Shown in pieces: positions 1-64,000 of a stretch of DNA of 64,000 nucleotides (positions are counted from its first letter, which is position 1; each line of letters starts with the position of its first letter). Where the stretch lies: contig NZ_JASTLB010000001.1 in assembly GCF_030499535.1 (NCBI RefSeq), forward strand, positions 2,232,001-2,296,000, written 5' to 3'. Made by a program: the position numbers and the translations under genes. The notes below the pieces were generated by a model that was not told where the DNA came from, did no database searches, and saw only the letters and a list, made by a program, of their open reading frames with translations. This DNA comes from Streptomyces sp. TG1A-8. GTDB lineage: Bacteria > Actinomycetota > Actinomycetes > Streptomycetales > Streptomycetaceae.

Positions 1-230
1 TCGGCGGCGCGCTCGCGGTCGCCGGCCGGCTGCCGGGGCGTACGGGAGAGGCCCTGGCGGCGGCCGCGCGGGAGGCCTTCACCAGCGGGATGCGCGGAGC
101 GGCGGTCGCGGGGGCGGTGGTGCTGGTCCTGGCGGCGGTCGCGGCGGCCGTGACGCTGCGCGGGATCCGCGGGTGCCGGCCGGCGGGCGCCGGGTCGCCG
201 GCGAAGGACACGGGGACGGCCGTGGCCTGA
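1..230 (+). CDS. MFS drug transporter, C-terminal fragment (5' end outside window)
   Basis: Only the last 75 codons are present, entering at base 3 and ending at TGA 228-230. The visible part has a charged stretch with AAREAFTSGM, typical of the loop before the last helix of DHA2-type (14-helix) MFS exporters, then one hydrophobic segment (AAVAGAVVLVLAAVAAAVTL) and a short polar cytoplasmic tail. The family assignment rests on this tail alone, so substrate and exact subfamily cannot be given. It converges on serA, and two hairpins lie between the two genes. Confidence 0.6.
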   Translation, partial: GGALAVAGRLPGRTGEALAAAAREAFTSGMRGAAVAGAVVLVLAAVAAAVTLRGIRGCRPAGAGSPAKDTGTAVA

Positions 231-250
231 GCGCCCGGGCCGGCACGGGG

Positions 251-277
251 GGACGCCGGACGGGCCGGCCGGCGTCC
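251..277 (+). terminator. Hairpin after MFS gene
   Basis: Nine-base arms GGACGCCGG (251-259) and CCGGCGTCC (269-277) pair perfectly around a 9-base loop, 21 bases after the stop codon. There is no U-tract, as is usual for Streptomyces terminators. Confidence 0.5.
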
Positions 278-330
278 TGGCGCACGGCCCGTCCAGGGCG
301 AACGGGGTTCCGGGGGCGCCGTCCCCGCGC

Positions 331-354
331 GTGACGGCCTCACGCGGCCGTCAC
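331..354 (-). terminator. Hairpin after serA
   Basis: GTGACGGCC (331-339) and GGCCGTCAC (346-354) form a perfect 9-bp stem with a 6-base loop, 16 bases past the serA stop on the minus strand. It probably serves serA and may act in both directions. Confidence 0.5.
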
Positions 355-370
355 CCGGGACGAACGTGCC

Positions 371-1960
371 TCAGACCAGGTTCACCGAGCGGGCGGAGGT
401 CGCGCCGATCTCCGCGGCGACCTCGGCCAGCACGGTGGGGCCCACCGTGTCGTCCACGGTCAGGACGGCCAGCGCCTCCCCGCCCACGGCCGCGCGGGCG
501 ACCTGCATGCCGGCGATGTTGATGCCGCCCTCGCCGAGGATGCGGCCGACGGTGCCGACGACACCGGGACGGTCCTCGTAGCGCAGGACGGCCATGTGGT
601 CGGCGAGCGCCAGGTCCACGTCGTAGTCGCCGACCGCGACGATCTTCTGGATGTGCTTGGGGCCGGCCAGCGTGCCGGAGACCGACACCTCCTCGCCGTC
701 CGCCAGCGTGCCGCGCACGGTCACCACGTTGCGGTGCTCGGCCGACTCGGAGCTGGTGGTCAGGCGCACCTCGACCCCGCGCTCCTGCGCGAACAGCGGC
801 GCGTTGACGTAGGACACGGTCTCGTCGACGACGTCCTCGAAGACGCCCTTGAGCGCGGACAGCTCCAGCACCTTCACGTCGTGCTGGGTGATCTCGCCGT
901 AGACCTCGACGTCCAGCCGGACGGCGACCTCGCCCGCGAGGGCGGTGAAGATGCGGCCGAGGCGCTCGGCGAGCGGCAGGCCCGGCTTGACGTCCTCGGC
1001 GATGACCCCGCCCTGGACGTTGACGGCGTCCGGCACCAGCTCGCCGGCCAGGGCGAGGCGGACGGACCTGGCGACGGCGATGCCCGCCTTCTCCTGGGCC
1101 TCGTCGGTGGAGGCGCCGAGGTGCGGGGTGCACACGACCTGGTCCAGCTCGAACAGCGGGGAGTCGGTGCAGGGCTCCTTGGCGTACACGTCGAGGCCGG
1201 CGCCGGCGACCCGGCCCTCCTTCAGCGCCGCGTACAGCGCCTCCTCGTCGACGATGCCGCCGCGGGCCGCGTTGACGATGCGCACGCCCGGCTTGACCTT
1301 GCGCAGCGCCTCGTCGCCGATCAGACCGAGTGTCTCGGGGGTCTTGGGCAGGTGGACGGTGATGAAGTCGGAGACCTCGAGCAGTTCGTCCAGGGAGAGC
1401 ACCTTGACGCCCATCTGGGCGGCCCGCGCGGGCTGCACGTAGGGGTCGTAGGCGACCACCTTCATGCCGAAGGCGGACATGCGCTGGGCGACGAGCGCGC
1501 CGATGCGGCCCAGGCCCACGACGCCGAGGGTCTTCTCGGCCAGCTCGACACCCGTGTACTTGCTGCGCTTCCACTCGCCGTTCTTCAGCGCGGCGTTGGC
1601 CTGCGGGATGTTCCGGGCCGTGGAGAGGATCAGGCCGCAGGCCAGCTCGGCGGCGGTCACGATGTTGGAGGTCGGGGCGTTGACGACCATCACGCCGGCC
1701 TTGGTGGCGGCGGCGACGTCGACGTTGTCCAGGCCGACGCCGGCCCGTGCGACGACCTTGAGCTTCCTCGCCGCGGCGATGGCCTCGGCGTCGACCTTGG
1801 TGGCGGACCGGATCAGGATCGCGTCGACGTCGGCGATGGCGGGGAGCAGTTCGGCTCGGTCGGCACCGTTGGTGTGCCGGATCTCGAAGTCCGGGCCGAG
1901 CGCGTCGACGGTGGCGGGCGACAGCTCTTCAGCGATGAGTACGACGGGTTTCGAGCTCAC
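371..1960 (-). CDS. serA: D-3-phosphoglycerate dehydrogenase
   Basis: First enzyme of serine synthesis: oxidises 3-phosphoglycerate to 3-phosphohydroxypyruvate with NAD, in the cytoplasm. The 529-aa protein has the long SerA layout: substrate/NAD domains with the Rossmann motif GLGRIG (about residues 149-154), the arginine loop NAARGGIVDEEAL, the catalytic histidine in CTPHLGAST, an intervening domain, and a C-terminal ACT domain (LRYEDRPGVVGTVGRIL) that usually binds serine for feedback control. The GTG at 1960 was chosen over an in-frame GTG at 1972 because GAGGA lies 5 bases before it and the protein then begins SSKPVVLIAEELSP like other Streptomyces SerA. Monocistronic; ilvC lies upstream on the same strand but 271 bases away. 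Confidence 0.97.
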   Translation of the reverse strand: MSSKPVVLIAEELSPATVDALGPDFEIRHTNGADRAELLPAIADVDAILIRSATKVDAEAIAAARKLKVVARAGVGLDNVDVAAATKAGVMVVNAPTSNIVTAAELACGLILSTARNIPQANAALKNGEWKRSKYTGVELAEKTLGVVGLGRIGALVAQRMSAFGMKVVAYDPYVQPARAAQMGVKVLSLDELLEVSDFITVHLPKTPETLGLIGDEALRKVKPGVRIVNAARGGIVDEEALYAALKEGRVAGAGLDVYAKEPCTDSPLFELDQVVCTPHLGASTDEAQEKAGIAVARSVRLALAGELVPDAVNVQGGVIAEDVKPGLPLAERLGRIFTALAGEVAVRLDVEVYGEITQHDVKVLELSALKGVFEDVVDETVSYVNAPLFAQERGVEVRLTTSSESAEHRNVVTVRGTLADGEEVSVSGTLAGPKHIQKIVAVGDYDVDLALADHMAVLRYEDRPGVVGTVGRILGEGGINIAGMQVARAAVGGEALAVLTVDDTVGPTVLAEVAAEIGATSARSVNLV

Positions 1961-2119
1961 GTGAGTCCTCACAAGTCCAATGCGGACGGCCGTCCCGACG
2001 GCCGCTGGCGGAGGGGTGCTAGCCGCGTGGAAGACGCACGACGCTGTGGGCCTGACGCGTATGTTGCGCAGCAGTCTAGTGGCGTCGTGGTCGTCGTATT
2101 ACGCCGCTGCGGAAGGATC

Positions 2120-2141
2120 ACCCGTCCGTGGCCGGACGGGT
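2120..2141 (-). terminator. Hairpin after ilvC
   Basis: ACCCGTCCG (2120-2128) and CGGACGGGT (2133-2141) make a perfect 9-bp stem with a 4-base loop in the 271-base gap between ilvC and serA. No U-tract follows. The rest of this gap (1961-2231) should hold the serA promoter, but I cannot pick -10/-35 boxes with confidence. Confidence 0.5.
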
Positions 2142-2231
2142 TGGACAACGGTGCCCAGACGGATCGGAGAGGGGGCGGGAGGGTGGGGAAAGGGGGCCGG
2201 AGCAGTGTGCCCCAGCCCCCTGACACGGGGC

Positions 2232-3347
<1,116 letters not shown>

Positions 3348-3872
3348 CTATGCGGTTCGGTCCAGGGCGCGCAGCGACCGGTCCGTGATCGACCGGGAAC
3401 CGCGTCCGATCGCGATCGTGCCGGACTGCACCAGTTCCTTGATGCCGAACGGCTCCAGCATCTTGAGCATGGCGGACAGCTTGTCGGTGGATCCGGTGGC
3501 CTCGATCGTGACGGCCTCCGGGGAGACGTCGACGGTCTTGGCGCGGAAGAGCTGGACGATCTCCACGATCTGGGAGCGCGTCTCGTTGTCGGCGCGGATC
3601 TTCACCAGGACGAGTTCGCGCTGCACGGCCTGGCCGGGCTCCAGCTCGACGATCTTGAGCACGTTGACGAGCTTGTTGAGCTGCTTGGTCACCTGCTCCA
3701 GCGGCAGGTCCTCGACGTTCACCACGATGGTGATGCGGGAGATGTCGGGGTGCTCGGTGACGCCGACCGCGAGCGAGTCGATGTTGAACCCGCGGCGGGA
3801 GAACAGGGCGGCGATCCGGGCGAGGATGCCCGGTGTGTTCTCCACCAGGACGGAGAGCGTGTGCTTGGACAT
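3348..3872 (-). CDS. ilvN: Acetolactate synthase, small regulatory subunit
   Basis: Regulatory partner of IlvB; binds valine through its N-terminal ACT domain and adjusts the activity of the large subunit. The 174-aa sequence starts SKHTLSVLVENTPGILARIA, the classic ACT beginning, with the glycine-containing effector loop RRGFNIDSL around residues 27-35, followed by the ALS_ss C-terminal domain. GAGGAAG lies 10 bases before the ATG. It begins 19 bases after the ilvB stop, so the two subunits are co-transcribed. Confidence 0.97.
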   Translation of the reverse strand: MSKHTLSVLVENTPGILARIAALFSRRGFNIDSLAVGVTEHPDISRITIVVNVEDLPLEQVTKQLNKLVNVLKIVELEPGQAVQRELVLVKIRADNETRSQIVEIVQLFRAKTVDVSPEAVTIEATGSTDKLSAMLKMLEPFGIKELVQSGTIAIGRGSRSITDRSLRALDRTA

Positions 3873-3891
3873 GTCTTCGGGTCTTCCTCGC

Positions 3892-5739
3892 TCAGTCGTC
3901 TTCGTTGTCGCCGAAGTCGGGGCGGACGTCCCGCGCGGCCATGATCTCGTCGTTGGAGGTGCCGGCGGCGACCATCGGCCACACCATCGCGTCCTCGTGG
4001 ACGATGAAGTCGACGACGACCGGGCGGTCGTTGATGGAGTTCGCCTCCTCGATGACCCTGTCCAGGTCCTCGGGGCGCTCGCAGCGCAGGCCCACGCAGC
4101 CCATCGCCTCGGCCAGCTTCACGAAGTCCGGCACGCGCGTGCCCCTGGCGTCCGGATTGACGTCCTCGGGGCCGCTGTGCAGCACGGTGTTGGAGTAGCG
4201 CTGGTTGTAGAAGAGGGTCTGCCACTGGCGGACCATCCCGAGGGCACCGTTGTTGATGATGGCGACCTTGACCGGGATGTTGTTCAGGGCGCAGGTGGTC
4301 AGTTCCTGGTTGGTCATCTGGAAGCAGCCGTCGCCGTCGATCGCCCAGACCGTGCGGTCGGGCCGGCCGGCCTTCGCGCCCATCGCGGCCGGGACCGCGT
4401 AGCCCATGGTCCCGGCGCCGCCGGAGTTCAGCCAGGTGGCGGGCCTTTCGTACTGGATGAAGTGCGCGGACCACATCTGGTGCTGGCCGACGCCCGCGGC
4501 GAAGATCGTGCCCTCGGGGGCGAGCCGGCCGATGCGCTCGATGACCTGCTGCGGGGACAGCGAGCCGTCCTCGGGCAGGTCGTAGCCGAGGGGGTAGGTC
4601 TCGCGCCAGCGGTTCAGGTCGCTCCACCAGGCGGTGTAGTCGCCCCGGTGGCCCTCGCTGTGCTCCTTCTGCACGGCCTGGACCAGGTCGGCGATGACCT
4701 CGCGGGCGTCACCGACGATCGGCACGTCGGCGGCGCGGTTCTTGCCGATCTCGGCCGGGTCGATGTCGGCGTGCACGATCTTGGCGTGCGGGGCGAAGCT
4801 GTCCAGCCTGCCGGTGACGCGGTCGTCGAAGCGGGCGCCGAGGGCGACGATCAGGTCGGCCTTCTGCAGCGCGGTGACGGCGGTGACCGACCCGTGCATG
4901 CCCGGCATCCCCACGTGCAGCGGGTGGCTGTCGGGGAACGCGCCGAGCGCCATCAGGGTGGTGGTGACGGGCGCTCCGGTGAGTTCGGCGAGGACCTTCA
5001 GCTCGGCGGTGGCACCGGCCTTGAGGACACCGCCGCCGACGTAGAGGACGGGCCGCTTGGCGGCGGTGACGAGCTTGGCCGCCTCGCGGATCTGCTTGGC
5101 GTGCGGCTTGGTCACCGGGCGGTAGCCGGGCAGGTCCGTGACCGGCGGCCAGGAGAAGGTGGTCTTCGCCTGCAGGGCGTCCTTGGCGATGTCCACCAGG
5201 ACCGGGCCCGGACGCCCGGTGGAGGCGATGTGGAAGGCCTCCGCGATGGTCCGCGGGATGTCCTCGGCCTTGGTGACCAGGAAGTTGTGCTTGGTGATCG
5301 GCATGGTGATGCCGACGATGTCCGCCTCCTGGAAGGCGTCCGTGCCGATCGCCTTGGAGGCGACCTGGCCGGTGATCGCGACCATCGGCACCGAGTCCAT
5401 GTGGGCGTCCGCGATCGGCGTGACCAGGTTCGTCGCACCCGGGCCCGAGGTCGCCATGCAGACGCCGACCCGGCCGGTGGCCTGCGCGTACCCCTCGGCC
5501 GCGTGACCGGCGCCCTGCTCGTGGCGGACCAGGACGTGCCGGACCCGGGAGGAGTCCATCAGCGGGTCGTACGCCGGGAGGATCGCACCGCCGGGAATGC
5601 CGAACACCGTGTCCGCGCCGACCTCCTCGAGGGAGCGGATGAGGGACTGCGCGCCCGTGACGTGCTCGACGGGGGCGGACTGCTGTCCTCCGGAACGGGG
5701 CCGCGGCTGCGGATGGGCCCCGGTGGCCTGCTCGGTCAT
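3892..5739 (-). CDS. ilvB: Acetolactate synthase, large catalytic subunit
   Basis: TPP-, FAD- and Mg-dependent enzyme that condenses two pyruvates, or pyruvate with 2-oxobutyrate, as the first common step of branched-chain amino acid synthesis. The 615-aa protein shows the N-terminal TPP-activating glutamate in [13 protein letters not shown], the central FAD domain, and the C-terminal TPP motif [12 protein letters not shown]. The ATG at 5739 ([11 protein letters not shown]) was chosen because GAAGAG lies 7 bases before it; the ATG two codons earlier is too close to that site. The upstream 200 bases hold a leader peptide and attenuator, so expression should fall when charged branched-chain tRNAs are plentiful. 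Confidence 0.97.
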
Positions 5740-5818
5740 CGTCATTCTCTTCTCGATGCTGAGGGTTTTTGCGAGGTTCGTGCGCTGTGCGGCTGCTGTA
5801 CGGCAGGTGCCCGTGCAA

Positions 5819-5853
5819 CAAAAAACCCCTCGTGCCATAGGGCAAGCGAGGGG
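5819..5853 (-). terminator. ilvB attenuator (intrinsic terminator)
   Basis: On the minus strand CCCCTCG (5853-5847) and CGAGGGG (5832-5826), extended by TGCC/GGCA inside the loop, are followed directly by a run of six T residues. Such a U-tract is rare in this G+C-rich window, which makes this the clearest intrinsic terminator here. It lies between the leader peptide stop (5908) and ilvB (5739), the position expected for transcription attenuation. Confidence 0.9.
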
Positions 5854-5907
5854 AGCGCGCCGGCGAGGTCGCTGGGGGTTCCGGATCGTCCTCCGGTGGA
5901 TCCCAGC

Positions 5908-5949
5908 TCAGCCGACGCGCTGTCCAAGTACGAGAATTCGGGTGCGCAT
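5908..5949 (-). CDS. ilvB leader peptide (attenuation)
   Basis: ATG at 5949 opens a 13-codon frame reading M-R-T-R-I-L-V-L-G-Q-R-V-G, then TGA at 5910-5908. Four of the thirteen residues (Ile, Leu, Val, Leu in a row) and a later Val are the branched-chain amino acids whose synthesis the operon serves. GGGAGAGGG sits about 8 bases before the ATG. Classical ribosome-mediated attenuation with leader peptides of this kind has been predicted for actinobacterial ilvB operons; the U-tract hairpin downstream completes the arrangement. Stalling at Ile/Leu/Val codons should favour read-through. The antiterminator pairing was not resolved. Confidence 0.88.
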   Translation of the reverse strand: MRTRILVLGQRVG

Positions 5950-5981
5950 GGAACTGACCCTCTCCCGGCACACACCACCTG

Positions 5982-8900
5982 TCAAGTGGGTGGGACGGGA
6001 GTCTCAGCATGTGAACGAAGGGCTGTACCGCCACCGAAGACGGCGGACACGCCTGCGGTGTACACCCCGGATCCGCCCCCACCGGCGAAGACCGGCTCGG
6101 CCGGTGCGTGCGGCACCGGATAATGGCCGGATCCGAGCGCCCGGCGCAGCCGGTACTCCTCCAGCGGCCCGGAGAACGCCATGCCCTGGGCGTGCGTGCA
6201 GCCCATCGCGCGCAGCGCCATCACCTGTTCCGGCAGGTCCACGCCCTCGGCCACGGACTGGAGCCCCAGGTCGCCGGCGATGCGCAGCAGCCCGCTCGTG
6301 ATCTTGTGCAGCGGAGCGGACTCCACGACCCCCTCGACCAGGGTGCGGTCGAGCTTGAGGATGTCCACGGGCAGCTTCCTCAGGGCCGTGATGGTCGCGT
6401 AGCCGCTGCCGAAGCCGTCCAGCGCGATCCGCACCCCGAGCCGGCTGAGCGCGGCCAGCCGCCGCTCCAGTTCCTCCAGACAAACCCGGGGGTCGAGGTC
6501 GCACAGTTCGACCACCAGCGCGCCGGGCGGCAGGCCGTGCCGGTTCAGCAGCGCCTCCACCGAGCCGAGCGGCACCGAGCGGTCCAGCAGCCGCCGGGCG
6601 CTCGTCCGGACGGTCACCGGGACGACGAGTCCGGCGGCGGCCCGCTCCGAGGCCCGCTCGACGGCCTCCTGGAGGATCCAGCGGTCCAGTTCGGCGGTCT
6701 TGTCGGCGTCCTCGGCCACCCGCAGGAACTCGGCCGGGGTGAACAGCACCCCCTGGGAGGAGCGCCAGCGCGCCTGGGCGGAGACCGCCGTGACGCGGCC
6801 GTTGCGCAGGCAGACCACCGGCTGGTGCAGCAGCGTGAACTCGCCGTCGTGCAGCGCGGCCCGCAGCCGGGTGGCCAGCTCGGCCTTGCGCACGACGTCC
6901 TGCTGCATCTGCGGCCGGTACAGCACCACGCGGCCCTTGCCGGCCGACTTGGCGCGGTACATGGCGAGGTCGGCGTTGCGCAGCAGCTCGCCCGCGCCGA
7001 GGCCCGGTTCGGCGAAGGCCACGCCGATGGAGGCGTTGACCCGGACATCGTTGCCGTCGATGGCGTACGGCTGCGAGAGGGTCGTCCTGAGACGGTCGGC
7101 GAGCTCCACGATGTCGCGCTCCCGGGCGGCCCGGTCGTGGGTGCCGTCCCCGACGATCAGGGCCGCGAACTCGTCGCCGCCCAGCCGGGAGGCGGTGTCG
7201 CCCTGGCGGACCGCGTCCTGGAGCCTGCGGGCGGCCTGGACCAGCAGTTCGTCCCCGGCCTGGTGCCCGATCGTGTCGTTGACCGCCTTGAAGCCGTCCA
7301 GGTCGATGAAGAGCACGGCCGTGCCGCGCAGGGCGGCGCCGCGGTCGGTGGCGCGGCGGCCGGACAGCGCCTGCTGGACGCGCCGGGTGAACAGCGCGCG
7401 GTTGGGCAGGTCGGTGAGCGGGTCGTGCTCGGCGTTGTGCTGCAGCTGGGCCTGCAGCCGCACCCGCTCGGTGACGTCCCGGCTGTTGAAGATGAGGCCG
7501 CCGTGGTGGCGGTTGACGGTGGACTCGACGTTGAGCCAGCCGCCACCGCCGGACCGGAAGCGGCACTCGATGCGGGTGGTGGGTTCGTCCTGGGGCCGGG
7601 CGGCGAGGAAGCGGCGCACCTCGTGCACCACGCAGCCCAGGTCCTCCGGGTGGATGAGCGCGGCCAGTTCGGTGCCCACCAGCTCCTCGGCGGGCCGTCC
7701 GTAGACCCCGGCGGCGGCCGGGGAGACGTACCGGAGGATGCCGTTGGGCGCGGCGATCATGATGACGTCGCTGGAGCCCTGCACCAGGGAGCGGAAGTGG
7801 CTCTCCTTCTGCGCCAGCTCCTGGGTGAGGGTGATGTTGTCGAGCAGCATGATGCCTTGGCGGATGACCAGCGCCAGCACGACGGCGCCCGCGGTGACCA
7901 GCACCACGTGGTCGGGCCGGCGACCGTTGAGGACGTTGTACAGGATGCCCAGGGTGCAGACGGCGGCGGCGAGGTACGGGGTGAGCGCGGCGAGGGAGCC
8001 GGTGAGCGGCCGTCCCGCCGGGTACCGGCCGTGCTCGCCCGCCGGTCCGGGCACCGGCGGGGGCACGGACACGGGCGCGGGCGGCGCGCTGCGCTGTCCC
8101 GGCACGTGCTCGTGGACCACGCGTGTGTGCCCGTCGGGGGCGCGCCGTCCGCCGTCCCGTGCTCCGGGGTGCCGGGAGGCGGCCCAGGGGGCGTAGGCGA
8201 GCAGCAGCGAGCCGCCGAACCAGCCCGCGTCCAGCAGCTGTCCGGAGTGGTAACTGCCGTGCAGCAGCGGTGAGGTGAACAGCGCGTCGCACAACACGGT
8301 CAGGGCGAGTGCGCCGATCGCGGTGTTCACCGCCGTGCGGTTGCCCGGAGCCCGTCGGAAGTGCAGGGCGAGGACCATGCTGACGAGCACGATGTCGAGC
8401 AGCGGATAGGCCAGGGAGAGCGCGGTGTGCGCCACGCTCGGCCCGTCGAAGCGGGCCGCCTGGGCGAGCGCCAGGCTCCAGGAGAGAGTGAGCAGCGAGC
8501 CGCCGATCAGCCAGGCGTCCAGTCCCAGGCAGATCCAGCCGGCTCTGGTCACCGGTCGTTTGGCGAGGACGAGCAGGCCCACGATGGCGGGCGGCGCGAA
8601 GCAGAGGAAGAACAGGTCGGCGTAGCCCGGGGTGGGCACGGGCCGCGCCAGGACCACCTCGTACCACCCCCACACGGCGTTGCCGAGGGCCGCCATCGCC
8701 GAGGAGAGGGCGAACAGCAGCCAGGCCGGCCGGAAGCGGATCCGCGGGCTGCGGCCGTAGAGGAAGCAGGAGACGGCGGCGGCGCCCGCCGCCGCGCTCA
8801 GTCCGAAGTCGCCCATGATCAGCGCGAGTGTGTCGGAGCCCCAGTTGAAGGCGGACCCGACGGCGTAGGCCGCGCAGACGAGGGCGAGGGCGAGTTGCTG

Positions 8901-9017
8901 GACCACGCGCCCGTCGCCGACGGCCGGCGGCCGGGGCGGCGCTCCCTGCGGCAGCGGCGCGCACGGCGCGCTGTCGCGTACGGCGGCCGTGGTCGTCACG
9001 GTGGTCGACGCGTTCAC
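5982..9017 (-). CDS. Membrane PAS-GGDEF-EAL protein, EAL domain degenerate
   Basis: Predicted c-di-GMP signalling protein, about 1011 aa. N-terminal region has roughly ten hydrophobic segments, then a PAS domain (about residues 400-530, with FRSLVQGSSDVIMIAA), a GGDEF domain with intact LGGDEF (613-617) and an EAL domain. Catalytic EAL motifs are altered: E-A-L position reads SAQARW, the N-x-S site is VRTS, E-I-T-E reads ELCD, and LDDFGTGY reads LDGFGSGY. I infer an active cyclase with a dead or ligand-binding EAL. Position beside ilvB matches S. coelicolor SCO5511 (possibly CdgE). GTG 9017 has GGGAGG 5 bases before it; the frame is open to 9308, so a longer N-terminus is possible. Its stop lies upstream of the ilvB leader. 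Confidence 0.85.
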   Translation of the reverse strand: MNASTTVTTTAAVRDSAPCAPLPQGAPPRPPAVGDGRVVQQLALALVCAAYAVGSAFNWGSDTLALIMGDFGLSAAAGAAAVSCFLYGRSPRIRFRPAWLLFALSSAMAALGNAVWGWYEVVLARPVPTPGYADLFFLCFAPPAIVGLLVLAKRPVTRAGWICLGLDAWLIGGSLLTLSWSLALAQAARFDGPSVAHTALSLAYPLLDIVLVSMVLALHFRRAPGNRTAVNTAIGALALTVLCDALFTSPLLHGSYHSGQLLDAGWFGGSLLLAYAPWAASRHPGARDGGRRAPDGHTRVVHEHVPGQRSAPPAPVSVPPPVPGPAGEHGRYPAGRPLTGSLAALTPYLAAAVCTLGILYNVLNGRRPDHVVLVTAGAVVLALVIRQGIMLLDNITLTQELAQKESHFRSLVQGSSDVIMIAAPNGILRYVSPAAAGVYGRPAEELVGTELAALIHPEDLGCVVHEVRRFLAARPQDEPTTRIECRFRSGGGGWLNVESTVNRHHGGLIFNSRDVTERVRLQAQLQHNAEHDPLTDLPNRALFTRRVQQALSGRRATDRGAALRGTAVLFIDLDGFKAVNDTIGHQAGDELLVQAARRLQDAVRQGDTASRLGGDEFAALIVGDGTHDRAARERDIVELADRLRTTLSQPYAIDGNDVRVNASIGVAFAEPGLGAGELLRNADLAMYRAKSAGKGRVVLYRPQMQQDVVRKAELATRLRAALHDGEFTLLHQPVVCLRNGRVTAVSAQARWRSSQGVLFTPAEFLRVAEDADKTAELDRWILQEAVERASERAAAGLVVPVTVRTSARRLLDRSVPLGSVEALLNRHGLPPGALVVELCDLDPRVCLEELERRLAALSRLGVRIALDGFGSGYATITALRKLPVDILKLDRTLVEGVVESAPLHKITSGLLRIAGDLGLQSVAEGVDLPEQVMALRAMGCTHAQGMAFSGPLEEYRLRRALGSGHYPVPHAPAEPVFAGGGGSGVYTAGVSAVFGGGTALRSHAETPVPPT

Positions 9018-9400
9018 CGGGGCCTCCCGGTCCGCGTCGCCCCCGGGTCGCGCGCGTCCCGGTGCGCCGGGCGCGCGTGCCTCCTGCGCACGCTGTGCCT
9101 GAGGTGGTTGCCGTGATGGCCGGCGTGATGGCCGCGTCCGTCCGTGGCCGTGCGCCACGGTCGCCGTCGGCGGCTCCGCCTCGTCGGATCGGTGGTCCAT
9201 AGGCCGTGCATCGCCCGTCGCCCCCCTCACAGATCTGAAATGTCCATCCCCGGCGCCGAAACGGTCAGCGGCGCGTCCCCTGTCGGGACGATACACCAGG
9301 ATCGTCACTCAGGGACATAGCTTCTCTACTCTCCGTGACGACCAGCGGAGATGCCGGCACGCCCTGCGTCCGAAAGGTTGCGGAGGGTGCCGGAAGCGGG
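9018..9400. other. Intergenic region upstream of GGDEF-EAL gene
   Basis: These 383 bases hold no convincing gene on either strand. On the minus strand they form the leader and promoter of the GGDEF-EAL gene: a TATCGT -10-like hexamer at 9288-9293 and a BldD-like palindrome at 9305-9317. The part 9018-9200 is very G+C-rich and could encode extra N-terminal residues if an upstream start is used. Confidence 0.4.
9305..9317. promoter_or_regulatory. BldD-box-like sequence
   Basis: TCACTCAGGGACA matches the published BldD consensus TNACNC(A/T)GNGTNA at every fixed position except one (A for T at position 11). BldD with c-di-GMP represses developmental and c-di-GMP genes in Streptomyces. The site sits 12-24 bases upstream of the TATCGT hexamer at 9288-9293 on the minus strand, where it would cover the -35 region. 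Confidence 0.4.
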
Positions 9401-10342
9401 TTATGGGCCCGTTGTCAGGATCATGTTCCTCAGGGGCTCGCGGTTCACGAACCTGTTCAGCTGGTCCACCAGCAGCCGCCGGGCGCGCGGCGCGAAAGCC
9501 GAGGTGGGGCCGCCCGCGTGCGGGCTGATCAGCACACCGGGCGCCCGCCACAGGGGGTGCTCCGGCGGCAGCGGCTCGGGGTCCGTCACGTCCAGGGCGG
9601 CGGTGATCCGGCCGCTGCGCACCTGCGTGAGCAGCGCGTTCGTGTCGACGACGGGTCCGCGGGCGACGTTGACGAGCAGCGCCCCGTCCTTCATCCGGCC
9701 CAGGAACCCGGCGTCCACCAGGCCCCGGGTGGTCTCCGTGAGGGGCGTGGAGAGGATCACGACGTCCGCTTCCGGGAGCAGCGAGGGCAGGGCGGTGAAC
9801 GGGTGCACGGGACCGCGCGCCGTGGCACGCCCGGAGCGCGCGACGCGCGCCACCCGCGCGAGTTCGAAGGGTTCGAGCCGGTCCTCGATGGCGGCGCCGA
9901 TGGAGCCGTAGCCGACGATGAGGACACCGCGGTCGGCGAGGGCCGGGCGGAACCCGCCGAGCCACTCGCCCCGGTCCTGGGCCCGCACGAAGTCGGGGAC
10001 GCCGCGCAGGGAGGCGAGGATCAGGGCCAGCGTCAGCTCGGCGGTGCTGGCCTCGTGGACCCCGCGCGCGTTGCACAGCCGCACCCCGGCACGCAGATGG
10101 GGGAGGCCGGGCTCGACGTGGTCGATGCCGGCCGAGAGCGTCTGCACGACCTGGACGGCCCCCATCGCGGGCAGCGGACGTACGCCCACCGTCGACGGCT
10201 TCATGTAGGGCACGACGTAGAAGACGCAGTCGCCCGGGTCCGCGGGGAACTCCTCACCCCCGTCCCAGAACAGGTACCGGGGCCCCTCGGGCAGTCCTTC
10301 GATGTCCTCCGGCGGGAGGGGAAGCCATACGTCTGCGGTCAT
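9401..10342 (-). CDS. 2-hydroxyacid dehydrogenase (NAD-dependent)
   Basis: Member of the D-isomer-specific 2-hydroxyacid dehydrogenase family, 313 aa. Rossmann motif GYGSIG near residue 146, the substrate-binding arginine in VNVARGPVVD, the catalytic glutamate in DPEPLPPEHPLW and catalytic histidine in SPHAGGPTSAF are all present, so it should be active. It lacks the ACT domain of SerA. Substrate is not evident; glyoxylate/hydroxypyruvate or phenylpyruvate-type acids are usual. ATG 10342 has no good ribosome site. Divergent from the aldo/keto reductase with 76 bases between. Confidence 0.85.
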   Translation of the reverse strand: MTADVWLPLPPEDIEGLPEGPRYLFWDGGEEFPADPGDCVFYVVPYMKPSTVGVRPLPAMGAVQVVQTLSAGIDHVEPGLPHLRAGVRLCNARGVHEASTAELTLALILASLRGVPDFVRAQDRGEWLGGFRPALADRGVLIVGYGSIGAAIEDRLEPFELARVARVARSGRATARGPVHPFTALPSLLPEADVVILSTPLTETTRGLVDAGFLGRMKDGALLVNVARGPVVDTNALLTQVRSGRITAALDVTDPEPLPPEHPLWRAPGVLISPHAGGPTSAFAPRARRLLVDQLNRFVNREPLRNMILTTGP

Positions 10343-10418
10343 GCCCAGGAGGCTATGTCAGGCGAACACCCGTGCAGAGGTTAGGTTGGGGGCCGGGCTG
10401 AGGGAGGTTCACGGGCAG

Positions 10419-11417
10419 GTGGAGCGCAGGACGATCGGCGCGGGGGCGCCCGCGGTGGGGGCCGTCGGACTCGGGTGCATGCCGATGAGCTGGGCCTACA
10501 GCGGGTCCCGGCGGCGCGGCGAGGAGTCGATCAGGGCGGTGCACCGGGCGCTGGACCTGGGCGCGACCCTGCTGGACACGGCGGACATGTACGGGCCCTT
10601 CACCAACGAGCTGCTGCTCGGACGGGTGCTGAAGGAACGGCGCGCGGACGCCTTCGTGTCGACGAAGGTGGGGCTGCTCGTGGGTGAGCAGCACATCGTG
10701 GCCAACGGCCGCCCGGGGTACGTGAAGCGGGCCTGCGACGCCTCGCTGCGGCGGCTGCAGACGGACGTGATCGACCTCTACCAGCTGCACCGCGCCGACC
10801 CGGAGGTCCCGGTCGAGGAGACGTGGGGCGCGATGGCCGAACTGGTGCGGGCCGGAAAGGTGCGGGCGCTGGGCCTGTGCGCGGTGGGCGCGCGCGGCGG
10901 GCGCCGCTCCGGGTCCCGGCCGTACGACGCGACCCTGGGCCAGCTGCAGCGGGTGCAGCAGGTCTTCCCGGTGGCCGCGGTGCAGGCCGAGCTGTCGGTG
11001 TGGTCGCCGGAGGCGCTGGAGGCGCTGCTGCCGTGGTGTGCGGAGCGGGGGGTGGGTTTCCTGGCGGCGATGCCGCTGGGCAGCGGCTTCCTGACCGGCA
11101 CGCTCACCCCGGGCGAGGGCTTCGAGCCGGACGACCCGCGCGCCCGCCACCCGCGCTTCACCGCCGAGATGATGGCCGCCAACCAGCCGATCGTCGCGGG
11201 CCTGCGCCGGATCGCCCGCCGCCACGGCGAGCACGTCACCCCGGCCCAGGTGGCCCTGGCCTGGGTCCTGGCCCAGGGCCGGCACGTGATCGCGGTGCCC
11301 GGCACCAAGCGGGAGCGCTGGGCGGCGGAGAACGCGGCTGCGGCCGGGCTGCGGCTGACCCCGCGGGACCTGGTGGAGGTGTCCTGGCTGCCGGCGGCGC
11401 AGGGGTCGTGGGACTGA
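10419..11417 (+). CDS. Aldo/keto reductase
   Basis: NADPH-dependent carbonyl reductase of the AKR superfamily, 332 aa. The catalytic tetrad is visible: Asp and Tyr in DTADMYG, Lys in STKVGLL, His in LYQLHRADP; the NADP-binding C-terminal part PGTKRERWAAENAAAA is conserved. GTG 10419 begins ERRTIGAGAPAVGAVGLGCM, the normal family start; GGGAGG lies 11 bases upstream, a long spacing. Substrate unknown. A TAGGTT hexamer at 10382-10387 could be its -10 box. The lipoprotein dehydrogenase follows after 103 bases. Confidence 0.88.
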   Translation: MERRTIGAGAPAVGAVGLGCMPMSWAYSGSRRRGEESIRAVHRALDLGATLLDTADMYGPFTNELLLGRVLKERRADAFVSTKVGLLVGEQHIVANGRPGYVKRACDASLRRLQTDVIDLYQLHRADPEVPVEETWGAMAELVRAGKVRALGLCAVGARGGRRSGSRPYDATLGQLQRVQQVFPVAAVQAELSVWSPEALEALLPWCAERGVGFLAAMPLGSGFLTGTLTPGEGFEPDDPRARHPRFTAEMMAANQPIVAGLRRIARRHGEHVTPAQVALAWVLAQGRHVIAVPGTKRERWAAENAAAAGLRLTPRDLVEVSWLPAAQGSWD

Positions 11418-11520
11418 TCGCGCGCATGCGGCGGGGGCGGATCGGGAACCCTTCAGGGCGCGAGCGGTGTACGACCGGGCGAAGCCGCCGCCCGGACGCC
11501 GCCCCGAAGGGACCGTGACC

Positions 11521-12678
11521 GTGCCACGTCGAACCGTGCCCGCCCTGCTGGCCGCGGCCGCCCTGCTGCTGTCGGCCGGCTGCTCCTCCGGCGGCGACGG
11601 GGGGTTCCCGGCCGGCGCGCCCAGCTCACGGGCGGGCACGGCGCCGGGCCCCTCCGCGCGGGCCACCGGGCCGGCCCCGCCGGCCAAGGGCTCGGTGAAG
11701 GTGCTGCGCACGGTGGCCGAGGGCCTGAGGAGCCCGTGGGGCCTGGCCCCGCTGCCCGGCGGGGGTCTGCTGGTCTCCTCCCGCGACGAGGGGACGATCA
11801 CCCGGATCGACGGCCGGACGGGCGCGAGGACCGAGCTGGGCAGGGTGTCCGGGGTCTCCCCGGACGGTGAGGGCGGCCTGCTCGGCATCGCCCTGTCCCC
11901 CGCCTTCGCCTCGGACCGCATGATCTACGCCTACTTCACCTCCGCCTCGGACAACCGCATCGTGCGCGTGCTGTACGACGGCAGGAGGCCGGCCGGTGAG
12001 CAGCTGGGCGCCCCGGACACCGTCTTCAAGGGAATCCCCAAGGGGTTCGTCCACAACGGCGGCCGGATCGCCTTCGGCCCGGACGGGATGCTCTACGCGG
12101 GCACCGGCGAGAGCGGCGAGCGGGGTCTGGCGCAGGACCGCGGGTCGCTGGGCGGCAAGATCCTCCGGATGACCCCGGAGGGCGAACCGGCCCCGGGCAA
12201 CCCCTTCCCGGACTCCCCGGTGTACTCGTACGGCCACCGCAACGTGCAGGGCCTGGCCTGGGACGCCCACCAGCGGCTGTTCGCCTCGGAGTTCGGGCAG
12301 GACACCTGGGACGAGCTGAACGCGGTCGAGCCGGGCGGCGACTACGGCTGGCCGGACGCCGAGGGCAGGTCCTCCAACGCCCGCTTCCGGAACCCGGTGG
12401 CCCAGTGGCACACCGACGACGCCTCGCCCAGCGGCATCGCGTACGCCGACGGCGTGATCTGGATGGCCGGGCTGAAGGGCCGGCGCCTGTGGCGGATCCC
12501 GCTGGAGGGCACCCGGGCCTCGGCGAGCCCCCAGCCGTTCCTCACCGGCGCGTACGGCCGCCTGCGCACGGTGGTCGCGGCGGGCGGCGACAGGCTCTGG
12601 CTGGTGACGAGCAACACGGACGGCCGGGGCTCGCCGAAGAAGGGGGACGACAGGGTCCTGGAGGTCCGGGTGAGGTGA
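11521..12678 (+). CDS. PQQ-dependent sugar dehydrogenase-like lipoprotein (GDSH family)
   Basis: Secreted, lipid-anchored six-bladed beta-propeller of the glucose/sorbosone dehydrogenase family, 385 aa. Signal sequence PRRTVPALLAAAALLLSAGC has a clear lipobox (LSAGC), followed by a Ser/Pro/Ala linker. Typical blade motifs are SPWGLAPLPGGGLLVSSRDEG, GGLLGIALSPAFASD, HNGGRIAFGPDGMLYAGTGE, YGHRNVQGLAWD and EFGQDTWDELN. The second of two GTGs was chosen (11521) because GAAGGG lies 9 bases upstream, and it gives a short n-region. Members oxidise aldose sugars outside the cell; real substrate and PQQ use are unproven here. Confidence 0.85.
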   Translation: MPRRTVPALLAAAALLLSAGCSSGGDGGFPAGAPSSRAGTAPGPSARATGPAPPAKGSVKVLRTVAEGLRSPWGLAPLPGGGLLVSSRDEGTITRIDGRTGARTELGRVSGVSPDGEGGLLGIALSPAFASDRMIYAYFTSASDNRIVRVLYDGRRPAGEQLGAPDTVFKGIPKGFVHNGGRIAFGPDGMLYAGTGESGERGLAQDRGSLGGKILRMTPEGEPAPGNPFPDSPVYSYGHRNVQGLAWDAHQRLFASEFGQDTWDELNAVEPGGDYGWPDAEGRSSNARFRNPVAQWHTDDASPSGIAYADGVIWMAGLKGRRLWRIPLEGTRASASPQPFLTGAYGRLRTVVAAGGDRLWLVTSNTDGRGSPKKGDDRVLEVRVR

Positions 12679-12794
12679 GCGGAGCCGACCGCCGGCCGGG
12701 GGTGGGTGCGGCCCCTTTCCGGCGGACCGGGGTCCCGGGGCGCGCGGGCACGGGCGGCGCAGGATTCCCCGGGCCCCCGCGAAGTGCGCGCTCC

Positions 12795-13412
12795 TCAGCC
12801 GGCCGAGGGCAGCCCCAGCAGCGCGCCGGAGTACTTCAGGACGGCCAGGAGCAGGCCGACGACGCCGAGCGAGACGCCCGCCCACGCGACCGACTTGATC
12901 CAGGCGGCCTGCGGACGGCCGGGGGTGCCGAACGCCGGCCGGACGAGCACGACCACGCCGGTGATCAGCGCGAGCACCGCGAACAGGCCGGCCCACAGGG
13001 CGGTGGTGCGCCAGGCGTCGCCGTAGACCTCCTTGATCTGCGTGGCGACGCCGGCCGTGGTCGAGGTCCTCAGCTGGCCGACGAGGGTCTCGCGGGCGGC
13101 GGCGACCGTGCCGATCCAGCCACCGGTGAGCGAGACCAGGCCCAGCGCGGCGGAGACGACGGCGCCGGCGCCCTGGCCGACCCCGGACTGCTCCCGCTCC
13201 CCGGACCCCGCGTCGGCGGCTCCCGCTCCCGCCTCGTTCCCCGCTTCCGCCCCCACCCCTGTTCCCGCCTCCTCGGCGGCGTCCCCGGCCGGCCCCCGGT
13301 GCGGTTCCGCACCGCCGGCCGCGGCCCGGGCCGCGCCGGTGGCGTCCGCCCCGGCCGCCCCCGGCTCCTGCTCGTCGTCGGTCCTGGTGACGTCGTCCGT
13401 CTTCGTTGCCAT
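12795..13412 (-). CDS. Membrane protein of unknown function with acidic Ala/Gly-rich N-terminus
   Basis: About 205 aa from ATG 13412. The first ~95 residues are low-complexity (Ala, Gly, Glu, Asp), ending near GSGEREQSG. Three hydrophobic segments follow: one at AVVSALGLVSL-like residues, one at ALWAGLFAVLALITGVVVLV and one at VAWAGVSLGVVGLLLAVLKY. I recognise no catalytic motif. The frame is open further upstream, but the ATG followed by ATKTDDVTRTDDE looks natural. It converges on the sugar dehydrogenase gene and is followed upstream by a GNAT gene on the same strand, 35 bases away. Confidence 0.65.
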   Translation of the reverse strand: MATKTDDVTRTDDEQEPGAAGADATGAARAAAGGAEPHRGPAGDAAEEAGTGVGAEAGNEAGAGAADAGSGEREQSGVGQGAGAVVSAALGLVSLTGGWIGTVAAARETLVGQLRTSTTAGVATQIKEVYGDAWRTTALWAGLFAVLALITGVVVLVRPAFGTPGRPQAAWIKSVAWAGVSLGVVGLLLAVLKYSGALLGLPSAG

Positions 13413-13447
13413 GCCCGGAACCGTACGGACACTGTCTGAGAGGCGCC

Positions 13448-14023
13448 TTAACGTGCGCGGCGGGCGCCCCGTCCGCGCGCCGCCCGCCACTCGGGGGCCA
13501 GCACCGCCCAGATCTCGGTGTCCGCGCGCACACCGCGGTGCGGGTGGTTCTCCCGGAGCACGCCCTCACGGGTCATCCCGAGGCGCCGCGCCACGTTGAG
13601 GCTGCCTTCGTTGGCGGAGGAGGCGCGCCACTCCGCGCGGTGCATGCCGCGCTCCTCGAACGCCCAGTCCAGCAGCACGCGCATGCCGCGGGTGACGAGC
13701 CCGCGCCCGGCCGCCGCCGGCTCCAGCCAGCAGCCGGCCTCGCAGACCCCGCTCGGGGTGTCCCAGACCCGGAACAGCAGGCCGCCGACCAGTTCCCCCT
13801 CCAGCCAGATCCCGTGCAGGCCGCCCGCGTCGGCGGCACGCCGGTCGGCGTACGACCGGATCCAGGCGCGGGCGCCGTCGAGGTCGCCCACCACGTCCGG
13901 CAGGCCGATGTGCCGGCCGATGTACTCCCGCCCCCGGTCGATGTTGGCGAGCAGTTCCGGCGCGTGCCAGACCTCCAGGGGGCGCAGTTCGGCGCCGTCC
14001 TGGCCCAGGGATGCCGCGTACAT
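13448..14023 (-). CDS. GNAT family N-acetyltransferase (RimJ/RimL-like)
   Basis: 191-aa acetyltransferase of the ribosomal-protein-serine type. The acetyl-CoA loop is seen at AAAGRGLVTRGMRVLLDWAF, and the C-terminal motif NEGSLNVARRLGMTREGVLREN is the standard end of RimJ/RimL proteins. N-terminal RPLEVWHAPELLANIDRGREYI matches Streptomyces homologues. Substrate may be a protein N-terminus or a small amine; the sequence does not decide. The unusually basic tail (ARGRGARRAR) overlaps no other gene. Confidence 0.85.
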   Translation of the reverse strand: MYAASLGQDGAELRPLEVWHAPELLANIDRGREYIGRHIGLPDVVGDLDGARAWIRSYADRRAADAGGLHGIWLEGELVGGLLFRVWDTPSGVCEAGCWLEPAAAGRGLVTRGMRVLLDWAFEERGMHRAEWRASSANEGSLNVARRLGMTREGVLRENHPHRGVRADTEIWAVLAPEWRAARGRGARRAR

Positions 14024-14157
14024 CGTGCCGCTGTTCCTTCCGCCGTCGCGTCACCGGGACCGCCCCGGGCCTCCCACGGGCGCCCCCGCGTGCGCCCCGG
14101 CCGGACCGGTCCTCCGGCCCCGGGCCGGGGCCGGTGCGGGCACCGGGGCCGACGGCG

Positions 14158-14186
14158 CGGCCCCGGAGCGGATGCCTCCGGGGCCG
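14158..14186 (-). terminator. Hairpin after gatB
   Basis: CGGCCCCGGAG (14158-14168) and CTCCGGGGCCG (14176-14186) form a perfect 11-bp stem with a 7-base loop, 19 bases past the gatB stop on the minus strand. No U-tract. Confidence 0.65.
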
Positions 14187-14204
14187 TGCCGGCCGTCGCC
14201 CGGG

Positions 14205-15719
14205 TCAGCCCTCGCCGACGCCGAGCTTCTCCAGGATCAGCTCCTTGACGCGGGCCGCGTCGGCCTGGCCGCGGGTGGCCTTCATGACCGCGCCGACCAG
14301 GGCGCCGGCCGCGGCCACCTTGCCGCCGCGGATCTTGTCGGCGACGCCCGGGTTGCCGGCGATGGCCTCCTCGACGGCGGCGGTCAGCGCGCCCTCGTCG
14401 GAGACGACCTTCAGGCCGCGCTTCTCCACGACCTCGTCCGGGGTGCCCTCGCCCGCGAGGACGCCCTCGATGACCTGGCGGGCCAGCTTGTCGTTCAGGG
14501 AGCCCTCGGACACCAGGGCGGTGACCCGGGCGACCTGCTCCGGCGTGATGGCCAGTTCGTCCAGCGCCTTGCCGGACTCGTTGGCGCTGCGCGCCAGTTC
14601 GCCCATCCACCACTTGCGGGCGGAGGCCGCGTCGGCACCGGCGTCGATCGTGGCGACGATCGGGTCCAGCGCGCCCGCGTTGAGGATCGCCTGCATGTCG
14701 GTGGCCGAGACGCCCCACTCCGCCAGCAGCCGGTTGCGGCGGGCCAGCGGCAGTTCGGGCAGACCGGCCCGGATCTCCTCGACCCACGCGCGCGAGGGCG
14801 CGACCGGCACCAGGTCGGGCTCCGGGAAGTACCGGTAGTCCTCGGCCTCCTCCTTCACGCGGCCCGAGGTCGTCGACCCGGTGTCCTCGTGGAAGTGGCG
14901 GGTCTCCTGGACGATCGTGCCGCCGGACGACAGCACGGCCGCGTGCCGCTGGATCTCGAAGCGGGCCGCGCGCTCCACCGAGCGCAGGGAGTTGACGTTC
15001 TTCGTCTCCGAGCGCGTGCCGAACCTGTCGGCGCCCTTGGGCATCAGCGACAGGTTGACGTCGCAGCGCATCTGGCCCATCTCCATGCGGGCCTCGGACA
15101 CGCCGAGCGCGCGGATGACCTCGCGCAGCTCACGGACGTAGGCCTTCGCCACCTCGGGGGCGCGCTCGCCGGCGCCGACGATGGGCTTGGTGACGATCTC
15201 GATGAGCGGGATGCCCGCGCGGTTGTAGTCGAGCAGGGAGTGGGACGCGCCGTGGATGCGGCCGGTGGCACCGCCGACGTGCGTCGACTTGCCGGTGTCC
15301 TCCTCCATGTGGGCGCGCTCGATCTCCACGCGGAAGGTCTCGCCGTCCTCCAACTGGACGTCGAGGTAGCCGTTGAAGGCGATCGGCTCGTCGTACTGGG
15401 AGGTCTGGAAGTTCTTCGGCATGTCCGGATAGAAGTAGTTCTTCCGGGCGAAGCGGCACCACTCGGCGATCTCGCAGTTCAGCGCGAGCCCGATCTTGAT
15501 CGCGGACTCGACGCCGGTCGCGTTGACCACCGGCAGGGCGCCGGGCAGGCCGAGGCAGACGGGGCAGGTCTGCGAGTTGGGCTCGGCGCCCAGCTCGGTC
15601 GAACAGCCGCAGAACATCTTGGTCCTGGTGCCGAGTTCGACATGGACCTCGAGGCCCATGACGGGGTCGTACGACGCCAGCGCGTCCTCGTACGACACCA
15701 GGTCGGTCGTGGTGGTCAC
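14205..15719 (-). CDS. gatB: Aspartyl/glutamyl-tRNA amidotransferase subunit B
   Basis: Subunit of GatCAB, which converts Glu-tRNA(Gln) to Gln-tRNA(Gln), and often Asp-tRNA(Asn) to Asn-tRNA(Asn). GatB binds the tRNA and phosphorylates the mischarged amino acid. The 504 aa include the hallmark [20 protein letters not shown] (about residues 20-39), [11 protein letters not shown], and the C-terminal YqeY-like helical domain from about residue 360. The CGC and CPVC cysteines fit a zinc site. GTG 15719 has GAGGGAAG 7 bases upstream. It is last in the gatC-gatA-small protein-gatB operon. Confidence 0.97.
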
Positions 15720-15734
15720 GGTGTTACTTCCCTC

Positions 15735-15973
15735 TCAGCCCAGCAGGACGTCGTCGTCGCCCAGCCGCTTCAGCTCGCGGTAGAGGATGGCGAGGCCGGT
15801 GACGATGGCGGCGGCGGACACGGCGGCGTCGATCAGGCGCAGCGTGTCGCTCTCGGAGCGGGCCAGATTGGCCTGCTTGGCGACGCTGACCGCGCCGAAC
15901 GCGGTCGTGGCCATGGACAGGTACAGGCCGGACTTGGACTTCTTGAATCCCTTGGCCTTGGACAGTGCCTTGC

Positions 15974-15977
<4 letters not shown>
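15735..15977 (-). CDS. Small conserved-type membrane protein between gatA and gatB
   Basis: 80-aa protein: a basic N-terminus ([18 protein letters not shown]), a moderately hydrophobic helix, an acidic/basic middle and one clear membrane segment ([20 protein letters not shown]), ending in [11 protein letters not shown]. The GTG at 15977 overlaps the gatA TGA (GTGA), with GGAGGAGG 10 bases upstream; the apparent earlier valine is GTC and cannot start. The tight coupling to gatA and gatB suggests co-expression, but no role in tRNA amidation is known to me. Too short for confident family assignment. Confidence 0.75.
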
Positions 15978-17473
<1,496 letters not shown>

Positions 17474-17479
17474 GACGGT

Positions 17480-17776
17480 TTAGTCCTCCCCCAGGATCTG
17501 CGGCACCTTGAAACGCTGCTGCTCCTGGGCCGGGGCGCCGGAGAGCGCCTGCTCGGGGGTGAGCGAGGGACGGACCTCGTCCGGCCGCATGACGTTCGTC
17601 AGCGGGAGCGGGTGTGAGGTCGGCGGCACGTCTTGGTCGGCGACCTCGCTGACGCGGGCGACCGCGCCGATGATGTCGTCCAGCTGTCCCGCGAAGTGTT
17701 CGAGTTCTTCGGGCTTCAGCTCCAGACGCGCCAGCCGGGCGAGGTGGGCGACCTCCTCGCGCGTGATGCCAGGCAT
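17480..17776 (-). CDS. gatC: Aspartyl/glutamyl-tRNA amidotransferase subunit C
   Basis: 98-aa subunit that wraps round the GatA-GatB interface and stabilises the complex. The N-terminal [19 protein letters not shown] and the C-terminal LRPDEV-like segment ([18 protein letters not shown]) are the two conserved family blocks. AGAGGA lies 7 bases before the ATG. It is the first gene of the operon, which reads gatC, gatA, small membrane protein, gatB. Confidence 0.95.
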
Positions 17777-17816
17777 GCAGCGATCCTCTGGGGTGAGTGC
17801 GTGTGGTTTGGGCCCA

Positions 17817-17822
17817 ATCCTA
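17817..17822 (-). promoter_or_regulatory. Possible -10 box for gatC operon
   Basis: TAGGAT on the minus strand, 41 bases before the gatC start, fits the TANNNT pattern. The nearest -35-like sequence (TTTCAC, 17848-17843) is 20 bases away, longer than ideal, so this is tentative. Confidence 0.3.
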
Positions 17823-17880
17823 TGGGGCGGGGCCGGGTGTCCGTGAAACGCTGTGCCGGGCCGCCGGCTCCCGGGTGCCG

Positions 17881-18375
17881 TCAGCCTCGGCGTCCGTCCC
17901 AGGTCCCGCTCCTCAGGAAGTGGTTGTCGTACCGCTCCTGGACCTCCAGCAGGCTCTCGGGGGTGAGTTCGCCGAGACGGACGCGCTGGAGGTGGCGGAA
18001 GTAGTCGAAGCGCTCGACACCCGGGGCGATGACGATCAGGAGGTCGGCGGTGCCGCCGGGAGGGGCGGCGAAGGCGTGCGGGCGGCCGGGCGGGACGACG
18101 ACCAGGTCGCCGCGGCGGGCGGTGACGACGACGTCGCCGGACAGCAGTTCCGCCTCGCCGTCGAGCAGGAAGAACATCTCGGCGGAGTTGCGGTGCAGGT
18201 GGGGACGGGCGCCGTCGGCGCCCTCGGTGAGGGTGACGCGCACGGTGGACAGGGCGCCCCCGCTGGCGCTGCTGTCGGCGAGCAGCTTGACGGCGACGGG
18301 CGCCCGGCCGACCACCTCGGCCTGCGCGTCGCGGACCAGCACGGTTTCCTCGAACGTCGGCACGAACAGGGACAT
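17881..18375 (-). CDS. Cupin-domain protein
   Basis: 164-aa small beta-barrel protein. Cupin motif 1 is seen as [21 protein letters not shown] (two His and one Glu as likely metal ligands) and motif 2 as [19 protein letters not shown] with the third histidine. This fits a mononuclear metal-binding cupin, but substrate and reaction are not evident. The C-terminal [26 protein letters not shown] may be a helical extension. AGGAGG sits 3-4 bases before the ATG. It begins only 34 bases after the GGDEF-EAL gene (RmdB-like) and is probably co-transcribed with it. Confidence 0.8.
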
Positions 18376-18409
18376 GGTCCTCCTGGACGGGCGGGCGGGC
18401 TCTCGGCGG

Positions 18410-20638
18410 TCACTCGGCGGCGGGCAGCGCGGCGCGGGGACGCTGCCAGCCGCAGGAGCTGCGCGCGCGCAGCCAGGCCGTCATCTCCTGGGGCGGCATC
18501 GCGGCGGCGACCAGCCAGCCCTGCACCGCGTCGCAGCCGAGGTCGCGCAGCCGCTCCCAGGTCTCGTCGTCCTCCACGCCCTCGGCGACGACCAGCAGGC
18601 CCAGGGAGTGCGCCAGGTCGATCGTGCAGCGCACGATCTCCGCGTCCTCGTGGTCCACGGCCAGCCGGGCCACGAACGACCGGTCGATCTTCAGCTCGCT
18701 GACCGGCAGCCGGCGCAGGTGCACCAGCGAGGAGTAGCCGGTGCCGAAGTCGTCCAGGGACATCTTCACCCCGTGCCCGGTGAGCGCGGCGAGGGCGTCG
18801 GCGGCCCGCTGCGGGTCCTCCAGCAGGACGTGTTCGGTGATCTCCAGCTGGAGCGCGCCGGCCGGGACACCGTGCCGGGCCAGCCGGGCGGCGACCGATC
18901 CGGCGAACCCGGGGGTGTGGACGTCGCGCGGGGAGACGTTGACGGCCACCGGCACCCGCAGTCCCTGCGCCCGCCAGCGGGCGACCTGTCCGAGCGCGGT
19001 CTCCAGGACGTACTCCGTCAGGTGGGGCATCAGCCCCGAGGACTCGGCGATCGCGATGAACTCGTCCGGCGGCACCTTCCCGCGCTCGGGGTGGACCCAG
19101 CGCACCAGCGCCTCCAGCCCGGCGACCTGTCCGTCGAAGCGGACCTTGGGCTGGTAGTGCAGCTGCACCTCGTGCGCGTCCAGGGCCCGGCGCAGGTCGC
19201 CCAGCAGGCCCAGCCGGTCGGGGGTGTTGGAGTCCCGCTTGGACTCGTAGACCTCGACGCCGGTGCGGTCCCGCTTCGCCTGGTACATCGCCACGTCGGC
19301 CCGCCGCAGCAGGCCCTCGGCGTCCAGGGCGTGGTCGGGGAAGACGGCGACGCCCGCGCTGGCCTCCAGCACGAGGGTGAGTCCGTCGAGGTCGAGCGGG
19401 GGGCCGAGGGCGGCGACCAGGCCGCGGGCGATGCGGGTCGCCGACGTGGTGGAGTCGGCGACGGGCAATAAGACGGCGAATTCGTCGCCACCGAGCCGGG
19501 CGGCCTCCGCTGCGGGCGGCAGGGCGAGTCGGAGCCGGTCGGCGATCTGCAGCAGCAGCCGGTCGCCGGCGAGGTGGCCGAGCGTGTCGTTCACCGACCG
19601 GAACCGGTCGAGGTCGATCAGCACGAGGGCGGTGCGGGCGTCGATGCGGTCGGCGTCGTCCAGGGCCGTCCAGATCCGCTCCAGCAGCCACTGCCGGTTG
19701 GGCAGCCCGGTGAGCGGGTCGCGCAACTGCTCCTCGGCGCGGGCCCGGGCCATCCACAGGGTGGAGTCGAGGGCGATCAGCGGGATCGCGAAGAGCGGGA
19801 GCAGCAGGGGTTCGGCGTCGGCGACCACGCACACCAGCGGGGCGATGCCGAGCGTCGCGACGGCGACCAGGCCCTGTCTGACCAGGGCGGCGCGGGCGAC
19901 GGCGGCCAGGGCCTCGCCGCGCGGGGCGTGCAGGTACCACAGCAGGCCGCGGGCGACCGTGAGGTAGACGGCGGCCGCGAGCACCACCTCGGGCACGGTG
20001 GCGGGGCTCCAGCCGGCGGGCCGCCAGGGCGCCTCGACGCTCGGTACGCGGCCGAAGGCGCCGAGCACCAGGGCGCCGGCGCCGATGCCCAGGATCTCCA
20101 CGGCGCCGTGCAGCACGCCCTGCCGCCGGCGGTGCCGCCTGGCCGTGCCGACCAGGACGACGACGGTGAGGCTGACCATGCCGGCGGGCATCCAGCCGTA
20201 CAGCAGCAGGACGGCGAGGGTGAGGGCGGCGCCGGAGCCGGTGCCGCCCCACCAGCGGGCGCGGCCGAGCATGACGAGGTGGCCGACGATGACGCCGGTG
20301 AGCAGGGCCAGCGACCAGCCGACCGCGCCGCCCGGGAAGAGGGCGTGGTGTCCGGTGAAGGCGCGGTGGAACCCGGCGCCGAGGACGCAGGCCGCGGCGG
20401 CCACGGCGGCCAGGGACAGCGGGGGCAGGGGCAGGCGCCGGCCGGGGGCGGCGCCGGGCGGGGTGAGGGCCTGCGCGAGGGGGGCGTGCGCCTCGGCCGC
20501 GGTGCCCGGTGCGGTGGGGCGGGTCCGGCCGTCCGGGCGTTCGCCGCGCCGGCCCGGCCACCGGTGCCCACGCCACGCGCCCGTGCGGCGGCTCAGGCGC
20601 AGCCGTACGTGCGGGGCGGCGCTCTCGCTCGGTTCCAT
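18410..20638 (-). CDS. rmdB: Membrane GGDEF-EAL protein (RmdB-like c-di-GMP phosphodiesterase/cyclase)
   Basis: 742-aa c-di-GMP protein. About eight membrane segments occupy the first ~270 residues; then GGDEF (383-387, LGGDEFAVLL) and a complete EAL domain: LEALVRW, AVNVSP, LEITE, LDDFGTGYSS, ELKIDRSF and VAEGVED are all intact, so phosphodiesterase activity is expected. Position next to ligA matches S. coelicolor SCO5495 (RmdB), from which I take the name. ATG 20638 has GAGAGG 7 bases upstream; the frame is open to 20863 but that stretch looks non-coding. Codon 390 (19469-19471) is TTA, the rare leucine codon read by bldA tRNA, three codons behind GGDEF. Lies just upstream of the cupin gene. 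Confidence 0.9.
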   Translation of the reverse strand: MEPSESAAPHVRLRLSRRTGAWRGHRWPGRRGERPDGRTRPTAPGTAAEAHAPLAQALTPPGAAPGRRLPLPPLSLAAVAAAACVLGAGFHRAFTGHHALFPGGAVGWSLALLTGVIVGHLVMLGRARWWGGTGSGAALTLAVLLLYGWMPAGMVSLTVVVLVGTARRHRRRQGVLHGAVEILGIGAGALVLGAFGRVPSVEAPWRPAGWSPATVPEVVLAAAVYLTVARGLLWYLHAPRGEALAAVARAALVRQGLVAVATLGIAPLVCVVADAEPLLLPLFAIPLIALDSTLWMARARAEEQLRDPLTGLPNRQWLLERIWTALDDADRIDARTALVLIDLDRFRSVNDTLGHLAGDRLLLQIADRLRLALPPAAEAARLGGDEFAVLLPVADSTTSATRIARGLVAALGPPLDLDGLTLVLEASAGVAVFPDHALDAEGLLRRADVAMYQAKRDRTGVEVYESKRDSNTPDRLGLLGDLRRALDAHEVQLHYQPKVRFDGQVAGLEALVRWVHPERGKVPPDEFIAIAESSGLMPHLTEYVLETALGQVARWRAQGLRVPVAVNVSPRDVHTPGFAGSVAARLARHGVPAGALQLEITEHVLLEDPQRAADALAALTGHGVKMSLDDFGTGYSSLVHLRRLPVSELKIDRSFVARLAVDHEDAEIVRCTIDLAHSLGLLVVAEGVEDDETWERLRDLGCDAVQGWLVAAAMPPQEMTAWLRARSSCGWQRPRAALPAAE

Positions 20639-20847
20639 TCCCGTCCCTCTCACAGCCGGCGGTGCCCACGCCACGCGGCCCGTTGCCCGGCAACCGTCTG
20701 CGGCTCCGCGTCGAAAGACCCTTCCCCGCGCCCCGCGGGCACGGGGATGCCCCGACCGCGGCCGGGCACGGCAGGTGCACGTTCCCACAGTAGGCCGCGC
20801 GGGGCGGCCCCGGACAACGGTCGCCGACGGTTGCCCGAATGCGTACG

Positions 20848-20887
20848 GGCCACCCGTATGCATCTGATATGCGCCGAACGGGTGGCC
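20848..20887 (-). terminator. Hairpin after ligA
   Basis: GGCCACCCGT (20848-20857) and ACGGGTGGCC (20878-20887) form a perfect 10-bp stem with a 20-base, A+T-richer loop, 9 bases after the ligA stop on the minus strand. The rest of 20639-20847 should contain the rmdB-like gene promoter; I see no clear boxes. Confidence 0.55.
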
Positions 20888-20895
20888 TTCAACCG

Positions 20896-23106
<2,211 letters not shown>

Positions 23107-24114
23107 TTACTCTGGGTTGTCCGCGAGGGATCTCGCCGCCCGGACGCAGTGGGCGAGCACCTGGCGCGCGTAGGCGGGGGAAGCGCCCGCCAGACCGCAC
23201 GCCGGGGTGACCGTGACCGCTTCCGCGAGCAGCCCCGGGCGCAGCCCCAGCCTGCGCCACAGCGTCCTGACACCCATGACGCTACCGGCAGGGTCCGACA
23301 ACGGGCCGTCCGTGCCCGGTACGACACCGGTGAACAGCCGCGTACCGGCCTCCACGGCCTCGCCGATCGCGTCGTCGTCACGTTCGGTGAGCAGCGAGAG
23401 GTCGAAGGAGACGGCGGCGGCGCCCACCCGGCGCAGCAGGGCGAACGGCACGTCGGGCGCGCAGGAGTGGACGACGACCGGTCCGCCGCCGTGGACGCCG
23501 ACGACGTCGCGCAGGGCGGCCTCCACGACCTGCCGGTCCACGGCCCGGTGGGTGCGGTACCCGCTGGCCGTGCGCACCCGCCCGCGCAGGACGGCGGTGA
23601 GGGAGGGCTCGTCGAGCTGGAGGACGATCCGGGCGCCGGGGACCCGGCGCCCGACCTCGTCCAGGTGGAGCCGCAGGCCCTCCGCCAGCGAGGCGGCGAG
23701 GTCGCGGCAGGCGCCGGGGTCGGAGAGGGCGGCCTCGCCGTTCCTCAGCTCCAGGGCGGCGGCCAGCGTCCACGGCCCGACCGCCTGCACCTTCAGGTCG
23801 CCCTCGTAGCCCTGCGTGAACTCCTCCAGGGCGTCGAGGTCCTCGCGCAGCCAGGAGCGGGCCCGCCCGGTGTCCCGGCCCGGCCGGTCGCCGAGCCGCC
23901 AGCCGCTGGGCTCCACGCGCGCGTACAGCTCGACCAGCATCCCCGCGGTCCGGCCGATCATGTCGGCGCCGGGGCCGCGGGCGGGCAGCTCCGCGAGGAA
24001 GGGGAAGTCCTCGAGGCTGCCGGTGACGGTCCTGGCGGCCTCCCTGGCGTCGCCTCCGGGCAGGGAGCCGATGCCGGTGGCCCCCGGGAAGTGGAACTCG
24101 CTGTTTTCGCTCAC
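23107..24114 (-). CDS. Short MetE-like (cobalamin-independent methionine synthase family) protein
   Basis: 335 aa corresponding only to the C-terminal catalytic barrel of MetE, without the N-terminal domain. GIGSLPGGD near the start and LKVQAVGPWTLAAALELRNG, LQLDEPSLTAVLRG are family motifs. Zinc ligands: His and Cys in VVVHSCAPD and Cys in TPACGLAGASP are kept, while the glutamate about 20 residues after the first cysteine appears to be aspartate (VSFDLSL). It may be a methyltransferase using a corrinoid or small methyl donor rather than true methionine synthase; not resolved. Stop TAA; 15 bases to ligA. Confidence 0.8.
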   Translation of the reverse strand: MSENSEFHFPGATGIGSLPGGDAREAARTVTGSLEDFPFLAELPARGPGADMIGRTAGMLVELYARVEPSGWRLGDRPGRDTGRARSWLREDLDALEEFTQGYEGDLKVQAVGPWTLAAALELRNGEAALSDPGACRDLAASLAEGLRLHLDEVGRRVPGARIVLQLDEPSLTAVLRGRVRTASGYRTHRAVDRQVVEAALRDVVGVHGGGPVVVHSCAPDVPFALLRRVGAAAVSFDLSLLTERDDDAIGEAVEAGTRLFTGVVPGTDGPLSDPAGSVMGVRTLWRRLGLRPGLLAEAVTVTPACGLAGASPAYARQVLAHCVRAARSLADNPE

Positions 24115-24144
24115 CGGAGCAGCCTACGGAACCCCGGGGGCGGC

Positions 24145-24834
24145 TCAGCGCCCCGGCCGGACCGTCAGGTCGTTGACCTCCGCGTCCCTCGGCAGGTCCA
24201 GGGCCAGCAGGATCGTGGTGGCGACCGACTCGGGGTCGATCCACCGGCCGGGATCGTAGTCCTTGCCCTCCTGCTGGTGGACCTTCGCCTGCATGGGGCT
24301 GGCGGTGCGGCCGGGGTAGACGGAGGTGACGCGGACCCCGTTGCCGTGCTCCTCCTGGCGCAGGGAGTCGGCCAGGGCCTTCAGGCCGTGCTTGGAGGCG
24401 GCGTACGCGGACCAGCCCGCGTGGGCGTTCAGACCGGACCCGGAGTTGACGAAGACCACGTGGCCGCGGGCGGCGCGCAGCTGGGGCAGGAAGTGGCGGG
24501 TCAGCTCGGCGGGCGCCACCAGGTTGACGTTGAGCTGGTGGCGCCAGGACCGGGGGGTCAGCTCGGCGACCCCGCCGAGGTCCACCACGCCCGCGACGTG
24601 CAGCAGCGAGTCCACCCGGTCCGGCAGCGCCTGGTGGGAGAACGCCCAGGACAGCTTGTCCGGGTCCGCGAGGTCGCCCACCAGGGTGCGCGCGCCGGGG
24701 TACCCGGCCGCCAGCTCCTTCGCGCGGCCCGCGTCGCGCGCGTGCAGGACGAGGTCGTCCCCGCGCGCGTGCAGGCGGCGGGCGACGGCCGCGCCGATGC
24801 CGGAGCCGGCTCCGGTGATCACATGAGTTGCCAT
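24145..24834 (-). CDS. Short-chain dehydrogenase/reductase (SDR)
   Basis: 229-aa classical SDR. Cofactor motif TGAGSGIGAAVARRL at the N-terminus, NVNLVAPAELTRHFLP in the middle, catalytic Ser in NSGSGLNAHAGW and the YAASK Tyr/Lys pair are all present. The substrate is not indicated. ATG 24834 was chosen; an in-frame ATG three codons earlier (24843) is equally possible as neither has a strong ribosome site. It follows the LOG-family gene by 16 bases and precedes the MetE-like gene by 30. Confidence 0.87.
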   Translation of the reverse strand: MATHVITGAGSGIGAAVARRLHARGDDLVLHARDAGRAKELAAGYPGARTLVGDLADPDKLSWAFSHQALPDRVDSLLHVAGVVDLGGVAELTPRSWRHQLNVNLVAPAELTRHFLPQLRAARGHVVFVNSGSGLNAHAGWSAYAASKHGLKALADSLRQEEHGNGVRVTSVYPGRTASPMQAKVHQQEGKDYDPGRWIDPESVATTILLALDLPRDAEVNDLTVRPGR

Positions 24835-24850
24835 GCCCGCCATGCTCGCA

Positions 24851-25390
24851 TCACCGGGCGGACAGGGACTCCTCCAGGTGGGCCAGCGCGCCGGCCGGCT
24901 CCGCGGCGAAGAACACCAGCTCCGACAGCGGGCGGGGCAGGAAGCCCTCGTCCTCCATGCGGCGGAACTGCTCCTCCAGGCCGTCGTAGAAGCCGGCCGT
25001 GTTCAGCAGCACCACGGGCTTGTCGGTGCGGCCGTGCTTCTTCAGCTCCAGGATCTCGGTGGCCTCGTCCAGCGTCCCGGTGCCGCCCACCATGATCACC
25101 ACGGCGTCGGCCTTCTCCAGCAGCAGCCTCTTGCGCTCGGCGAGGTCGGCGGCGACGACCATCTCGTCGGTGCCCGGGCGCGCCTTGTTCGCCAGGAACT
25201 CGACCGAGACGCCCAGCAGCCGGCCGCCGGCCTCCTGCACCCCGTCGGCGACGACCTTCATCAGGCCGACGTCGGAACCGCCCCACACCAGGGTGTGCCC
25301 GCCCTTGCCGAGCAGTTCGGCGAACTCGCGCGCGGGGCGCGTGTACCGCTCGTCGAGGTCGGCGGCGGAGAGGAAGACGCAGATGTTCAT
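24851..25390 (-). CDS. LOG-family Rossmann protein (TIGR00730 type)
   Basis: 179-aa protein of the lysine decarboxylase-like/LOG family, whose members cleave cytokinin or other nucleoside 5'-monophosphates. The family motif is seen as VGGTGTLDEATEIL (usual PGGxGTxxE, so Pro is Val here) preceded by ERKRLLLEKADA, the phosphate-binding arginine/lysine. N-terminal NICVFLSAADLDERYTRPAREFA and WGGSDVGLMKVVADG match. Activity is plausible but the altered first residue of the motif leaves the substrate open. First gene of the minus-strand unit; divergent from the DUF427 gene with 51 bases between. Confidence 0.82.
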   Translation of the reverse strand: MNICVFLSAADLDERYTRPAREFAELLGKGGHTLVWGGSDVGLMKVVADGVQEAGGRLLGVSVEFLANKARPGTDEMVVAADLAERKRLLLEKADAVVIMVGGTGTLDEATEILELKKHGRTDKPVVLLNTAGFYDGLEEQFRRMEDEGFLPRPLSELVFFAAEPAGALAHLEESLSAR

Positions 25391-25441
25391 GACGTCCACC
25401 GTACGCGGGAAGAAGCCGGTCCCCGCGGGTACTGTCCCGGT

Positions 25442-25765
25442 ATGACCCAAGGACACAGCATCACCATCGAACGGGGCGGGCGGCACGTGCGCGTGGTGCA
25501 CGGCGACCAGGTGCTCGCGGAGACCGACCGGCCCCTCGTGCTGCGCGAGACGGGCTCTCCGGCGCGGTACTACATCCCCGCCGAGGACGTCCGCCTCGAC
25601 CTGCTGACCCCCTCCGACACCCACAGCTTCTGCCCCTTCAAGGGCACGGCGTCCTACTGGTCGCTGCCGGACGCGCCCGACCTCGTCTGGGCGTACCCGG
25701 ACCCAAAACCGGCCGTGGCGGAGATCAAGGGCCACCTCTGCTTCTCCGAGGCCGAGGTGTCCTGA
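25442..25765 (+). CDS. DUF427 domain protein
   Basis: 107-aa protein of the DUF427 family. The family signature is clear: HVRVVHGDQVLAETDRPLVL, RYYIPAEDVRLDLL, THSFCPFKGTASYWS and AYPDPKPAVAEIKGHLCF. The cysteine and conserved aromatic residues suggest a small ligand pocket, but the biochemical role is not established. ATG 25442 sits right after the divergent LOG gene start; upstream sequence is short and may contain both promoters. The alpha/beta hydrolase follows on the same strand after 51 bases. Confidence 0.85.
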   Translation: MTQGHSITIERGGRHVRVVHGDQVLAETDRPLVLRETGSPARYYIPAEDVRLDLLTPSDTHSFCPFKGTASYWSLPDAPDLVWAYPDPKPAVAEIKGHLCFSEAEVS

Positions 25766-25816
25766 CCGTCGTGTCCTGACCGGGGAGCCGCGTCCGGTGC
25801 GGCAGTCTGGACGGAC

Positions 25817-26599
25817 ATGGACAAGAAGACGACTTCCCGCGACGGGACGTCCCTCGCGTACGGGGTGGCCGGCCGGGGGCCGACGGTGATCCTGGTGAGC
25901 GGCGCGCTGTCCACCGGCGGCACCGTGGCGCCCCTGGCACGGCGGCTCGCGGACGCGTGCACGACCGTCGTCTACGACCGTCGGGGCCGCGGCGGGAGCG
26001 GTGACACCGCGCCCTACGCGGTGGAGCGCGAGGTCGAGGACCTGGCGGCGCTGATCGACGCGGTGGGCGGCGGGGCGGCGCTGTACGGGGTGTCCTCGGG
26101 CGGCGCGCTGGTGCTCCGGGCGGCGGCGAGCGGACTGCCGGTCACCCGGGCCGCGGTGTACGAGGTGCCGTTCGCCGACTTCCTGGCGGGCGGCGCGGAG
26201 CGGGAGGCCGTCTACAAGGACCAGCTGGGCAGGGCGCTCGCCCAGGGCCGGCGCGGCGATGCGGTGGAACTGTTCCTGCGCCTGACCGGCCTCGGCGAGG
26301 CCATGATCCAGCGCGCCCGGCAGTCCCCGATGTGGGCCGGCCTGGAGGCCGTCGCGCCGAGCCTGGCGTACGACGACGCGGTCATGGGCGACGGCCTGCT
26401 GCCCCGCGACCGGCTGGCGGCGCTCCCCGTGCCGGTGCTGTCCGTGGCGGGCGGGGCGAGCCCTCGGTGGATGCGGGAGGCGGGCCGGGCGGTGGCGCAG
26501 GCGGTGCCCCGGGGCACGCACCGGATCCTGGAGGGGCAGACCCACGCGGTGGAGCCGGAGGTGCTGGGGCCGGTGCTGGCGGAGTTCTTCGCCGGGTGA
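25817..26599 (+). CDS. Alpha/beta hydrolase
   Basis: 260-aa alpha/beta hydrolase. Oxyanion region VILVSGALSTGGTVAPLARRL, nucleophile elbow GVSSGGAL (Ser about residue 95), an acid residue likely in the ALPVPVLSVAGGASPRWM strand region, and the catalytic histidine in GQTHAVEPEVLGPVLAEFF. It starts MDKKTTSRDGTSLAYGVAGRGP, standard for this group of Streptomyces hydrolases. Substrate unknown; such proteins are often annotated as esterases. It converges on mnmA with a 16-base gap, too short for a normal terminator. Confidence 0.85.
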   Translation: MDKKTTSRDGTSLAYGVAGRGPTVILVSGALSTGGTVAPLARRLADACTTVVYDRRGRGGSGDTAPYAVEREVEDLAALIDAVGGGAALYGVSSGGALVLRAAASGLPVTRAAVYEVPFADFLAGGAEREAVYKDQLGRALAQGRRGDAVELFLRLTGLGEAMIQRARQSPMWAGLEAVAPSLAYDDAVMGDGLLPRDRLAALPVPVLSVAGGASPRWMREAGRAVAQAVPRGTHRILEGQTHAVEPEVLGPVLAEFFAG

Positions 26600-26615
26600 C
26601 CCGTCGTCCGCCGGG

Positions 26616-27743
26616 TCACACCGCCGCCGACGCGCGCGTGGTGGACGCGATCGTCGCCGAGCCGACCACGCGGGTACCGTCGTACAGGACGATCGCCTGG
26701 CCGGGGGCCACCCCGCGGACCGGCTCGGCGAAGGTCACGCGCAGTTCGCCGCCGACCGGTTCGGCGCTCACCGCGGTCTCCCCGCCGTGGGCGCGGAGCT
26801 GGGCGGTGTAGGTGCCGGGGCCGGCGGGCGCGGTGCCGCACCAGCGGGGCCTGACGGCGGTCAGGGCGGTGACGTCCAGGGAGGCGGCCGGGCCGACGGT
26901 GACCGTGTTGGTCACCGGGGAGATGTCCAGGACGTAGCGGGGCTTGCCGTCGGGGGCCGGGGTGCCGATGCGCAGGCCCTTGCGCTGGCCGATGGTGAAG
27001 CCGTACGCGCCCTCGTGCGTGCCGAGCCGGGTGCCGGACTCGTCGACGATGTCGCCCTCCGCCCGGCCCAGCCGCTTCGCGAGGAAGCCCTGGGTGTCGC
27101 CGTCGGCGATGAAGCAGATGTCGTGCGAGTCGGGCTTCCTGGCCACGGCCAGGCCCCGGCGCTCGGCCTCCGCGCGGATCTCCTCCTTGGTGGTGACCGT
27201 GTCGCCGAGCGGGAACAGGGCGTGGGCGAGCTGCCTGTCGTCCAGCACGCCGAGGACGTAGGACTGGTCCTTGGCCATGTCGGAGGCGCGGTGCAGTTCG
27301 CGCGAGCCGTCCGCGCCCACGACCACCCTGGCGTAGTGGCCCGTGCAGACCGCGTCGAAGCCGAGGGCGAGCGCCTTGTCCAGCAGCGCGGCGAACTTGA
27401 TCTTCTCGTTGCAGCGCAGGCAGGGGTTCGGGGTGCGTCCGGCCTCGTACTCGGCGACGAAGTCCTCGACGACGTCCTCGCGGAAGCGGTCGGCGAGGTC
27501 CCAGACGTAGAACGGGATGCCGATGACGTCGGCGGCGCGGCGGGCGTCGCGCGAGTCCTCGATGGTGCAGCAGCCCCGCGCGCCGGTGCGGAAGGACTGG
27601 GGGTTCGCGGAGAGCGCGAGGTGGACGCCGGTCACGTCGTGGCCCGCCTCGACCGCCCGGGCGGCGGCGACGGCGGAGTCCACGCCGCCCGACATGGCGG
27701 CGAGGACGCGGAGGGGGCGGGTGCGCTGCGGGGTGTCAGTCAT
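26616..27743 (-). CDS. mnmA: tRNA 2-thiouridine(34) synthase MnmA
   Basis: Adds sulfur to the wobble uridine of tRNA for Lys, Glu and Gln, using ATP and sulfur passed from a cysteine desulfurase. 375 aa: PP-loop [15 protein letters not shown], the catalytic cysteine in [14 protein letters not shown] and the second in [16 protein letters not shown]. The ATG at 27743 gives the standard start [19 protein letters not shown]. The cysteine desulfurase gene lies directly upstream on the same strand (103 bases), which fits supply of the persulfide sulfur. Confidence 0.96.
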
Positions 27744-27846
27744 AGCCCTTCCAGGGTACGGGGGCGCGGGAACCGGGACCGCCGGACATCCGCCGGCGGC
27801 CACCGGGGGCGGGGCGGACCGGCGGCCGGGGCGGCGGGCCCGGGCC

Positions 27847-29016
27847 TCAGGTCAGGCCGGCCGCCCGGGCCCGCTCCACCGCCGGTCCGATCGCCCGGGC
27901 GACCGCTTCGACGTCGGCCTCGGTGGAGGTGTGGCCGAGGGAGAAGCGCAGGGTGCCGCGGGCCAGGTCGGGATCGGTGCCGGTGGCCAGCAGGACGTGG
28001 CTGGGCTGGGCGACGCCGGCGGTGCAGGCGGAGCCGGTGGAGCACTCGATGCCCTGGGCGTCCAGCAGAAGCAGCAGGGAGTCCCCCTCGCAGCCGGGGA
28101 AGGTGAAGTGCGCGTTGGCCGGCAGGCGGCCCCCGGGTGCCGGGTCGCCGCCGAGGACGGCGTCCGGGACGGCCCGCAGGACGGCGTCGGCCAGCCGGTC
28201 CCGCAGTGCTCCGATCTCGCGGGCGAACCACTCGCGCCGCTCGGCGGCGAGCCGGCCGGCCACCGCGAAGGAGGCGATGGCGGGCACGTCGAGGGTGCCG
28301 GAGCGGACGTGCCGCTCCTGGCCGCCGCCGTGCAGCACGGGCACGGGGGCGTGCTCGCGGCCGAGGACCAGCGCGCCGATGCCGTACGGACCGCCGATCT
28401 TGTGGCCGGAGACGGTCATCGCGGCGAGGCCGGAGGCGGCGAAGTCGACCGGGACCTGCCCGAAGGCCTGGACCGCGTCGGCGTGCAGCGGGACGCCGAA
28501 CCCGGCCGCGACCTCGGCGAGTTCACGGACCGGCATGAGGGTGCCGATCTCGTTGTTGGCCCACATGACGGTGGCCAGGGCGACGTCGCCGGGGTCGCGG
28601 GCGATGGCCTCGCGCAGCGCCTCGGGATGGACGCGACCGTGGGAGTCGACGGGGAGGTACTCGACGGTGGCGCCCTCGTGCTCGCCGAGCCAGTGCACGG
28701 CGTCCAGGACGGCGTGGTGCTCGACGGGGCTGGCCAGGACGCGGGTGCGGGCCGGGTCGGCGGCGCGGCGGGACCAGTACAGGCCCTTCACCGCGAGGTT
28801 GTCGGCCTCGGTGCCGCCGGAGGTGAGGACGACCTCGCTGGGACGGGCGCCCAGCGCCTCCGCGAGGGTTTCGCGGGACTCCTCGACCGTGCGGCGGGCC
28901 CGGCGGCCGGAGGCGTGCAGGGAGGACGCGTTGCCGGTGATGCTCAGCTGGGCGGTCAGTGCCTCCGCCGCCTCCGGGAGCATCGGGGTCGTGGCGGCGT
29001 GGTCGAGGTATGCCAT
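27847..29016 (-). CDS. Cysteine desulfurase (NifS/IscS family)
   Basis: PLP enzyme that converts cysteine to alanine and holds sulfur as a persulfide, for tRNA thiolation or Fe-S clusters. 389 aa: [18 protein letters not shown] start, PLP lysine in [16 protein letters not shown] (about residue 200), and the active-site cysteine loop [20 protein letters not shown] 29016 was chosen over longer in-frame starts because [10 protein letters not shown] is the family's normal beginning. Being just upstream of mnmA suggests a dedicated sulfur donor to MnmA. GTGCCCGC hairpin downstream of the next gene separates it from the DUF4190-like gene. Confidence 0.93.
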
Positions 29017-29072
29017 GGTGGGCCCGATTCTACGGCGCGGTGCGCCGCGCCCGGCCCCGGCCGTGCGCATCC

Positions 29073-29091
29073 GTGCCCGCGCCGCGGGCAC
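29073..29091 (-). terminator. Hairpin after DUF4190-like gene
   Basis: GTGCCCGC (29073-29080) and GCGGGCAC (29084-29091) pair perfectly with a 3-base loop, in the 162-base gap between the DUF4190-like gene and the cysteine desulfurase gene. Confidence 0.5.
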
Positions 29092-29178
29092 CCGGAGCCA
29101 CCGCGGGCCGTGCCCGCCGCGGCGCCCTGCGGGCGGCCGGGCCGCCCCGCCGTCCCCGGGGCCGCGCCCGCGGCCGGC

Positions 29179-29457
29179 TCACATGCTCCACGACACGGTG
29201 TGGGACGTCTGCATGGCGATCGCCAGGACCGCCAGGTCGGCCACGCCGAGGGCCAGGCCCAGGCAGGCGCGTCCGCGGCGGGTCGTGCCGCGCCACAGGG
29301 AGACGGCGGCCAGGACGACGGCGACGGGGCCGAGGAAGACGTTGAGCACGAGCAGGCCGAGGAGGCCGAGGACGAAGGACGCCACGGCCATGCCGTCGGC
29401 GTCGCGGGTGCGCGGCCGGGTGTCGGCGCAGCCGGTGGCCGGTGCGGTGAGGTGCAT
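29179..29457 (-). CDS. Small DUF4190-like membrane protein
   Basis: 92 aa with an N-terminal polar stretch (HLTAPATGCADTRPRTRDADG) and two hydrophobic helices (MAVASFVLGLLGLLVLNVFL and PVAVVLAAVSL / LGLALGVADLAVLAIAM). The pattern AVASFVLGLLGL...GRACLGLALG resembles DUF4190-type proteins. AGGAG lies 9 bases before the ATG. It is directly behind a 55-aa membrane protein and may be controlled by the divergent TetR regulator. Function unknown. Confidence 0.7.
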   Translation of the reverse strand: MHLTAPATGCADTRPRTRDADGMAVASFVLGLLGLLVLNVFLGPVAVVLAAVSLWRGTTRRGRACLGLALGVADLAVLAIAMQTSHTVSWSM

Positions 29458-29489
29458 GGTGCTCAGCTCCTGGAGGTCGGTCCGGACGG

Positions 29490-29657
29490 TCAGTTGGCCG
29501 AGGTGCGGCGACGGCGGCCGTGACGCTCGCGGAGCGCGAAGACGCCGAGCCAGACGGCGATGACGACGGCCGCGGCGGCGCTGACGTCCAGTGGTGCGTG
29601 GGCGACGGTGCCCAGCACGACGCCGAACAGCATGAGCGCGGCGACGAGGAACAGCAT
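29490..29657 (-). CDS. 55-aa membrane protein
   Basis: Short protein MLFLVAALMLFGVVLGTVAH followed by a second hydrophobic segment (VSAAAAVVIAVWLGVFAL) and a strongly basic end (RERHGRRRRTSAN). ATG 29657 has GGAGGGAG 10 bases upstream. Two helices in a hairpin orientation are likely. It sits between the DUF4190-like gene and the TetR operator region and is the nearest gene to the operator, so it is the most likely target of the regulator. No known family recognised. Confidence 0.7.
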   Translation of the reverse strand: MLFLVAALMLFGVVLGTVAHAPLDVSAAAAVVIAVWLGVFALRERHGRRRRTSAN

Positions 29658-29709
29658 GGGGTGCGATCTCCCTCCGAGGTGTCCCGGGCAGGTCCCGTGT
29701 GACATTTGG

Positions 29710-29737
29710 GTGAACAGTTGTAGTAACACTTGTTCAC
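29710..29737. promoter_or_regulatory. Operator-like inverted repeat (site 1)
   Basis: GTGAACAGTTGT (29710-29721) and ACACTTGTTCAC (29726-29737) are inverted copies with 10 of 12 positions matching and a 4-base spacer. It lies between the divergent TetR gene and the small membrane protein genes and has the size of a TetR-family operator. The ten-base core GAACAGTTGT recurs at 29780-29789. Confidence 0.7.
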
Positions 29738-29779
29738 TGACATCGAGTCTAACGCGCCCCGCGGCTTTCCAATTACGGA

Positions 29780-29795
29780 GAACAGTTGTTAACTG
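29780..29795. promoter_or_regulatory. Operator-like repeat (site 2)
   Basis: GAACAGTTGT (29780-29789) repeats the core of site 1, and CAGTT/AACTG (29783-29787, 29791-29795) form a small palindrome around GTT. It ends 6 bases before the TetR gene start, suggesting autoregulation. Confidence 0.6.
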
Positions 29796-29801
29796 GATGA
29801 C

Positions 29802-30494
29802 ATGAGTCACACGCTCGGCATCCGGCAGGCCCAGAAGCAGAAGACCCGGCAGGCGTTCCTGGACGCCGCGCTGGAGCTGCTGGAGGAGCAGAGCCTGAGC
29901 AGCCTGGGCCTGCGCGAGGTCACCCGGGCCGTCGGCGTGGCCCCGACCGCCTTCTACCGCCACTTCCGCTCCACCGCCGACCTCGGCGTGGCCCTGGTCG
30001 ACGAGGCGCTGGGCAGCCTGCACCCGATGGTGCGGACGACGGTGTCCGCGGCGGGCGACAGCGAGGAACGCATCGCGCGCGCCATCGAGCTGATCGCCGG
30101 CCACGTGGACGCGTACCCCGCGCACGTCCGTTTCATCGCCCGCGAGCGGCACGGCGGGGTCCAGCCGGTGCGCGAGGCCATCCAGGCCCAGCTGGCCCGG
30201 TTCGCCGCGGAGGTCGGGGCCGAGCTGTCCCAGGACCCCCAGGCCGCGGGCTGGAACGAGGACGACCTGCTGATGCTGGCGCACCTCTACGTCGACCAGA
30301 TGCTGATCACCGCCTCGCTGTTCCTGGACGCGCTGGAGGCACCGCGGGAGGAGCGGGAGCGGGTCACCCGGCTCGCCGCCCGGCAGTTGCGGCTCATCAG
30401 CATCGGCCGCCGGCACTGGCTGGACCGAGGCGGCCGGCGGCGCCCCGGCGGGGTCAGCCCCCGGCGTCCTCCGCCTCCCGGTACAGGGCCGTGA
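29802..30494 (+). CDS. TetR family transcriptional regulator (FabR-like)
   Basis: 230-aa DNA-binding regulator. The N-terminal helix-turn-helix is QKTRQAFLDAALELLEEQ...LREVTRAVGVAPTAFYRHF (about residues 13-55); the C-terminal part has the ligand-binding helices with HVRFIARERHGGVQPVREAI and a tail rich in Arg and Pro that runs into the convergent WYL gene (41-base overlap). The helix arrangement resembles FabR-type regulators of lipid metabolism, but no effector can be read from the sequence. The two operator-like repeats upstream suggest it controls itself and the divergent membrane-protein genes. Confidence 0.88.
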   Translation: MSHTLGIRQAQKQKTRQAFLDAALELLEEQSLSSLGLREVTRAVGVAPTAFYRHFRSTADLGVALVDEALGSLHPMVRTTVSAAGDSEERIARAIELIAGHVDAYPAHVRFIARERHGGVQPVREAIQAQLARFAAEVGAELSQDPQAAGWNEDDLLMLAHLYVDQMLITASLFLDALEAPREERERVTRLAARQLRLISIGRRHWLDRGGRRRPGGVSPRRPPPPGTGP

Positions 30495-31434
30495 CGGAGC
30501 GGACCGCCGCCAGCAGCTCCGCGCGGGCCTCGGGCGGGTCGAGGACCTCCACCTGGTCGGAGAAGCCGAGCAGGTGGCGGACCGCGCGCAGCACCGGGTA
30601 GGTCAGCCGGGCGGTGACCCACTCGCCCTCGCCGTCGTCGTGCAGCGGCTCGGTCAGCTGGGCGGCGGCCATGCGCCGGAACATGTCGAGGCGGGCGCGC
30701 CGGATCCGGACCGTGACGTCGATCGCGTCCGGCGGCCGCTCCTCCACCCGGCGGCGCACCACCTCCCAGACGTCGGCGAGTTCGACGCCGGGCCGGCGCC
30801 GCACGGGTTCGTCCAGCGGGCGGGCCGAGCGCACCCGGTCGGCGCGGAACAGCCGTGGTGCGCCGCGCCGGTCGGCGACCAGGTACCAGACGCCGGCCTT
30901 GGCGACCAGACCGTAGGGGTCCACGGTGTACGTGCGCGGCTCGCGCTGCCCGCTGTGCCGGTAGCGCAGCCGCAGACGCCGGTCGGAGAAGACCGCGTCC
31001 TGCAGCACCTCCAGGTCGACGGTCCGGTGCGGGCCGCCGCGCCAGCGGGTGGCGTCCACCATGATGCGGCGGCCGGCGGCCTCGGCGGCGGGCCGGTGCG
31101 GTTCCGGCAGGGCCGCCATCACCTTGCGCAGGGCCGAGCCGAGCGCCGCGTCCAGGCCGAGCGCGGCGTGGGCGCCCCGGGCGGCCAGGACGAACAGGGC
31201 CCGGGACTCGTCGGCGGTCAGCCCGGTGACGTCGGTGCGGAACCCGGCGAGGAGTTCGATGCCGCCGTGCCGGCCGCGCTCGGCGTAGACGGGGACGCCG
31301 GAGGCGGACAGCGCCTCGACGTCCCGGTAGATGGTGCGGACCGACACCTCCAGCCGGCCGGCGAGTTCGCGCGCGGGGACGCGGCCCCGGGTCTGCAGGA
31401 GCAGCAGGATCGACAGCAGCCGGTCGGACTTCAC
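30454..31434 (-). CDS. WYL-domain transcriptional regulator (YafY-type)
   Basis: 326-aa regulator: N-terminal winged HTH (VKSDRLLSILLLLQTRGRVP, RELAGRLEVSVRTIYRDVEALSASG) followed by a WYL domain, visible as YTVDPYGLVAKAGVWYLVADRRG (about residues 180-202), and a C-terminal WCX-type extension. WYL domains are thought to sense small ligands or nucleic acid. GTG 31434 was chosen because it opens the usual KSDRLLSIL. Divergent from the DinB-like gene with an inverted repeat between them, so it probably regulates that gene. Confidence 0.87.
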   Translation of the reverse strand: MKSDRLLSILLLLQTRGRVPARELAGRLEVSVRTIYRDVEALSASGVPVYAERGRHGGIELLAGFRTDVTGLTADESRALFVLAARGAHAALGLDAALGSALRKVMAALPEPHRPAAEAAGRRIMVDATRWRGGPHRTVDLEVLQDAVFSDRRLRLRYRHSGQREPRTYTVDPYGLVAKAGVWYLVADRRGAPRLFRADRVRSARPLDEPVRRRPGVELADVWEVVRRRVEERPPDAIDVTVRIRRARLDMFRRMAAAQLTEPLHDDGEGEWVTARLTYPVLRAVRHLLGFSDQVEVLDPPEARAELLAAVRSVTALYREAEDAGG

Positions 31435-31473
31435 GCGCCAAGGATTCCGCCGCCGCGGAACCCGGCGCAAATG

Positions 31474-31490
31474 CTGACGGGTTCTGTCAG
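31474..31490. promoter_or_regulatory. Inverted repeat between WYL regulator and DinB-like gene
   Basis: CTGAC (31474-31478) and GTCAG (31486-31490) are inverted around a 7-base spacer, 45 bases before the DinB-like gene start, in a short A+T-richer patch. Likely operator for the WYL protein; this is inference from position. Confidence 0.4.
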
Positions 31491-31535
31491 GTTATCCGCG
31501 CATCCTCGGCGTACCGACCAACGGAGAGGCACACC

Positions 31536-32135
31536 ATGACCACCACCGGTTTCACCGACCCGCGCCCCGTCTACACCCGCGCCACCGAGCAGGCGGCGGC
31601 CGTCATCAGGACGGTGCGCCCCGAGCAGCTCGGCGACCCGACGCCCTGTTCCGAGTACGACGTACGGGCCCTGCTGGCGCACGTCGTCGGCGGCACCCGG
31701 CGGACCGCGGTGGTCGGCGAGGGCGGCGACGGGTTCGCGGTGGACCCGTCCGTCGGGGGCGTCGGGGACGACGGCTGGGCGGCGGCCTACGACGAGGTGC
31801 GCGCCCGGGTGCTGAAGGCCTGGGAGAGCGACGAGCGCATGACCACCACGGTGCGGGTGCCCTGGGGCGAGGTCCCCGGCCACGCGGCCCTGTCGGGCTA
31901 CGTCATGGAGATCGTCACCCACACCTGGGACCTCGCCGAGGCCCTGGGCCGCCCGCACGGACTGGACCCGGAACTGGCCGAGTTCGCCCTCGCCAACGCG
32001 CGGCGCGTGCTGCCCGACTCCCGCCCCCGGGACGCCGCGACCCCCTTCGACGCCCGCCGCGAGGCCTCCGAGGGGGCCGGGGCCTACGAGCGGCTGGCGG
32101 CCTGGATGGGGCGTGCGCCGCTCAGCCGAGCCTGA
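31536..32135 (+). CDS. TIGR03086-family DinB-like metalloprotein
   Basis: 199-aa protein of the mycothiol-dependent maleylpyruvate isomerase/DinB superfamily. The signature LGDPTPCSEYDVRALLAHVVGG near residue 30 and the VMEIVTHTWDLAEALGR helix (about residue 127) give the three-histidine metal site pattern (His in LLAHVVGG and in VTHTWDLA). Members use mycothiol, the main thiol of actinobacteria; this protein's reaction is not known. Expressed divergently from the WYL regulator. Its 3' end overlaps the thioesterase gene by 14 bases on the opposite strand. Confidence 0.85.
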   Translation: MTTTGFTDPRPVYTRATEQAAAVIRTVRPEQLGDPTPCSEYDVRALLAHVVGGTRRTAVVGEGGDGFAVDPSVGGVGDDGWAAAYDEVRARVLKAWESDERMTTTVRVPWGEVPGHAALSGYVMEIVTHTWDLAEALGRPHGLDPELAEFALANARRVLPDSRPRDAATPFDARREASEGAGAYERLAAWMGRAPLSRA

Positions 32136-32982
32136 CGCGGGCCAGCTGGCGCGACTGGGCGACCAGGCGGTCCTCGCTGTCCCAGACCTCGGCGTCCTCC
32201 TCCAGGAAGCCGCCGGCGAGGTTGCGGGTGGTGATGGACACCCGCAGCGGGCCGGGGGCCGGGCGGTGGCGGACGTGGACGGTGAGTTCGATCGTGGGCA
32301 CCCAGCCCTTGAGGCCGATCTCGAAGGCGGTGGGCGGCAGGGCGTCCACGGCGAGCAGGAGGGACAGCGGGTCGGCGTCGCGGCCGTCCGCGAGGCCGAA
32401 CCAGGCCCGCATCTCGCCCTTGCCGGAGGGGGCGCCCAGCGCCCAGCCGAGGGTGGCCGGGTCCAGCTTGAGCAGCAGGCGGTCGGTGATGGCCGAGCTG
32501 CCGGGGACCGGAGCGGGTGAGTCGTCCGGCCCGAAGCACCGCTCCAGGGGCGGGATCGCGGGCGGGGTCGCCGTCGTGCGGACGTCGTCGGGGAGTGCGG
32601 CGAGGTCGCCGTAGGAGGCGAGGACGCGGATGCGTTCGACCTCGTCGCCCTCGTCGTCGTACTGGAAGAGCGAGGCCTGGCCGGTGGAGAGGGTGCGGCC
32701 GGTGCGCACGGTCTGCGTGCGCACGACCGCCCTGCCGGGCCGGGACGCGGTCAGGTAGTGCGCGGAGACGGTGAAGGGGTCCGGGTGCGGCAGGGCGTCC
32801 GCGAGGGCCCGGCCGAGCACGGCCAGCAGGTAGCCGCCGTTGACGGCGTTGATGATGGTCCAGCCGGCGGAGAGGTCGATGTCGTACACGCCGGGACCGC
32901 GCCGGACGACGGCCGTGTCGCGGTCGAACTCGCTGTCGCCGATCACGGCCCGCGTGGCGGGTGCGGAAGCTGCTTCTGACAT
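32122..32982 (-). CDS. Acyl-CoA thioesterase-like protein (TesB-type double hotdog)
   Basis: 286 aa with two hotdog halves: N-terminal YDIDLSAGWTIINAVNGGYLLAVLGRAL and PFTVSAHYLTASRPGRAVVRTQTVRTGRTLS, C-terminal LLLKLDPATLGWALGAPSGKGEMRAW, then LSLLLAVDALPPTAFEIGLKGWVPTIELTVHVR. The pattern is of the acyl-CoA thioesterase/TesB group; substrate chain length is unknown. ATG 32982 begins SEAASAPATRAVIGDSEFD. An A+T-richer patch with an imperfect palindrome (TTACTAAGCGGTAG, 33004-33017) lies just upstream, likely its promoter/operator. Confidence 0.85.
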   Translation of the reverse strand: MSEAASAPATRAVIGDSEFDRDTAVVRRGPGVYDIDLSAGWTIINAVNGGYLLAVLGRALADALPHPDPFTVSAHYLTASRPGRAVVRTQTVRTGRTLSTGQASLFQYDDEGDEVERIRVLASYGDLAALPDDVRTTATPPAIPPLERCFGPDDSPAPVPGSSAITDRLLLKLDPATLGWALGAPSGKGEMRAWFGLADGRDADPLSLLLAVDALPPTAFEIGLKGWVPTIELTVHVRHRPAPGPLRVSITTRNLAGGFLEEDAEVWDSEDRLVAQSRQLARVRLG

Positions 32983-33003
32983 GGCTGAACGGTACAACAA
33001 GAG

Positions 33004-33017
33004 ATTACTAAGCGGTA
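33004..33017. promoter_or_regulatory. A+T-rich imperfect palindrome before thioesterase gene
   Basis: TTACTAAGCGGTAG sits about 20-35 bases before the thioesterase start in one of few A+T-rich patches of the window; TAC/GTA halves are inverted. Many fatty-acid regulators bind short sites of this kind. No consensus match is claimed. Confidence 0.3.
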
Positions 33018-33135
33018 GCTTTGAACGGTCCGGCGGGATGGCGGACCGGCCCGCCGGACACCGGGGGCCGGACGGCTCCCCGGACCGGGACGGGTCCCCC
33101 GTCGGCCCGCCCGCGCCCCGCGGGAGCACCCGCGT

Positions 33136-33795
33136 CTAGTCCTCGGTCACCGTCGAGCGCCGGTTCCACGCCCGCGGCGCCCGCCAGTGGAACCGCATCG
33201 CGAGCAGCCGCAGGACGAAGGCCGTGACGACCGCGAGGGCGCTGGTGAGCGGGGTCAGGACGTCGTGGCGGATGCACAGCACCACCATCGTGGCACCGAC
33301 GATCGCCGGGACCGCGTACAGGTCGCGGTCCCAGCGCAGCAGCGACGGCACCTCGTTGGCGAGCACGTCGCGCAGCACGCCGCCGCCGACCGCGGTGGCC
33401 AGGCCCAGGGTCGCGGACGCGGTCAGGCCGAGCCCGTGGTCGTACGCCTTGGTCGTACCGCTGACGCAGAACAGGCCGAGGCCGGCCGCGTCGAAGACCA
33501 GGACGGCCGCCTGGATCCGCTCCACGTGCGGGTGCAGGAAGAACACCACGAGCGTGGCGAGCAGCGGGGTGACGAAGTAGCCGAGGTCGGTGAACGCGGC
33601 CGGGGGCACGGCCCCGATGACCAGGTCGCGGAACATCCCTCCGCCCAGCGCGGTGACCTCGGCGAGCACGGCGATGCCGAACACGTCGAAGTTCTTGCGG
33701 ACGGCCAGCAGCGCGCCGGAGATCGCGAACACGAAGATGCCGATGACGTCGAGCGTGTGCTGGACGGAGGGACTGAAGAGTTGCTGGAGCTGCAC
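33136..33795 (-). CDS. TRIC-type (UPF0126) ion channel protein
   Basis: 219-aa seven-helix membrane protein. The two-fold repeat of the family is visible: VTALGGGMFRDLVIGAVPPAAF in the first half and ATAVGGGVLRDVLANEVPSLL in the second. TRIC channels of bacteria conduct monovalent cations, mainly K+. The GTG at 33795 begins QLQQLFSPSVQHTLDVIG. The frame is open up to 33846, but those 17 codons lie in a hairpin and look non-coding. Single gene; the peptide transporter operon ends upstream. Confidence 0.92.
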   Translation of the reverse strand: MQLQQLFSPSVQHTLDVIGIFVFAISGALLAVRKNFDVFGIAVLAEVTALGGGMFRDLVIGAVPPAAFTDLGYFVTPLLATLVVFFLHPHVERIQAAVLVFDAAGLGLFCVSGTTKAYDHGLGLTASATLGLATAVGGGVLRDVLANEVPSLLRWDRDLYAVPAIVGATMVVLCIRHDVLTPLTSALAVVTAFVLRLLAMRFHWRAPRAWNRRSTVTED

Positions 33796-33821
33796 CCGGA
33801 CATTCTCACCCGCCGGCGCGT

Positions 33822-33846
33822 GTGAGCCTTGCGAAGCAAGGCTCAC
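33822..33846 (-). terminator. Hairpin near TRIC start
   Basis: GTGAGCCTTGC (33822-33832) and GCAAGGCTCAC (33836-33846) form a perfect 11-bp stem with loop GAA. It probably ends transcription from the peptide ABC operon, being the second of two hairpins after it. Confidence 0.6.
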
Positions 33847-33903
33847 CGGACGGCCTTCCCGCGGTGTGGACGCTCACACGGGCGGGGCCTCGGACCGGCC
33901 GGT

Positions 33904-33945
33904 GCACACCGAGGGCCGTCGCGGTCGCGGCGGCCCTCGGTGTGC
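33904..33945 (-). terminator. Hairpin after peptide ABC operon
   Basis: GCACACCGAGGGCCG (33904-33918) and CGGCCCTCGGTGTGC (33931-33945) form a perfect 15-bp stem with a 12-base loop, 40 bases past the ATPase stop on the minus strand. Strong terminator without U-tract. Confidence 0.75.
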
Positions 33946-33985
33946 GGTACGCGTGCCGGGCCGGCGCGGGCCGGCCCGGCACGGG

Positions 33986-35434
33986 CTACTCGTCGGCCGT
34001 GTCCCCGGCAGCCGCGGTCCCGGCCTCGCGCGCCGTCTGCTCGGCGACGGCCTCCGGCGCCCCGGACGGGGCGTCGGCGGCGGCACCGGTGGAGCCGGTG
34101 GCCTCCTCGACGGGCCCGTCGGCCCCGGGCGCGGCCTTCCCGGTCGAGACCCTGTCCCCCGGACCGGTCCCCGGACCGGCCGCCGGCGCGGTCCCCTCGC
34201 CGGCCGTGTCCCCGGCAGCCGCGGTGCCGGCCTCCCGGGCGGCGGCGTCCCCGGGGGCCGCCGCCCGCGCGGACGCCGCCGCCCCGCGCGCCGCGCCGTC
34301 GGAGACCACCGCGTCCGGCACCAGCTGCGAAGCCTCCTTCGCCGCCGACAGCAGGACCGTGTCCTGCGGGGCCTGGTCGGCGAAGTTCTCCGGATGGTGG
34401 CAGGCGACCCGCTGGCCGGCCCTCAGCTCCACGAGCTGCGGCTCGGTCGTCCGGCAGATCTCCGTCGCCTTCCAGCAGCGGGTGTGGAAGCGGCAGCCCG
34501 AGGGCGGGGCGATCGGCGACGGCACGTCACCGCGCAGCAGGATGCGCTCGCTCTTCGCACCCCGCCGCCGGGGGTCCGGCACCGGCACCGCCGACATCAG
34601 CGCCTTGGTGTACGGGTGCATCGGCGCCTCGTACAGCGAGGTGCGGTCGGCGATCTCGACGATCTTGCCCAGGTACATCACCGCGATCCGGTCCGACACG
34701 TGCCGGACCACCGAGAGGTCGTGCGCGATGATCACGTAGGTGAGGCCCAGTTCCTCCTGGAGGTCGTCCATGAGGTTGACGACCTGGGCCTGGATCGACA
34801 CGTCGAGCGCCGACACCGGCTCGTCCGCGACGACCAGCTTCGGCTTCAGGGCGAGCGCGCGGGCGATGCCGATGCGCTGGCGCTGGCCGCCGGAGAACTC
34901 GTGCGGGTAGCGGTTGTAGTGCTCGGGGCTGAGACCGACCAGCGACAGCAGCCGCTGGACCTCCTTCTTGACCCCGCCCTCGGGCTCCACGCCCTGGAGC
35001 CGGAAGGGCGCCGAGACGATCGAGCCGATGGTGTGGCGGGGGTTCAGGGAGCCGTACGGGTCCTGGAAGATCATCTGGATGTCGCGGCGCAGCGGGCGCA
35101 TCCGGCCGCTCGACAGCCGTGTGATGTCCTGGCCCTCGAACGTGATCCTCCCGCCGGTCGGGTCCTGGAGGCGGGTGATGACCCGGCCCATGGTCGACTT
35201 GCCGCAGCCCGACTCGCCCACCACGCCCAGGGTCTCGCCCTTGCGCACCTCGAAGTCGATGCCGTCGACGGCCTTCACGGCGCCGACCTGGCGCTGCAGG
35301 ATGCCCTTCTTGATCGGGAAGTGCTTGGTCAGTCCCTCGACCCTGAGCAGCACCTCGCGGTCCGCGGAACCGTCCCCGGGAGCGGACGCCTGCTGCGGGA
35401 CCACGGCCCCGTCCGTCTTCTTGGTCTCACTCAC
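33986..35434 (-). CDS. Oligopeptide/dipeptide ABC transporter ATP-binding protein (OppF-type)
   Basis: One of two ATPases of a peptide importer. 482 aa: Walker [15 protein letters not shown] signature [16 protein letters not shown], Walker [17 protein letters not shown]-loop in IAHDLSVV, and the oligopeptide C-terminal domain with cysteines [14 protein letters not shown]...ACHH that could bind an Fe-S cluster as in some actinobacterial homologues (inference). GTG 35434 overlaps the preceding gene's TGA. The protein is about 130 residues longer than usual because of a Pro/Ala/Gly-rich tail (from about residue 395) containing a repeated [13 protein letters not shown]. Confidence 0.93.
33994..34233. 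repeat. 33-bp direct repeat in ATPase C-terminal tail
   Basis: CGGCCGTGTCCCCGGCAGCC begins both copies, at 33994-34026 and 34201-34233, with 32 of 33 bases identical and 207 bases offset (69 codons). Both copies are in the same reading frame and encode [12 protein letters not shown] in the tail of the OppF-type ATPase. Suggests expansion of the low-complexity tail by duplication. Confidence 0.8.
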
Positions 35435-36525
35435 AGCTTCGGCGCAATCTCTTCGGTCCAGATCCGCTCACGGTCCTCGGCCGGGAGGTGGCAGGCGGAC
35501 CAGTGCCCGGTGCCCACCAGTTCCAGCTCGGGGCGCACCGTGCGGGTGACGTTCCCCTTGGGGATGTCCGCGTACGGGCAGCGCGGGTGGAAGGCGCAGC
35601 CCGAGGGGACGTTGATGAGGCTCGGCGGCGAGCCCTTGACCGGGATGAGCCGTTCGGAGGTCTCGCGGTCGATGCGGGGCATCGAGCCGAGCAGGCCCCA
35701 GGTGTAGGGGTGCTGCGGCCGTTCGAAGACCTCGTCGGCCGGGCCGCGCTCCACGCACCGGCCGCCGTACATCACCAGGACGTCGTCGGCGATCTCGGCG
35801 ACCACGCCGAGGTCGTGGGTGATCATGACCACCGCGGAGCCGAACTCCTTCTGCAGGTCCCGGATCAGGTCGAGGATCTGCGCCTGCACGGTCACGTCGA
35901 GGGCGGTGGTCGGCTCGTCCGCGATGAGCAGCTCGGGGTTGTTCACCAGCGCCATCGCGATCATGGCGCGCTGGCGCATGCCCCCGGAGAACTCGTGCGG
36001 GTAGCCGTCGACGCGCTTGGCGGGCTCGGGGATGCCGACCCGGTCGAGCATCTCCACGGCCCGCTTGCGGGCGACCTTCCTGCTGACGTCGTGGTGCACC
36101 CGGTACGCCTCGACGATCTGGTCGCCGATCTTGTAGTACGGGTGCATCGCGGACAGCGGGTCCTGGAAGATCATCGCCATTTCCCGGCCGCGGAGCTTGC
36201 GCACCTCGTCCGGGGCCGCGGAGACCAGCTCCTTGCCGTCCAGCCAGATCTCGCCGGACATCTGCACGTTCTTGCCGCGCGCCCCGAGCCGGTGCAGGCC
36301 CATGATCGCCAGCGAGGTGACGGACTTGCCGGAGCCGGACTCGCCGACGATGGCGAGGGTCCTGCCCTTCTCCAGCGAGAAGCTGAGCCCGTCGACGGAC
36401 TTGACCAGGCCGTCGTCGGTCGGGAAGTGCACCTTGAGGTCGCGGACCTCCAGGAAGGCTTCGGGCGCCCGGCGGGCGGGGGCGGGCTCCCCCGCCGTGG
36501 CGCCGGTCTTGGAGAGTTCGGTCAC
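35431..36525 (-). CDS. Oligopeptide/dipeptide ABC transporter ATP-binding protein (OppD-type)
   Basis: Second ATPase of the importer, 364 aa. Walker [12 protein letters not shown], signature [17 protein letters not shown], Walker [16 protein letters not shown]-loop in MITHDLGVV, and the C-terminal oligopeptide-transporter domain with FHPRCPYA and other cysteines. The GTG at 36525 overlaps the permease TGA (GTGA) and is followed by [11 protein letters not shown]. The gene overlaps the OppF-type ATPase start by GTGA at 35431-35434, so permease and both ATPases are translationally coupled. Confidence 0.94.
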
Positions 36526-37529
36526 GAGAGCCTCACCCGCGGGTCGGCGGCGGCGTAGAGCACGTCCACCAGGAGGTTTGCGAAGACGACGAAGAAGGCG
36601 GCGAGGAGCGTCACGCCGAGGATCTTGGGCAGGTCGTTGTCGGTGATGCCCTGCACCGCGTACTGGCCGATGCCGGGCAGCGAGAACACCGACTCCGTGA
36701 TCACGGCACCGCCGAGCAGCAGGCCGATGTCCATGCCGAAGACCGTGATGATCGGGGTGAGGGCGGCGCGCAGTCCGTGCCGGGTGACGACGGTGCGCTC
36801 CCGCAGGCCCTTCGCCCGGGCCGTGCGGATGAAGTCCTCGTTCATCGTCTCCAGCATGCCCGAGCGGGTGAGCCGCGCGTAGATGGCGGAGTACAGCAGG
36901 GCGAGCGAACACCACGCCGGGAAGAGGGTGTTGGCCCACTGCGAGGGGTTCTCGGTGAACGGGACGTAGGTCTTGCCGAAGATCGGCCACTGGTACTCGA
37001 AGAGCAGGATCGCCAGGTTGCCCGTGAAGAACATGGGCAGCGAGACGCCGGTGAGCGCGACGCCCATGAAGGCCCGGTCGAGCACCGAGCGCGGCCTCAG
37101 CGCCGAGACGACACCGGCCACCACGCCCGAGACCAGCCACAGGACGGCAGCGCCCACGGCCAGTGAGAGGGTGATCGGAAGACGCGAGGTGAGCTCCGGC
37201 CAGACCGCCTGGTGGTTCTTGAAGGAGTAACCGAAGCAGGGCGCGTCACAGTGCACCGTGGTGGGGCCGAGGTCGTAGGTGGCGCCGGCCACGATCCCCT
37301 TGATGAAGTGCCAGTACTGGACGTAGACGGGCTGGTCCAGACCGAGGTTGTGCTTGACAGCGGCGATGTCCGCCCTGGACGGGCTCTTGCCGATGTACTG
37401 CTGCGCCAGCTGGTCCGCCGTCTGGCCGACGAGCCGCGGCAGCAGGAAGAAGATGGCGAAGGTGACCGCGGAGACGACCAGCAGCAGGATCACTGCCGCG
37501 AACGTCCGGCGGAGGATGTACGAGATCAC
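36522..37529 (-). CDS. Peptide ABC transporter permease (OppB/DppB-type)
   Basis: 335-aa membrane subunit. N-terminal helix (ISYILRRTFAAVILLLVVSAVTF), then five further helices, with the EAA loop signature TARAKGLRERTVVTRHGLRAAL (about residues 235-256) that docks onto the ATPases. The long periplasmic loop between helices 1 and 2 includes a Cys pair (VHCDAPCFGYSF). It forms the channel with the OppC-type permease. GTG 37529 follows the binding-protein gene by 72 bases. Confidence 0.93.
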   Translation of the reverse strand: MISYILRRTFAAVILLLVVSAVTFAIFFLLPRLVGQTADQLAQQYIGKSPSRADIAAVKHNLGLDQPVYVQYWHFIKGIVAGATYDLGPTTVHCDAPCFGYSFKNHQAVWPELTSRLPITLSLAVGAAVLWLVSGVVAGVVSALRPRSVLDRAFMGVALTGVSLPMFFTGNLAILLFEYQWPIFGKTYVPFTENPSQWANTLFPAWCSLALLYSAIYARLTRSGMLETMNEDFIRTARAKGLRERTVVTRHGLRAALTPIITVFGMDIGLLLGGAVITESVFSLPGIGQYAVQGITDNDLPKILGVTLLAAFFVVFANLLVDVLYAAADPRVRLS

Positions 37530-37601
37530 GGGGACCGGCGCTGGTGCCCGCGGGCCGCGAAGCCCGCGGGCGCCAATGCCTTCACCTGCCTTCCGAGGCT
37601 G

Positions 37602-39347
37602 CTACTTCGACGCGACGCCGATGTTGAGGTAGTCGTACTGACCGCTGAAGGCCGCCGTGGAAACCAGGTTGGTGTAGTTCTGCGGGCGGGCCAGCAGGAC
37701 CTTGAAGTAGGTCAGCGGGACGAGGACGGCATCGTCCATGGTCTTCTTGTCGATCTGCGTGTAGAGGCTGTTGCGCTCGGCGTCGTCCTGGGTGCCGATC
37801 GCCTTGCTCAGCAGGTCGTTGACCGCCTTGCTGTCGTACTGCGACAGGTTGGTGTTACCGGACTGGCTGATCGCCTTGCCGTTCAGGATCTGCTGCAGGA
37901 AGCCGTAGCCGGAGGGCCAGTCGGCACCCCACTGCATCATGATCAGACCGATGTTCTGCTTCTCGGTGAACTTCGGCACACCGGCGTAGTCGGTGAAGTA
38001 CTTGCCCGACGGGTACTGCTTCAGGTTGGCGTTGATGCCGACCTTCTTCAGCGAGTTGATGATCGCCGTGGCGGCGTCGATCTCCTGCGGGCGGTCCGAG
38101 CGGGCCGAGATGTTGGTCGTGACCGAGGACTTGCCGCAGGCCTTCAGCTGCGCCTTGGCCTTGGCGGCGTCGCCCTTGTTGCCCGAGGAGGCGTAGACGT
38201 CGGACTTCTGGTAGCCCGGGATGTCCGGCGGCAGGACGGTGGAGGCGATGTCGCCGCGCACCGGGCCGCCCTCGGCGGTCTGCACCGAGACCTTGTCGAT
38301 CGCGTACTGCACGGCCTTGCGGCACTCGGCCTTGTCGAACGGCGCAACCTTGGTGTTGATCGCCATGTACACCAGGCGGCCGCCGAAGGTGTTGTCCGTG
38401 GCGGCCTTCTTCGAGTTGTCGGTGAGCACCTTGGCCTGCGTGGAGGCCTGGACGCCCGTGCCGGCGAGGTCGATCGCGTCACCGGCCAGGACGTCCTGGT
38501 CGATGGTCTCCGGGTTGACCTTCAGCTTGACGACGATCTTGTCCGGCAGCTGCTTGCGCAGCGGGTCGGTCTTCGCGTCCCAGTTGGCGTTGCGCACGAG
38601 GACGGCCTGCCTGCCGTCGTCGTAGCTCTGGAACTTGTACGAGCCCGAGGAGACGATGTGCTTGACGTAGTCGACGCCCGTGTCCTTGGCCTGCGGCACC
38701 GGAGCCGTCTGCGGGGCCGCGACCAGGTAGTCGAACTCCTGGAAGGCCTGCTTCAGGTGGAAGACGATCGTGGTGTCGTCCGGCGTCTCGATGGAGGACA
38801 GGCCCTTGGCGCTCTTGTCCTTGTAGGGGCCCTTGTACTTGTCGCCGCCGGCCAGGAACTGCTGGAAGTAGTTCGGGCCGAGGGAGAGCACGTCACGCGC
38901 GAAGTTGGAGCGCTCGACGGCGTACTTGACGTCCTTCGAGGTGATCGGCGTGCCGTCCTCGTACTTCAGGCCCGCACGCAGCTTGTACGTCCAGGTCTTG
39001 CCGCCGTCGCTCGACACGCCCTTGCTGGCCGCGAGGTCCGGGACGAGGGTGTTGCCCTTCGAACCGGGGCCCGGCTGGAAGGTCATCAGCGGACGCGCCC
39101 ACAGCCGGCTGAGGTTGTACATGTACGCGTAGTACGTGTTGCCGGGGTCGAACGAGTCCGGGACGTCGGACAGCTCGTAGGTGAGCGTGCCGCCCTTCTT
39201 GTCGGACGCGTTGACGACGCCCTTGGTCGCGGCGTTGGCCCCGGCCGACGTGTTGTCCTTCTGGTTGTCATCGGCCTTGCTGCAGCCCGCGAGAAGCAGG
39301 CTGACGGAGCCGATGGCCGCGGTGGCGGCCAGCGCTGACCTTCGCAT
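37602..39347 (-). CDS. Peptide ABC transporter substrate-binding lipoprotein (SBP_bac_5)
   Basis: 581-aa extracellular receptor of the importer. The signal peptide MRRSALAATAAIGSVSLLLAGC ends in a lipobox (LAGC), so it is anchored to the membrane. SBP_bac_5 features: KKGGTLTYELSDVPDSFDP, DGTPITSKDVKYAVERS, IVSSGSYKFQSYDDGRQAVLVRN, and the C-terminal QWGADWPSGYGFLQQIL. These bind oligopeptides, dipeptides or related compounds; the ligand is not evident. ATG 39347 was preferred to the ATG at 39368 since it gives a normal n-region. Lies between the two permease genes. Confidence 0.93.
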   Translation of the reverse strand: MRRSALAATAAIGSVSLLLAGCSKADDNQKDNTSAGANAATKGVVNASDKKGGTLTYELSDVPDSFDPGNTYYAYMYNLSRLWARPLMTFQPGPGSKGNTLVPDLAASKGVSSDGGKTWTYKLRAGLKYEDGTPITSKDVKYAVERSNFARDVLSLGPNYFQQFLAGGDKYKGPYKDKSAKGLSSIETPDDTTIVFHLKQAFQEFDYLVAAPQTAPVPQAKDTGVDYVKHIVSSGSYKFQSYDDGRQAVLVRNANWDAKTDPLRKQLPDKIVVKLKVNPETIDQDVLAGDAIDLAGTGVQASTQAKVLTDNSKKAATDNTFGGRLVYMAINTKVAPFDKAECRKAVQYAIDKVSVQTAEGGPVRGDIASTVLPPDIPGYQKSDVYASSGNKGDAAKAKAQLKACGKSSVTTNISARSDRPQEIDAATAIINSLKKVGINANLKQYPSGKYFTDYAGVPKFTEKQNIGLIMMQWGADWPSGYGFLQQILNGKAISQSGNTNLSQYDSKAVNDLLSKAIGTQDDAERNSLYTQIDKKTMDDAVLVPLTYFKVLLARPQNYTNLVSTAAFSGQYDYLNIGVASK

Positions 39348-39402
39348 GATGGGAGCTTTCCCCTCCATTGATCGGAAAATTTTCGGGCTCTCGCGGCAGG
39401 CG

Positions 39403-40401
39403 TCAGCGGCTGCGCGGGTCGAGAGCGTCGCGGAGACCGTCGCCCAGCAGGTTGAACGCCAGGACGGTCACGAAGATGGCGAGTCCAGGAACGATCATGT
39501 ACTGGGGATCGACCTGGTAGTAGGTGACCGCCTCGCGGAGCATGCCGCCCCAGGACGCCTGCGGGGGCTGGATGCCGACGCCGAGGAAGCTCAGCGACGC
39601 CTCGAAGAGGATGTTGGTCGGGATGAGCAGCGTCGAGTAGACGATGATCGGGCCGACCAGGTTGGGCATCAGCTCCCGGAACAGGATGTACGGGGCCTTG
39701 GCGCCCATGCCCCGGGAGGCGTCCACGAACTCGCGCTCGCGCAGGGCGAGGGTCTGGCCGCGGACGATCCGGCCCAGGTAGGGCCAGTTGAAGAAGCCGA
39801 TGACGAAGATGAGCACGCTCAGGTGGAGCGGCAGCCCGTTGAGGCCGAACGCGCCGCCTTGCAGGGTGGCGGAGATCGCGATGGCGAACAGCAGGAGGGG
39901 GAAGGCGAGGAAGGTGTCCATCAGCCGGCTGATGACCGAGTCGACCCGGCCGCCGTAGTAGCCCGCGACCACGCCCAGGATCGCGCCGATGACGTTGGAC
40001 AGGATGGTCGCGCCGAACGCGACGACCAGCGATACCCAGGAGCCCTCCAGGATCCGGGTGGCGATGTCGCGGCCGAACTTCGGGTCCACGCCCAGCAGGT
40101 GGTCCAGGCTCATCCCGCCCCAACTGCCCTTGGGCAGGGAGGTGTCGGGAGTGATCAGGTCCTGGTGGAAGGCGTTGGGGTCGAGGCCGAACAGGGCCTG
40201 GAGGGGGCGCGAGAGGATCGCGAGGACGATCAGCAGGATCACGATGACGCCGCCGGCGACGGCGGCCTTGTCCCTCTTGAACCGGGACCACGCGATCTGG
40301 CCCAGGGAACGACCCTCGATCTGCCCCTTACCGGCACCCTCCAGCACAGCCTCCGGCTGTGCCTCGGCTGCCGCCCCGGTGGTCTCGATCGGTGCGGTCA
40401 C
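39403..40401 (-). CDS. Peptide ABC transporter permease (OppC/DppC-type)
   Basis: 332-aa membrane subunit and first gene of the operon. A cytoplasmic N-terminus of about 55 residues leads into helix 1 (VAGGVIVILLIVLAILS); the EAA loop DASRGMGAKAPYILFRELMPN (about residues 225-245) and the end FNLLGDGLRDALDPR are diagnostic of OppC proteins. GTG 40401 has GAGAGGGG 9 bases upstream. Order OppC, binding protein, OppB, OppD, OppF on the minus strand gives a complete importer. Confidence 0.93.
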   Translation of the reverse strand: MTAPIETTGAAAEAQPEAVLEGAGKGQIEGRSLGQIAWSRFKRDKAAVAGGVIVILLIVLAILSRPLQALFGLDPNAFHQDLITPDTSLPKGSWGGMSLDHLLGVDPKFGRDIATRILEGSWVSLVVAFGATILSNVIGAILGVVAGYYGGRVDSVISRLMDTFLAFPLLLFAIAISATLQGGAFGLNGLPLHLSVLIFVIGFFNWPYLGRIVRGQTLALREREFVDASRGMGAKAPYILFRELMPNLVGPIIVYSTLLIPTNILFEASLSFLGVGIQPPQASWGGMLREAVTYYQVDPQYMIVPGLAIFVTVLAFNLLGDGLRDALDPRSR

Positions 40402-40763
40402 GGTGAGCGACCCCTCTCGCCGGTGGTGACCGGCCTGCGCCTGCCGCGGATTGCGGCTTTGTCGACTTGCCATCGATCACGAGGCCTGCGGACTCGTGTC
40501 TGAGTCGCGAGTCTTCAGCTTCGTCGCGATCACCCGCCAGGGGGGACGGGGAAAGTATGCGCAACCGTGATGCAGTCCGGGGGATTCCGTTATCCGATCG
40601 GCGGGTAACGGCGAACGGACGCGGGGCAGTTGGGACCTAACGACAATTTTTGCGTGGTTCGGGACGTTCGGCCGTCATCTACGCGCGAAGAGACGGGCCG
40701 GGAACGTGGATCCTGCCGCCGGGACTCCCCAGCGCCGTTTCCGGCGGACCGCCGGCGGACCTG
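40402..40763. other. Non-coding region before peptide ABC operon
   Basis: These 362 bases carry no gene. They must hold the promoter of the OppC-first operon on the minus strand. A+T-richer patches lie at 40549-40561 (CATACT-like box on the minus strand), 40588-40610 and 40640-40656 (ACAATTTTTGC). I cannot pick a single promoter or a clear terminator for the SseB-like gene. Confidence 0.35.
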
Positions 40764-41558
40764 TCAGTAGCCGCTGCCTACCGGAGGGTAGCCGTACCCG
40801 GTGGCCGGGGCCTGCGGCGGGGGCGGCGCCGCGTGGGCCCCGCGGTCGTAGAACGGGCGGGCGTTGGCCCGCATCCACATCACGACCGGGTCGTGCTCGT
40901 CGGTCATCGCCACCGTCGACACGGGCAGCCCCTCGGGGACGGCGCCGACGGACTGCTGCATCATCGCGCGCACCGAGTCCACCGCGGCCGGGGAGGTGTC
41001 GTACACGTCCAGGCCCAGGGCGAGGTACGGCGCGCCGAGCGCGGGCTGCACCCAGGCGCGGCGCAGCGAGCGCAGGGCCGGGGTGCGGTGGGCGTTCTGC
41101 GCGAGCAGGGCGTAGAACTGCGGGATCTCGATGCCGGGTTCGGACAGGCGCAGCGGGCCGGCGGGCTGGCGGTCCAGGCCGGTGGCGATGCGGCGCAGGT
41201 CCGGCCAGGGGACGCCGACGCCGCCGCCGGGGGCGTGCGGGTTGAGCCAGAGGCCGTAGTGGTCCGGGTAGAGCGTGCGGGCCACGTCGAGCCCGTCGGC
41301 CACCTCGTAGGAGCGGTTCCAGCCACTGGCCGACAACTCCTGCGCGGACGTCACGCAGGGGGCGTAGGGGAAGCCGTCCACCTCCATGTTCCCGTACTGG
41401 GCGTCCGGGGATCCGGCCTGGCCGTGCCACAGCAGCATCCAGACCTGGCCGGAGGACGGGGTGGCGAGGGCGCGCAGCAGTGCCTCGTAGGCGTCGTAGC
41501 GCCCGGGGGTGACCTGGCGCAGCATGTGTTCGACACTGCCGCTCGGGCTCGCGCTCAC
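40764..41558 (-). CDS. SseB-like protein (paralogue 1)
   Basis: 264-aa protein with an N-terminal SseB-type domain (WMLLWHGQAGSPDAQYGNMEVDGFPYAPCVTSAQELSAS region) and an SseB C-terminal domain ending YDTSPAAVDSVRAMMQQS...VMWMRANARPFYDRG. SseB is named for enhanced serine sensitivity in E. coli; its biochemical role is unknown. The last ~20 residues are Pro/Ala/Gly/Tyr-rich (PPPPQAPATGYGYPPVGSGY). GTG 41558 is 12 bases after GAAGGGG. A paralogue sits 300 bases upstream on the same strand. The TAAGCT hexamer on the minus strand near 41606-41611 may be its -10 box. Confidence 0.72.
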   Translation of the reverse strand: MSASPSGSVEHMLRQVTPGRYDAYEALLRALATPSSGQVWMLLWHGQAGSPDAQYGNMEVDGFPYAPCVTSAQELSASGWNRSYEVADGLDVARTLYPDHYGLWLNPHAPGGGVGVPWPDLRRIATGLDRQPAGPLRLSEPGIEIPQFYALLAQNAHRTPALRSLRRAWVQPALGAPYLALGLDVYDTSPAAVDSVRAMMQQSVGAVPEGLPVSTVAMTDEHDPVVMWMRANARPFYDRGAHAAPPPPQAPATGYGYPPVGSGY

Positions 41559-41855
41559 CTGTCTTACCGCCCCTTCTCGTGGAGTGCCCCGCGTGTGGGG
41601 GACAGCTTATGCGTCCGGTGGCCCGGGGCCCGGTGTCCGTCCGCGGCCCCCGGCGTCCCCCGGGCCGGGCGGCGGTGCCGGCCGCTGGGGCCCGTCGTCC
41701 GGACCCCGCCGGGCTCGCGGGCCCCGGCACCGCACCCCGCCGCGCCGTCGTCGGCTGCCGCGGCTGCCGCGGCTGCGCCGTGACGCCCTCCCCCGCCTCG
41801 CGGTGCACGGCGCCGGACCCCGCTCCCCGATCCGGCCGGATCCGAACGAAAGACC

Positions 41856-42623
41856 CTAGTGGCCGAACTGGTAGAAGGGACGGACGCTGGTCCTGAGCCA
41901 GTCGGCCACCGGGTCCTGGGCCACGTCCAGCAGCACCAGGTTGACCGGCCACCTGACCGGGACCCTGCCGAGGGCCCTGCCGAGGGCTTCCAGGGGGAGG
42001 GCCCTGAGGTCGCCCTCCGTCTGGGACAGCTCCACGCCCACGAACATCACCGGTTCGGCCGTCTCGACGGCGGCCAGGCAGCGGCGGGCCGCCAGGACCA
42101 CGCCCGTCCCGGCGAACTCGGCGGAGGCGGCGGAGAGGAAGTCGACCGGGTCGTCCTGCCAGTCGGGCTCGAAGAGGCGGACGCGGCCGCCGGAGCCGGG
42201 TCCGTCCAGCGGGGTGCGGCCGGTCCGGCACAGCTCGGCCACCGCCTCCGGCGGGAGCGGGACGCCGACCACCCCGCCGGGGTTGACGGCGATGCCCGCC
42301 TGCGGGGGCAGGCCGCGGGCGAACTCCACGGCCGGGGCGATGGTGTAGGACAGGTGGGAGCCGGCCGCCTGGCGGAACTGCTCCTCGGAGCTGAAGACCG
42401 GCACGTAGACCTGGCCGTCGATCTCCAGGGTGGGCAGGTCCAGCGCGCCGCTGTGCGGGCCGCCGCCGTTGGGCAGCGGGACCCAGACGAAGCTGCGGCC
42501 CAGGACCTCCACGATCCGGCCGCCGGCGCCGGGTGCCCCGAGGGAGACCGAGAGCACCTCCTCCAGCTCGTTGCCGGGCCAACCGCCGTGCGGGTGGGGG
42601 TGCGCCTGTGCCGGGAAGTCCAT
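41856..42623 (-). CDS. SseB-like protein (paralogue 2)
   Basis: 255-aa paralogue of the preceding SseB-like protein. Shared end WLRTSVRPFYQFG corresponds to WMRANARPFYDRG in paralogue 1. The SseB N-terminal domain reads VLGRSFVWVPLPNGGG...LEIDGQVYVPVFSSEEQFRQAAG, and the C-terminal domain starts around VRLFEPDWQDDPVDFLSAAS. Overall identity to paralogue 1 is low in the middle, so the duplication is old or the two have diverged in role. ATG 42623 has no strong ribosome site. Gap to paralogue 1 (41559-41855) holds no gene. Confidence 0.72.
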   Translation of the reverse strand: MDFPAQAHPHPHGGWPGNELEEVLSVSLGAPGAGGRIVEVLGRSFVWVPLPNGGGPHSGALDLPTLEIDGQVYVPVFSSEEQFRQAAGSHLSYTIAPAVEFARGLPPQAGIAVNPGGVVGVPLPPEAVAELCRTGRTPLDGPGSGGRVRLFEPDWQDDPVDFLSAASAEFAGTGVVLAARRCLAAVETAEPVMFVGVELSQTEGDLRALPLEALGRALGRVPVRWPVNLVLLDVAQDPVADWLRTSVRPFYQFGH

Positions 42624-42687
42624 CTGCCTACCGCCTGCCGAGAACCGTGCTGTGGCCCAAAAGGCTAACGGGTGCCCGGGGCGGTCC

Positions 42688-43356
42688 TCAGCCGGTGAAC
42701 ACGATCCGCCGCAGGGCGTCCGCCGCGGCCCGGTCCAGCAGGACCGCCGAGCCGCATCCCGCGGGCGGCTCCCCCCTCTCCACCGCGTCCAGCAGGCGGG
42801 CGCTCGCCCTGCGGTGGCGCCGGAAGGCGTACCGGGACACGCCCCGGCCGCGCTCGCGCTGGCCCTCCCGGGCGGTGCCGGGGGCGACGTCGAGCAGGAG
42901 CAGGTGCAGGGTGCCGCCGCGGCGGCGCGCCTCGTGGGCCAGCCAGGCGCGCACCCAGGCCTGGGTGCCGCAGTCGTGCACGACGGCTCCCTCCCCGGTG
43001 CGCAGGACGCGGCGCAGCCCGGCGTAGTGGGCGAGGCGGACCAGGGGGCGGTAGAGGGCGTACGGCAGGCGGCGGGGCAGGCGGGCCGCCCAGCGGTCGC
43101 GGGCGTCCTGGGAGTCGACGCGGTGACCGGGGACGGCGCGGCGCATCAGCGTGGACTTGCCGCTGCCGGGCAGGCCGGTGACCACCACCAGGTCGCGGGG
43201 GCCGAAGAGCAGGGCGTGCGGACTGCGGCCGGCGCGGTCGCGCAGGTCACGGACGACCGGGGCCGGGCGCCCGGCCGCGCGCCGGCGGGCCGGGGCGGAG
43301 GGCTGCTGCGGTACCGCGACACCGGCGGTGGCGGCGCAGGCCGTGGTCCTGTTCAC
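42688..43356 (-). CDS. P-loop ATP-binding protein (AAA/kinase-like)
   Basis: 222-aa protein with Walker A VVVTGLPGSGKSTLMRRAV (about residues 57-75), typical of small kinases and zeta-toxin-like or adenylylsulfate-kinase-like P-loop proteins. VDSQDARDRWA and the arginine-rich VSRYAFRRHRRASARLLDAV may be the substrate and lid regions. LHLLLLDVAPGTAREGQRERGRG follows a strand. No specific substrate is recognised. GTG 43356 has GGGAGGA 8 bases upstream; longer in-frame starts exist (43392) without support. Divergent from the glycine riboswitch; 65 bases downstream lies SseB-like paralogue 2. Confidence 0.75.
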   Translation of the reverse strand: MNRTTACAATAGVAVPQQPSAPARRRAAGRPAPVVRDLRDRAGRSPHALLFGPRDLVVVTGLPGSGKSTLMRRAVPGHRVDSQDARDRWAARLPRRLPYALYRPLVRLAHYAGLRRVLRTGEGAVVHDCGTQAWVRAWLAHEARRRGGTLHLLLLDVAPGTAREGQRERGRGVSRYAFRRHRRASARLLDAVERGEPPAGCGSAVLLDRAAADALRRIVFTG

Positions 43357-43476
43357 CGTGATCGTCCTCCCCAGTGGGCACGGTCGTCTCATGCCCGTCG
43401 CGTGTAAAGGGAAGGTAATGCCCGATGTCCGGCGGTTCGGTGCGCGTTCGACCACAGGTCCGTCACGACGAGCCGC

Positions 43477-43482
43477 TATAGT
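43477..43482 (+). promoter_or_regulatory. Probable -10 box for gcvT operon
   Basis: TATAGT lies 30-40 bases before the first glycine aptamer and is the best -10 hexamer in this gap. No matching -35 at normal spacing, so confidence is moderate. Transcription would begin near 43489. Confidence 0.45.
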
Positions 43483-43511
43483 GTGCCCCCCAACTGCATA
43501 CCGGCCGCTTG

Positions 43512-43733
43512 AATCCGCGCGGGAGAGTCCCCGGCAGCACTGACGCCGGGGCGCCGAAGGAGCAAGTCCCTCCCTTGAATCTCTCAGGCCCCGTTACCGC
43601 GCGGGCGAGGCACATCTGAAAAGCGGGCCGCCGTGACGGCGGTCCCACCCACGGTGCAAGCCGTCGACCACTCCCAGCGAGGGTCGCGGCGAACCTCTCA
43701 GGTTCCGATGACAGATGGGGAGGAAGATTCCTC
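43512..43733 (+). ncRNA. Tandem glycine riboswitch
   Basis: Two glycine aptamers in series upstream of gcvT. Aptamer 1 (about 43512-43620) has the conserved blocks GGGAGAG (43521-43527), GCGCCGAAGGAGCAA (about 43551-43565) and AATCTCTCAGGC (about 43578-43589), ending near CACATCTGAAAAGCG. Aptamer 2 (about 43625-43733) shows ACGGTGCAAGCCG, GGCGAACCTCTCAGGTTCC and GATGACAGATGGGGAGG. Paired aptamers are usual for glycine riboswitches. In S. griseus glycine riboswitches have been shown to activate glycine cleavage genes. The hairpin between GAGGAA and TTCCTC (43720-43733) overlaps the end of aptamer 2 and may be part of the expression platform. Confidence 0.92.
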
Positions 43734-43762
43734 GCCCGTCATCCCTGGGAGACGACCGACCG

Positions 43763-44890
43763 ATGAGCAGCACCGACCCCACCGGACCGCGCCGTACCGC
43801 GCTCGATGCCCTGCACCGCTCGCTCGGCGCGACGATGACCGACTTCGCCGGCTGGGACATGCCCCTGCGCTACGGCTCCGAACGCGACGAGCACATCGCC
43901 GTGCGGACCCGGGCCGGCCTCTTCGACCTCTCCCACATGGGCGAGATCACCGTCACCGGCGCCGGAGCGGCCGCCCTCCTGAACCACGCCCTGGTCGGCG
44001 ACATCGCCTCCGTCGGCGTCGGCCGCGCCCGCTACACCATGATTTGCCGGGCCGACGGCGGCATCCTGGACGACCTGATCGTCTACCGCCTGGCCGAGGC
44101 GGAGTACCTGGTCGTGGCCAACGCCTCCAACGCCCAGGTGGTGCTGGACGCGCTGACCGAGCGGGCCGGGGGCTTCGCCGCCGAGGTCCGTAACGACCGG
44201 GACGCGTACGCCCTGATCGCGGTCCAGGGCCCGCGGTCCCCCGGCATCCTGAAGTCCCTCACGGACGCCGACCTGGACGGCCTGAAGTACTACGCCGGCC
44301 TGCCCGGCACGGTCGCCGGCGTGCCGGCACTGATCGCCCGTACCGGCTACACCGGCGAGGACGGCTTCGAGCTGTTCGTGAAGCCGGAGCACGCCGTGGA
44401 GCTGTGGCAGGCGCTGACCGGGGCCGGTGAGGGCGTCGGCCTGGTGCCGTGCGGCCTGTCCTGCCGGGACACGCTGCGCCTGGAGGCGGGCATGCCGCTG
44501 TACGGGCACGAGCTGACCACGTCCCTGACGCCGTTCGACGCCGGGCTCGGCCGGGTGGTGAAGTTCGAGAAGGAGGGCGACTTCGTGGGCCGCGAGGCGC
44601 TGGCCGAGGCCGCCTCCCGGGCCCGGGAGAACCCGCCGCGGGTCCTGGTGGGCCTGGTCGCCGAGGGCCGCCGGGTGCCGCGCGCCGGGTACGCCGTCGT
44701 CGCGGGCGGCGCCCGGATCGGCGAGGTCACCTCCGGCGCCCCCTCCCCCACCCTGGGCAGGCCGATCGCCATGGCCTACGTCGACGCGGCGTACGCGGCG
44801 CCGGGCACCGGGGGCGTCGGCGTGGACATCCGGGGCACCCACGAGCCGTACCAGGTCGTGGCACTGCCCTTCTACAAGCGCCGGAAGTGA
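43763..44890 (+). CDS. gcvT: Aminomethyltransferase (glycine cleavage T-protein)
   Basis: 375-aa T-protein that transfers the methylene group of the aminomethyl-lipoyl H-protein to tetrahydrofolate, releasing ammonia. Motifs: TDFAGWDMPLRYG, LFDLSHMGEITVTG near the N-terminus, RTGYTGEDGFELFVK and GLSCRDTLRLEAGMPLYGHEL with the catalytic Asp region. ATG 43763 is close behind the riboswitch, with GGGAG 11 bases upstream. First gene of the operon gcvT-gcvH-glyA, all on the plus strand. No gcvP in the window; the P-protein must be elsewhere. Confidence 0.96.
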   Translation: MSSTDPTGPRRTALDALHRSLGATMTDFAGWDMPLRYGSERDEHIAVRTRAGLFDLSHMGEITVTGAGAAALLNHALVGDIASVGVGRARYTMICRADGGILDDLIVYRLAEAEYLVVANASNAQVVLDALTERAGGFAAEVRNDRDAYALIAVQGPRSPGILKSLTDADLDGLKYYAGLPGTVAGVPALIARTGYTGEDGFELFVKPEHAVELWQALTGAGEGVGLVPCGLSCRDTLRLEAGMPLYGHELTTSLTPFDAGLGRVVKFEKEGDFVGREALAEAASRARENPPRVLVGLVAEGRRVPRAGYAVVAGGARIGEVTSGAPSPTLGRPIAMAYVDAAYAAPGTGGVGVDIRGTHEPYQVVALPFYKRRK

Positions 44891-44998
44891 CACCGCCGTG
44901 CCCGCGGCGGTGATGTCGGGCACACCGGCACCGCTCACGCGCGCCCTCAGCACTCCCCCCTTCACCAGCACTCCCCCGCGTACAGGAGAATTCAGGCC

Positions 44999-45376
44999 AT
45001 GAGCAACCCCCAGCAGCTGCGCTACAGCACGGAGCACGAGTGGCTGTCCGCCGCCGAGGACGGCGTCGCGACGGTCGGCATCACCGAGTTCGCGGCCAAC
45101 GCGCTCGGCGACGTCGTCTTCGCCCAGCTCCCCGAGGTCGGCTCCACGGTGACCGCGGGCGAGACCTGCGGCGAGCTGGAGTCGACCAAGTCGGTCTCCG
45201 ACCTGTACTCGCCGGTCACCGGTGAGATCACCGAGATCAACGAGGACGTCGTCGCCGACCCCTCGCTGGTGAACTCCGCCCCCTTCGAGGGCGGATGGCT
45301 GTTCCGGGTGCGCGTCACGGAGGAGCCGGCCGGCCTGCTCTCGGCCGACGAGTACACCGCCCAGAACGCCGGCTGA
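44999..45376 (+). CDS. gcvH: Glycine cleavage system H-protein
   Basis: 125-aa lipoyl carrier that shuttles the aminomethyl group between P, T and L proteins. The lipoylated lysine is in [17 protein letters not shown] (about residue 63), flanked by HEWL and the [15 protein letters not shown] block. Size and motif order match the family. AGGAGAATTCAGGCC precedes the ATG, a fairly long spacing. It begins 108 bases after gcvT and 14 bases before glyA, so the three genes are likely one transcript under the riboswitch. Confidence 0.96.
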
Positions 45377-45390
45377 GGAGTCGTGGCCGT

Positions 45391-46656
45391 ATGACTGTCC
45401 TGAACACGCCCCTGCACGAGCTGGACCCGGAGATCGCCGCCGCGGTCGACGCCGAGCTGGTCCGCCAGCAGTCGACGCTGGAGATGATCGCCTCCGAGAA
45501 CTTCGCGCCGCTGGCGGTGATGGAGGCGCAGGGCTCGGTCCTGACCAACAAGTACGCCGAGGGCTACCCGGGCCGCCGCTACTACGGCGGCTGCGAGCAC
45601 GTCGACGTCGCCGAGCAGATCGCCATCGACCGGATCAAGGAGCTGTTCGGCGCCGAGTACGCCAACGTGCAGCCCCACTCCGGCGCCTCCGCCAACCAGG
45701 CGGCCCTCTTCGCGCTGGCCCGGCCCGGGGACACCATCCTCGGCCTGGACCTGGCGCACGGCGGCCACCTCACCCACGGGATGCGGCTGAACTTCTCCGG
45801 CAAGCAGTTCGACGTGGTCGCCTACCACGTGGACACGGAGACCGGCCTGGTCGACATGGCCGAGGTCGAGCGGCTGGCCAAGGAGCACCGCCCGAAGGTG
45901 ATCATCGCCGGCTGGTCGGCGTACCCGCGGCAGCTGGACTTCGCCGCGTTCCGCCGGATCGCCGACGAGGTCGAGGCGTACCTGTGGGTCGACATGGCGC
46001 ACTTCGCGGGCCTGGTCGCGGCGGGCCTGCACCCGAACCCGGTCGAGTACGCCGACGTCGTCACCTCCACCACGCACAAGACGCTGGGCGGTCCGCGCGG
46101 CGGCGTCATCCTCGCCCGGCAGGAGTTCGCGAAGAAGCTGAACTCGTCCGTCTTCCCCGGTTTCCAGGGCGGTCCCCTGGAGCACGTGATCGCGGCCAAG
46201 GCGGTCTCCTTCAAGGTCGCCGCCTCGGAGGAGTTCAAGGAGCGCCAGCGGCGTACCGTGGAGGGAGCGCGGATCCTCGCCGAGCGGCTGACGGCCGCCG
46301 ACGCCCGCGCGGCCGGCGTGAACGTCCTGTCCGGCGGCACGGACGTCCACCTCGTCCTGGTGGACCTGCGCGCCTCCGAGCTGGACGGCCGGCAGGCCGA
46401 GGACCGGCTGCACGAGGTCGGCATCACGGTCAACCGCAACGCGGTCCCGGACGACCCGCGCCCGCCGATGGTCACGTCGGGCCTGCGGATCGGCACGCCC
46501 GCACTGGCCACCCGCGGCTTCACCGCCGAGGACTTCGCCGAGGTCGCGGACGTGATCGCCGAGACGCTCAAGCCGTCCTGCGACACGGAGTCCCTCAAGG
46601 CCCGGGTGAAGGCCCTGGCCGGCAAGCACCCGCTGTACCCGGGTCTGAACAAGTAG
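45391..46656 (+). CDS. glyA: Serine hydroxymethyltransferase
   Basis: 421-aa PLP enzyme interconverting serine and glycine with transfer of a one-carbon unit to tetrahydrofolate. The PLP lysine is in [16 protein letters not shown] (about residue 230); [24 protein letters not shown] and [13 protein letters not shown] are family blocks. The ATG at 45391 starts [19 protein letters not shown]. Together with gcvT and gcvH it consumes glycine: one molecule is split to make methylene-THF, another is turned to serine. A 17-bp hairpin follows before sdaA. Confidence 0.97.
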
Positions 46657-46667
46657 ATCCGTTCCAC

Positions 46668-46714
46668 CCCGTACCGCGCACGCCGCACGACCCGGAAGGC
46701 GTGCGCGGTACGGG
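46668..46714 (+). terminator. Strong hairpin between glyA and sdaA
   Basis: CCCGTACCGCGCACGCC (46668-46684) and GGCGTGCGCGGTACGGG (46698-46714) form a perfect 17-bp stem with a 13-base loop, 12 bases past the glyA stop. No U-tract. Suggests that sdaA is largely separate from the riboswitch transcript, or receives only read-through. Confidence 0.85.
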
Positions 46715-46773
46715 CCGGTGCCCACCCCCGCACCGCACCCCCTTGTGCACCACCCCCGTAGCGAGGAGTTCCC

Positions 46774-48141
<1,368 letters not shown>

Positions 48142-48165
48142 GCGGAGGGGACCGGGACGGCCGCG

Positions 48166-48933
48166 TCAGCGGTTCGCCGGCACGGAGGCGCCGGCCGGGG
48201 CCGGGCCCAGGGCCGCGTGGATGCCCGCCCAGACGGACGGCTGTCCGGGGACGAGGAAGAAGTGGCCGCCGGGCAGGACGTGGCGGGTGAAGGCCCGGCT
48301 CGTCAGCTCGGCCCAGCGGTCCACCCCCTCGGTCCGGACCACGGGGTCGTCCGCGCCGGTGAACGCCGTGACCGGCACCGGCAGGGGCGGCCCCGCGACG
48401 TGGCGGTAGGACTCCACCAGCGCGAAGTCGTTGCGCACGTAGGGCAGGATCAGCTCCCGCAGCTCCGCGTTGTCCAGTGCCTCGGCCTCGGTGCCGCCCA
48501 GCCGCCGCAGCTTGTCGACGACCGCCTGGTCCCCCTCGCCCGACACCCGGTCGACGGCGCGGTCGGGATCGTGCGCGGCGGCGCCCCCGGAGACGAACAG
48601 GTGCACCGGCGCGACGCCCGCGTCGGTGAGGAGCCGGGCGGTCTCGTAGGCGACCAGGCTGCCCATGCTGTGCCCGAACAGGGCCACGGGCCGGTCCAGC
48701 AGGGGCCGCAGCTCGTGCGTGACCATCTCCGCCAGCCGGCGGGCGTCGCCGACCAGGGGCTCGCCCAGCCGGTCGGCGCGACCGGGGTACTGGACCGCGC
48801 ACACCTCCACGGCGGGCGAGGCCGACCGGTGCCAGGTCCGGTAGAACGCCGCGGAACCGCCCGCGTGCGGGAAGCAGACCAGCCGCGTCGCGGCGTGGGG
48901 CCGCCTGTCGAAACACCGGAACCAGTTGGACAT
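48166..48933 (-). CDS. Type II thioesterase (TE II)
   Basis: 255-aa alpha/beta hydrolase of the stand-alone thioesterase type that removes wrong acyl groups from polyketide or non-ribosomal peptide carrier proteins. LVCFPHAGGSAAFYRTW near the N-terminus, nucleophile GHSMGSLVAYETA (Ser about residue 96), Asp in FTGADDPVV and His in LPGGHFFLVPGQ are all intact. ATG 48933 begins SNWFRCFDRRPHAA. No polyketide or peptide synthetase lies in the window, so its partner is elsewhere or it is an orphan. A TAGCAT hexamer on the minus strand (49034-49029) is a possible -10 box. Confidence 0.9.
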   Translation of the reverse strand: MSNWFRCFDRRPHAATRLVCFPHAGGSAAFYRTWHRSASPAVEVCAVQYPGRADRLGEPLVGDARRLAEMVTHELRPLLDRPVALFGHSMGSLVAYETARLLTDAGVAPVHLFVSGGAAAHDPDRAVDRVSGEGDQAVVDKLRRLGGTEAEALDNAELRELILPYVRNDFALVESYRHVAGPPLPVPVTAFTGADDPVVRTEGVDRWAELTSRAFTRHVLPGGHFFLVPGQPSVWAGIHAALGPAPAGASVPANR

Positions 48934-49028
48934 GCCCACCCCGTACTCGCGCTCCGCACCGACGGCCGCGGCGCCGGGCCGCCCCCTGACGGTGGGTGGC
49001 CTCCCGACGGGTACACCCGGCCGGCGCG

Positions 49029-49034
49029 ATGCTA
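49029..49034 (-). promoter_or_regulatory. Possible -10 box for type II thioesterase
   Basis: TAGCAT on the minus strand in an otherwise G+C-rich 290-base gap (48934-49223) fits the TANNNT pattern; no -35 identified. The rest of the gap has no gene on either strand. Confidence 0.3.
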
Positions 49035-49223
49035 ACACGGGCCGGTGGTGCGGAGCTTGGGCCACTGCGGCGCCGACACAAGCCCCTGACCAGCCAGTTG
49101 GCCGCGTCCGTGGCCCGGGGGCCCGGCCCTGCGGGCACGCGTCCGGGGCGGGAGCGCGGCCGGGTCCCGGGCGACGCGCCGCTGTGATGTTCCGACCGGG
49201 CCGCCACAGGGCACAAACCACCC

Positions 49224-49778
49224 ATGCTGCACGGCATCGACATAAGCGCGTACCAGTCGTCCTCGTACGACACGGACGGCATCTCGTTCGTCTTCATCAA
49301 GGCGACGGAGGGCCGTTCGTACATCAATCCGAAACTGTCCGCCCAGACCAAGCGGGCCCGGGACGCCGGCCTGGTCGTCGGCTTCTACCACTTCCTGTGG
49401 CCGGGCCACATCTCCGCCCAGGCCGAGTACTTCGTCGCGCACGCCCCCGAGAAGGCGGGCGACCTGCTCGTCGTCGACTGGGAGACGACGAGCGAGGGCA
49501 CCCATGCCAGCAACGCGGAGAAGGACCAGTTCATCCGCAAGGTGAAGGAACTACGGCCGCACAACCGGGTGCTGCTGTACGCCAACCGGAACTACTGGCT
49601 GAACGTGGACACCACCTCGTACGCCGGCGACGGCCTCTGGATCGCCGACTACGTGAGCGCGGGCAATCCCCGCATCAAGGCCAGGTGGCGCTTCCACCAG
49701 TACACCAGCGACCCGCACGACAAGGACGTGGCCGACTTCGCCAGCAAGGCCGCACTGCGCGAGTGGGCCACGCCCTGA
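49224..49778 (+). CDS. GH25 muramidase-like protein without signal peptide
   Basis: 184-aa glycoside hydrolase family 25 domain. Catalytic motifs: GIDISAYQSS at the N-terminus, FIKATEGRSYINP, FYHFLWPG and the DWE triad in LLVVDWETTSEG (catalytic Asp and Glu about residues 90-95), FHQYTSDPH at the end. No N-terminal signal sequence or membrane helix is present, so export would need another route, or it acts inside the cell. The N-terminal Met is directly at the family start. Convergent with the F420-type oxidoreductase (22-base gap). Confidence 0.85.
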   Translation: MLHGIDISAYQSSSYDTDGISFVFIKATEGRSYINPKLSAQTKRARDAGLVVGFYHFLWPGHISAQAEYFVAHAPEKAGDLLVVDWETTSEGTHASNAEKDQFIRKVKELRPHNRVLLYANRNYWLNVDTTSYAGDGLWIADYVSAGNPRIKARWRFHQYTSDPHDKDVADFASKAALREWATP

Positions 49779-49800
49779 GGCGTCCCGGGCCGGCAGCGGC

Positions 49801-50460
49801 CTAACCGCGGAAGTCCGCCGGCCGTTCCGGGGACGCCGCCGTCAGCGCCTTCTTCACGGCCTCCACGCCCGCCCGCAGGCCGTAGACCGGGGTGCCCGGC
49901 TGCTGGCGCCAGGAGTCGTCCAGGCCGCCCGTGTCGACGGTGTCGAAACCGAGCGCGTCGATGAGCTCGCGGACGCGCCGCTTGGCGGCCTCGTCGTCGC
50001 CGGCGACCGGCAGGGCGATGCGGTCGGGATCGCCGGCCGGGCGGGGGCGGTCCAGGATGTCCTGGGCGTAGGTGCCGTTGAAGGCCTTGATCACGGGATG
50101 GCCGAGGTGCCGTTCGGTCCAGCGGCTCTCGGTCAGGCCCTCGTCCTCGATGGCCGCGATCCGGCCGTCGCGCTGCGGGTAGTAGTTGCCGGTGTCGATC
50201 ACGGCGACGCCCTCGGCCGCGCCGTCCAGCAGGCCGGACGGCAGGTCGGGCACCGCCTTCAGGGGGACGGTGACCACGACGACCTCGGCCCCCCGGGCCG
50301 CCTCCTGCGCGCGTACCGGGGTCGCGCCGGTCTCCTCGGCCAGTTCCGCGAGCGTCTCGGGGCCGCGCGAGTTGGCCACGGCCACGTCGTGGCCGAGTGC
50401 GGTGAGCCGCCGGGTGAGGTTGCCGCCGATGTTGCCCGCGCCGATGATGCCGATCCTCAT
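49801..50460 (-). CDS. F420-dependent NADP oxidoreductase-like protein
   Basis: 219-aa Rossmann-fold protein of the NADP oxidoreductase, coenzyme-F420-dependent type. MRIGIIGAGNIGGNLTRRL opens with the dinucleotide motif GAGNIGG; VVVTVPLKAVPDL, VIDTGNYYPQRDGRI and GHPVIKAFNGTYAQDIL are family motifs, with TGGLDDSWRQQPGTPVYG near the end. The group includes F420H2:NADP oxidoreductases and also proteins of unknown substrate; this one is not decided. ATG 50460. The EF-hand gene terminator is 140 bases upstream. Confidence 0.83.
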   Translation of the reverse strand: MRIGIIGAGNIGGNLTRRLTALGHDVAVANSRGPETLAELAEETGATPVRAQEAARGAEVVVVTVPLKAVPDLPSGLLDGAAEGVAVIDTGNYYPQRDGRIAAIEDEGLTESRWTERHLGHPVIKAFNGTYAQDILDRPRPAGDPDRIALPVAGDDEAAKRRVRELIDALGFDTVDTGGLDDSWRQQPGTPVYGLRAGVEAVKKALTAASPERPADFRG

Positions 50461-50599
50461 GACAGGTCCCTCCAGTTCGATGCATGCGCATGCTCCTGAC
50501 GGAGGGCGTCAACCCCGGTCGCGGACCGGCTATTCCGGCGGGTGCGCCAACCGGGTGAGGCCGGCCGGAACCGGGGGCGGAGCCGTGGCCGGACGCGGC

Positions 50600-50640
50600 G
50601 GAGGGGGCGCCCGCCACCACTCGGGGCGGGCACCCCCTCC
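50600..50640 (-). terminator. Strong hairpin after EF-hand gene
   Basis: GGAGGGGGCGCCCGCC (50600-50615) and GGCGGGCACCCCCTCC (50625-50640) form a 16-bp stem with one mismatch and a 9-base loop, 7 bases beyond the EF-hand stop. Confidence 0.8.
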
Positions 50641-50647
50641 GGGCGCG

Positions 50648-50860
50648 TCACTTGCTCAGGTAACCCCAGAACTCGTCGAACGACAGCACCTTGTCGCCGT
50701 TGAGGTCGCGGGTCCTGATGAGGGCCTCCGCCACCGTCTCGGTGACGTTCCAGTCACCCTGCCGGGCCAGGGCGGACTTGAACTCCGCCGCGGTGATGAA
50801 TCCGTCACCGTCCGCGTCGATCCGCTGGAACTGCTTGCGTGCTTCCTCGATGTCCGCCAC
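50648..50860 (-). CDS. Small EF-hand calcium-binding protein
   Basis: 70-aa cytoplasmic protein with two EF-hand loops: DADGDGFITAAEF (about residues 15-27) matches the D-x-D-x-D-G-x-I-x-x-x-E consensus, and DLNGDKVLSFDEF (about residues 52-64) fits well. GTG 50860 has AAGGGG 7 bases upstream. Streptomyces encode several such EF-hand proteins; an orthologue lies at the same place in S. coelicolor (SCO5464 neighbourhood). Likely a calcium buffer or sensor. Short direct repeats CAGTACG lie upstream (about 50897-50917). Confidence 0.92.
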   Translation of the reverse strand: MADIEEARKQFQRIDADGDGFITAAEFKSALARQGDWNVTETVAEALIRTRDLNGDKVLSFDEFWGYLSK

Positions 50861-51048
50861 CGATCCGCCCCTTTTGCTCGTGTTTCCCGCGCCGTACTGG
50901 CGTACTGACGCTGGTCAGATTAACGGCCCGTACGCGCCTCCGGTGCGGCGCCCGCCCGGGCGGGACCCCCGCGGGCGCGGGACGGGGTCCCCCCGGACGC
51001 CCGTCGGCGCGCGGGCACCGGGCGGGCGGGCGGCCCGGCGGCGCCGCT

Positions 51049-52236
51049 TCAGCGGAAGATGCCGGTGTGCCCCAGGGAGTAGCGGCCGGGCTGCGGGTAG
51101 ACGGCGAGGCCGTGCGGGCCGCCGCCGACCTTGACGCGGGCCAGTTCCGCGCCGGTGCGGGTGTCGATGGCGTACACCTCGGCGTCGTAGCGGCCCGAGA
51201 GCCACAGCACCCTGCCGTCGGCCGAGACCCCGCCCATGTCGGGGCTGCCGCCGCCGGGCAGGTGCCACTTCCTGGTCAGCCGGCCGCGGGTGAAGTCGAA
51301 GACCGAGACGGAGCCCTCCCCCCGGTTGGAGACGTACATCTCGCGCGAGTCCCGGCTGATGTACAGCCCGTGGGCGCCCTTGCCGGTGGCGAGGAACCGC
51401 GGCTCGGTGAAGGCGTCGCCGTCCAGGATCCACAGCCCGTTGGCCATCATGTCGGCGACGTAGAAGCGCTTGCCGTCGGGGGAGATCTTGACGTCCTGCG
51501 GCATGGCGCCCCGGAACGGCAGCTTCTGCCGGGCGACGACCGCCATCCGCGCGGTGTCGACCTTGAGCAGGTCCCCGCTGAACTCGCAGGAGACGATGAA
51601 GTACCGCCCGTCAAAGGAGAAGTCGGCGTGGTTGACGCCGTAGCAGTCCACGGGCACCGACCTGACGACCCTCATGGTGTGCGCGTCGCGGAAGACGAGC
51701 CGGCGGTCCATGGAGGCCATGACGACGGCGTGCTTGCCGTCGGGCGTGAAGTAGAGGTTGTACGGGTCGTGCACGTCGACCGGCGTGCCCGCCCTGCCGG
51801 TGCGCGGGTCGATCGGGGTGAGGCTGTTGCCGAGGTCGTTGTTGACCCAGAGGGTCCTCAGGTCCCAGGACGGTACGACGTGCTGGGGCTGCCGGCCGAC
51901 CGGGATGGTCCCGACGACCTTGTAGGTGCGGGGGTCGATGACGGTGACGGTGTCGGATTCGGTGTTGGGGACGTACACCCGGGCGGGGAAGTCCCTGACG
52001 ACCGGGGAGAGCCGGCCCGGCCGGTCGGCGGCGTAGACGTCGGCCGGGTCCTGCACCGGCGGCATCCCGGGCAGGGCGTTCGCCTGCCGCCCCCTCACCT
52101 GCGGGCGGTCCGGGGCGGTGCTGCCGCGGGCCTCCCCGGCGCGGTGCGGGGTGCCGTCGCCGCACGCGGACAGCAGGGTCAGGGCGGCGAGGGCGGCACC
52201 GGCGGCCAGCAGGCGGGCGGCGTTCGTGGATCGCAT
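51049..52236 (-). CDS. YncE-like beta-propeller lipoprotein
   Basis: 395-aa secreted lipoprotein: signal MRSTNAARLLAAGAALAALT with lipobox LSAC, a polar linker, then seven-bladed propeller repeats of YVTN type (VYVPNTESDTVTVIDPRTYKVVGT, LYFTPDGKHAVV, DVKISPDGKRFYVADMMANGLWILD, MYVSNRGEGSVSVFDFTRG, VLWLSGRYDAEVYAIDTRTG). No catalytic site visible; could bind a partner or ligand outside the membrane. ATG 52236 overlaps the TGA of the deacetylase-like gene by one base (TGATG), so the two lipoproteins are translationally coupled. Confidence 0.87.
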   Translation of the reverse strand: MRSTNAARLLAAGAALAALTLLSACGDGTPHRAGEARGSTAPDRPQVRGRQANALPGMPPVQDPADVYAADRPGRLSPVVRDFPARVYVPNTESDTVTVIDPRTYKVVGTIPVGRQPQHVVPSWDLRTLWVNNDLGNSLTPIDPRTGRAGTPVDVHDPYNLYFTPDGKHAVVMASMDRRLVFRDAHTMRVVRSVPVDCYGVNHADFSFDGRYFIVSCEFSGDLLKVDTARMAVVARQKLPFRGAMPQDVKISPDGKRFYVADMMANGLWILDGDAFTEPRFLATGKGAHGLYISRDSREMYVSNRGEGSVSVFDFTRGRLTRKWHLPGGGSPDMGGVSADGRVLWLSGRYDAEVYAIDTRTGAELARVKVGGGPHGLAVYPQPGRYSLGHTGIFR

Positions 52237-53036
52237 CAGCTCAGCAGCTCCGTGGTGGTGACCGCGCGCAGTCCGCGGCGGCCGAGTTCGTCGAGTACGG
52301 CGGGGAGGGCGGCGGCCGTGTCGGGATACCCGAAGTGCAGGCTCACGACCGAGCCGGCCCGCGCCTCGGCGAGGACCTTGCGGGTGACGGCGTCGGCGCC
52401 GGGGCGGGTGTGGTCGAGCGAGTCGACGTCGTAGGACAGCACGTGCGGGTAACCCGCGGCGCGGGCCAGCCGGATGACGAGCGGGGAGGCGGCCGGGGAG
52501 CGGGAGGGGCGGAACCAGGTGCCGATGGAGCCGGTGAGCCGCCTGAGCCGGTCCGCGCAGTCGGTGATCTCCCGGCGGGCCTCGGCCTCGGGCAGCGCGT
52601 TGACGGCGACGTGCCGCTGGGTGTGGTTGCCGAGGTCGTGCCCGCCGTCCAGGATGCGGCGGGCGAGGTCCGGGTGGGCGTCCAGCCAGGTGCCGACGGC
52701 GAGCACGGTGAGCCGGGCGCCGCGCTGTTCGGCGGTGCGCAGCAGGGCGCCGGCCAGGCCGGGGTCGCCCTGGCCGTGGAAGGTGAGGGCGACCTGGGGG
52801 CGGGTGCGCGGACCGTGGGTGATCTGGGCGGGCCGGCCGGGGCGGGCCCGGGGGGAGGGCGCCGGGCGGGAGGCGGCCGGGGGGCGGCCGGACGCGCGGG
52901 CGGGCGGGGCGGGGGTCGCGTCGTCCGGCGGGGCGTCACGGCCGGCACCGCAGCCGGCTGCGAGCGCTCCTGCGGCGACGAGCCCGGCGCCCGCCCGCAG
53001 CGCCCCGCGTCGGTTGGTCGTGGTCACCCGCACCAT
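52236..53036 (-). CDS. Polysaccharide deacetylase-like lipoprotein, catalytic Asp missing
   Basis: 266-aa lipoprotein (MVRVTTTNRRGALRAGAGLV..., lipobox LAAGC) with a NodB-fold domain. Motif 2 is intact (HDLGNHTQRHVAVNAL with its His pair), but motif 1, normally T-F-D-D, reads LTFHGQGDPG, so the catalytic base and first metal ligand are replaced; motif 3 reads WFRPSRSP rather than R-x-P-x-G. I infer it is not a classical deacetylase; it may bind glycans or have changed chemistry. TGATG coupling with the propeller lipoprotein downstream. Confidence 0.82.
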   Translation of the reverse strand: MVRVTTTNRRGALRAGAGLVAAGALAAGCGAGRDAPPDDATPAPPARASGRPPAASRPAPSPRARPGRPAQITHGPRTRPQVALTFHGQGDPGLAGALLRTAEQRGARLTVLAVGTWLDAHPDLARRILDGGHDLGNHTQRHVAVNALPEAEARREITDCADRLRRLTGSIGTWFRPSRSPAASPLVIRLARAAGYPHVLSYDVDSLDHTRPGADAVTRKVLAEARAGSVVSLHFGYPDTAAALPAVLDELGRRGLRAVTTTELLS

Positions 53037-53129
53037 TTAAGGGGTGAAGGACGGGAAAACCACCGATTGACCCCTTTGTGGGGCTTTTCCGGGTCGCGGC
53101 GCGGTCCGGCCCGCAGCGCGGCCGACGGC

Positions 53130-53633
53130 CTAGTGGCCGGCGACCTTCATCTCGAACCACGTCGTCTTGCCGCGTGGCAGCAGGTCCACGCCCCAGCGGT
53201 CGGCCAGTTCGTCCACCAGGAACAGGCCGCGGCCGCTGACGTCCGTCTCCCGGACCGGCATCAGACAGGGCAGCCCGCGCGAGGGATCGCGGACCTCGAC
53301 GCGGATCCAGCCGCGGCGGCGGCGCATGCGGAGGACGAAGACACGGGCTCCGGTGTGGCGCACGGCGTTGCCGACGAGTTCGGAGACGAGCAGGACCACG
53401 TCCTCGGTCATCCCGGGGGGCAGCCCCCAGTGGCGCAGGACGACGACCTGGGCGAGCCGGCGCGCGGTGGCGGCGGACTCCGGGCGGGACGGCAGCGGGA
53501 CGTCGGCCTCGGCGGGGTTGCCGTACAGGTCCAGCGCCTTGAGCGCTCGCTCGTCCTCGACCGCGGGCGACCAGCGCGCCGCGGTCGCACGACTGTCTCT
53601 CCGCGGCTGTCCGATGCCCTCCAGCCCCGCCAT
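53130..53633 (-). CDS. HATPase_c_2 anti-sigma-type ATP-binding protein
   Basis: 167-aa histidine-kinase-like ATPase of the RsbW/SpoIIAB type. The N-box is in LLVSELVGNAVRHTG (about residues 78-92) and the G1/G2 region in DVSGRGLFLVDELADRWG (about residues 132-149). Streptomyces have many such single-domain kinases that bind sigma factors or anti-sigma antagonists. ATG 53633 was chosen as the start; upstream frame to 53792 looks like untranslated sequence. No partner gene is adjacent. Its target sigma factor is unknown. Confidence 0.87.
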   Translation of the reverse strand: MAGLEGIGQPRRDSRATAARWSPAVEDERALKALDLYGNPAEADVPLPSRPESAATARRLAQVVVLRHWGLPPGMTEDVVLLVSELVGNAVRHTGARVFVLRMRRRRGWIRVEVRDPSRGLPCLMPVRETDVSGRGLFLVDELADRWGVDLLPRGKTTWFEMKVAGH

Positions 53634-53819
53634 GCCCCCATGATGGCCGCCCCCGGGGGGCTCCGTGGCCGTTCCGGAGGAATACGCCCCCCGTACGCTC
53701 CCGCCGCCCACCCCCCCGCCGGCATATGCCGGCGACATGCCGATGTCCGGAGCAGCCCGTGCGACCTGCGGTGACGGCTCACTTCCGGGCAATCGTCAGG
53801 CTCCCTCGACGAGGCAGGC

Positions 53820-53836
53820 TTAAGGTTGCGTTAAGG
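53820..53836. promoter_or_regulatory. TTAAGG direct repeat in HATPase promoter region
   Basis: TTAAGG occurs at 53820-53825 and again at 53831-53836, exactly 11 bases apart (one helical turn), in the A+T-rich part of the 282-base gap (53634-53915). Response regulators of the OmpR type bind such tandem sites. No consensus match is claimed. Confidence 0.3.
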
Positions 53837-53892
53837 CTCCCATAAACCGCCCCATTGAGGGACCCGGATCGGACAACCCGTCAATTAAAAGG

Positions 53893-53905
53893 CTTTCGGG
53901 GAAAG
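53893..53905 (-). terminator. Weak U-tract terminator after enoyl-CoA hydratase
   Basis: CTTTC (53893-53897) and GAAAG (53901-53905) form a short hairpin that on the minus strand is followed by CCTTTT. Weak but one of the few U-tract arrangements here. Confidence 0.35.
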
Positions 53906-53915
53906 TTCACGAGGT

Positions 53916-54683
53916 TCAGAGGAACTTCGCCTTGCCCGGTCCTTCCTCCACGAAACTGCGCATTCCCCGCTCGCGGTCCTCGGTGGCGAACAGGCCCGCG
54001 AACCAGTTGCGCTCCACGGCCAGCCCGGTGCCCAGGTCGGTCTCCAGGCCGGTGTCGACCGACTCCTTGGCCGCGCGCAGCGCGATCGCCGGGCCCTGCG
54101 CCAGCCTCGCGGCCCAGGCGTGCGCCTGCTCGTACACCTCGGCGGCCGGGACGACCCGGTCCACCAGGCCGATGGCGAGGGCCTCGTCGGCCTTGACCTG
54201 GCGGCCGGTGAAGATGAGGTCCTTGGCCCGGGAGGGGCCGATCAGCCGGGGCAGGCGCTGGGTGCCGCCGGCGCCCGGGATCAGGCCGAGGAGGATCTCG
54301 GGCTGGCCCAGCTTGGCGTTGTCGGCGGCGATGCGGAAGTCGGCGCACAGGGCCAGTTCGCAGCCGCCGCCGAGTGCGTAGCCGGTGACCGCGGCGACGA
54401 CGGGCTTGGGGATGCGGGCGACGGCGGTGAAGGAGTCCTGCAGGGCGCGGGCGCGCAGGACCATCGCGGCGTGGTCCATGTCCTGCATCTCCTTGATGTC
54501 CGCGCCCGCCGCGAACACCCGCTCGCCGCCGTAGATCACCACGGCGCGCACGTCCTCGCGGCGGGTGGCCTCCTCGGCGAGTTCCTTCAGCCGGTCCTGG
54601 ACGGCGACGTCCAGCGCGTTCATCGGCGGACGGTCCAGACGCAGGGTTCCGACGCCTTCGGCGACTTCGAGAGTGACGGTCAT
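53916..54683 (-). CDS. Enoyl-CoA hydratase/isomerase family protein
   Basis: 255-aa crotonase-fold enzyme. Oxyanion-hole motifs are AAGADIKEM (about residues 58-66) and YALGGGCELALCADFRIA; the catalytic glutamates correspond to CELALC and QPEILLGLIPGAGGTQRL. Together these predict hydration of enoyl-CoA, the second step of beta-oxidation. A related isomerase activity cannot be excluded. ATG 54683 starts TVTLEVAEGVGTLRLDRPPMNALD. No other fatty acid gene is near, so it is likely a stand-alone enzyme. Confidence 0.92.
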   Translation of the reverse strand: MTVTLEVAEGVGTLRLDRPPMNALDVAVQDRLKELAEEATRREDVRAVVIYGGERVFAAGADIKEMQDMDHAAMVLRARALQDSFTAVARIPKPVVAAVTGYALGGGCELALCADFRIAADNAKLGQPEILLGLIPGAGGTQRLPRLIGPSRAKDLIFTGRQVKADEALAIGLVDRVVPAAEVYEQAHAWAARLAQGPAIALRAAKESVDTGLETDLGTGLAVERNWFAGLFATEDRERGMRSFVEEGPGKAKFL

Positions 54684-54712
54684 GCCGAGCAGGTTAACGG
54701 GGACCGACGGCG

Positions 54713-54749
54713 GCGGGCCCGGTGCCGTCGGTCACGGCACCGGGCCCGC
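54713..54749 (-). terminator. Strong hairpin after L,D-transpeptidase 1
   Basis: GCGGGCCCGGTGCCGT (54713-54728) and ACGGCACCGGGCCCGC (54734-54749) form a perfect 16-bp stem with a 5-base loop, 15 bases past the L,D-transpeptidase stop. Confidence 0.85.
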
Positions 54750-54763
54750 GCCCGCGGCCGGGG

Positions 54764-55999
54764 TCACTTCTTCCAGTCGGCCCAGGACATGTTCCAGCCG
54801 TTGAACCCGTTGTCCGGGGCCACCGTCTCGTCGTGGGAGTTCTTGACGACCACCACGTCGCCGACGATCGAGTGGCTGAACATCCAGGCGGCCGGGGCGG
54901 AGGCGTCGGAGCCGCCGCGCACGTCGCGCAGGCCGACGCAGCCGTGGCTGGCGTTGTAGTGGCCGAAGGCGCCGCCGCCCCAGTAGTTGCCGTGCAGGAA
55001 GGTGCCGGAGGTGGTGAGGCGGATGGCGTGCGGCACGTCCTTGATGTCGTACTCGCCTCCGTAGCCCACGGTCTCGCCGTTCATCCGGGTCACGGTGAGC
55101 TTCTCGCTCATGACCATCTGGCCGTTCCAGGTGTCGTAGCCGGGCTTGCCGGTGGTGACCGGGATGGTCTTGACGACCCTGCCGTCCTGGGTGACCTTCA
55201 TCGTGTGCTTCCGGGCGTCCACGACGGAGACCTGGTTGCGGCCGATGGTGAACTCCACGGTCCTGTGCTGCTTGCCGTAGACGCCCTCGCGGCCCTGGAC
55301 GCCGTCGAGGTCGAGGTCGACGGTGACCTTGGTGCCCGCCTTCCAGTACTTCTCCGGGCGGAAGTCCAGGCGGTCGTTGCCGAACCAGTGTCCCTCGACG
55401 TCGACGGGCGGCTCGGTCCTGATCCTGACGGCCTTCTCCACGTCCTCGGGACGGGTGATGCCCCGGGTGAAGCGGAGGGAGAACGGCATGCCGACGCCGA
55501 CGGTGGAGCCGTCCTCGGGGGTGAAGTGGCCGACGAAGGTGTTCTTCGGCGTGAGCGTGGTGAACGTGGAGTCCTCGGCGGCCTCGCGGCCCCGGGAGTC
55601 CTTCGCGACCGCGTGCACGGTGTACCTGGTGGCGGCGGCCAGGTGGGCCGACGGGGTCCAGGAGGCACCGCCGCCCGTGATGCTGCCGTCGACCTTCACG
55701 CCCTTGGCGTCCTGGACGGTGACCTCGGTCAGCCTGCCCCGGGCGACGCTGACCTTCAGGGCGCCGCTGGTGTCGACGCCCTTGGCGCCGGTCGCGGGCG
55801 CGATGCTGACGGCGGCCGCCGACTGCCCGCCCTGCCGCGCACCGGGGCCGCCGCCCTCGGCGTCCCCCGCCCCGGACCCGGAGTCCCCGCCCCCGCCACA
55901 GGCGGTCAGGGACAGCAGCAGGGCGCCGGCTATGACCCCCGGCCCCTTGCGGCCCCGCCCCCGGCTCCTCGCCGGCCCCGCCCCCGGTATCGGCCGCAC
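54764..55999 (-). CDS. L,D-transpeptidase lipoprotein (Ig-like plus YkuD), copy 1
   Basis: 411-aa cell wall enzyme making 3-3 cross-links in peptidoglycan. Signal RSRGRGRKGPGVIAGALLLS with lipobox (LTAC); two Ig-like domains (about residues 60-270) as in mycobacterial LdtMt2; then the YkuD catalytic domain with HGNYW and SHGCVGLRDVRG (active-site Cys about residue 354) and the C-terminal DNGFNGWNMSWADWKK. GTG 55999 was chosen because it gives the signal peptide an ordinary length; GGAGGGGAGAA lies about 10 bases upstream. A paralogue of equal length lies 174 bases upstream. Confidence 0.93.
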   Translation of the reverse strand: MRPIPGAGPARSRGRGRKGPGVIAGALLLSLTACGGGGDSGSGAGDAEGGGPGARQGGQSAAAVSIAPATGAKGVDTSGALKVSVARGRLTEVTVQDAKGVKVDGSITGGGASWTPSAHLAAATRYTVHAVAKDSRGREAAEDSTFTTLTPKNTFVGHFTPEDGSTVGVGMPFSLRFTRGITRPEDVEKAVRIRTEPPVDVEGHWFGNDRLDFRPEKYWKAGTKVTVDLDLDGVQGREGVYGKQHRTVEFTIGRNQVSVVDARKHTMKVTQDGRVVKTIPVTTGKPGYDTWNGQMVMSEKLTVTRMNGETVGYGGEYDIKDVPHAIRLTTSGTFLHGNYWGGGAFGHYNASHGCVGLRDVRGGSDASAPAAWMFSHSIVGDVVVVKNSHDETVAPDNGFNGWNMSWADWKK

Positions 56000-56173
56000 G
56001 TTCAAGTCGTTCTCCCCTCCAGAGCCCCAGGTCAGGCCCATGCCCCCGCGCGTCCGGCGCGCGCATTGGCGCATAGTAACCGCCGGGTTCGGAGCGGGGT
56101 GCGGGGCGAATGTCACCGTTCCGTCGCAACTTCCGCCGTGCGCCGCCGCCCCGGACCCGGGGCCCTGATCCGG

Positions 56174-57406
56174 TCACTCGACCGCGCCGCCCGCCTTCCA
56201 CTCCCGCCAGGTCATGTTCCACCCTCCGAGGCCGTTGTCGGCGGCGACCGTTCCGTCCCGGCTGTGCACGACCTCGACGACGTCCCCGATGAGACTGCGG
56301 TCGAAGAACCAGCCCGCGGGGGTGTCCGGGCTGCCGCCCTTGACGTCCCTGAGGCCCACGCAGCCGTGGCTGACGTTGGCCCGGCCGGGGGCGTCCGGCG
56401 CCCAGTAGTTGCCGTGCAGGAAGGTGCCGGAGTCGGTGAGCTTCATGGCGTGCGGGACGTCGGGGATGTCGTACTCGCCGCCGAAGCCGACCGTGCGGCT
56501 GTCCATGCGGGTCACCTCGTACATCTCCATCACCACCATCCTGCCGTTGTAGGTGGCGGTCCCGGGGGCGCCCGCGGTGACCGGCACGGTGGCCAGCAGC
56601 CGTCCGTCGCGCCGGACCTGCATGGTGTGCCCGGCCGCGTCGACGCGGGAGACCTGGTCGCGGCCGACGGTGAAGGCGAACGTCCGGTCCTGCAGCCCGT
56701 AGACCCCGGGCGCCCCTTCGACGTCCCGCAGCCGGAGGCCGACGGTGACCTCGGTGCCGGGCTTCCAGTAGTGCTCGGGGCGGAAGTCCAGGCGGCTCCT
56801 GCCGAACCAGTGCGGCCGGATCTCCACGGACGGCCTGGCGGTGACCCGCACGGCGCGTTCGACGGCGGCGCGGTCGGTGATCCCGTGGCTGAAGGAGAGG
56901 GAGACGATCATGCCGGTGCCGACCGTGGAGCGGTTCCCGGGGGTGACGTAGCCGATGAACCGCTCCTCGGGGACGTACGTCGTGAAGGTGGTGTGCCGGG
57001 CCGCGCGGCGGCCGTGGGCGTCCCGCGCGACCGCGTCCACGGTGTACTCGGCGGCGAGGGCCAGCCGCTTCTCGTCCGGTTCCCAGGTCCGCCCGTCGGC
57101 GGCGATGTGCCCGGGGACCGGGGAGTCGCGGGCGTCCTGGGACCTGACGACGCTCACCCTCTCCAGCCGGCCGCCGGGCGCCCGCACCCGCAGCCGCCCG
57201 CCGGGACGGACGACCCCGCTGCCGTCGTCCGGGGTGACGCGGATGACGTCCTCGGGGGCCGGGGGCCTGCCGGGGGGCCCGCCGGTGCCCAGCGGGCCCC
57301 GGCCGTCCGCGGAGCAGCCGGCCGCCCCCGCCAGCAGTCCCGCCCATGTCAGTACGGCGGCCAGCGCGGCCCCCGCGCGCCGTGCGCGTCCTTGTACGTG
57401 CCTCAC
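56174..57406 (-). CDS. L,D-transpeptidase lipoprotein (Ig-like plus YkuD), copy 2
   Basis: 410-aa paralogue with the same layout: signal RHVQGRARRAGAALAAVLTW, lipobox (GAAGC), Ig-like domains, YkuD domain with HGNYW and SHGCVGLRDVKG (active-site Cys about residue 349) and a closing NGLGGWNMTWREWK. Tail differs (AGGAVE). Start GTG 57406 is the best fit by comparison with copy 1, though the ribosome site is weak. The two copies are in the same orientation, of almost equal length and conserved in all motifs; they look like a tandem duplication with continued function. Divergent from glgX. Confidence 0.92.
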   Translation of the reverse strand: MRHVQGRARRAGAALAAVLTWAGLLAGAAGCSADGRGPLGTGGPPGRPPAPEDVIRVTPDDGSGVVRPGGRLRVRAPGGRLERVSVVRSQDARDSPVPGHIAADGRTWEPDEKRLALAAEYTVDAVARDAHGRRAARHTTFTTYVPEERFIGYVTPGNRSTVGTGMIVSLSFSHGITDRAAVERAVRVTARPSVEIRPHWFGRSRLDFRPEHYWKPGTEVTVGLRLRDVEGAPGVYGLQDRTFAFTVGRDQVSRVDAAGHTMQVRRDGRLLATVPVTAGAPGTATYNGRMVVMEMYEVTRMDSRTVGFGGEYDIPDVPHAMKLTDSGTFLHGNYWAPDAPGRANVSHGCVGLRDVKGGSPDTPAGWFFDRSLIGDVVEVVHSRDGTVAADNGLGGWNMTWREWKAGGAVE

Positions 57407-57620
57407 ACGGGACTCAACGACGCGGCGGACGCGGGGAAACGTGAGTGCGACCCCCGCGCTGGGCAGAACAGGGGGGAGGACGAGGAAGGGGAGCCGCCGC
57501 GCCGCGCCGGAGCCGTCGGGGCGCAGCCGTACCGGGCGGCCGGGCGTGCCGCGGGCCGGGAGGTCCGGGCACGGCCGGCCCCCGGGCCCCGGGGCGATCC
57601 ACGGGAAGAGGGGCCGACAG

Positions 57621-59881
<2,261 letters not shown>

Positions 59882-59882
<1 letters not shown>

Positions 59883-59928
59883 GGCCCGCCGCTCCCGCCC
59901 GCTCCGCCGCTCCCGGCGGGGCGGGCCC
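59882..59928 (+). terminator. Hairpin after glgX
   Basis: GGGCCCGCC (59882-59890) and GGCGGGCCC (59920-59928) form a perfect 9-bp stem overlapping the last base of the stop codon, with an inner small palindrome. Confidence 0.6.
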
Positions 59929-59995
59929 GTGCCGCCGGTGTCGGCCGGCCCCGTGCGACACCCGCGTGTGACACGGGTCACGTCCGCCGGATGCA

Positions 59996-60632
59996 GTGCG
60001 GGAGGGGGTGCAGGGCCTTTCCTCTGGTGCGGACAGCCGGCGAGGGCGGGGACCGTGGACGGAGCAGGCCCGGGCCGGTGGGTACGACGCGTTCGTGGCG
60101 GCCCGCCGGTCGGTGCCGTTCCGGCCGGCCCGGCTGCTCACCCGGGACGGCCGGCACCGGGCCGAGGACCTGTTGCGGGGCCCCGGCCGGGCTGCGGTCC
60201 GTCCGGCCGGAGGCCGCCGGGGAGACATCGGGCGCGTGGGCGCACGGCTTCGACTACGGCAGGCTGGCCTTCAAGGTGCTCACCTCCGTCCCCGTCGGCC
60301 ACTTCGACTACCTGTTCGCGTGGCCGTTCGCGGACGCCGTCTCGGTCGGTGTGGTCCTGCTGGCGTGCGCGCTGCTGCCGCTGCTGCTGCGGCTGCGCCC
60401 CCCGGCGGTGCTGGTCGTCCACACCGTGCTCACGCTGGTCCTGGTCCTGGGCAGCCGGCAGATCTTCGCCAACGTCTCCCGCTACCTGCTGCCCTGCTTC
60501 CCGCTGTTCGTCCCCCTGGCCCTCGGCATGCGCCGCCTGAGCCTGCCCGTCCAGTGCACCCTGCTGGGCATCGCCGCCGTGGCCTCCGGCTCGTACGCGG
60601 GCTACGCGCTGTTCGAGCTGGGGATACCGTGA
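59996..60632 (+). pseudogene. Decayed mannosyltransferase-type membrane protein, C-terminal remnant
   Basis: Two overlapping reading frames each encode part of one protein. Frame A (from 59996) gives WTEQARAGGYDAFVAARRSV; frame B then gives RSVRPEAAGETSGAWAHGFDYGRLAFKVLT and the membrane part DYLFAWPFADAVSVGVVLLACA...VLVVHTVLTLVLVLGSRQIFANVSRYLLPCFPLFVPLALGMRRLS. This is the C-terminal end (last helices) of PIG-V-like or GT39-type mannosyltransferases, which have about 10 helices. A frame change near 60190-60230 and the missing N-terminus indicate a pseudogene; a short functional protein from frame B cannot be ruled out. Confidence 0.6.
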
Positions 60633-60657
60633 TCCCGCCCGCCCCCACCGGGCGGGA
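60633..60657. terminator. Hairpin between decayed gene and ABC exporter
   Basis: TCCCGCCCG (60633-60641) and CGGGCGGGA (60649-60657) form a perfect 9-bp stem with a 7-base loop at the convergent junction, able to serve both strands. Confidence 0.6.
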
Positions 60658-60662
60658 CCCGG

Positions 60663-62533
60663 TCACGCCAGGCTGTCCCGCCACGCCCGGTGCAGGTCCG
60701 CGAACCGGCCGGTGCCCGCGATGAGTTCGTCCGGGCGGCCGTCCTCCACGATCCGGCCGCGCTCCATCACCAGCACCCGGTCCGCGATCTCCACGGTCGA
60801 CAGCCGGTGGGCGATCACCACGGCGGTACGGCCCCGCAGCACCGTCGACATCGCCCGCTGGACGGCCCGTTCCCCGGGGACGTCCAGCGAGCTGGTCGCC
60901 TCGTCCAGGATCAGCACCGCCGGATCGGCCAGCAGCGCCCGTGCGAAGGCGACCAGCTGGCGCTGGCCGGCGGAGATGCGCCCGCCCCGCTTGCGGACGT
61001 CCGTGTCGTACCCGTCGGGCAGCGCGCGGATGAACCCGTGCGCGCCGATCGCCTCCGCCGCCCGCTCGATCTCCTCGCGGGTGGCGTCGGGCCGGCCGAT
61101 CGCGATGTTGTCCGCGACCGTGCCGGAGAACAGGAACGCCTCCTGCGTCACCATGACGACCCCGCGCCGCAGTTCGGGCGCCGCCAGCTCGCGCAGGTCG
61201 ACGCCGTCCAGCAGCACGCGGCCCTCGGAGGGGTCGTAGAACCGGGCGAGCAGCTTGGCCAGGGTGGACTTGCCGGCGCCCGTGGAGCCGACCACGGCGA
61301 CCGTCTGCCCGGCCGGCAGGGTCAGGTCGAAGCGGGGCAGTACCTCGCCGCCGGTGCGGTAGGTGAACCGGACGCCGTCGAAGACGACCTCCCGGCCCGG
61401 GAGGCCGTCCTCCAGCGGCGGCAGTCCGCGGGGGTCCGACGGCTCCGGCACGGACGGGGTCTGCGCCAGCAGCCCGGCGATCTTCTCCAGGGAGGCGGCG
61501 GCCGACTGGTAGGAGTTGAGGAACATGCCGAGCCGGTCGATCGGGTCGTACAGCCGCCGCAGGTACAGCACGGCCGCCGCCAGCACGCCCAGCTCCAGCG
61601 AGCCGGACGCCACCCGGTGGGCGCCCCACAGCACGATCGCCGCGACCGCCGTGTTGGCCACCAGCCGGGAGCCGACCACGTACCGGGCCATCTCCAGCAG
61701 CGCGTCGCCGTTCGTCCGCTCGTGCCGCCGGTTCAGCACGGCGAACTCGGCGTCGTTGGCGGCCTCCCGCCGGAAGGCGCGCACCGGGCGGATGCCGTTC
61801 ATCGTCTCCACGAACTTCACGATCACCGCCGCGATCGCCGTGGACCGCGCCCCGAACACCCGTCCCGCGCGCCGCTGGTAGAGCCGTACGAGCAGGTACA
61901 GCGGCACCAGGGACGCGACCGCGACCGCGCCCAGGCCCGGATCCAGCCACAGCAGCATCGCCGAGATGTAGACGAAGGACAGCACGACGGTCACCAGTTC
62001 CTGCAGCCCCTCGTTGAGGAGCTCGCGCAGCGACTCGACGTCCGTCGTGGAGCGGGAGATCAGCCGGCCCGAGGTGTAGCGCTCGTGGAAGTCGACGCTC
62101 AGCGCCTGCGCGTGCCGGAAGATCCGGCCCCGCAGGTCCAGCAGCACGTCCTGGCTGACCCGCGCGGAGGCCACGGTGAACGCGGACTGCAGCCCGCCGG
62201 AGGCCAGCGCGCACAGCAGGTAGCCGACGGCCACCGCGGCCAGCGGACCGCGGTCGTGGTCCCGGAAGGCCGGTACGGCGCGGTCGAGGGCGTACGCCAC
62301 CAGCAGCGGGCCCGCCTGCGCGGCCGCCTGCTGGAGCAGCAGCAGGAGCATGGCGCCCGCGGCCCGGGCCCTCGGGGGGCGAGCAGCGAGCGCAGCAGGC
62401 CGGCCGTGGCGCCGGGTGCGACGGGCAGGACGTCCCGGTCGAAGGGGTCACCGGTGGTGCCGGCGCCGTCCGGGTCCGGAGAGCGGGAGGGGTCGTCGTC
62501 CGCGGCCGGGGTGGCGGTCGTCGTGGTGGTCAT
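60663..62533 (-). pseudogene. ABC exporter subunit with frameshift (catalytic-glutamate subunit)
   Basis: ATG 62533 overlaps the upstream exporter's TGA (ATGA). The first 53 codons (TTTTTATPAADDDPSRS...LLRSLLAPR) run into a different frame from the remaining protein (RARAAGAMLLLLLQQ onward). One extra base in the run of six G at 62374-62379 restores a 623-aa ABC exporter: six-helix domain, then Walker A GSTGAGKST, Q-loop MVTQEAFLFSG, signature ISAGQRQLVAFARA, Walker B LILDEATSSLD with the catalytic Glu, H-loop VIAHRLST. Either a true frameshift or a sequencing indel; translation from an internal ATG at 62351 could still give 562 aa lacking the N-terminal cytoplasmic part. Confidence 0.8.
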
Positions 62534-64000
62534 CGGCGGTCCCCTCGTTCCTCGCCGGACATCAGGTGCGCGTACTCGGCGTCGGCGCGCAGCAGTTCCT
62601 GGTGCGTGCCGACGGCGGTGATGCGGCCGCCCGACAGCAGCGCGACCCGGTCGGCGAGCAGCACGGTGGACGGGCGGTGGGCCACGATCAGCGCGGTGGT
62701 GTCCGCGAGGACCCGCCGCAGCGCGGCCTCCACGGCGGCCTCCGTGTGCACGTCCAGCGCGGACAGCGGGTCGTCCAGCACCAGGAACCTCGGCCGGCCC
62801 ACGACCGCGCGGGCCAGCGCGAGGCGCTGCCGCTGGCCGCCGGACAGACTCAGCCCCTGCTCGCCGACCCGGGTGTCCGCCCCCTGGGGCAGCGCGTGGA
62901 CGAACTCGGCCCGGGCGACGGCCAGGGCCCGGTCCAGCTCCGCCCTCCCGGCACCGTCGGCGGCTCCCATCAGCACGTTCTCGCCGACGCTCGCCGAGAA
63001 CAGGGTGGGGTCCTCGAAGGCGACCGCGACCTCGGCCCGCAGTTCCTCCCGGGACATCGCGGTGATGTCCACGCCGTCGAGGGTGATGCGGCCGGAGGTC
63101 ACGTCGTACAGGCGCGGCACGAGGGCGGTGAGGGTCGTCTTCCCGCTGCCGGTGGCCCCGACGAGGGCCATGGACTCGCCGGGGCGGATGTGCAGGTCGA
63201 CGCGGTCCAGGAGGGGCGGGGAGCCGGGCGGGGCGTCGGGGTGGCGGAACCGGACGCCCTCGAACCGCAGGCCGTCCGCCGCGGCGGCCCGCGCGCGCGG
63301 GCGCGCGGCGGTGCCCCCGGCCGTCTCCTCCTCCGGCGCCTCGTCCCGCACCTCGAAGTACCGCTCCGTCGCCGTCGCCGCCTCCTGGCTCATCGCCAGC
63401 AGGAAGCCGATCGAGTCCACCGGCCACCGCAGCGCGAGTGCCGTGCTCAGGAAGGCGACCAGCGTCCCCGCGGACAGCTCCCCGTCGGCCACCCGGACGG
63501 CGCCCAGCACCAGCGCCGCCCCGATCGCGGCCTCGGGCAGGGTCACGATGACCCCCCAGATGGTCGCCAGCAGCCGTGCCTTGTGCAGTTCCGTGCCGCG
63601 CAGCCGGCCCGACAGCAGGTGGAAGGCCCGCGCCTGGCTGCGGTGCCGGCCGAAGCCCTTGATGACGCGGATGCCGAGCACGCTCTCCTCGACCACCGTC
63701 GTCAGGTCGCCGACCTGGTCCTGCGCGCGCCGCGCGACCTCGGCGTACCGGCGCTCGAAGACCACGCAGGTCCACATGACCGGGACGACGGGACCGAGGA
63801 TGACCAGCCCCAGCACCCAGTCCTGCACCAACATGATCACCACGCCGACGAGGATCGTCACCGTGTTGACGAGCAGGAAGGTCAGCGGGAAGGCGAGGAA
63901 CATCCGCAGCAGCATCAGGTCGGTCGTGGCCCGGGAGAGCAGTTGGCCGGACGCCCACCGGTCGTGGAAGGCCGCCGGCAGCCGCTGCAGATGCCGGTAC
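62530..64000 (-). CDS. ABC exporter subunit with degenerate site (5' end outside window)
   Basis: Partial: the frame runs off the window at 64000 and ends at TGA 62530. Visible: helices (FLAFPLTFLLVNTVTILVG...LGLVILGPVVPVMW), coupling and further helices, then the nucleotide-binding domain with Walker A GATGSGKTT, signature LSLSGGQRQRLALARAV, Walker B FLVLDDPLSALD and H-loop IVAHRPST. The Q-loop glutamine is replaced (VAFEDPTLF) and the catalytic Glu after Walker B is Asp. So this is the degenerate-site partner in a heterodimer with the overlapping gene downstream. Substrate unknown; multidrug or lipid exporters are usual. Confidence 0.9.
   Translation of the reverse strand, partial: YRHLQRLPAAFHDRWASGQLLSRATTDLMLLRMFLAFPLTFLLVNTVTILVGVVIMLVQDWVLGLVILGPVVPVMWTCVVFERRYAEVARRAQDQVGDLTTVVEESVLGIRVIKGFGRHRSQARAFHLLSGRLRGTELHKARLLATIWGVIVTLPEAAIGAALVLGAVRVADGELSAGTLVAFLSTALALRWPVDSIGFLLAMSQEAATATERYFEVRDEAPEEETAGGTAARPRARAAAADGLRFEGVRFRHPDAPPGSPPLLDRVDLHIRPGESMALVGATGSGKTTLTALVPRLYDVTSGRITLDGVDITAMSREELRAEVAVAFEDPTLFSASVGENVLMGAADGAGRAELDRALAVARAEFVHALPQGADTRVGEQGLSLSGGQRQRLALARAVVGRPRFLVLDDPLSALDVHTEAAVEAALRRVLADTTALIVAHRPSTVLLADRVALLSGGRITAVGTHQELLRADAEYAHLMSGEERGDRR

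Follow-up and report, generated by a model that had tools for sequence, protein, structure and literature searches.

The leucine codon TTA is very rare and is read efficiently in Streptomyces only late in growth. In Streptomyces ghanaensis, the c-di-GMP gene rmdB (ssfg_02196) is reported to contain a single TTA ahead of its EAL domain, and its product shows phosphodiesterase activity in vitro and affects c-di-GMP, sporulation and antibiotic output (PMC7026642, 2020). According to the same report, activity of an RmdB-GusA fusion was absent over the first 24 h with the TTA version and low from 18 h on with the CTG version; mutation of bldA nearly abolished the former and left the latter unaffected (PMC7026642). 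Deletion of rmdB is described as delaying development in Streptomyces venezuelae (PMC6205966). In Streptomyces coelicolor, rmdB is SCO5495 (PMC7911125; PMC6205966), and RmdB is listed with a 6TM-GGDEF-EAL order (PMC7911125, Table 1). SCO5495 was placed among the genes that often have TTA, which 7 of the 14 Streptomyces orthologues and also that of Kitasatospora setae contained (PMC4255298, 2013). A later survey, using the criterion that a TTA be kept in at least 50% of species, gave a TTA at nucleotides 1171-1173 (codon 391) of an S. coelicolor diguanylate phosphodiesterase gene as 1 of 11 conserved TTA codons (PMC10327506, 2023). From annotation and position, we infer that FQ762_RS28405 is SCO5495, and the codon 391 of that survey is very probably codon 390 of rmdB as numbered here, shifted by one residue.

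The locus analyzed here lies in a stretch of 64,000 nucleotides from Streptomyces sp. TG1A-8 (contig NZ_JASTLB010000001.1, positions 2,232,001 to 2,296,000), hereafter the window. A gene at 18410..20638 on the minus strand encodes a protein of 742 amino acids with membrane segments, a GGDEF domain and an EAL domain (Pfam, 6.4e-39 and 3.5e-72, respectively); its start at 20638 was chosen, the longest ORF beginning at 20863. A crude hydropathy profile gave eight partly overlapping hydrophobic segments between residues 69 and 288, and the product has the GGDEF-then-EAL order with intact motifs, namely, GGDEF at residues 383-387 (19478..19492, minus strand), EAL at residues 509-511 in the phosphodiesterase domain (19106..19114, minus strand), and DDFGTG at residue 629. 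Directly upstream lies ligA, identified by Pfam as an NAD-dependent DNA ligase gene (20896..23091, minus strand). We take SCO5494 to be ligA in S. coelicolor. A scan of genome contigs gave 567 relatives, the best 80 of which, rmdB orthologues, show 76-87% best-segment identity and have ligA at 78 of the 80 loci. On the downstream side, a gene for a cupin-domain protein (17881..18375, minus strand, Pfam), which is a neighbor only, was seen at 17 of these 80 loci, some of which end early. By its domain order, the adjoining ligA and its sequence, the window gene is thus an rmdB (SCO5495) orthologue, as the sequence-only reading had proposed in calling it RmdB-like. The window ligA has no TTA, and none was found among 5274 leucine codons of 78 ligA orthologues from the loci of the best 80 of 567; another rare leucine codon, TTG, is present at ligA codon 448 in 65 of the 77 orthologues from these loci that have leucine there.

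Read on the minus strand, the frame of rmdB at the GGDEF motif is GGT GGC GAC GAA TTC GCC GTC TTA TTG CCC, with the TTA at 19471..19469. This is codon 390 of 742 when the ATG at 20638 is taken as the start, or codon 465 in the longest ORF (18410-20863); it is the third codon past GGDEF and lies inside the GGDEF domain, upstream of EAL. Direct reading of the strand, together with the orthologue alignment, excluded an error of frame or coordinate, and the position and strand given by the sequence-only reading were correct. TTA390 is also the sole TTA of an open frame of 871 codons around rmdB. A gene finder based on codon usage predicted 55 genes, which together occupy 88% of the window and whose 1914 leucine codons were distributed as CTG 1319, CTC 577, TTG 10, CTT 6, CTA 1, and TTA 1; no TTA was found in ORFs outside this set having a third-position GC above 0.75 and a positive coding score. 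The earlier statement that this TTA is the only one among the real genes of the window therefore holds for the 55-gene set (1/1914). Its description of unusually A+T-rich surroundings stands at a scale of about 20 bases, as the most A+T-rich 21-base stretch at TTA390 is equaled or exceeded by 0.9% of the 21-base stretches of the window, but not at 60 bases (13% of the window) nor over the surrounding 200 bases, which are 76% GC. An A+T-rich island as a separate feature was consequently rejected, the 20 bases being accounted for by the codons GAA-TTC and TTA-TTG. The GAATTC on the window arises from the GAA-TTC codons of the GGDEF motif, and among 81 sequences, namely that of the window and the best 80 of 567, 2 have GAA at that codon, the window's being one of them.

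Across the best 80 of 567 orthologues, codon 390 is TTA in 43, CTG in 29, and CTC in 8, and these 80 rmdB genes contain 50 TTA codons in total, 43 of them at codon 390. In a set of 246 Streptomyces genomes drawn evenly, which includes that of the window, the word GGDEF-x-x-TTA matched 87, occurring once per genome and always with A-V as the intervening residues, while the reversed control pattern was present in none of the 246. All 50 of the 87 matches that were fetched corresponded to rmdB codon 390. Among 297 genomes of the family, split by hand count from the listing into 153 of the same genus and 144 others, GGDEF-A-V-TTA occurred in 59 and 2, respectively; the latter two (G253 and G267) are both sampled genomes of one genus outside Streptomyces (g9), and the remaining 142 non-Streptomyces genomes had none. 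The state of codon 390 changes 9 times on a ligA tree of 79 rows drawn from the best 80 of 567, compared to 26.4 times with shuffled labels, and 10 times on an rmdB tree of 81 rows (80 being the best of 567). Parsimony on a tree of 186 rmdB sequences gave four gains and ten losses of TTA390, this tree being rooted at its midpoint and several of the gain and loss branches being weakly supported. On the ligA tree, a record titled Kitasatospora aureofaciens NRRL B-2183 (L048) clusters with Streptomyces tendae (L031), for which reason its name or culture may be wrong.

The sequence-only reading had asked whether TTA is kept at this position in orthologues and whether the protein is made without bldA. 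The codon is indeed kept in 43 of the best 80 of 567, but 37 have CTG or CTC instead, and 159 of the 246 genomes lack it; that 37 of 80 near orthologues lack it shows that control by bldA is not universal and does not refute the idea. As to the protein, the outcome in S. ghanaensis favors the idea, the TTA version being nearly lost there without bldA (PMC7026642). The proposed link between bldA and a c-di-GMP enzyme is likewise supported by the TTA-to-CTG swap and the bldA deletion reported there (PMC7026642). Because that experiment shows bldA-dependent RmdB, the central idea of a bldA-type TTA in rmdB is correct but already published.

Among 94 columns of rmdB and ligA with A/T-ending rare codons, TTA390 was the most stable on the tree, at 0.25 changes per minority row (9 changes, 43 of 79 rows) versus a median of 0.74; ordered by how many A-ending codons a column holds, it comes 5th of 1015 conserved columns. 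ATA528 follows closely in clade stability (11 changes, 38 of 79 rows, 0.29 per minority row), and the very rare codons AGA254, ATA528, and ATA600 of rmdB are each kept in about half of 81 sequences (80 being the best of 567). Since these other rare codons are kept nearly as well, persistence by itself is weak evidence of selection and was dropped as proof of it after this control. The two substitutions required from TTA to CTG also slow change, and persistence argues for selection only in part.

The distribution of TTA elsewhere in rmdB was examined in a wider sample. After locating ligA in the 246 genomes, we fetched 120 stretches, comprising 70 beside ligA in genomes without a TTA match (of 159 such genomes, chosen among the matches listed by E-value, apparent second ligases and contig ends being omitted) and 50 at TTA matches (of 87 such genomes, chosen for having TTA). 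An rmdB gene was found in 115 of the 120, the exceptions being L133, L144, L145, L151, and L189, the last of which is shortened by its contig. Removal of 9 near-duplicates from 195 sequences left 186, a non-random set made up of the 80 nearest orthologues (best of 567), the 50 selected for TTA, and the 70 others picked by hand. In the 65 rmdB genes found beside ligA, codon 390 is CTG in 58, CTC in 6, and TTG in 1, and 17 of the 65 have TTA elsewhere, compared to none of the 50 with TTA390. In the pooled set, TTA elsewhere occurs in 22 of 97 genes without TTA390 versus 0 of 89 with it (Fisher p 1.9e-7, kinship ignored); exactly one TTA is present in 110 of the 186 genes, two in 1, and none in 75, and intermediates at codon 390 are rare, with one TTG among the 97. 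Should the 65 be representative, roughly half of the genus would have one or more TTA codons in rmdB (35% with TTA390, together with 17/65 of the rest).

On the tree of 186 sequences, other TTA codons were gained 16 times at 14 positions, ranging from codon 74 to 361 in orthologues without TTA390, and every gain fell on a branch without TTA390 at either end. Of the tree length, 37% belongs to branches that start and end with TTA390, and these received 0 of the 16 gains (binomial p 0.0006, gains assumed proportional to length). All 16 gains lie upstream of codon 390, where 56% of leucine codons sit (p 0.0001); measured against the start of the EAL domain at codon 481, upstream of which lie 70% of leucine codons, p is 0.004. 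CTA, also an A-ending leucine codon, was split evenly in the 186 genes, with 10 occurrences upstream and as many downstream. The upstream position of TTA is not necessarily peculiar to rmdB, since a bias of TTA toward gene starts is reported to be general in streptomycetes (PMC4255298). In predicted flanking genes of the 80 loci (best 80 of 567; 575 genes), none of 17785 leucine codons was TTA, including 7877 from genomes without TTA390. The rmdB genes without TTA390 have 23 TTA in 10085 leucine codons (p 7e-11 versus flanking genes, kinship ignored), and the rate in rmdB is therefore far above the local one. Alignable codons averaged 675 without TTA390 and 730 with it, so that this bias runs against the finding of excess TTA.

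The genome also encodes the tRNA required to read the codon. A tRNA-Leu(UAA) gene with the anticodon TAA, that is, bldA, is located at G000:C1:4292713-4292796; it was the one such tRNA among 14 whose anticodons were read in 15 fetched stretches (L120 gave none), out of 70 tRNA matches in the genome. Starting nine bases past the end of this gene is a near-palindrome, TCACCGCGAGTGA (L127:206-218; G000:C1:4292805-4292817), which differs at one base from a BldD consensus. BldD is reported to bind inside or near bldA in S. coelicolor (PMC7026642, PMC4255298). Upstream of rmdB, no site with at most one mismatch to this consensus was found in 20638-20900. Direct control of rmdB by BldD was accordingly set aside, in agreement with a gel shift of rmdB with BldD reported as negative in S. 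ghanaensis (PMC7026642). The genome contains seven GGDEF matches, rmdB included. Five of the other six genes show no TTA in the open frame read, which speaks against TTA as a general trait of GGDEF genes; the frames of L081 and L082 ran past the fetched stretch, about 66 codons of L081 being unseen and L082 being complete and TTA-free according to the gene finder. L082 is the second GGDEF gene of the window (5982-9017, minus strand), and its place near rmdB suggests a CdgC orthologue. The sixth, L087 (G000:C4:123981-124334), is a small GGDEF gene on contig C4 with a third-position GC of 0.83 and a TTA at open-frame codon 91, and is perhaps plasmid-borne.

Taken with the S. ghanaensis experiments, these observations make it highly probable that the single TTA in the membrane c-di-GMP phosphodiesterase gene rmdB renders translation of the EAL half dependent on bldA and acts as a developmental switch; bldA-dependent synthesis of RmdB in TG1A-8 itself would follow by analogy with S. 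ghanaensis. In young hyphae, where the UUA-reading tRNA would be scarce, translation would break down at codon 390, within the GGDEF domain, presumably through stalling or loss of the product. No phosphodiesterase would then be made, c-di-GMP would stay high, and BldD would remain an active repressor of development. Once mature bldA tRNA appears, full-length RmdB could be produced, c-di-GMP would fall, and BldD would be released. The bldA promoter is reported to be 5-fold weaker without bldD in S. ghanaensis, and for S. coelicolor bldA is said to be targeted by BldD (PMC7026642); as the reports on the two species differ, the loop between bldA and BldD may not be of a single sign.

A developmental switch has to be weighed against the possibility that TTA390 is a neutral relic, an ancestral codon kept by descent since a return to CTG or CTC takes two substitutions, and without any effect that matters. 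Codon 390 does behave as a clade marker on the ligA tree, intermediates are rare, and other rare codons, ATA528 above all, persist similarly, codon 390 being only 5th of the 1015 columns. Against this, codon 390 is the most stable of the 94 rare-codon columns, other TTA codons are absent from the genes that carry TTA390 (0/89 versus 22/97), the 575 predicted flanking genes at the loci of the best 80 of 567 have no TTA in 17785 leucine codons, and a translation effect was measured in S. ghanaensis (PMC7026642); we regard this explanation as unlikely. The codon could alternatively serve mainly to slow the ribosome past the membrane part, within the GGDEF domain, and so aid insertion or folding with no developmental switch. 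Its place in the GGDEF domain behind the membrane part would suit such a role, as would the retention of AGA254, ATA528, and ATA600 in about half of the orthologues. However, the other TTA codons, at 14 places between codons 74 and 361, do not line up with any single domain boundary, CTA shows no upstream bias, and the product nearly vanishes without bldA in S. ghanaensis (PMC7026642), which together leave ribosome slowing a very improbable main function.

How the codon is maintained is a more evenly balanced matter. Judging from the sequences, selection may keep one TTA ahead of EAL with its site free, such that a TTA arises upstream where TTA390 is lacking and a second TTA is not tolerated, and we give this an even chance. 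In that case, control of c-di-GMP breakdown by bldA would be a conserved regulatory function exerted through a codon that moves, much as transcription-factor sites turn over. The competing account, which bears only on this moving codon and which we hold to be possible but doubtful, is that the excess of TTA elsewhere is a by-product of looser codon usage in the lineages without TTA390 and not of selection. In its favor, the lineages differ, and an independent-pairs test controlling fully for descent had no power, with one or two informative pairs of 13; CTT, GTA, AGG, and AAA are commoner upstream of codon 390 in the group without TTA390; and a single loss of TTA390 in the main TTA clade was accompanied by another TTA (L148 and L149, codon 361, on a weakly supported branch), the remaining nine inferred losses having no replacement. 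On the other hand, third-position GC is slightly higher without TTA390 (0.947 versus 0.941), ATA, AGA, TCA, and TTG are rarer upstream in that group, and the flanking genes of its members among the best 80 of 567 have no TTA in 7877 leucine codons. The exclusive, upstream and moving TTA is an apparently new, if modest, pattern; a full-text literature search, mostly of papers outside subscription and so not proof of novelty, found no description of a moving TTA in rmdB.

TTA390 joins two developmental switches, as synthesis of the enzyme degrading c-di-GMP requires the bldA tRNA, and BldD with bound c-di-GMP reportedly influences bldA in turn. Comparison across species makes it possible to ask if a rare codon is retained for a regulatory role; should the codon shift its position in a gene that remains bldA-dependent, control by a rare codon would become traceable and testable like a binding site. 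The prediction is that species without TTA in rmdB make RmdB early and species with one TTA make it late.

The closest described system is rmdB of S. ghanaensis which, like the window gene, encodes a GGDEF-EAL phosphodiesterase with a single TTA ahead of EAL. It belongs to another species, in which the effect of bldA was measured, whereas for TG1A-8 this effect is extrapolated; the step from bldA to RmdB is reported for that one species, where the wider loop was also proposed (PMC7026642). The surveys that include SCO5495 likewise found TTA in rmdB across species, but in the text available they count presence or one fixed position, not turnover or mutual exclusion (PMC4255298, PMC10327506), and the level of at least 50% of species (PMC10327506) contrasts with the 35% (87/246) and 39% (59/153 of the same genus) obtained here. 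The gene adpA also encodes a developmental regulator that depends on bldA via one conserved TTA between domains (PMC4255298). While the adpA codon is reported in all streptomycetes analyzed (PMC4255298), that of rmdB is present in about half of them and at varying positions.
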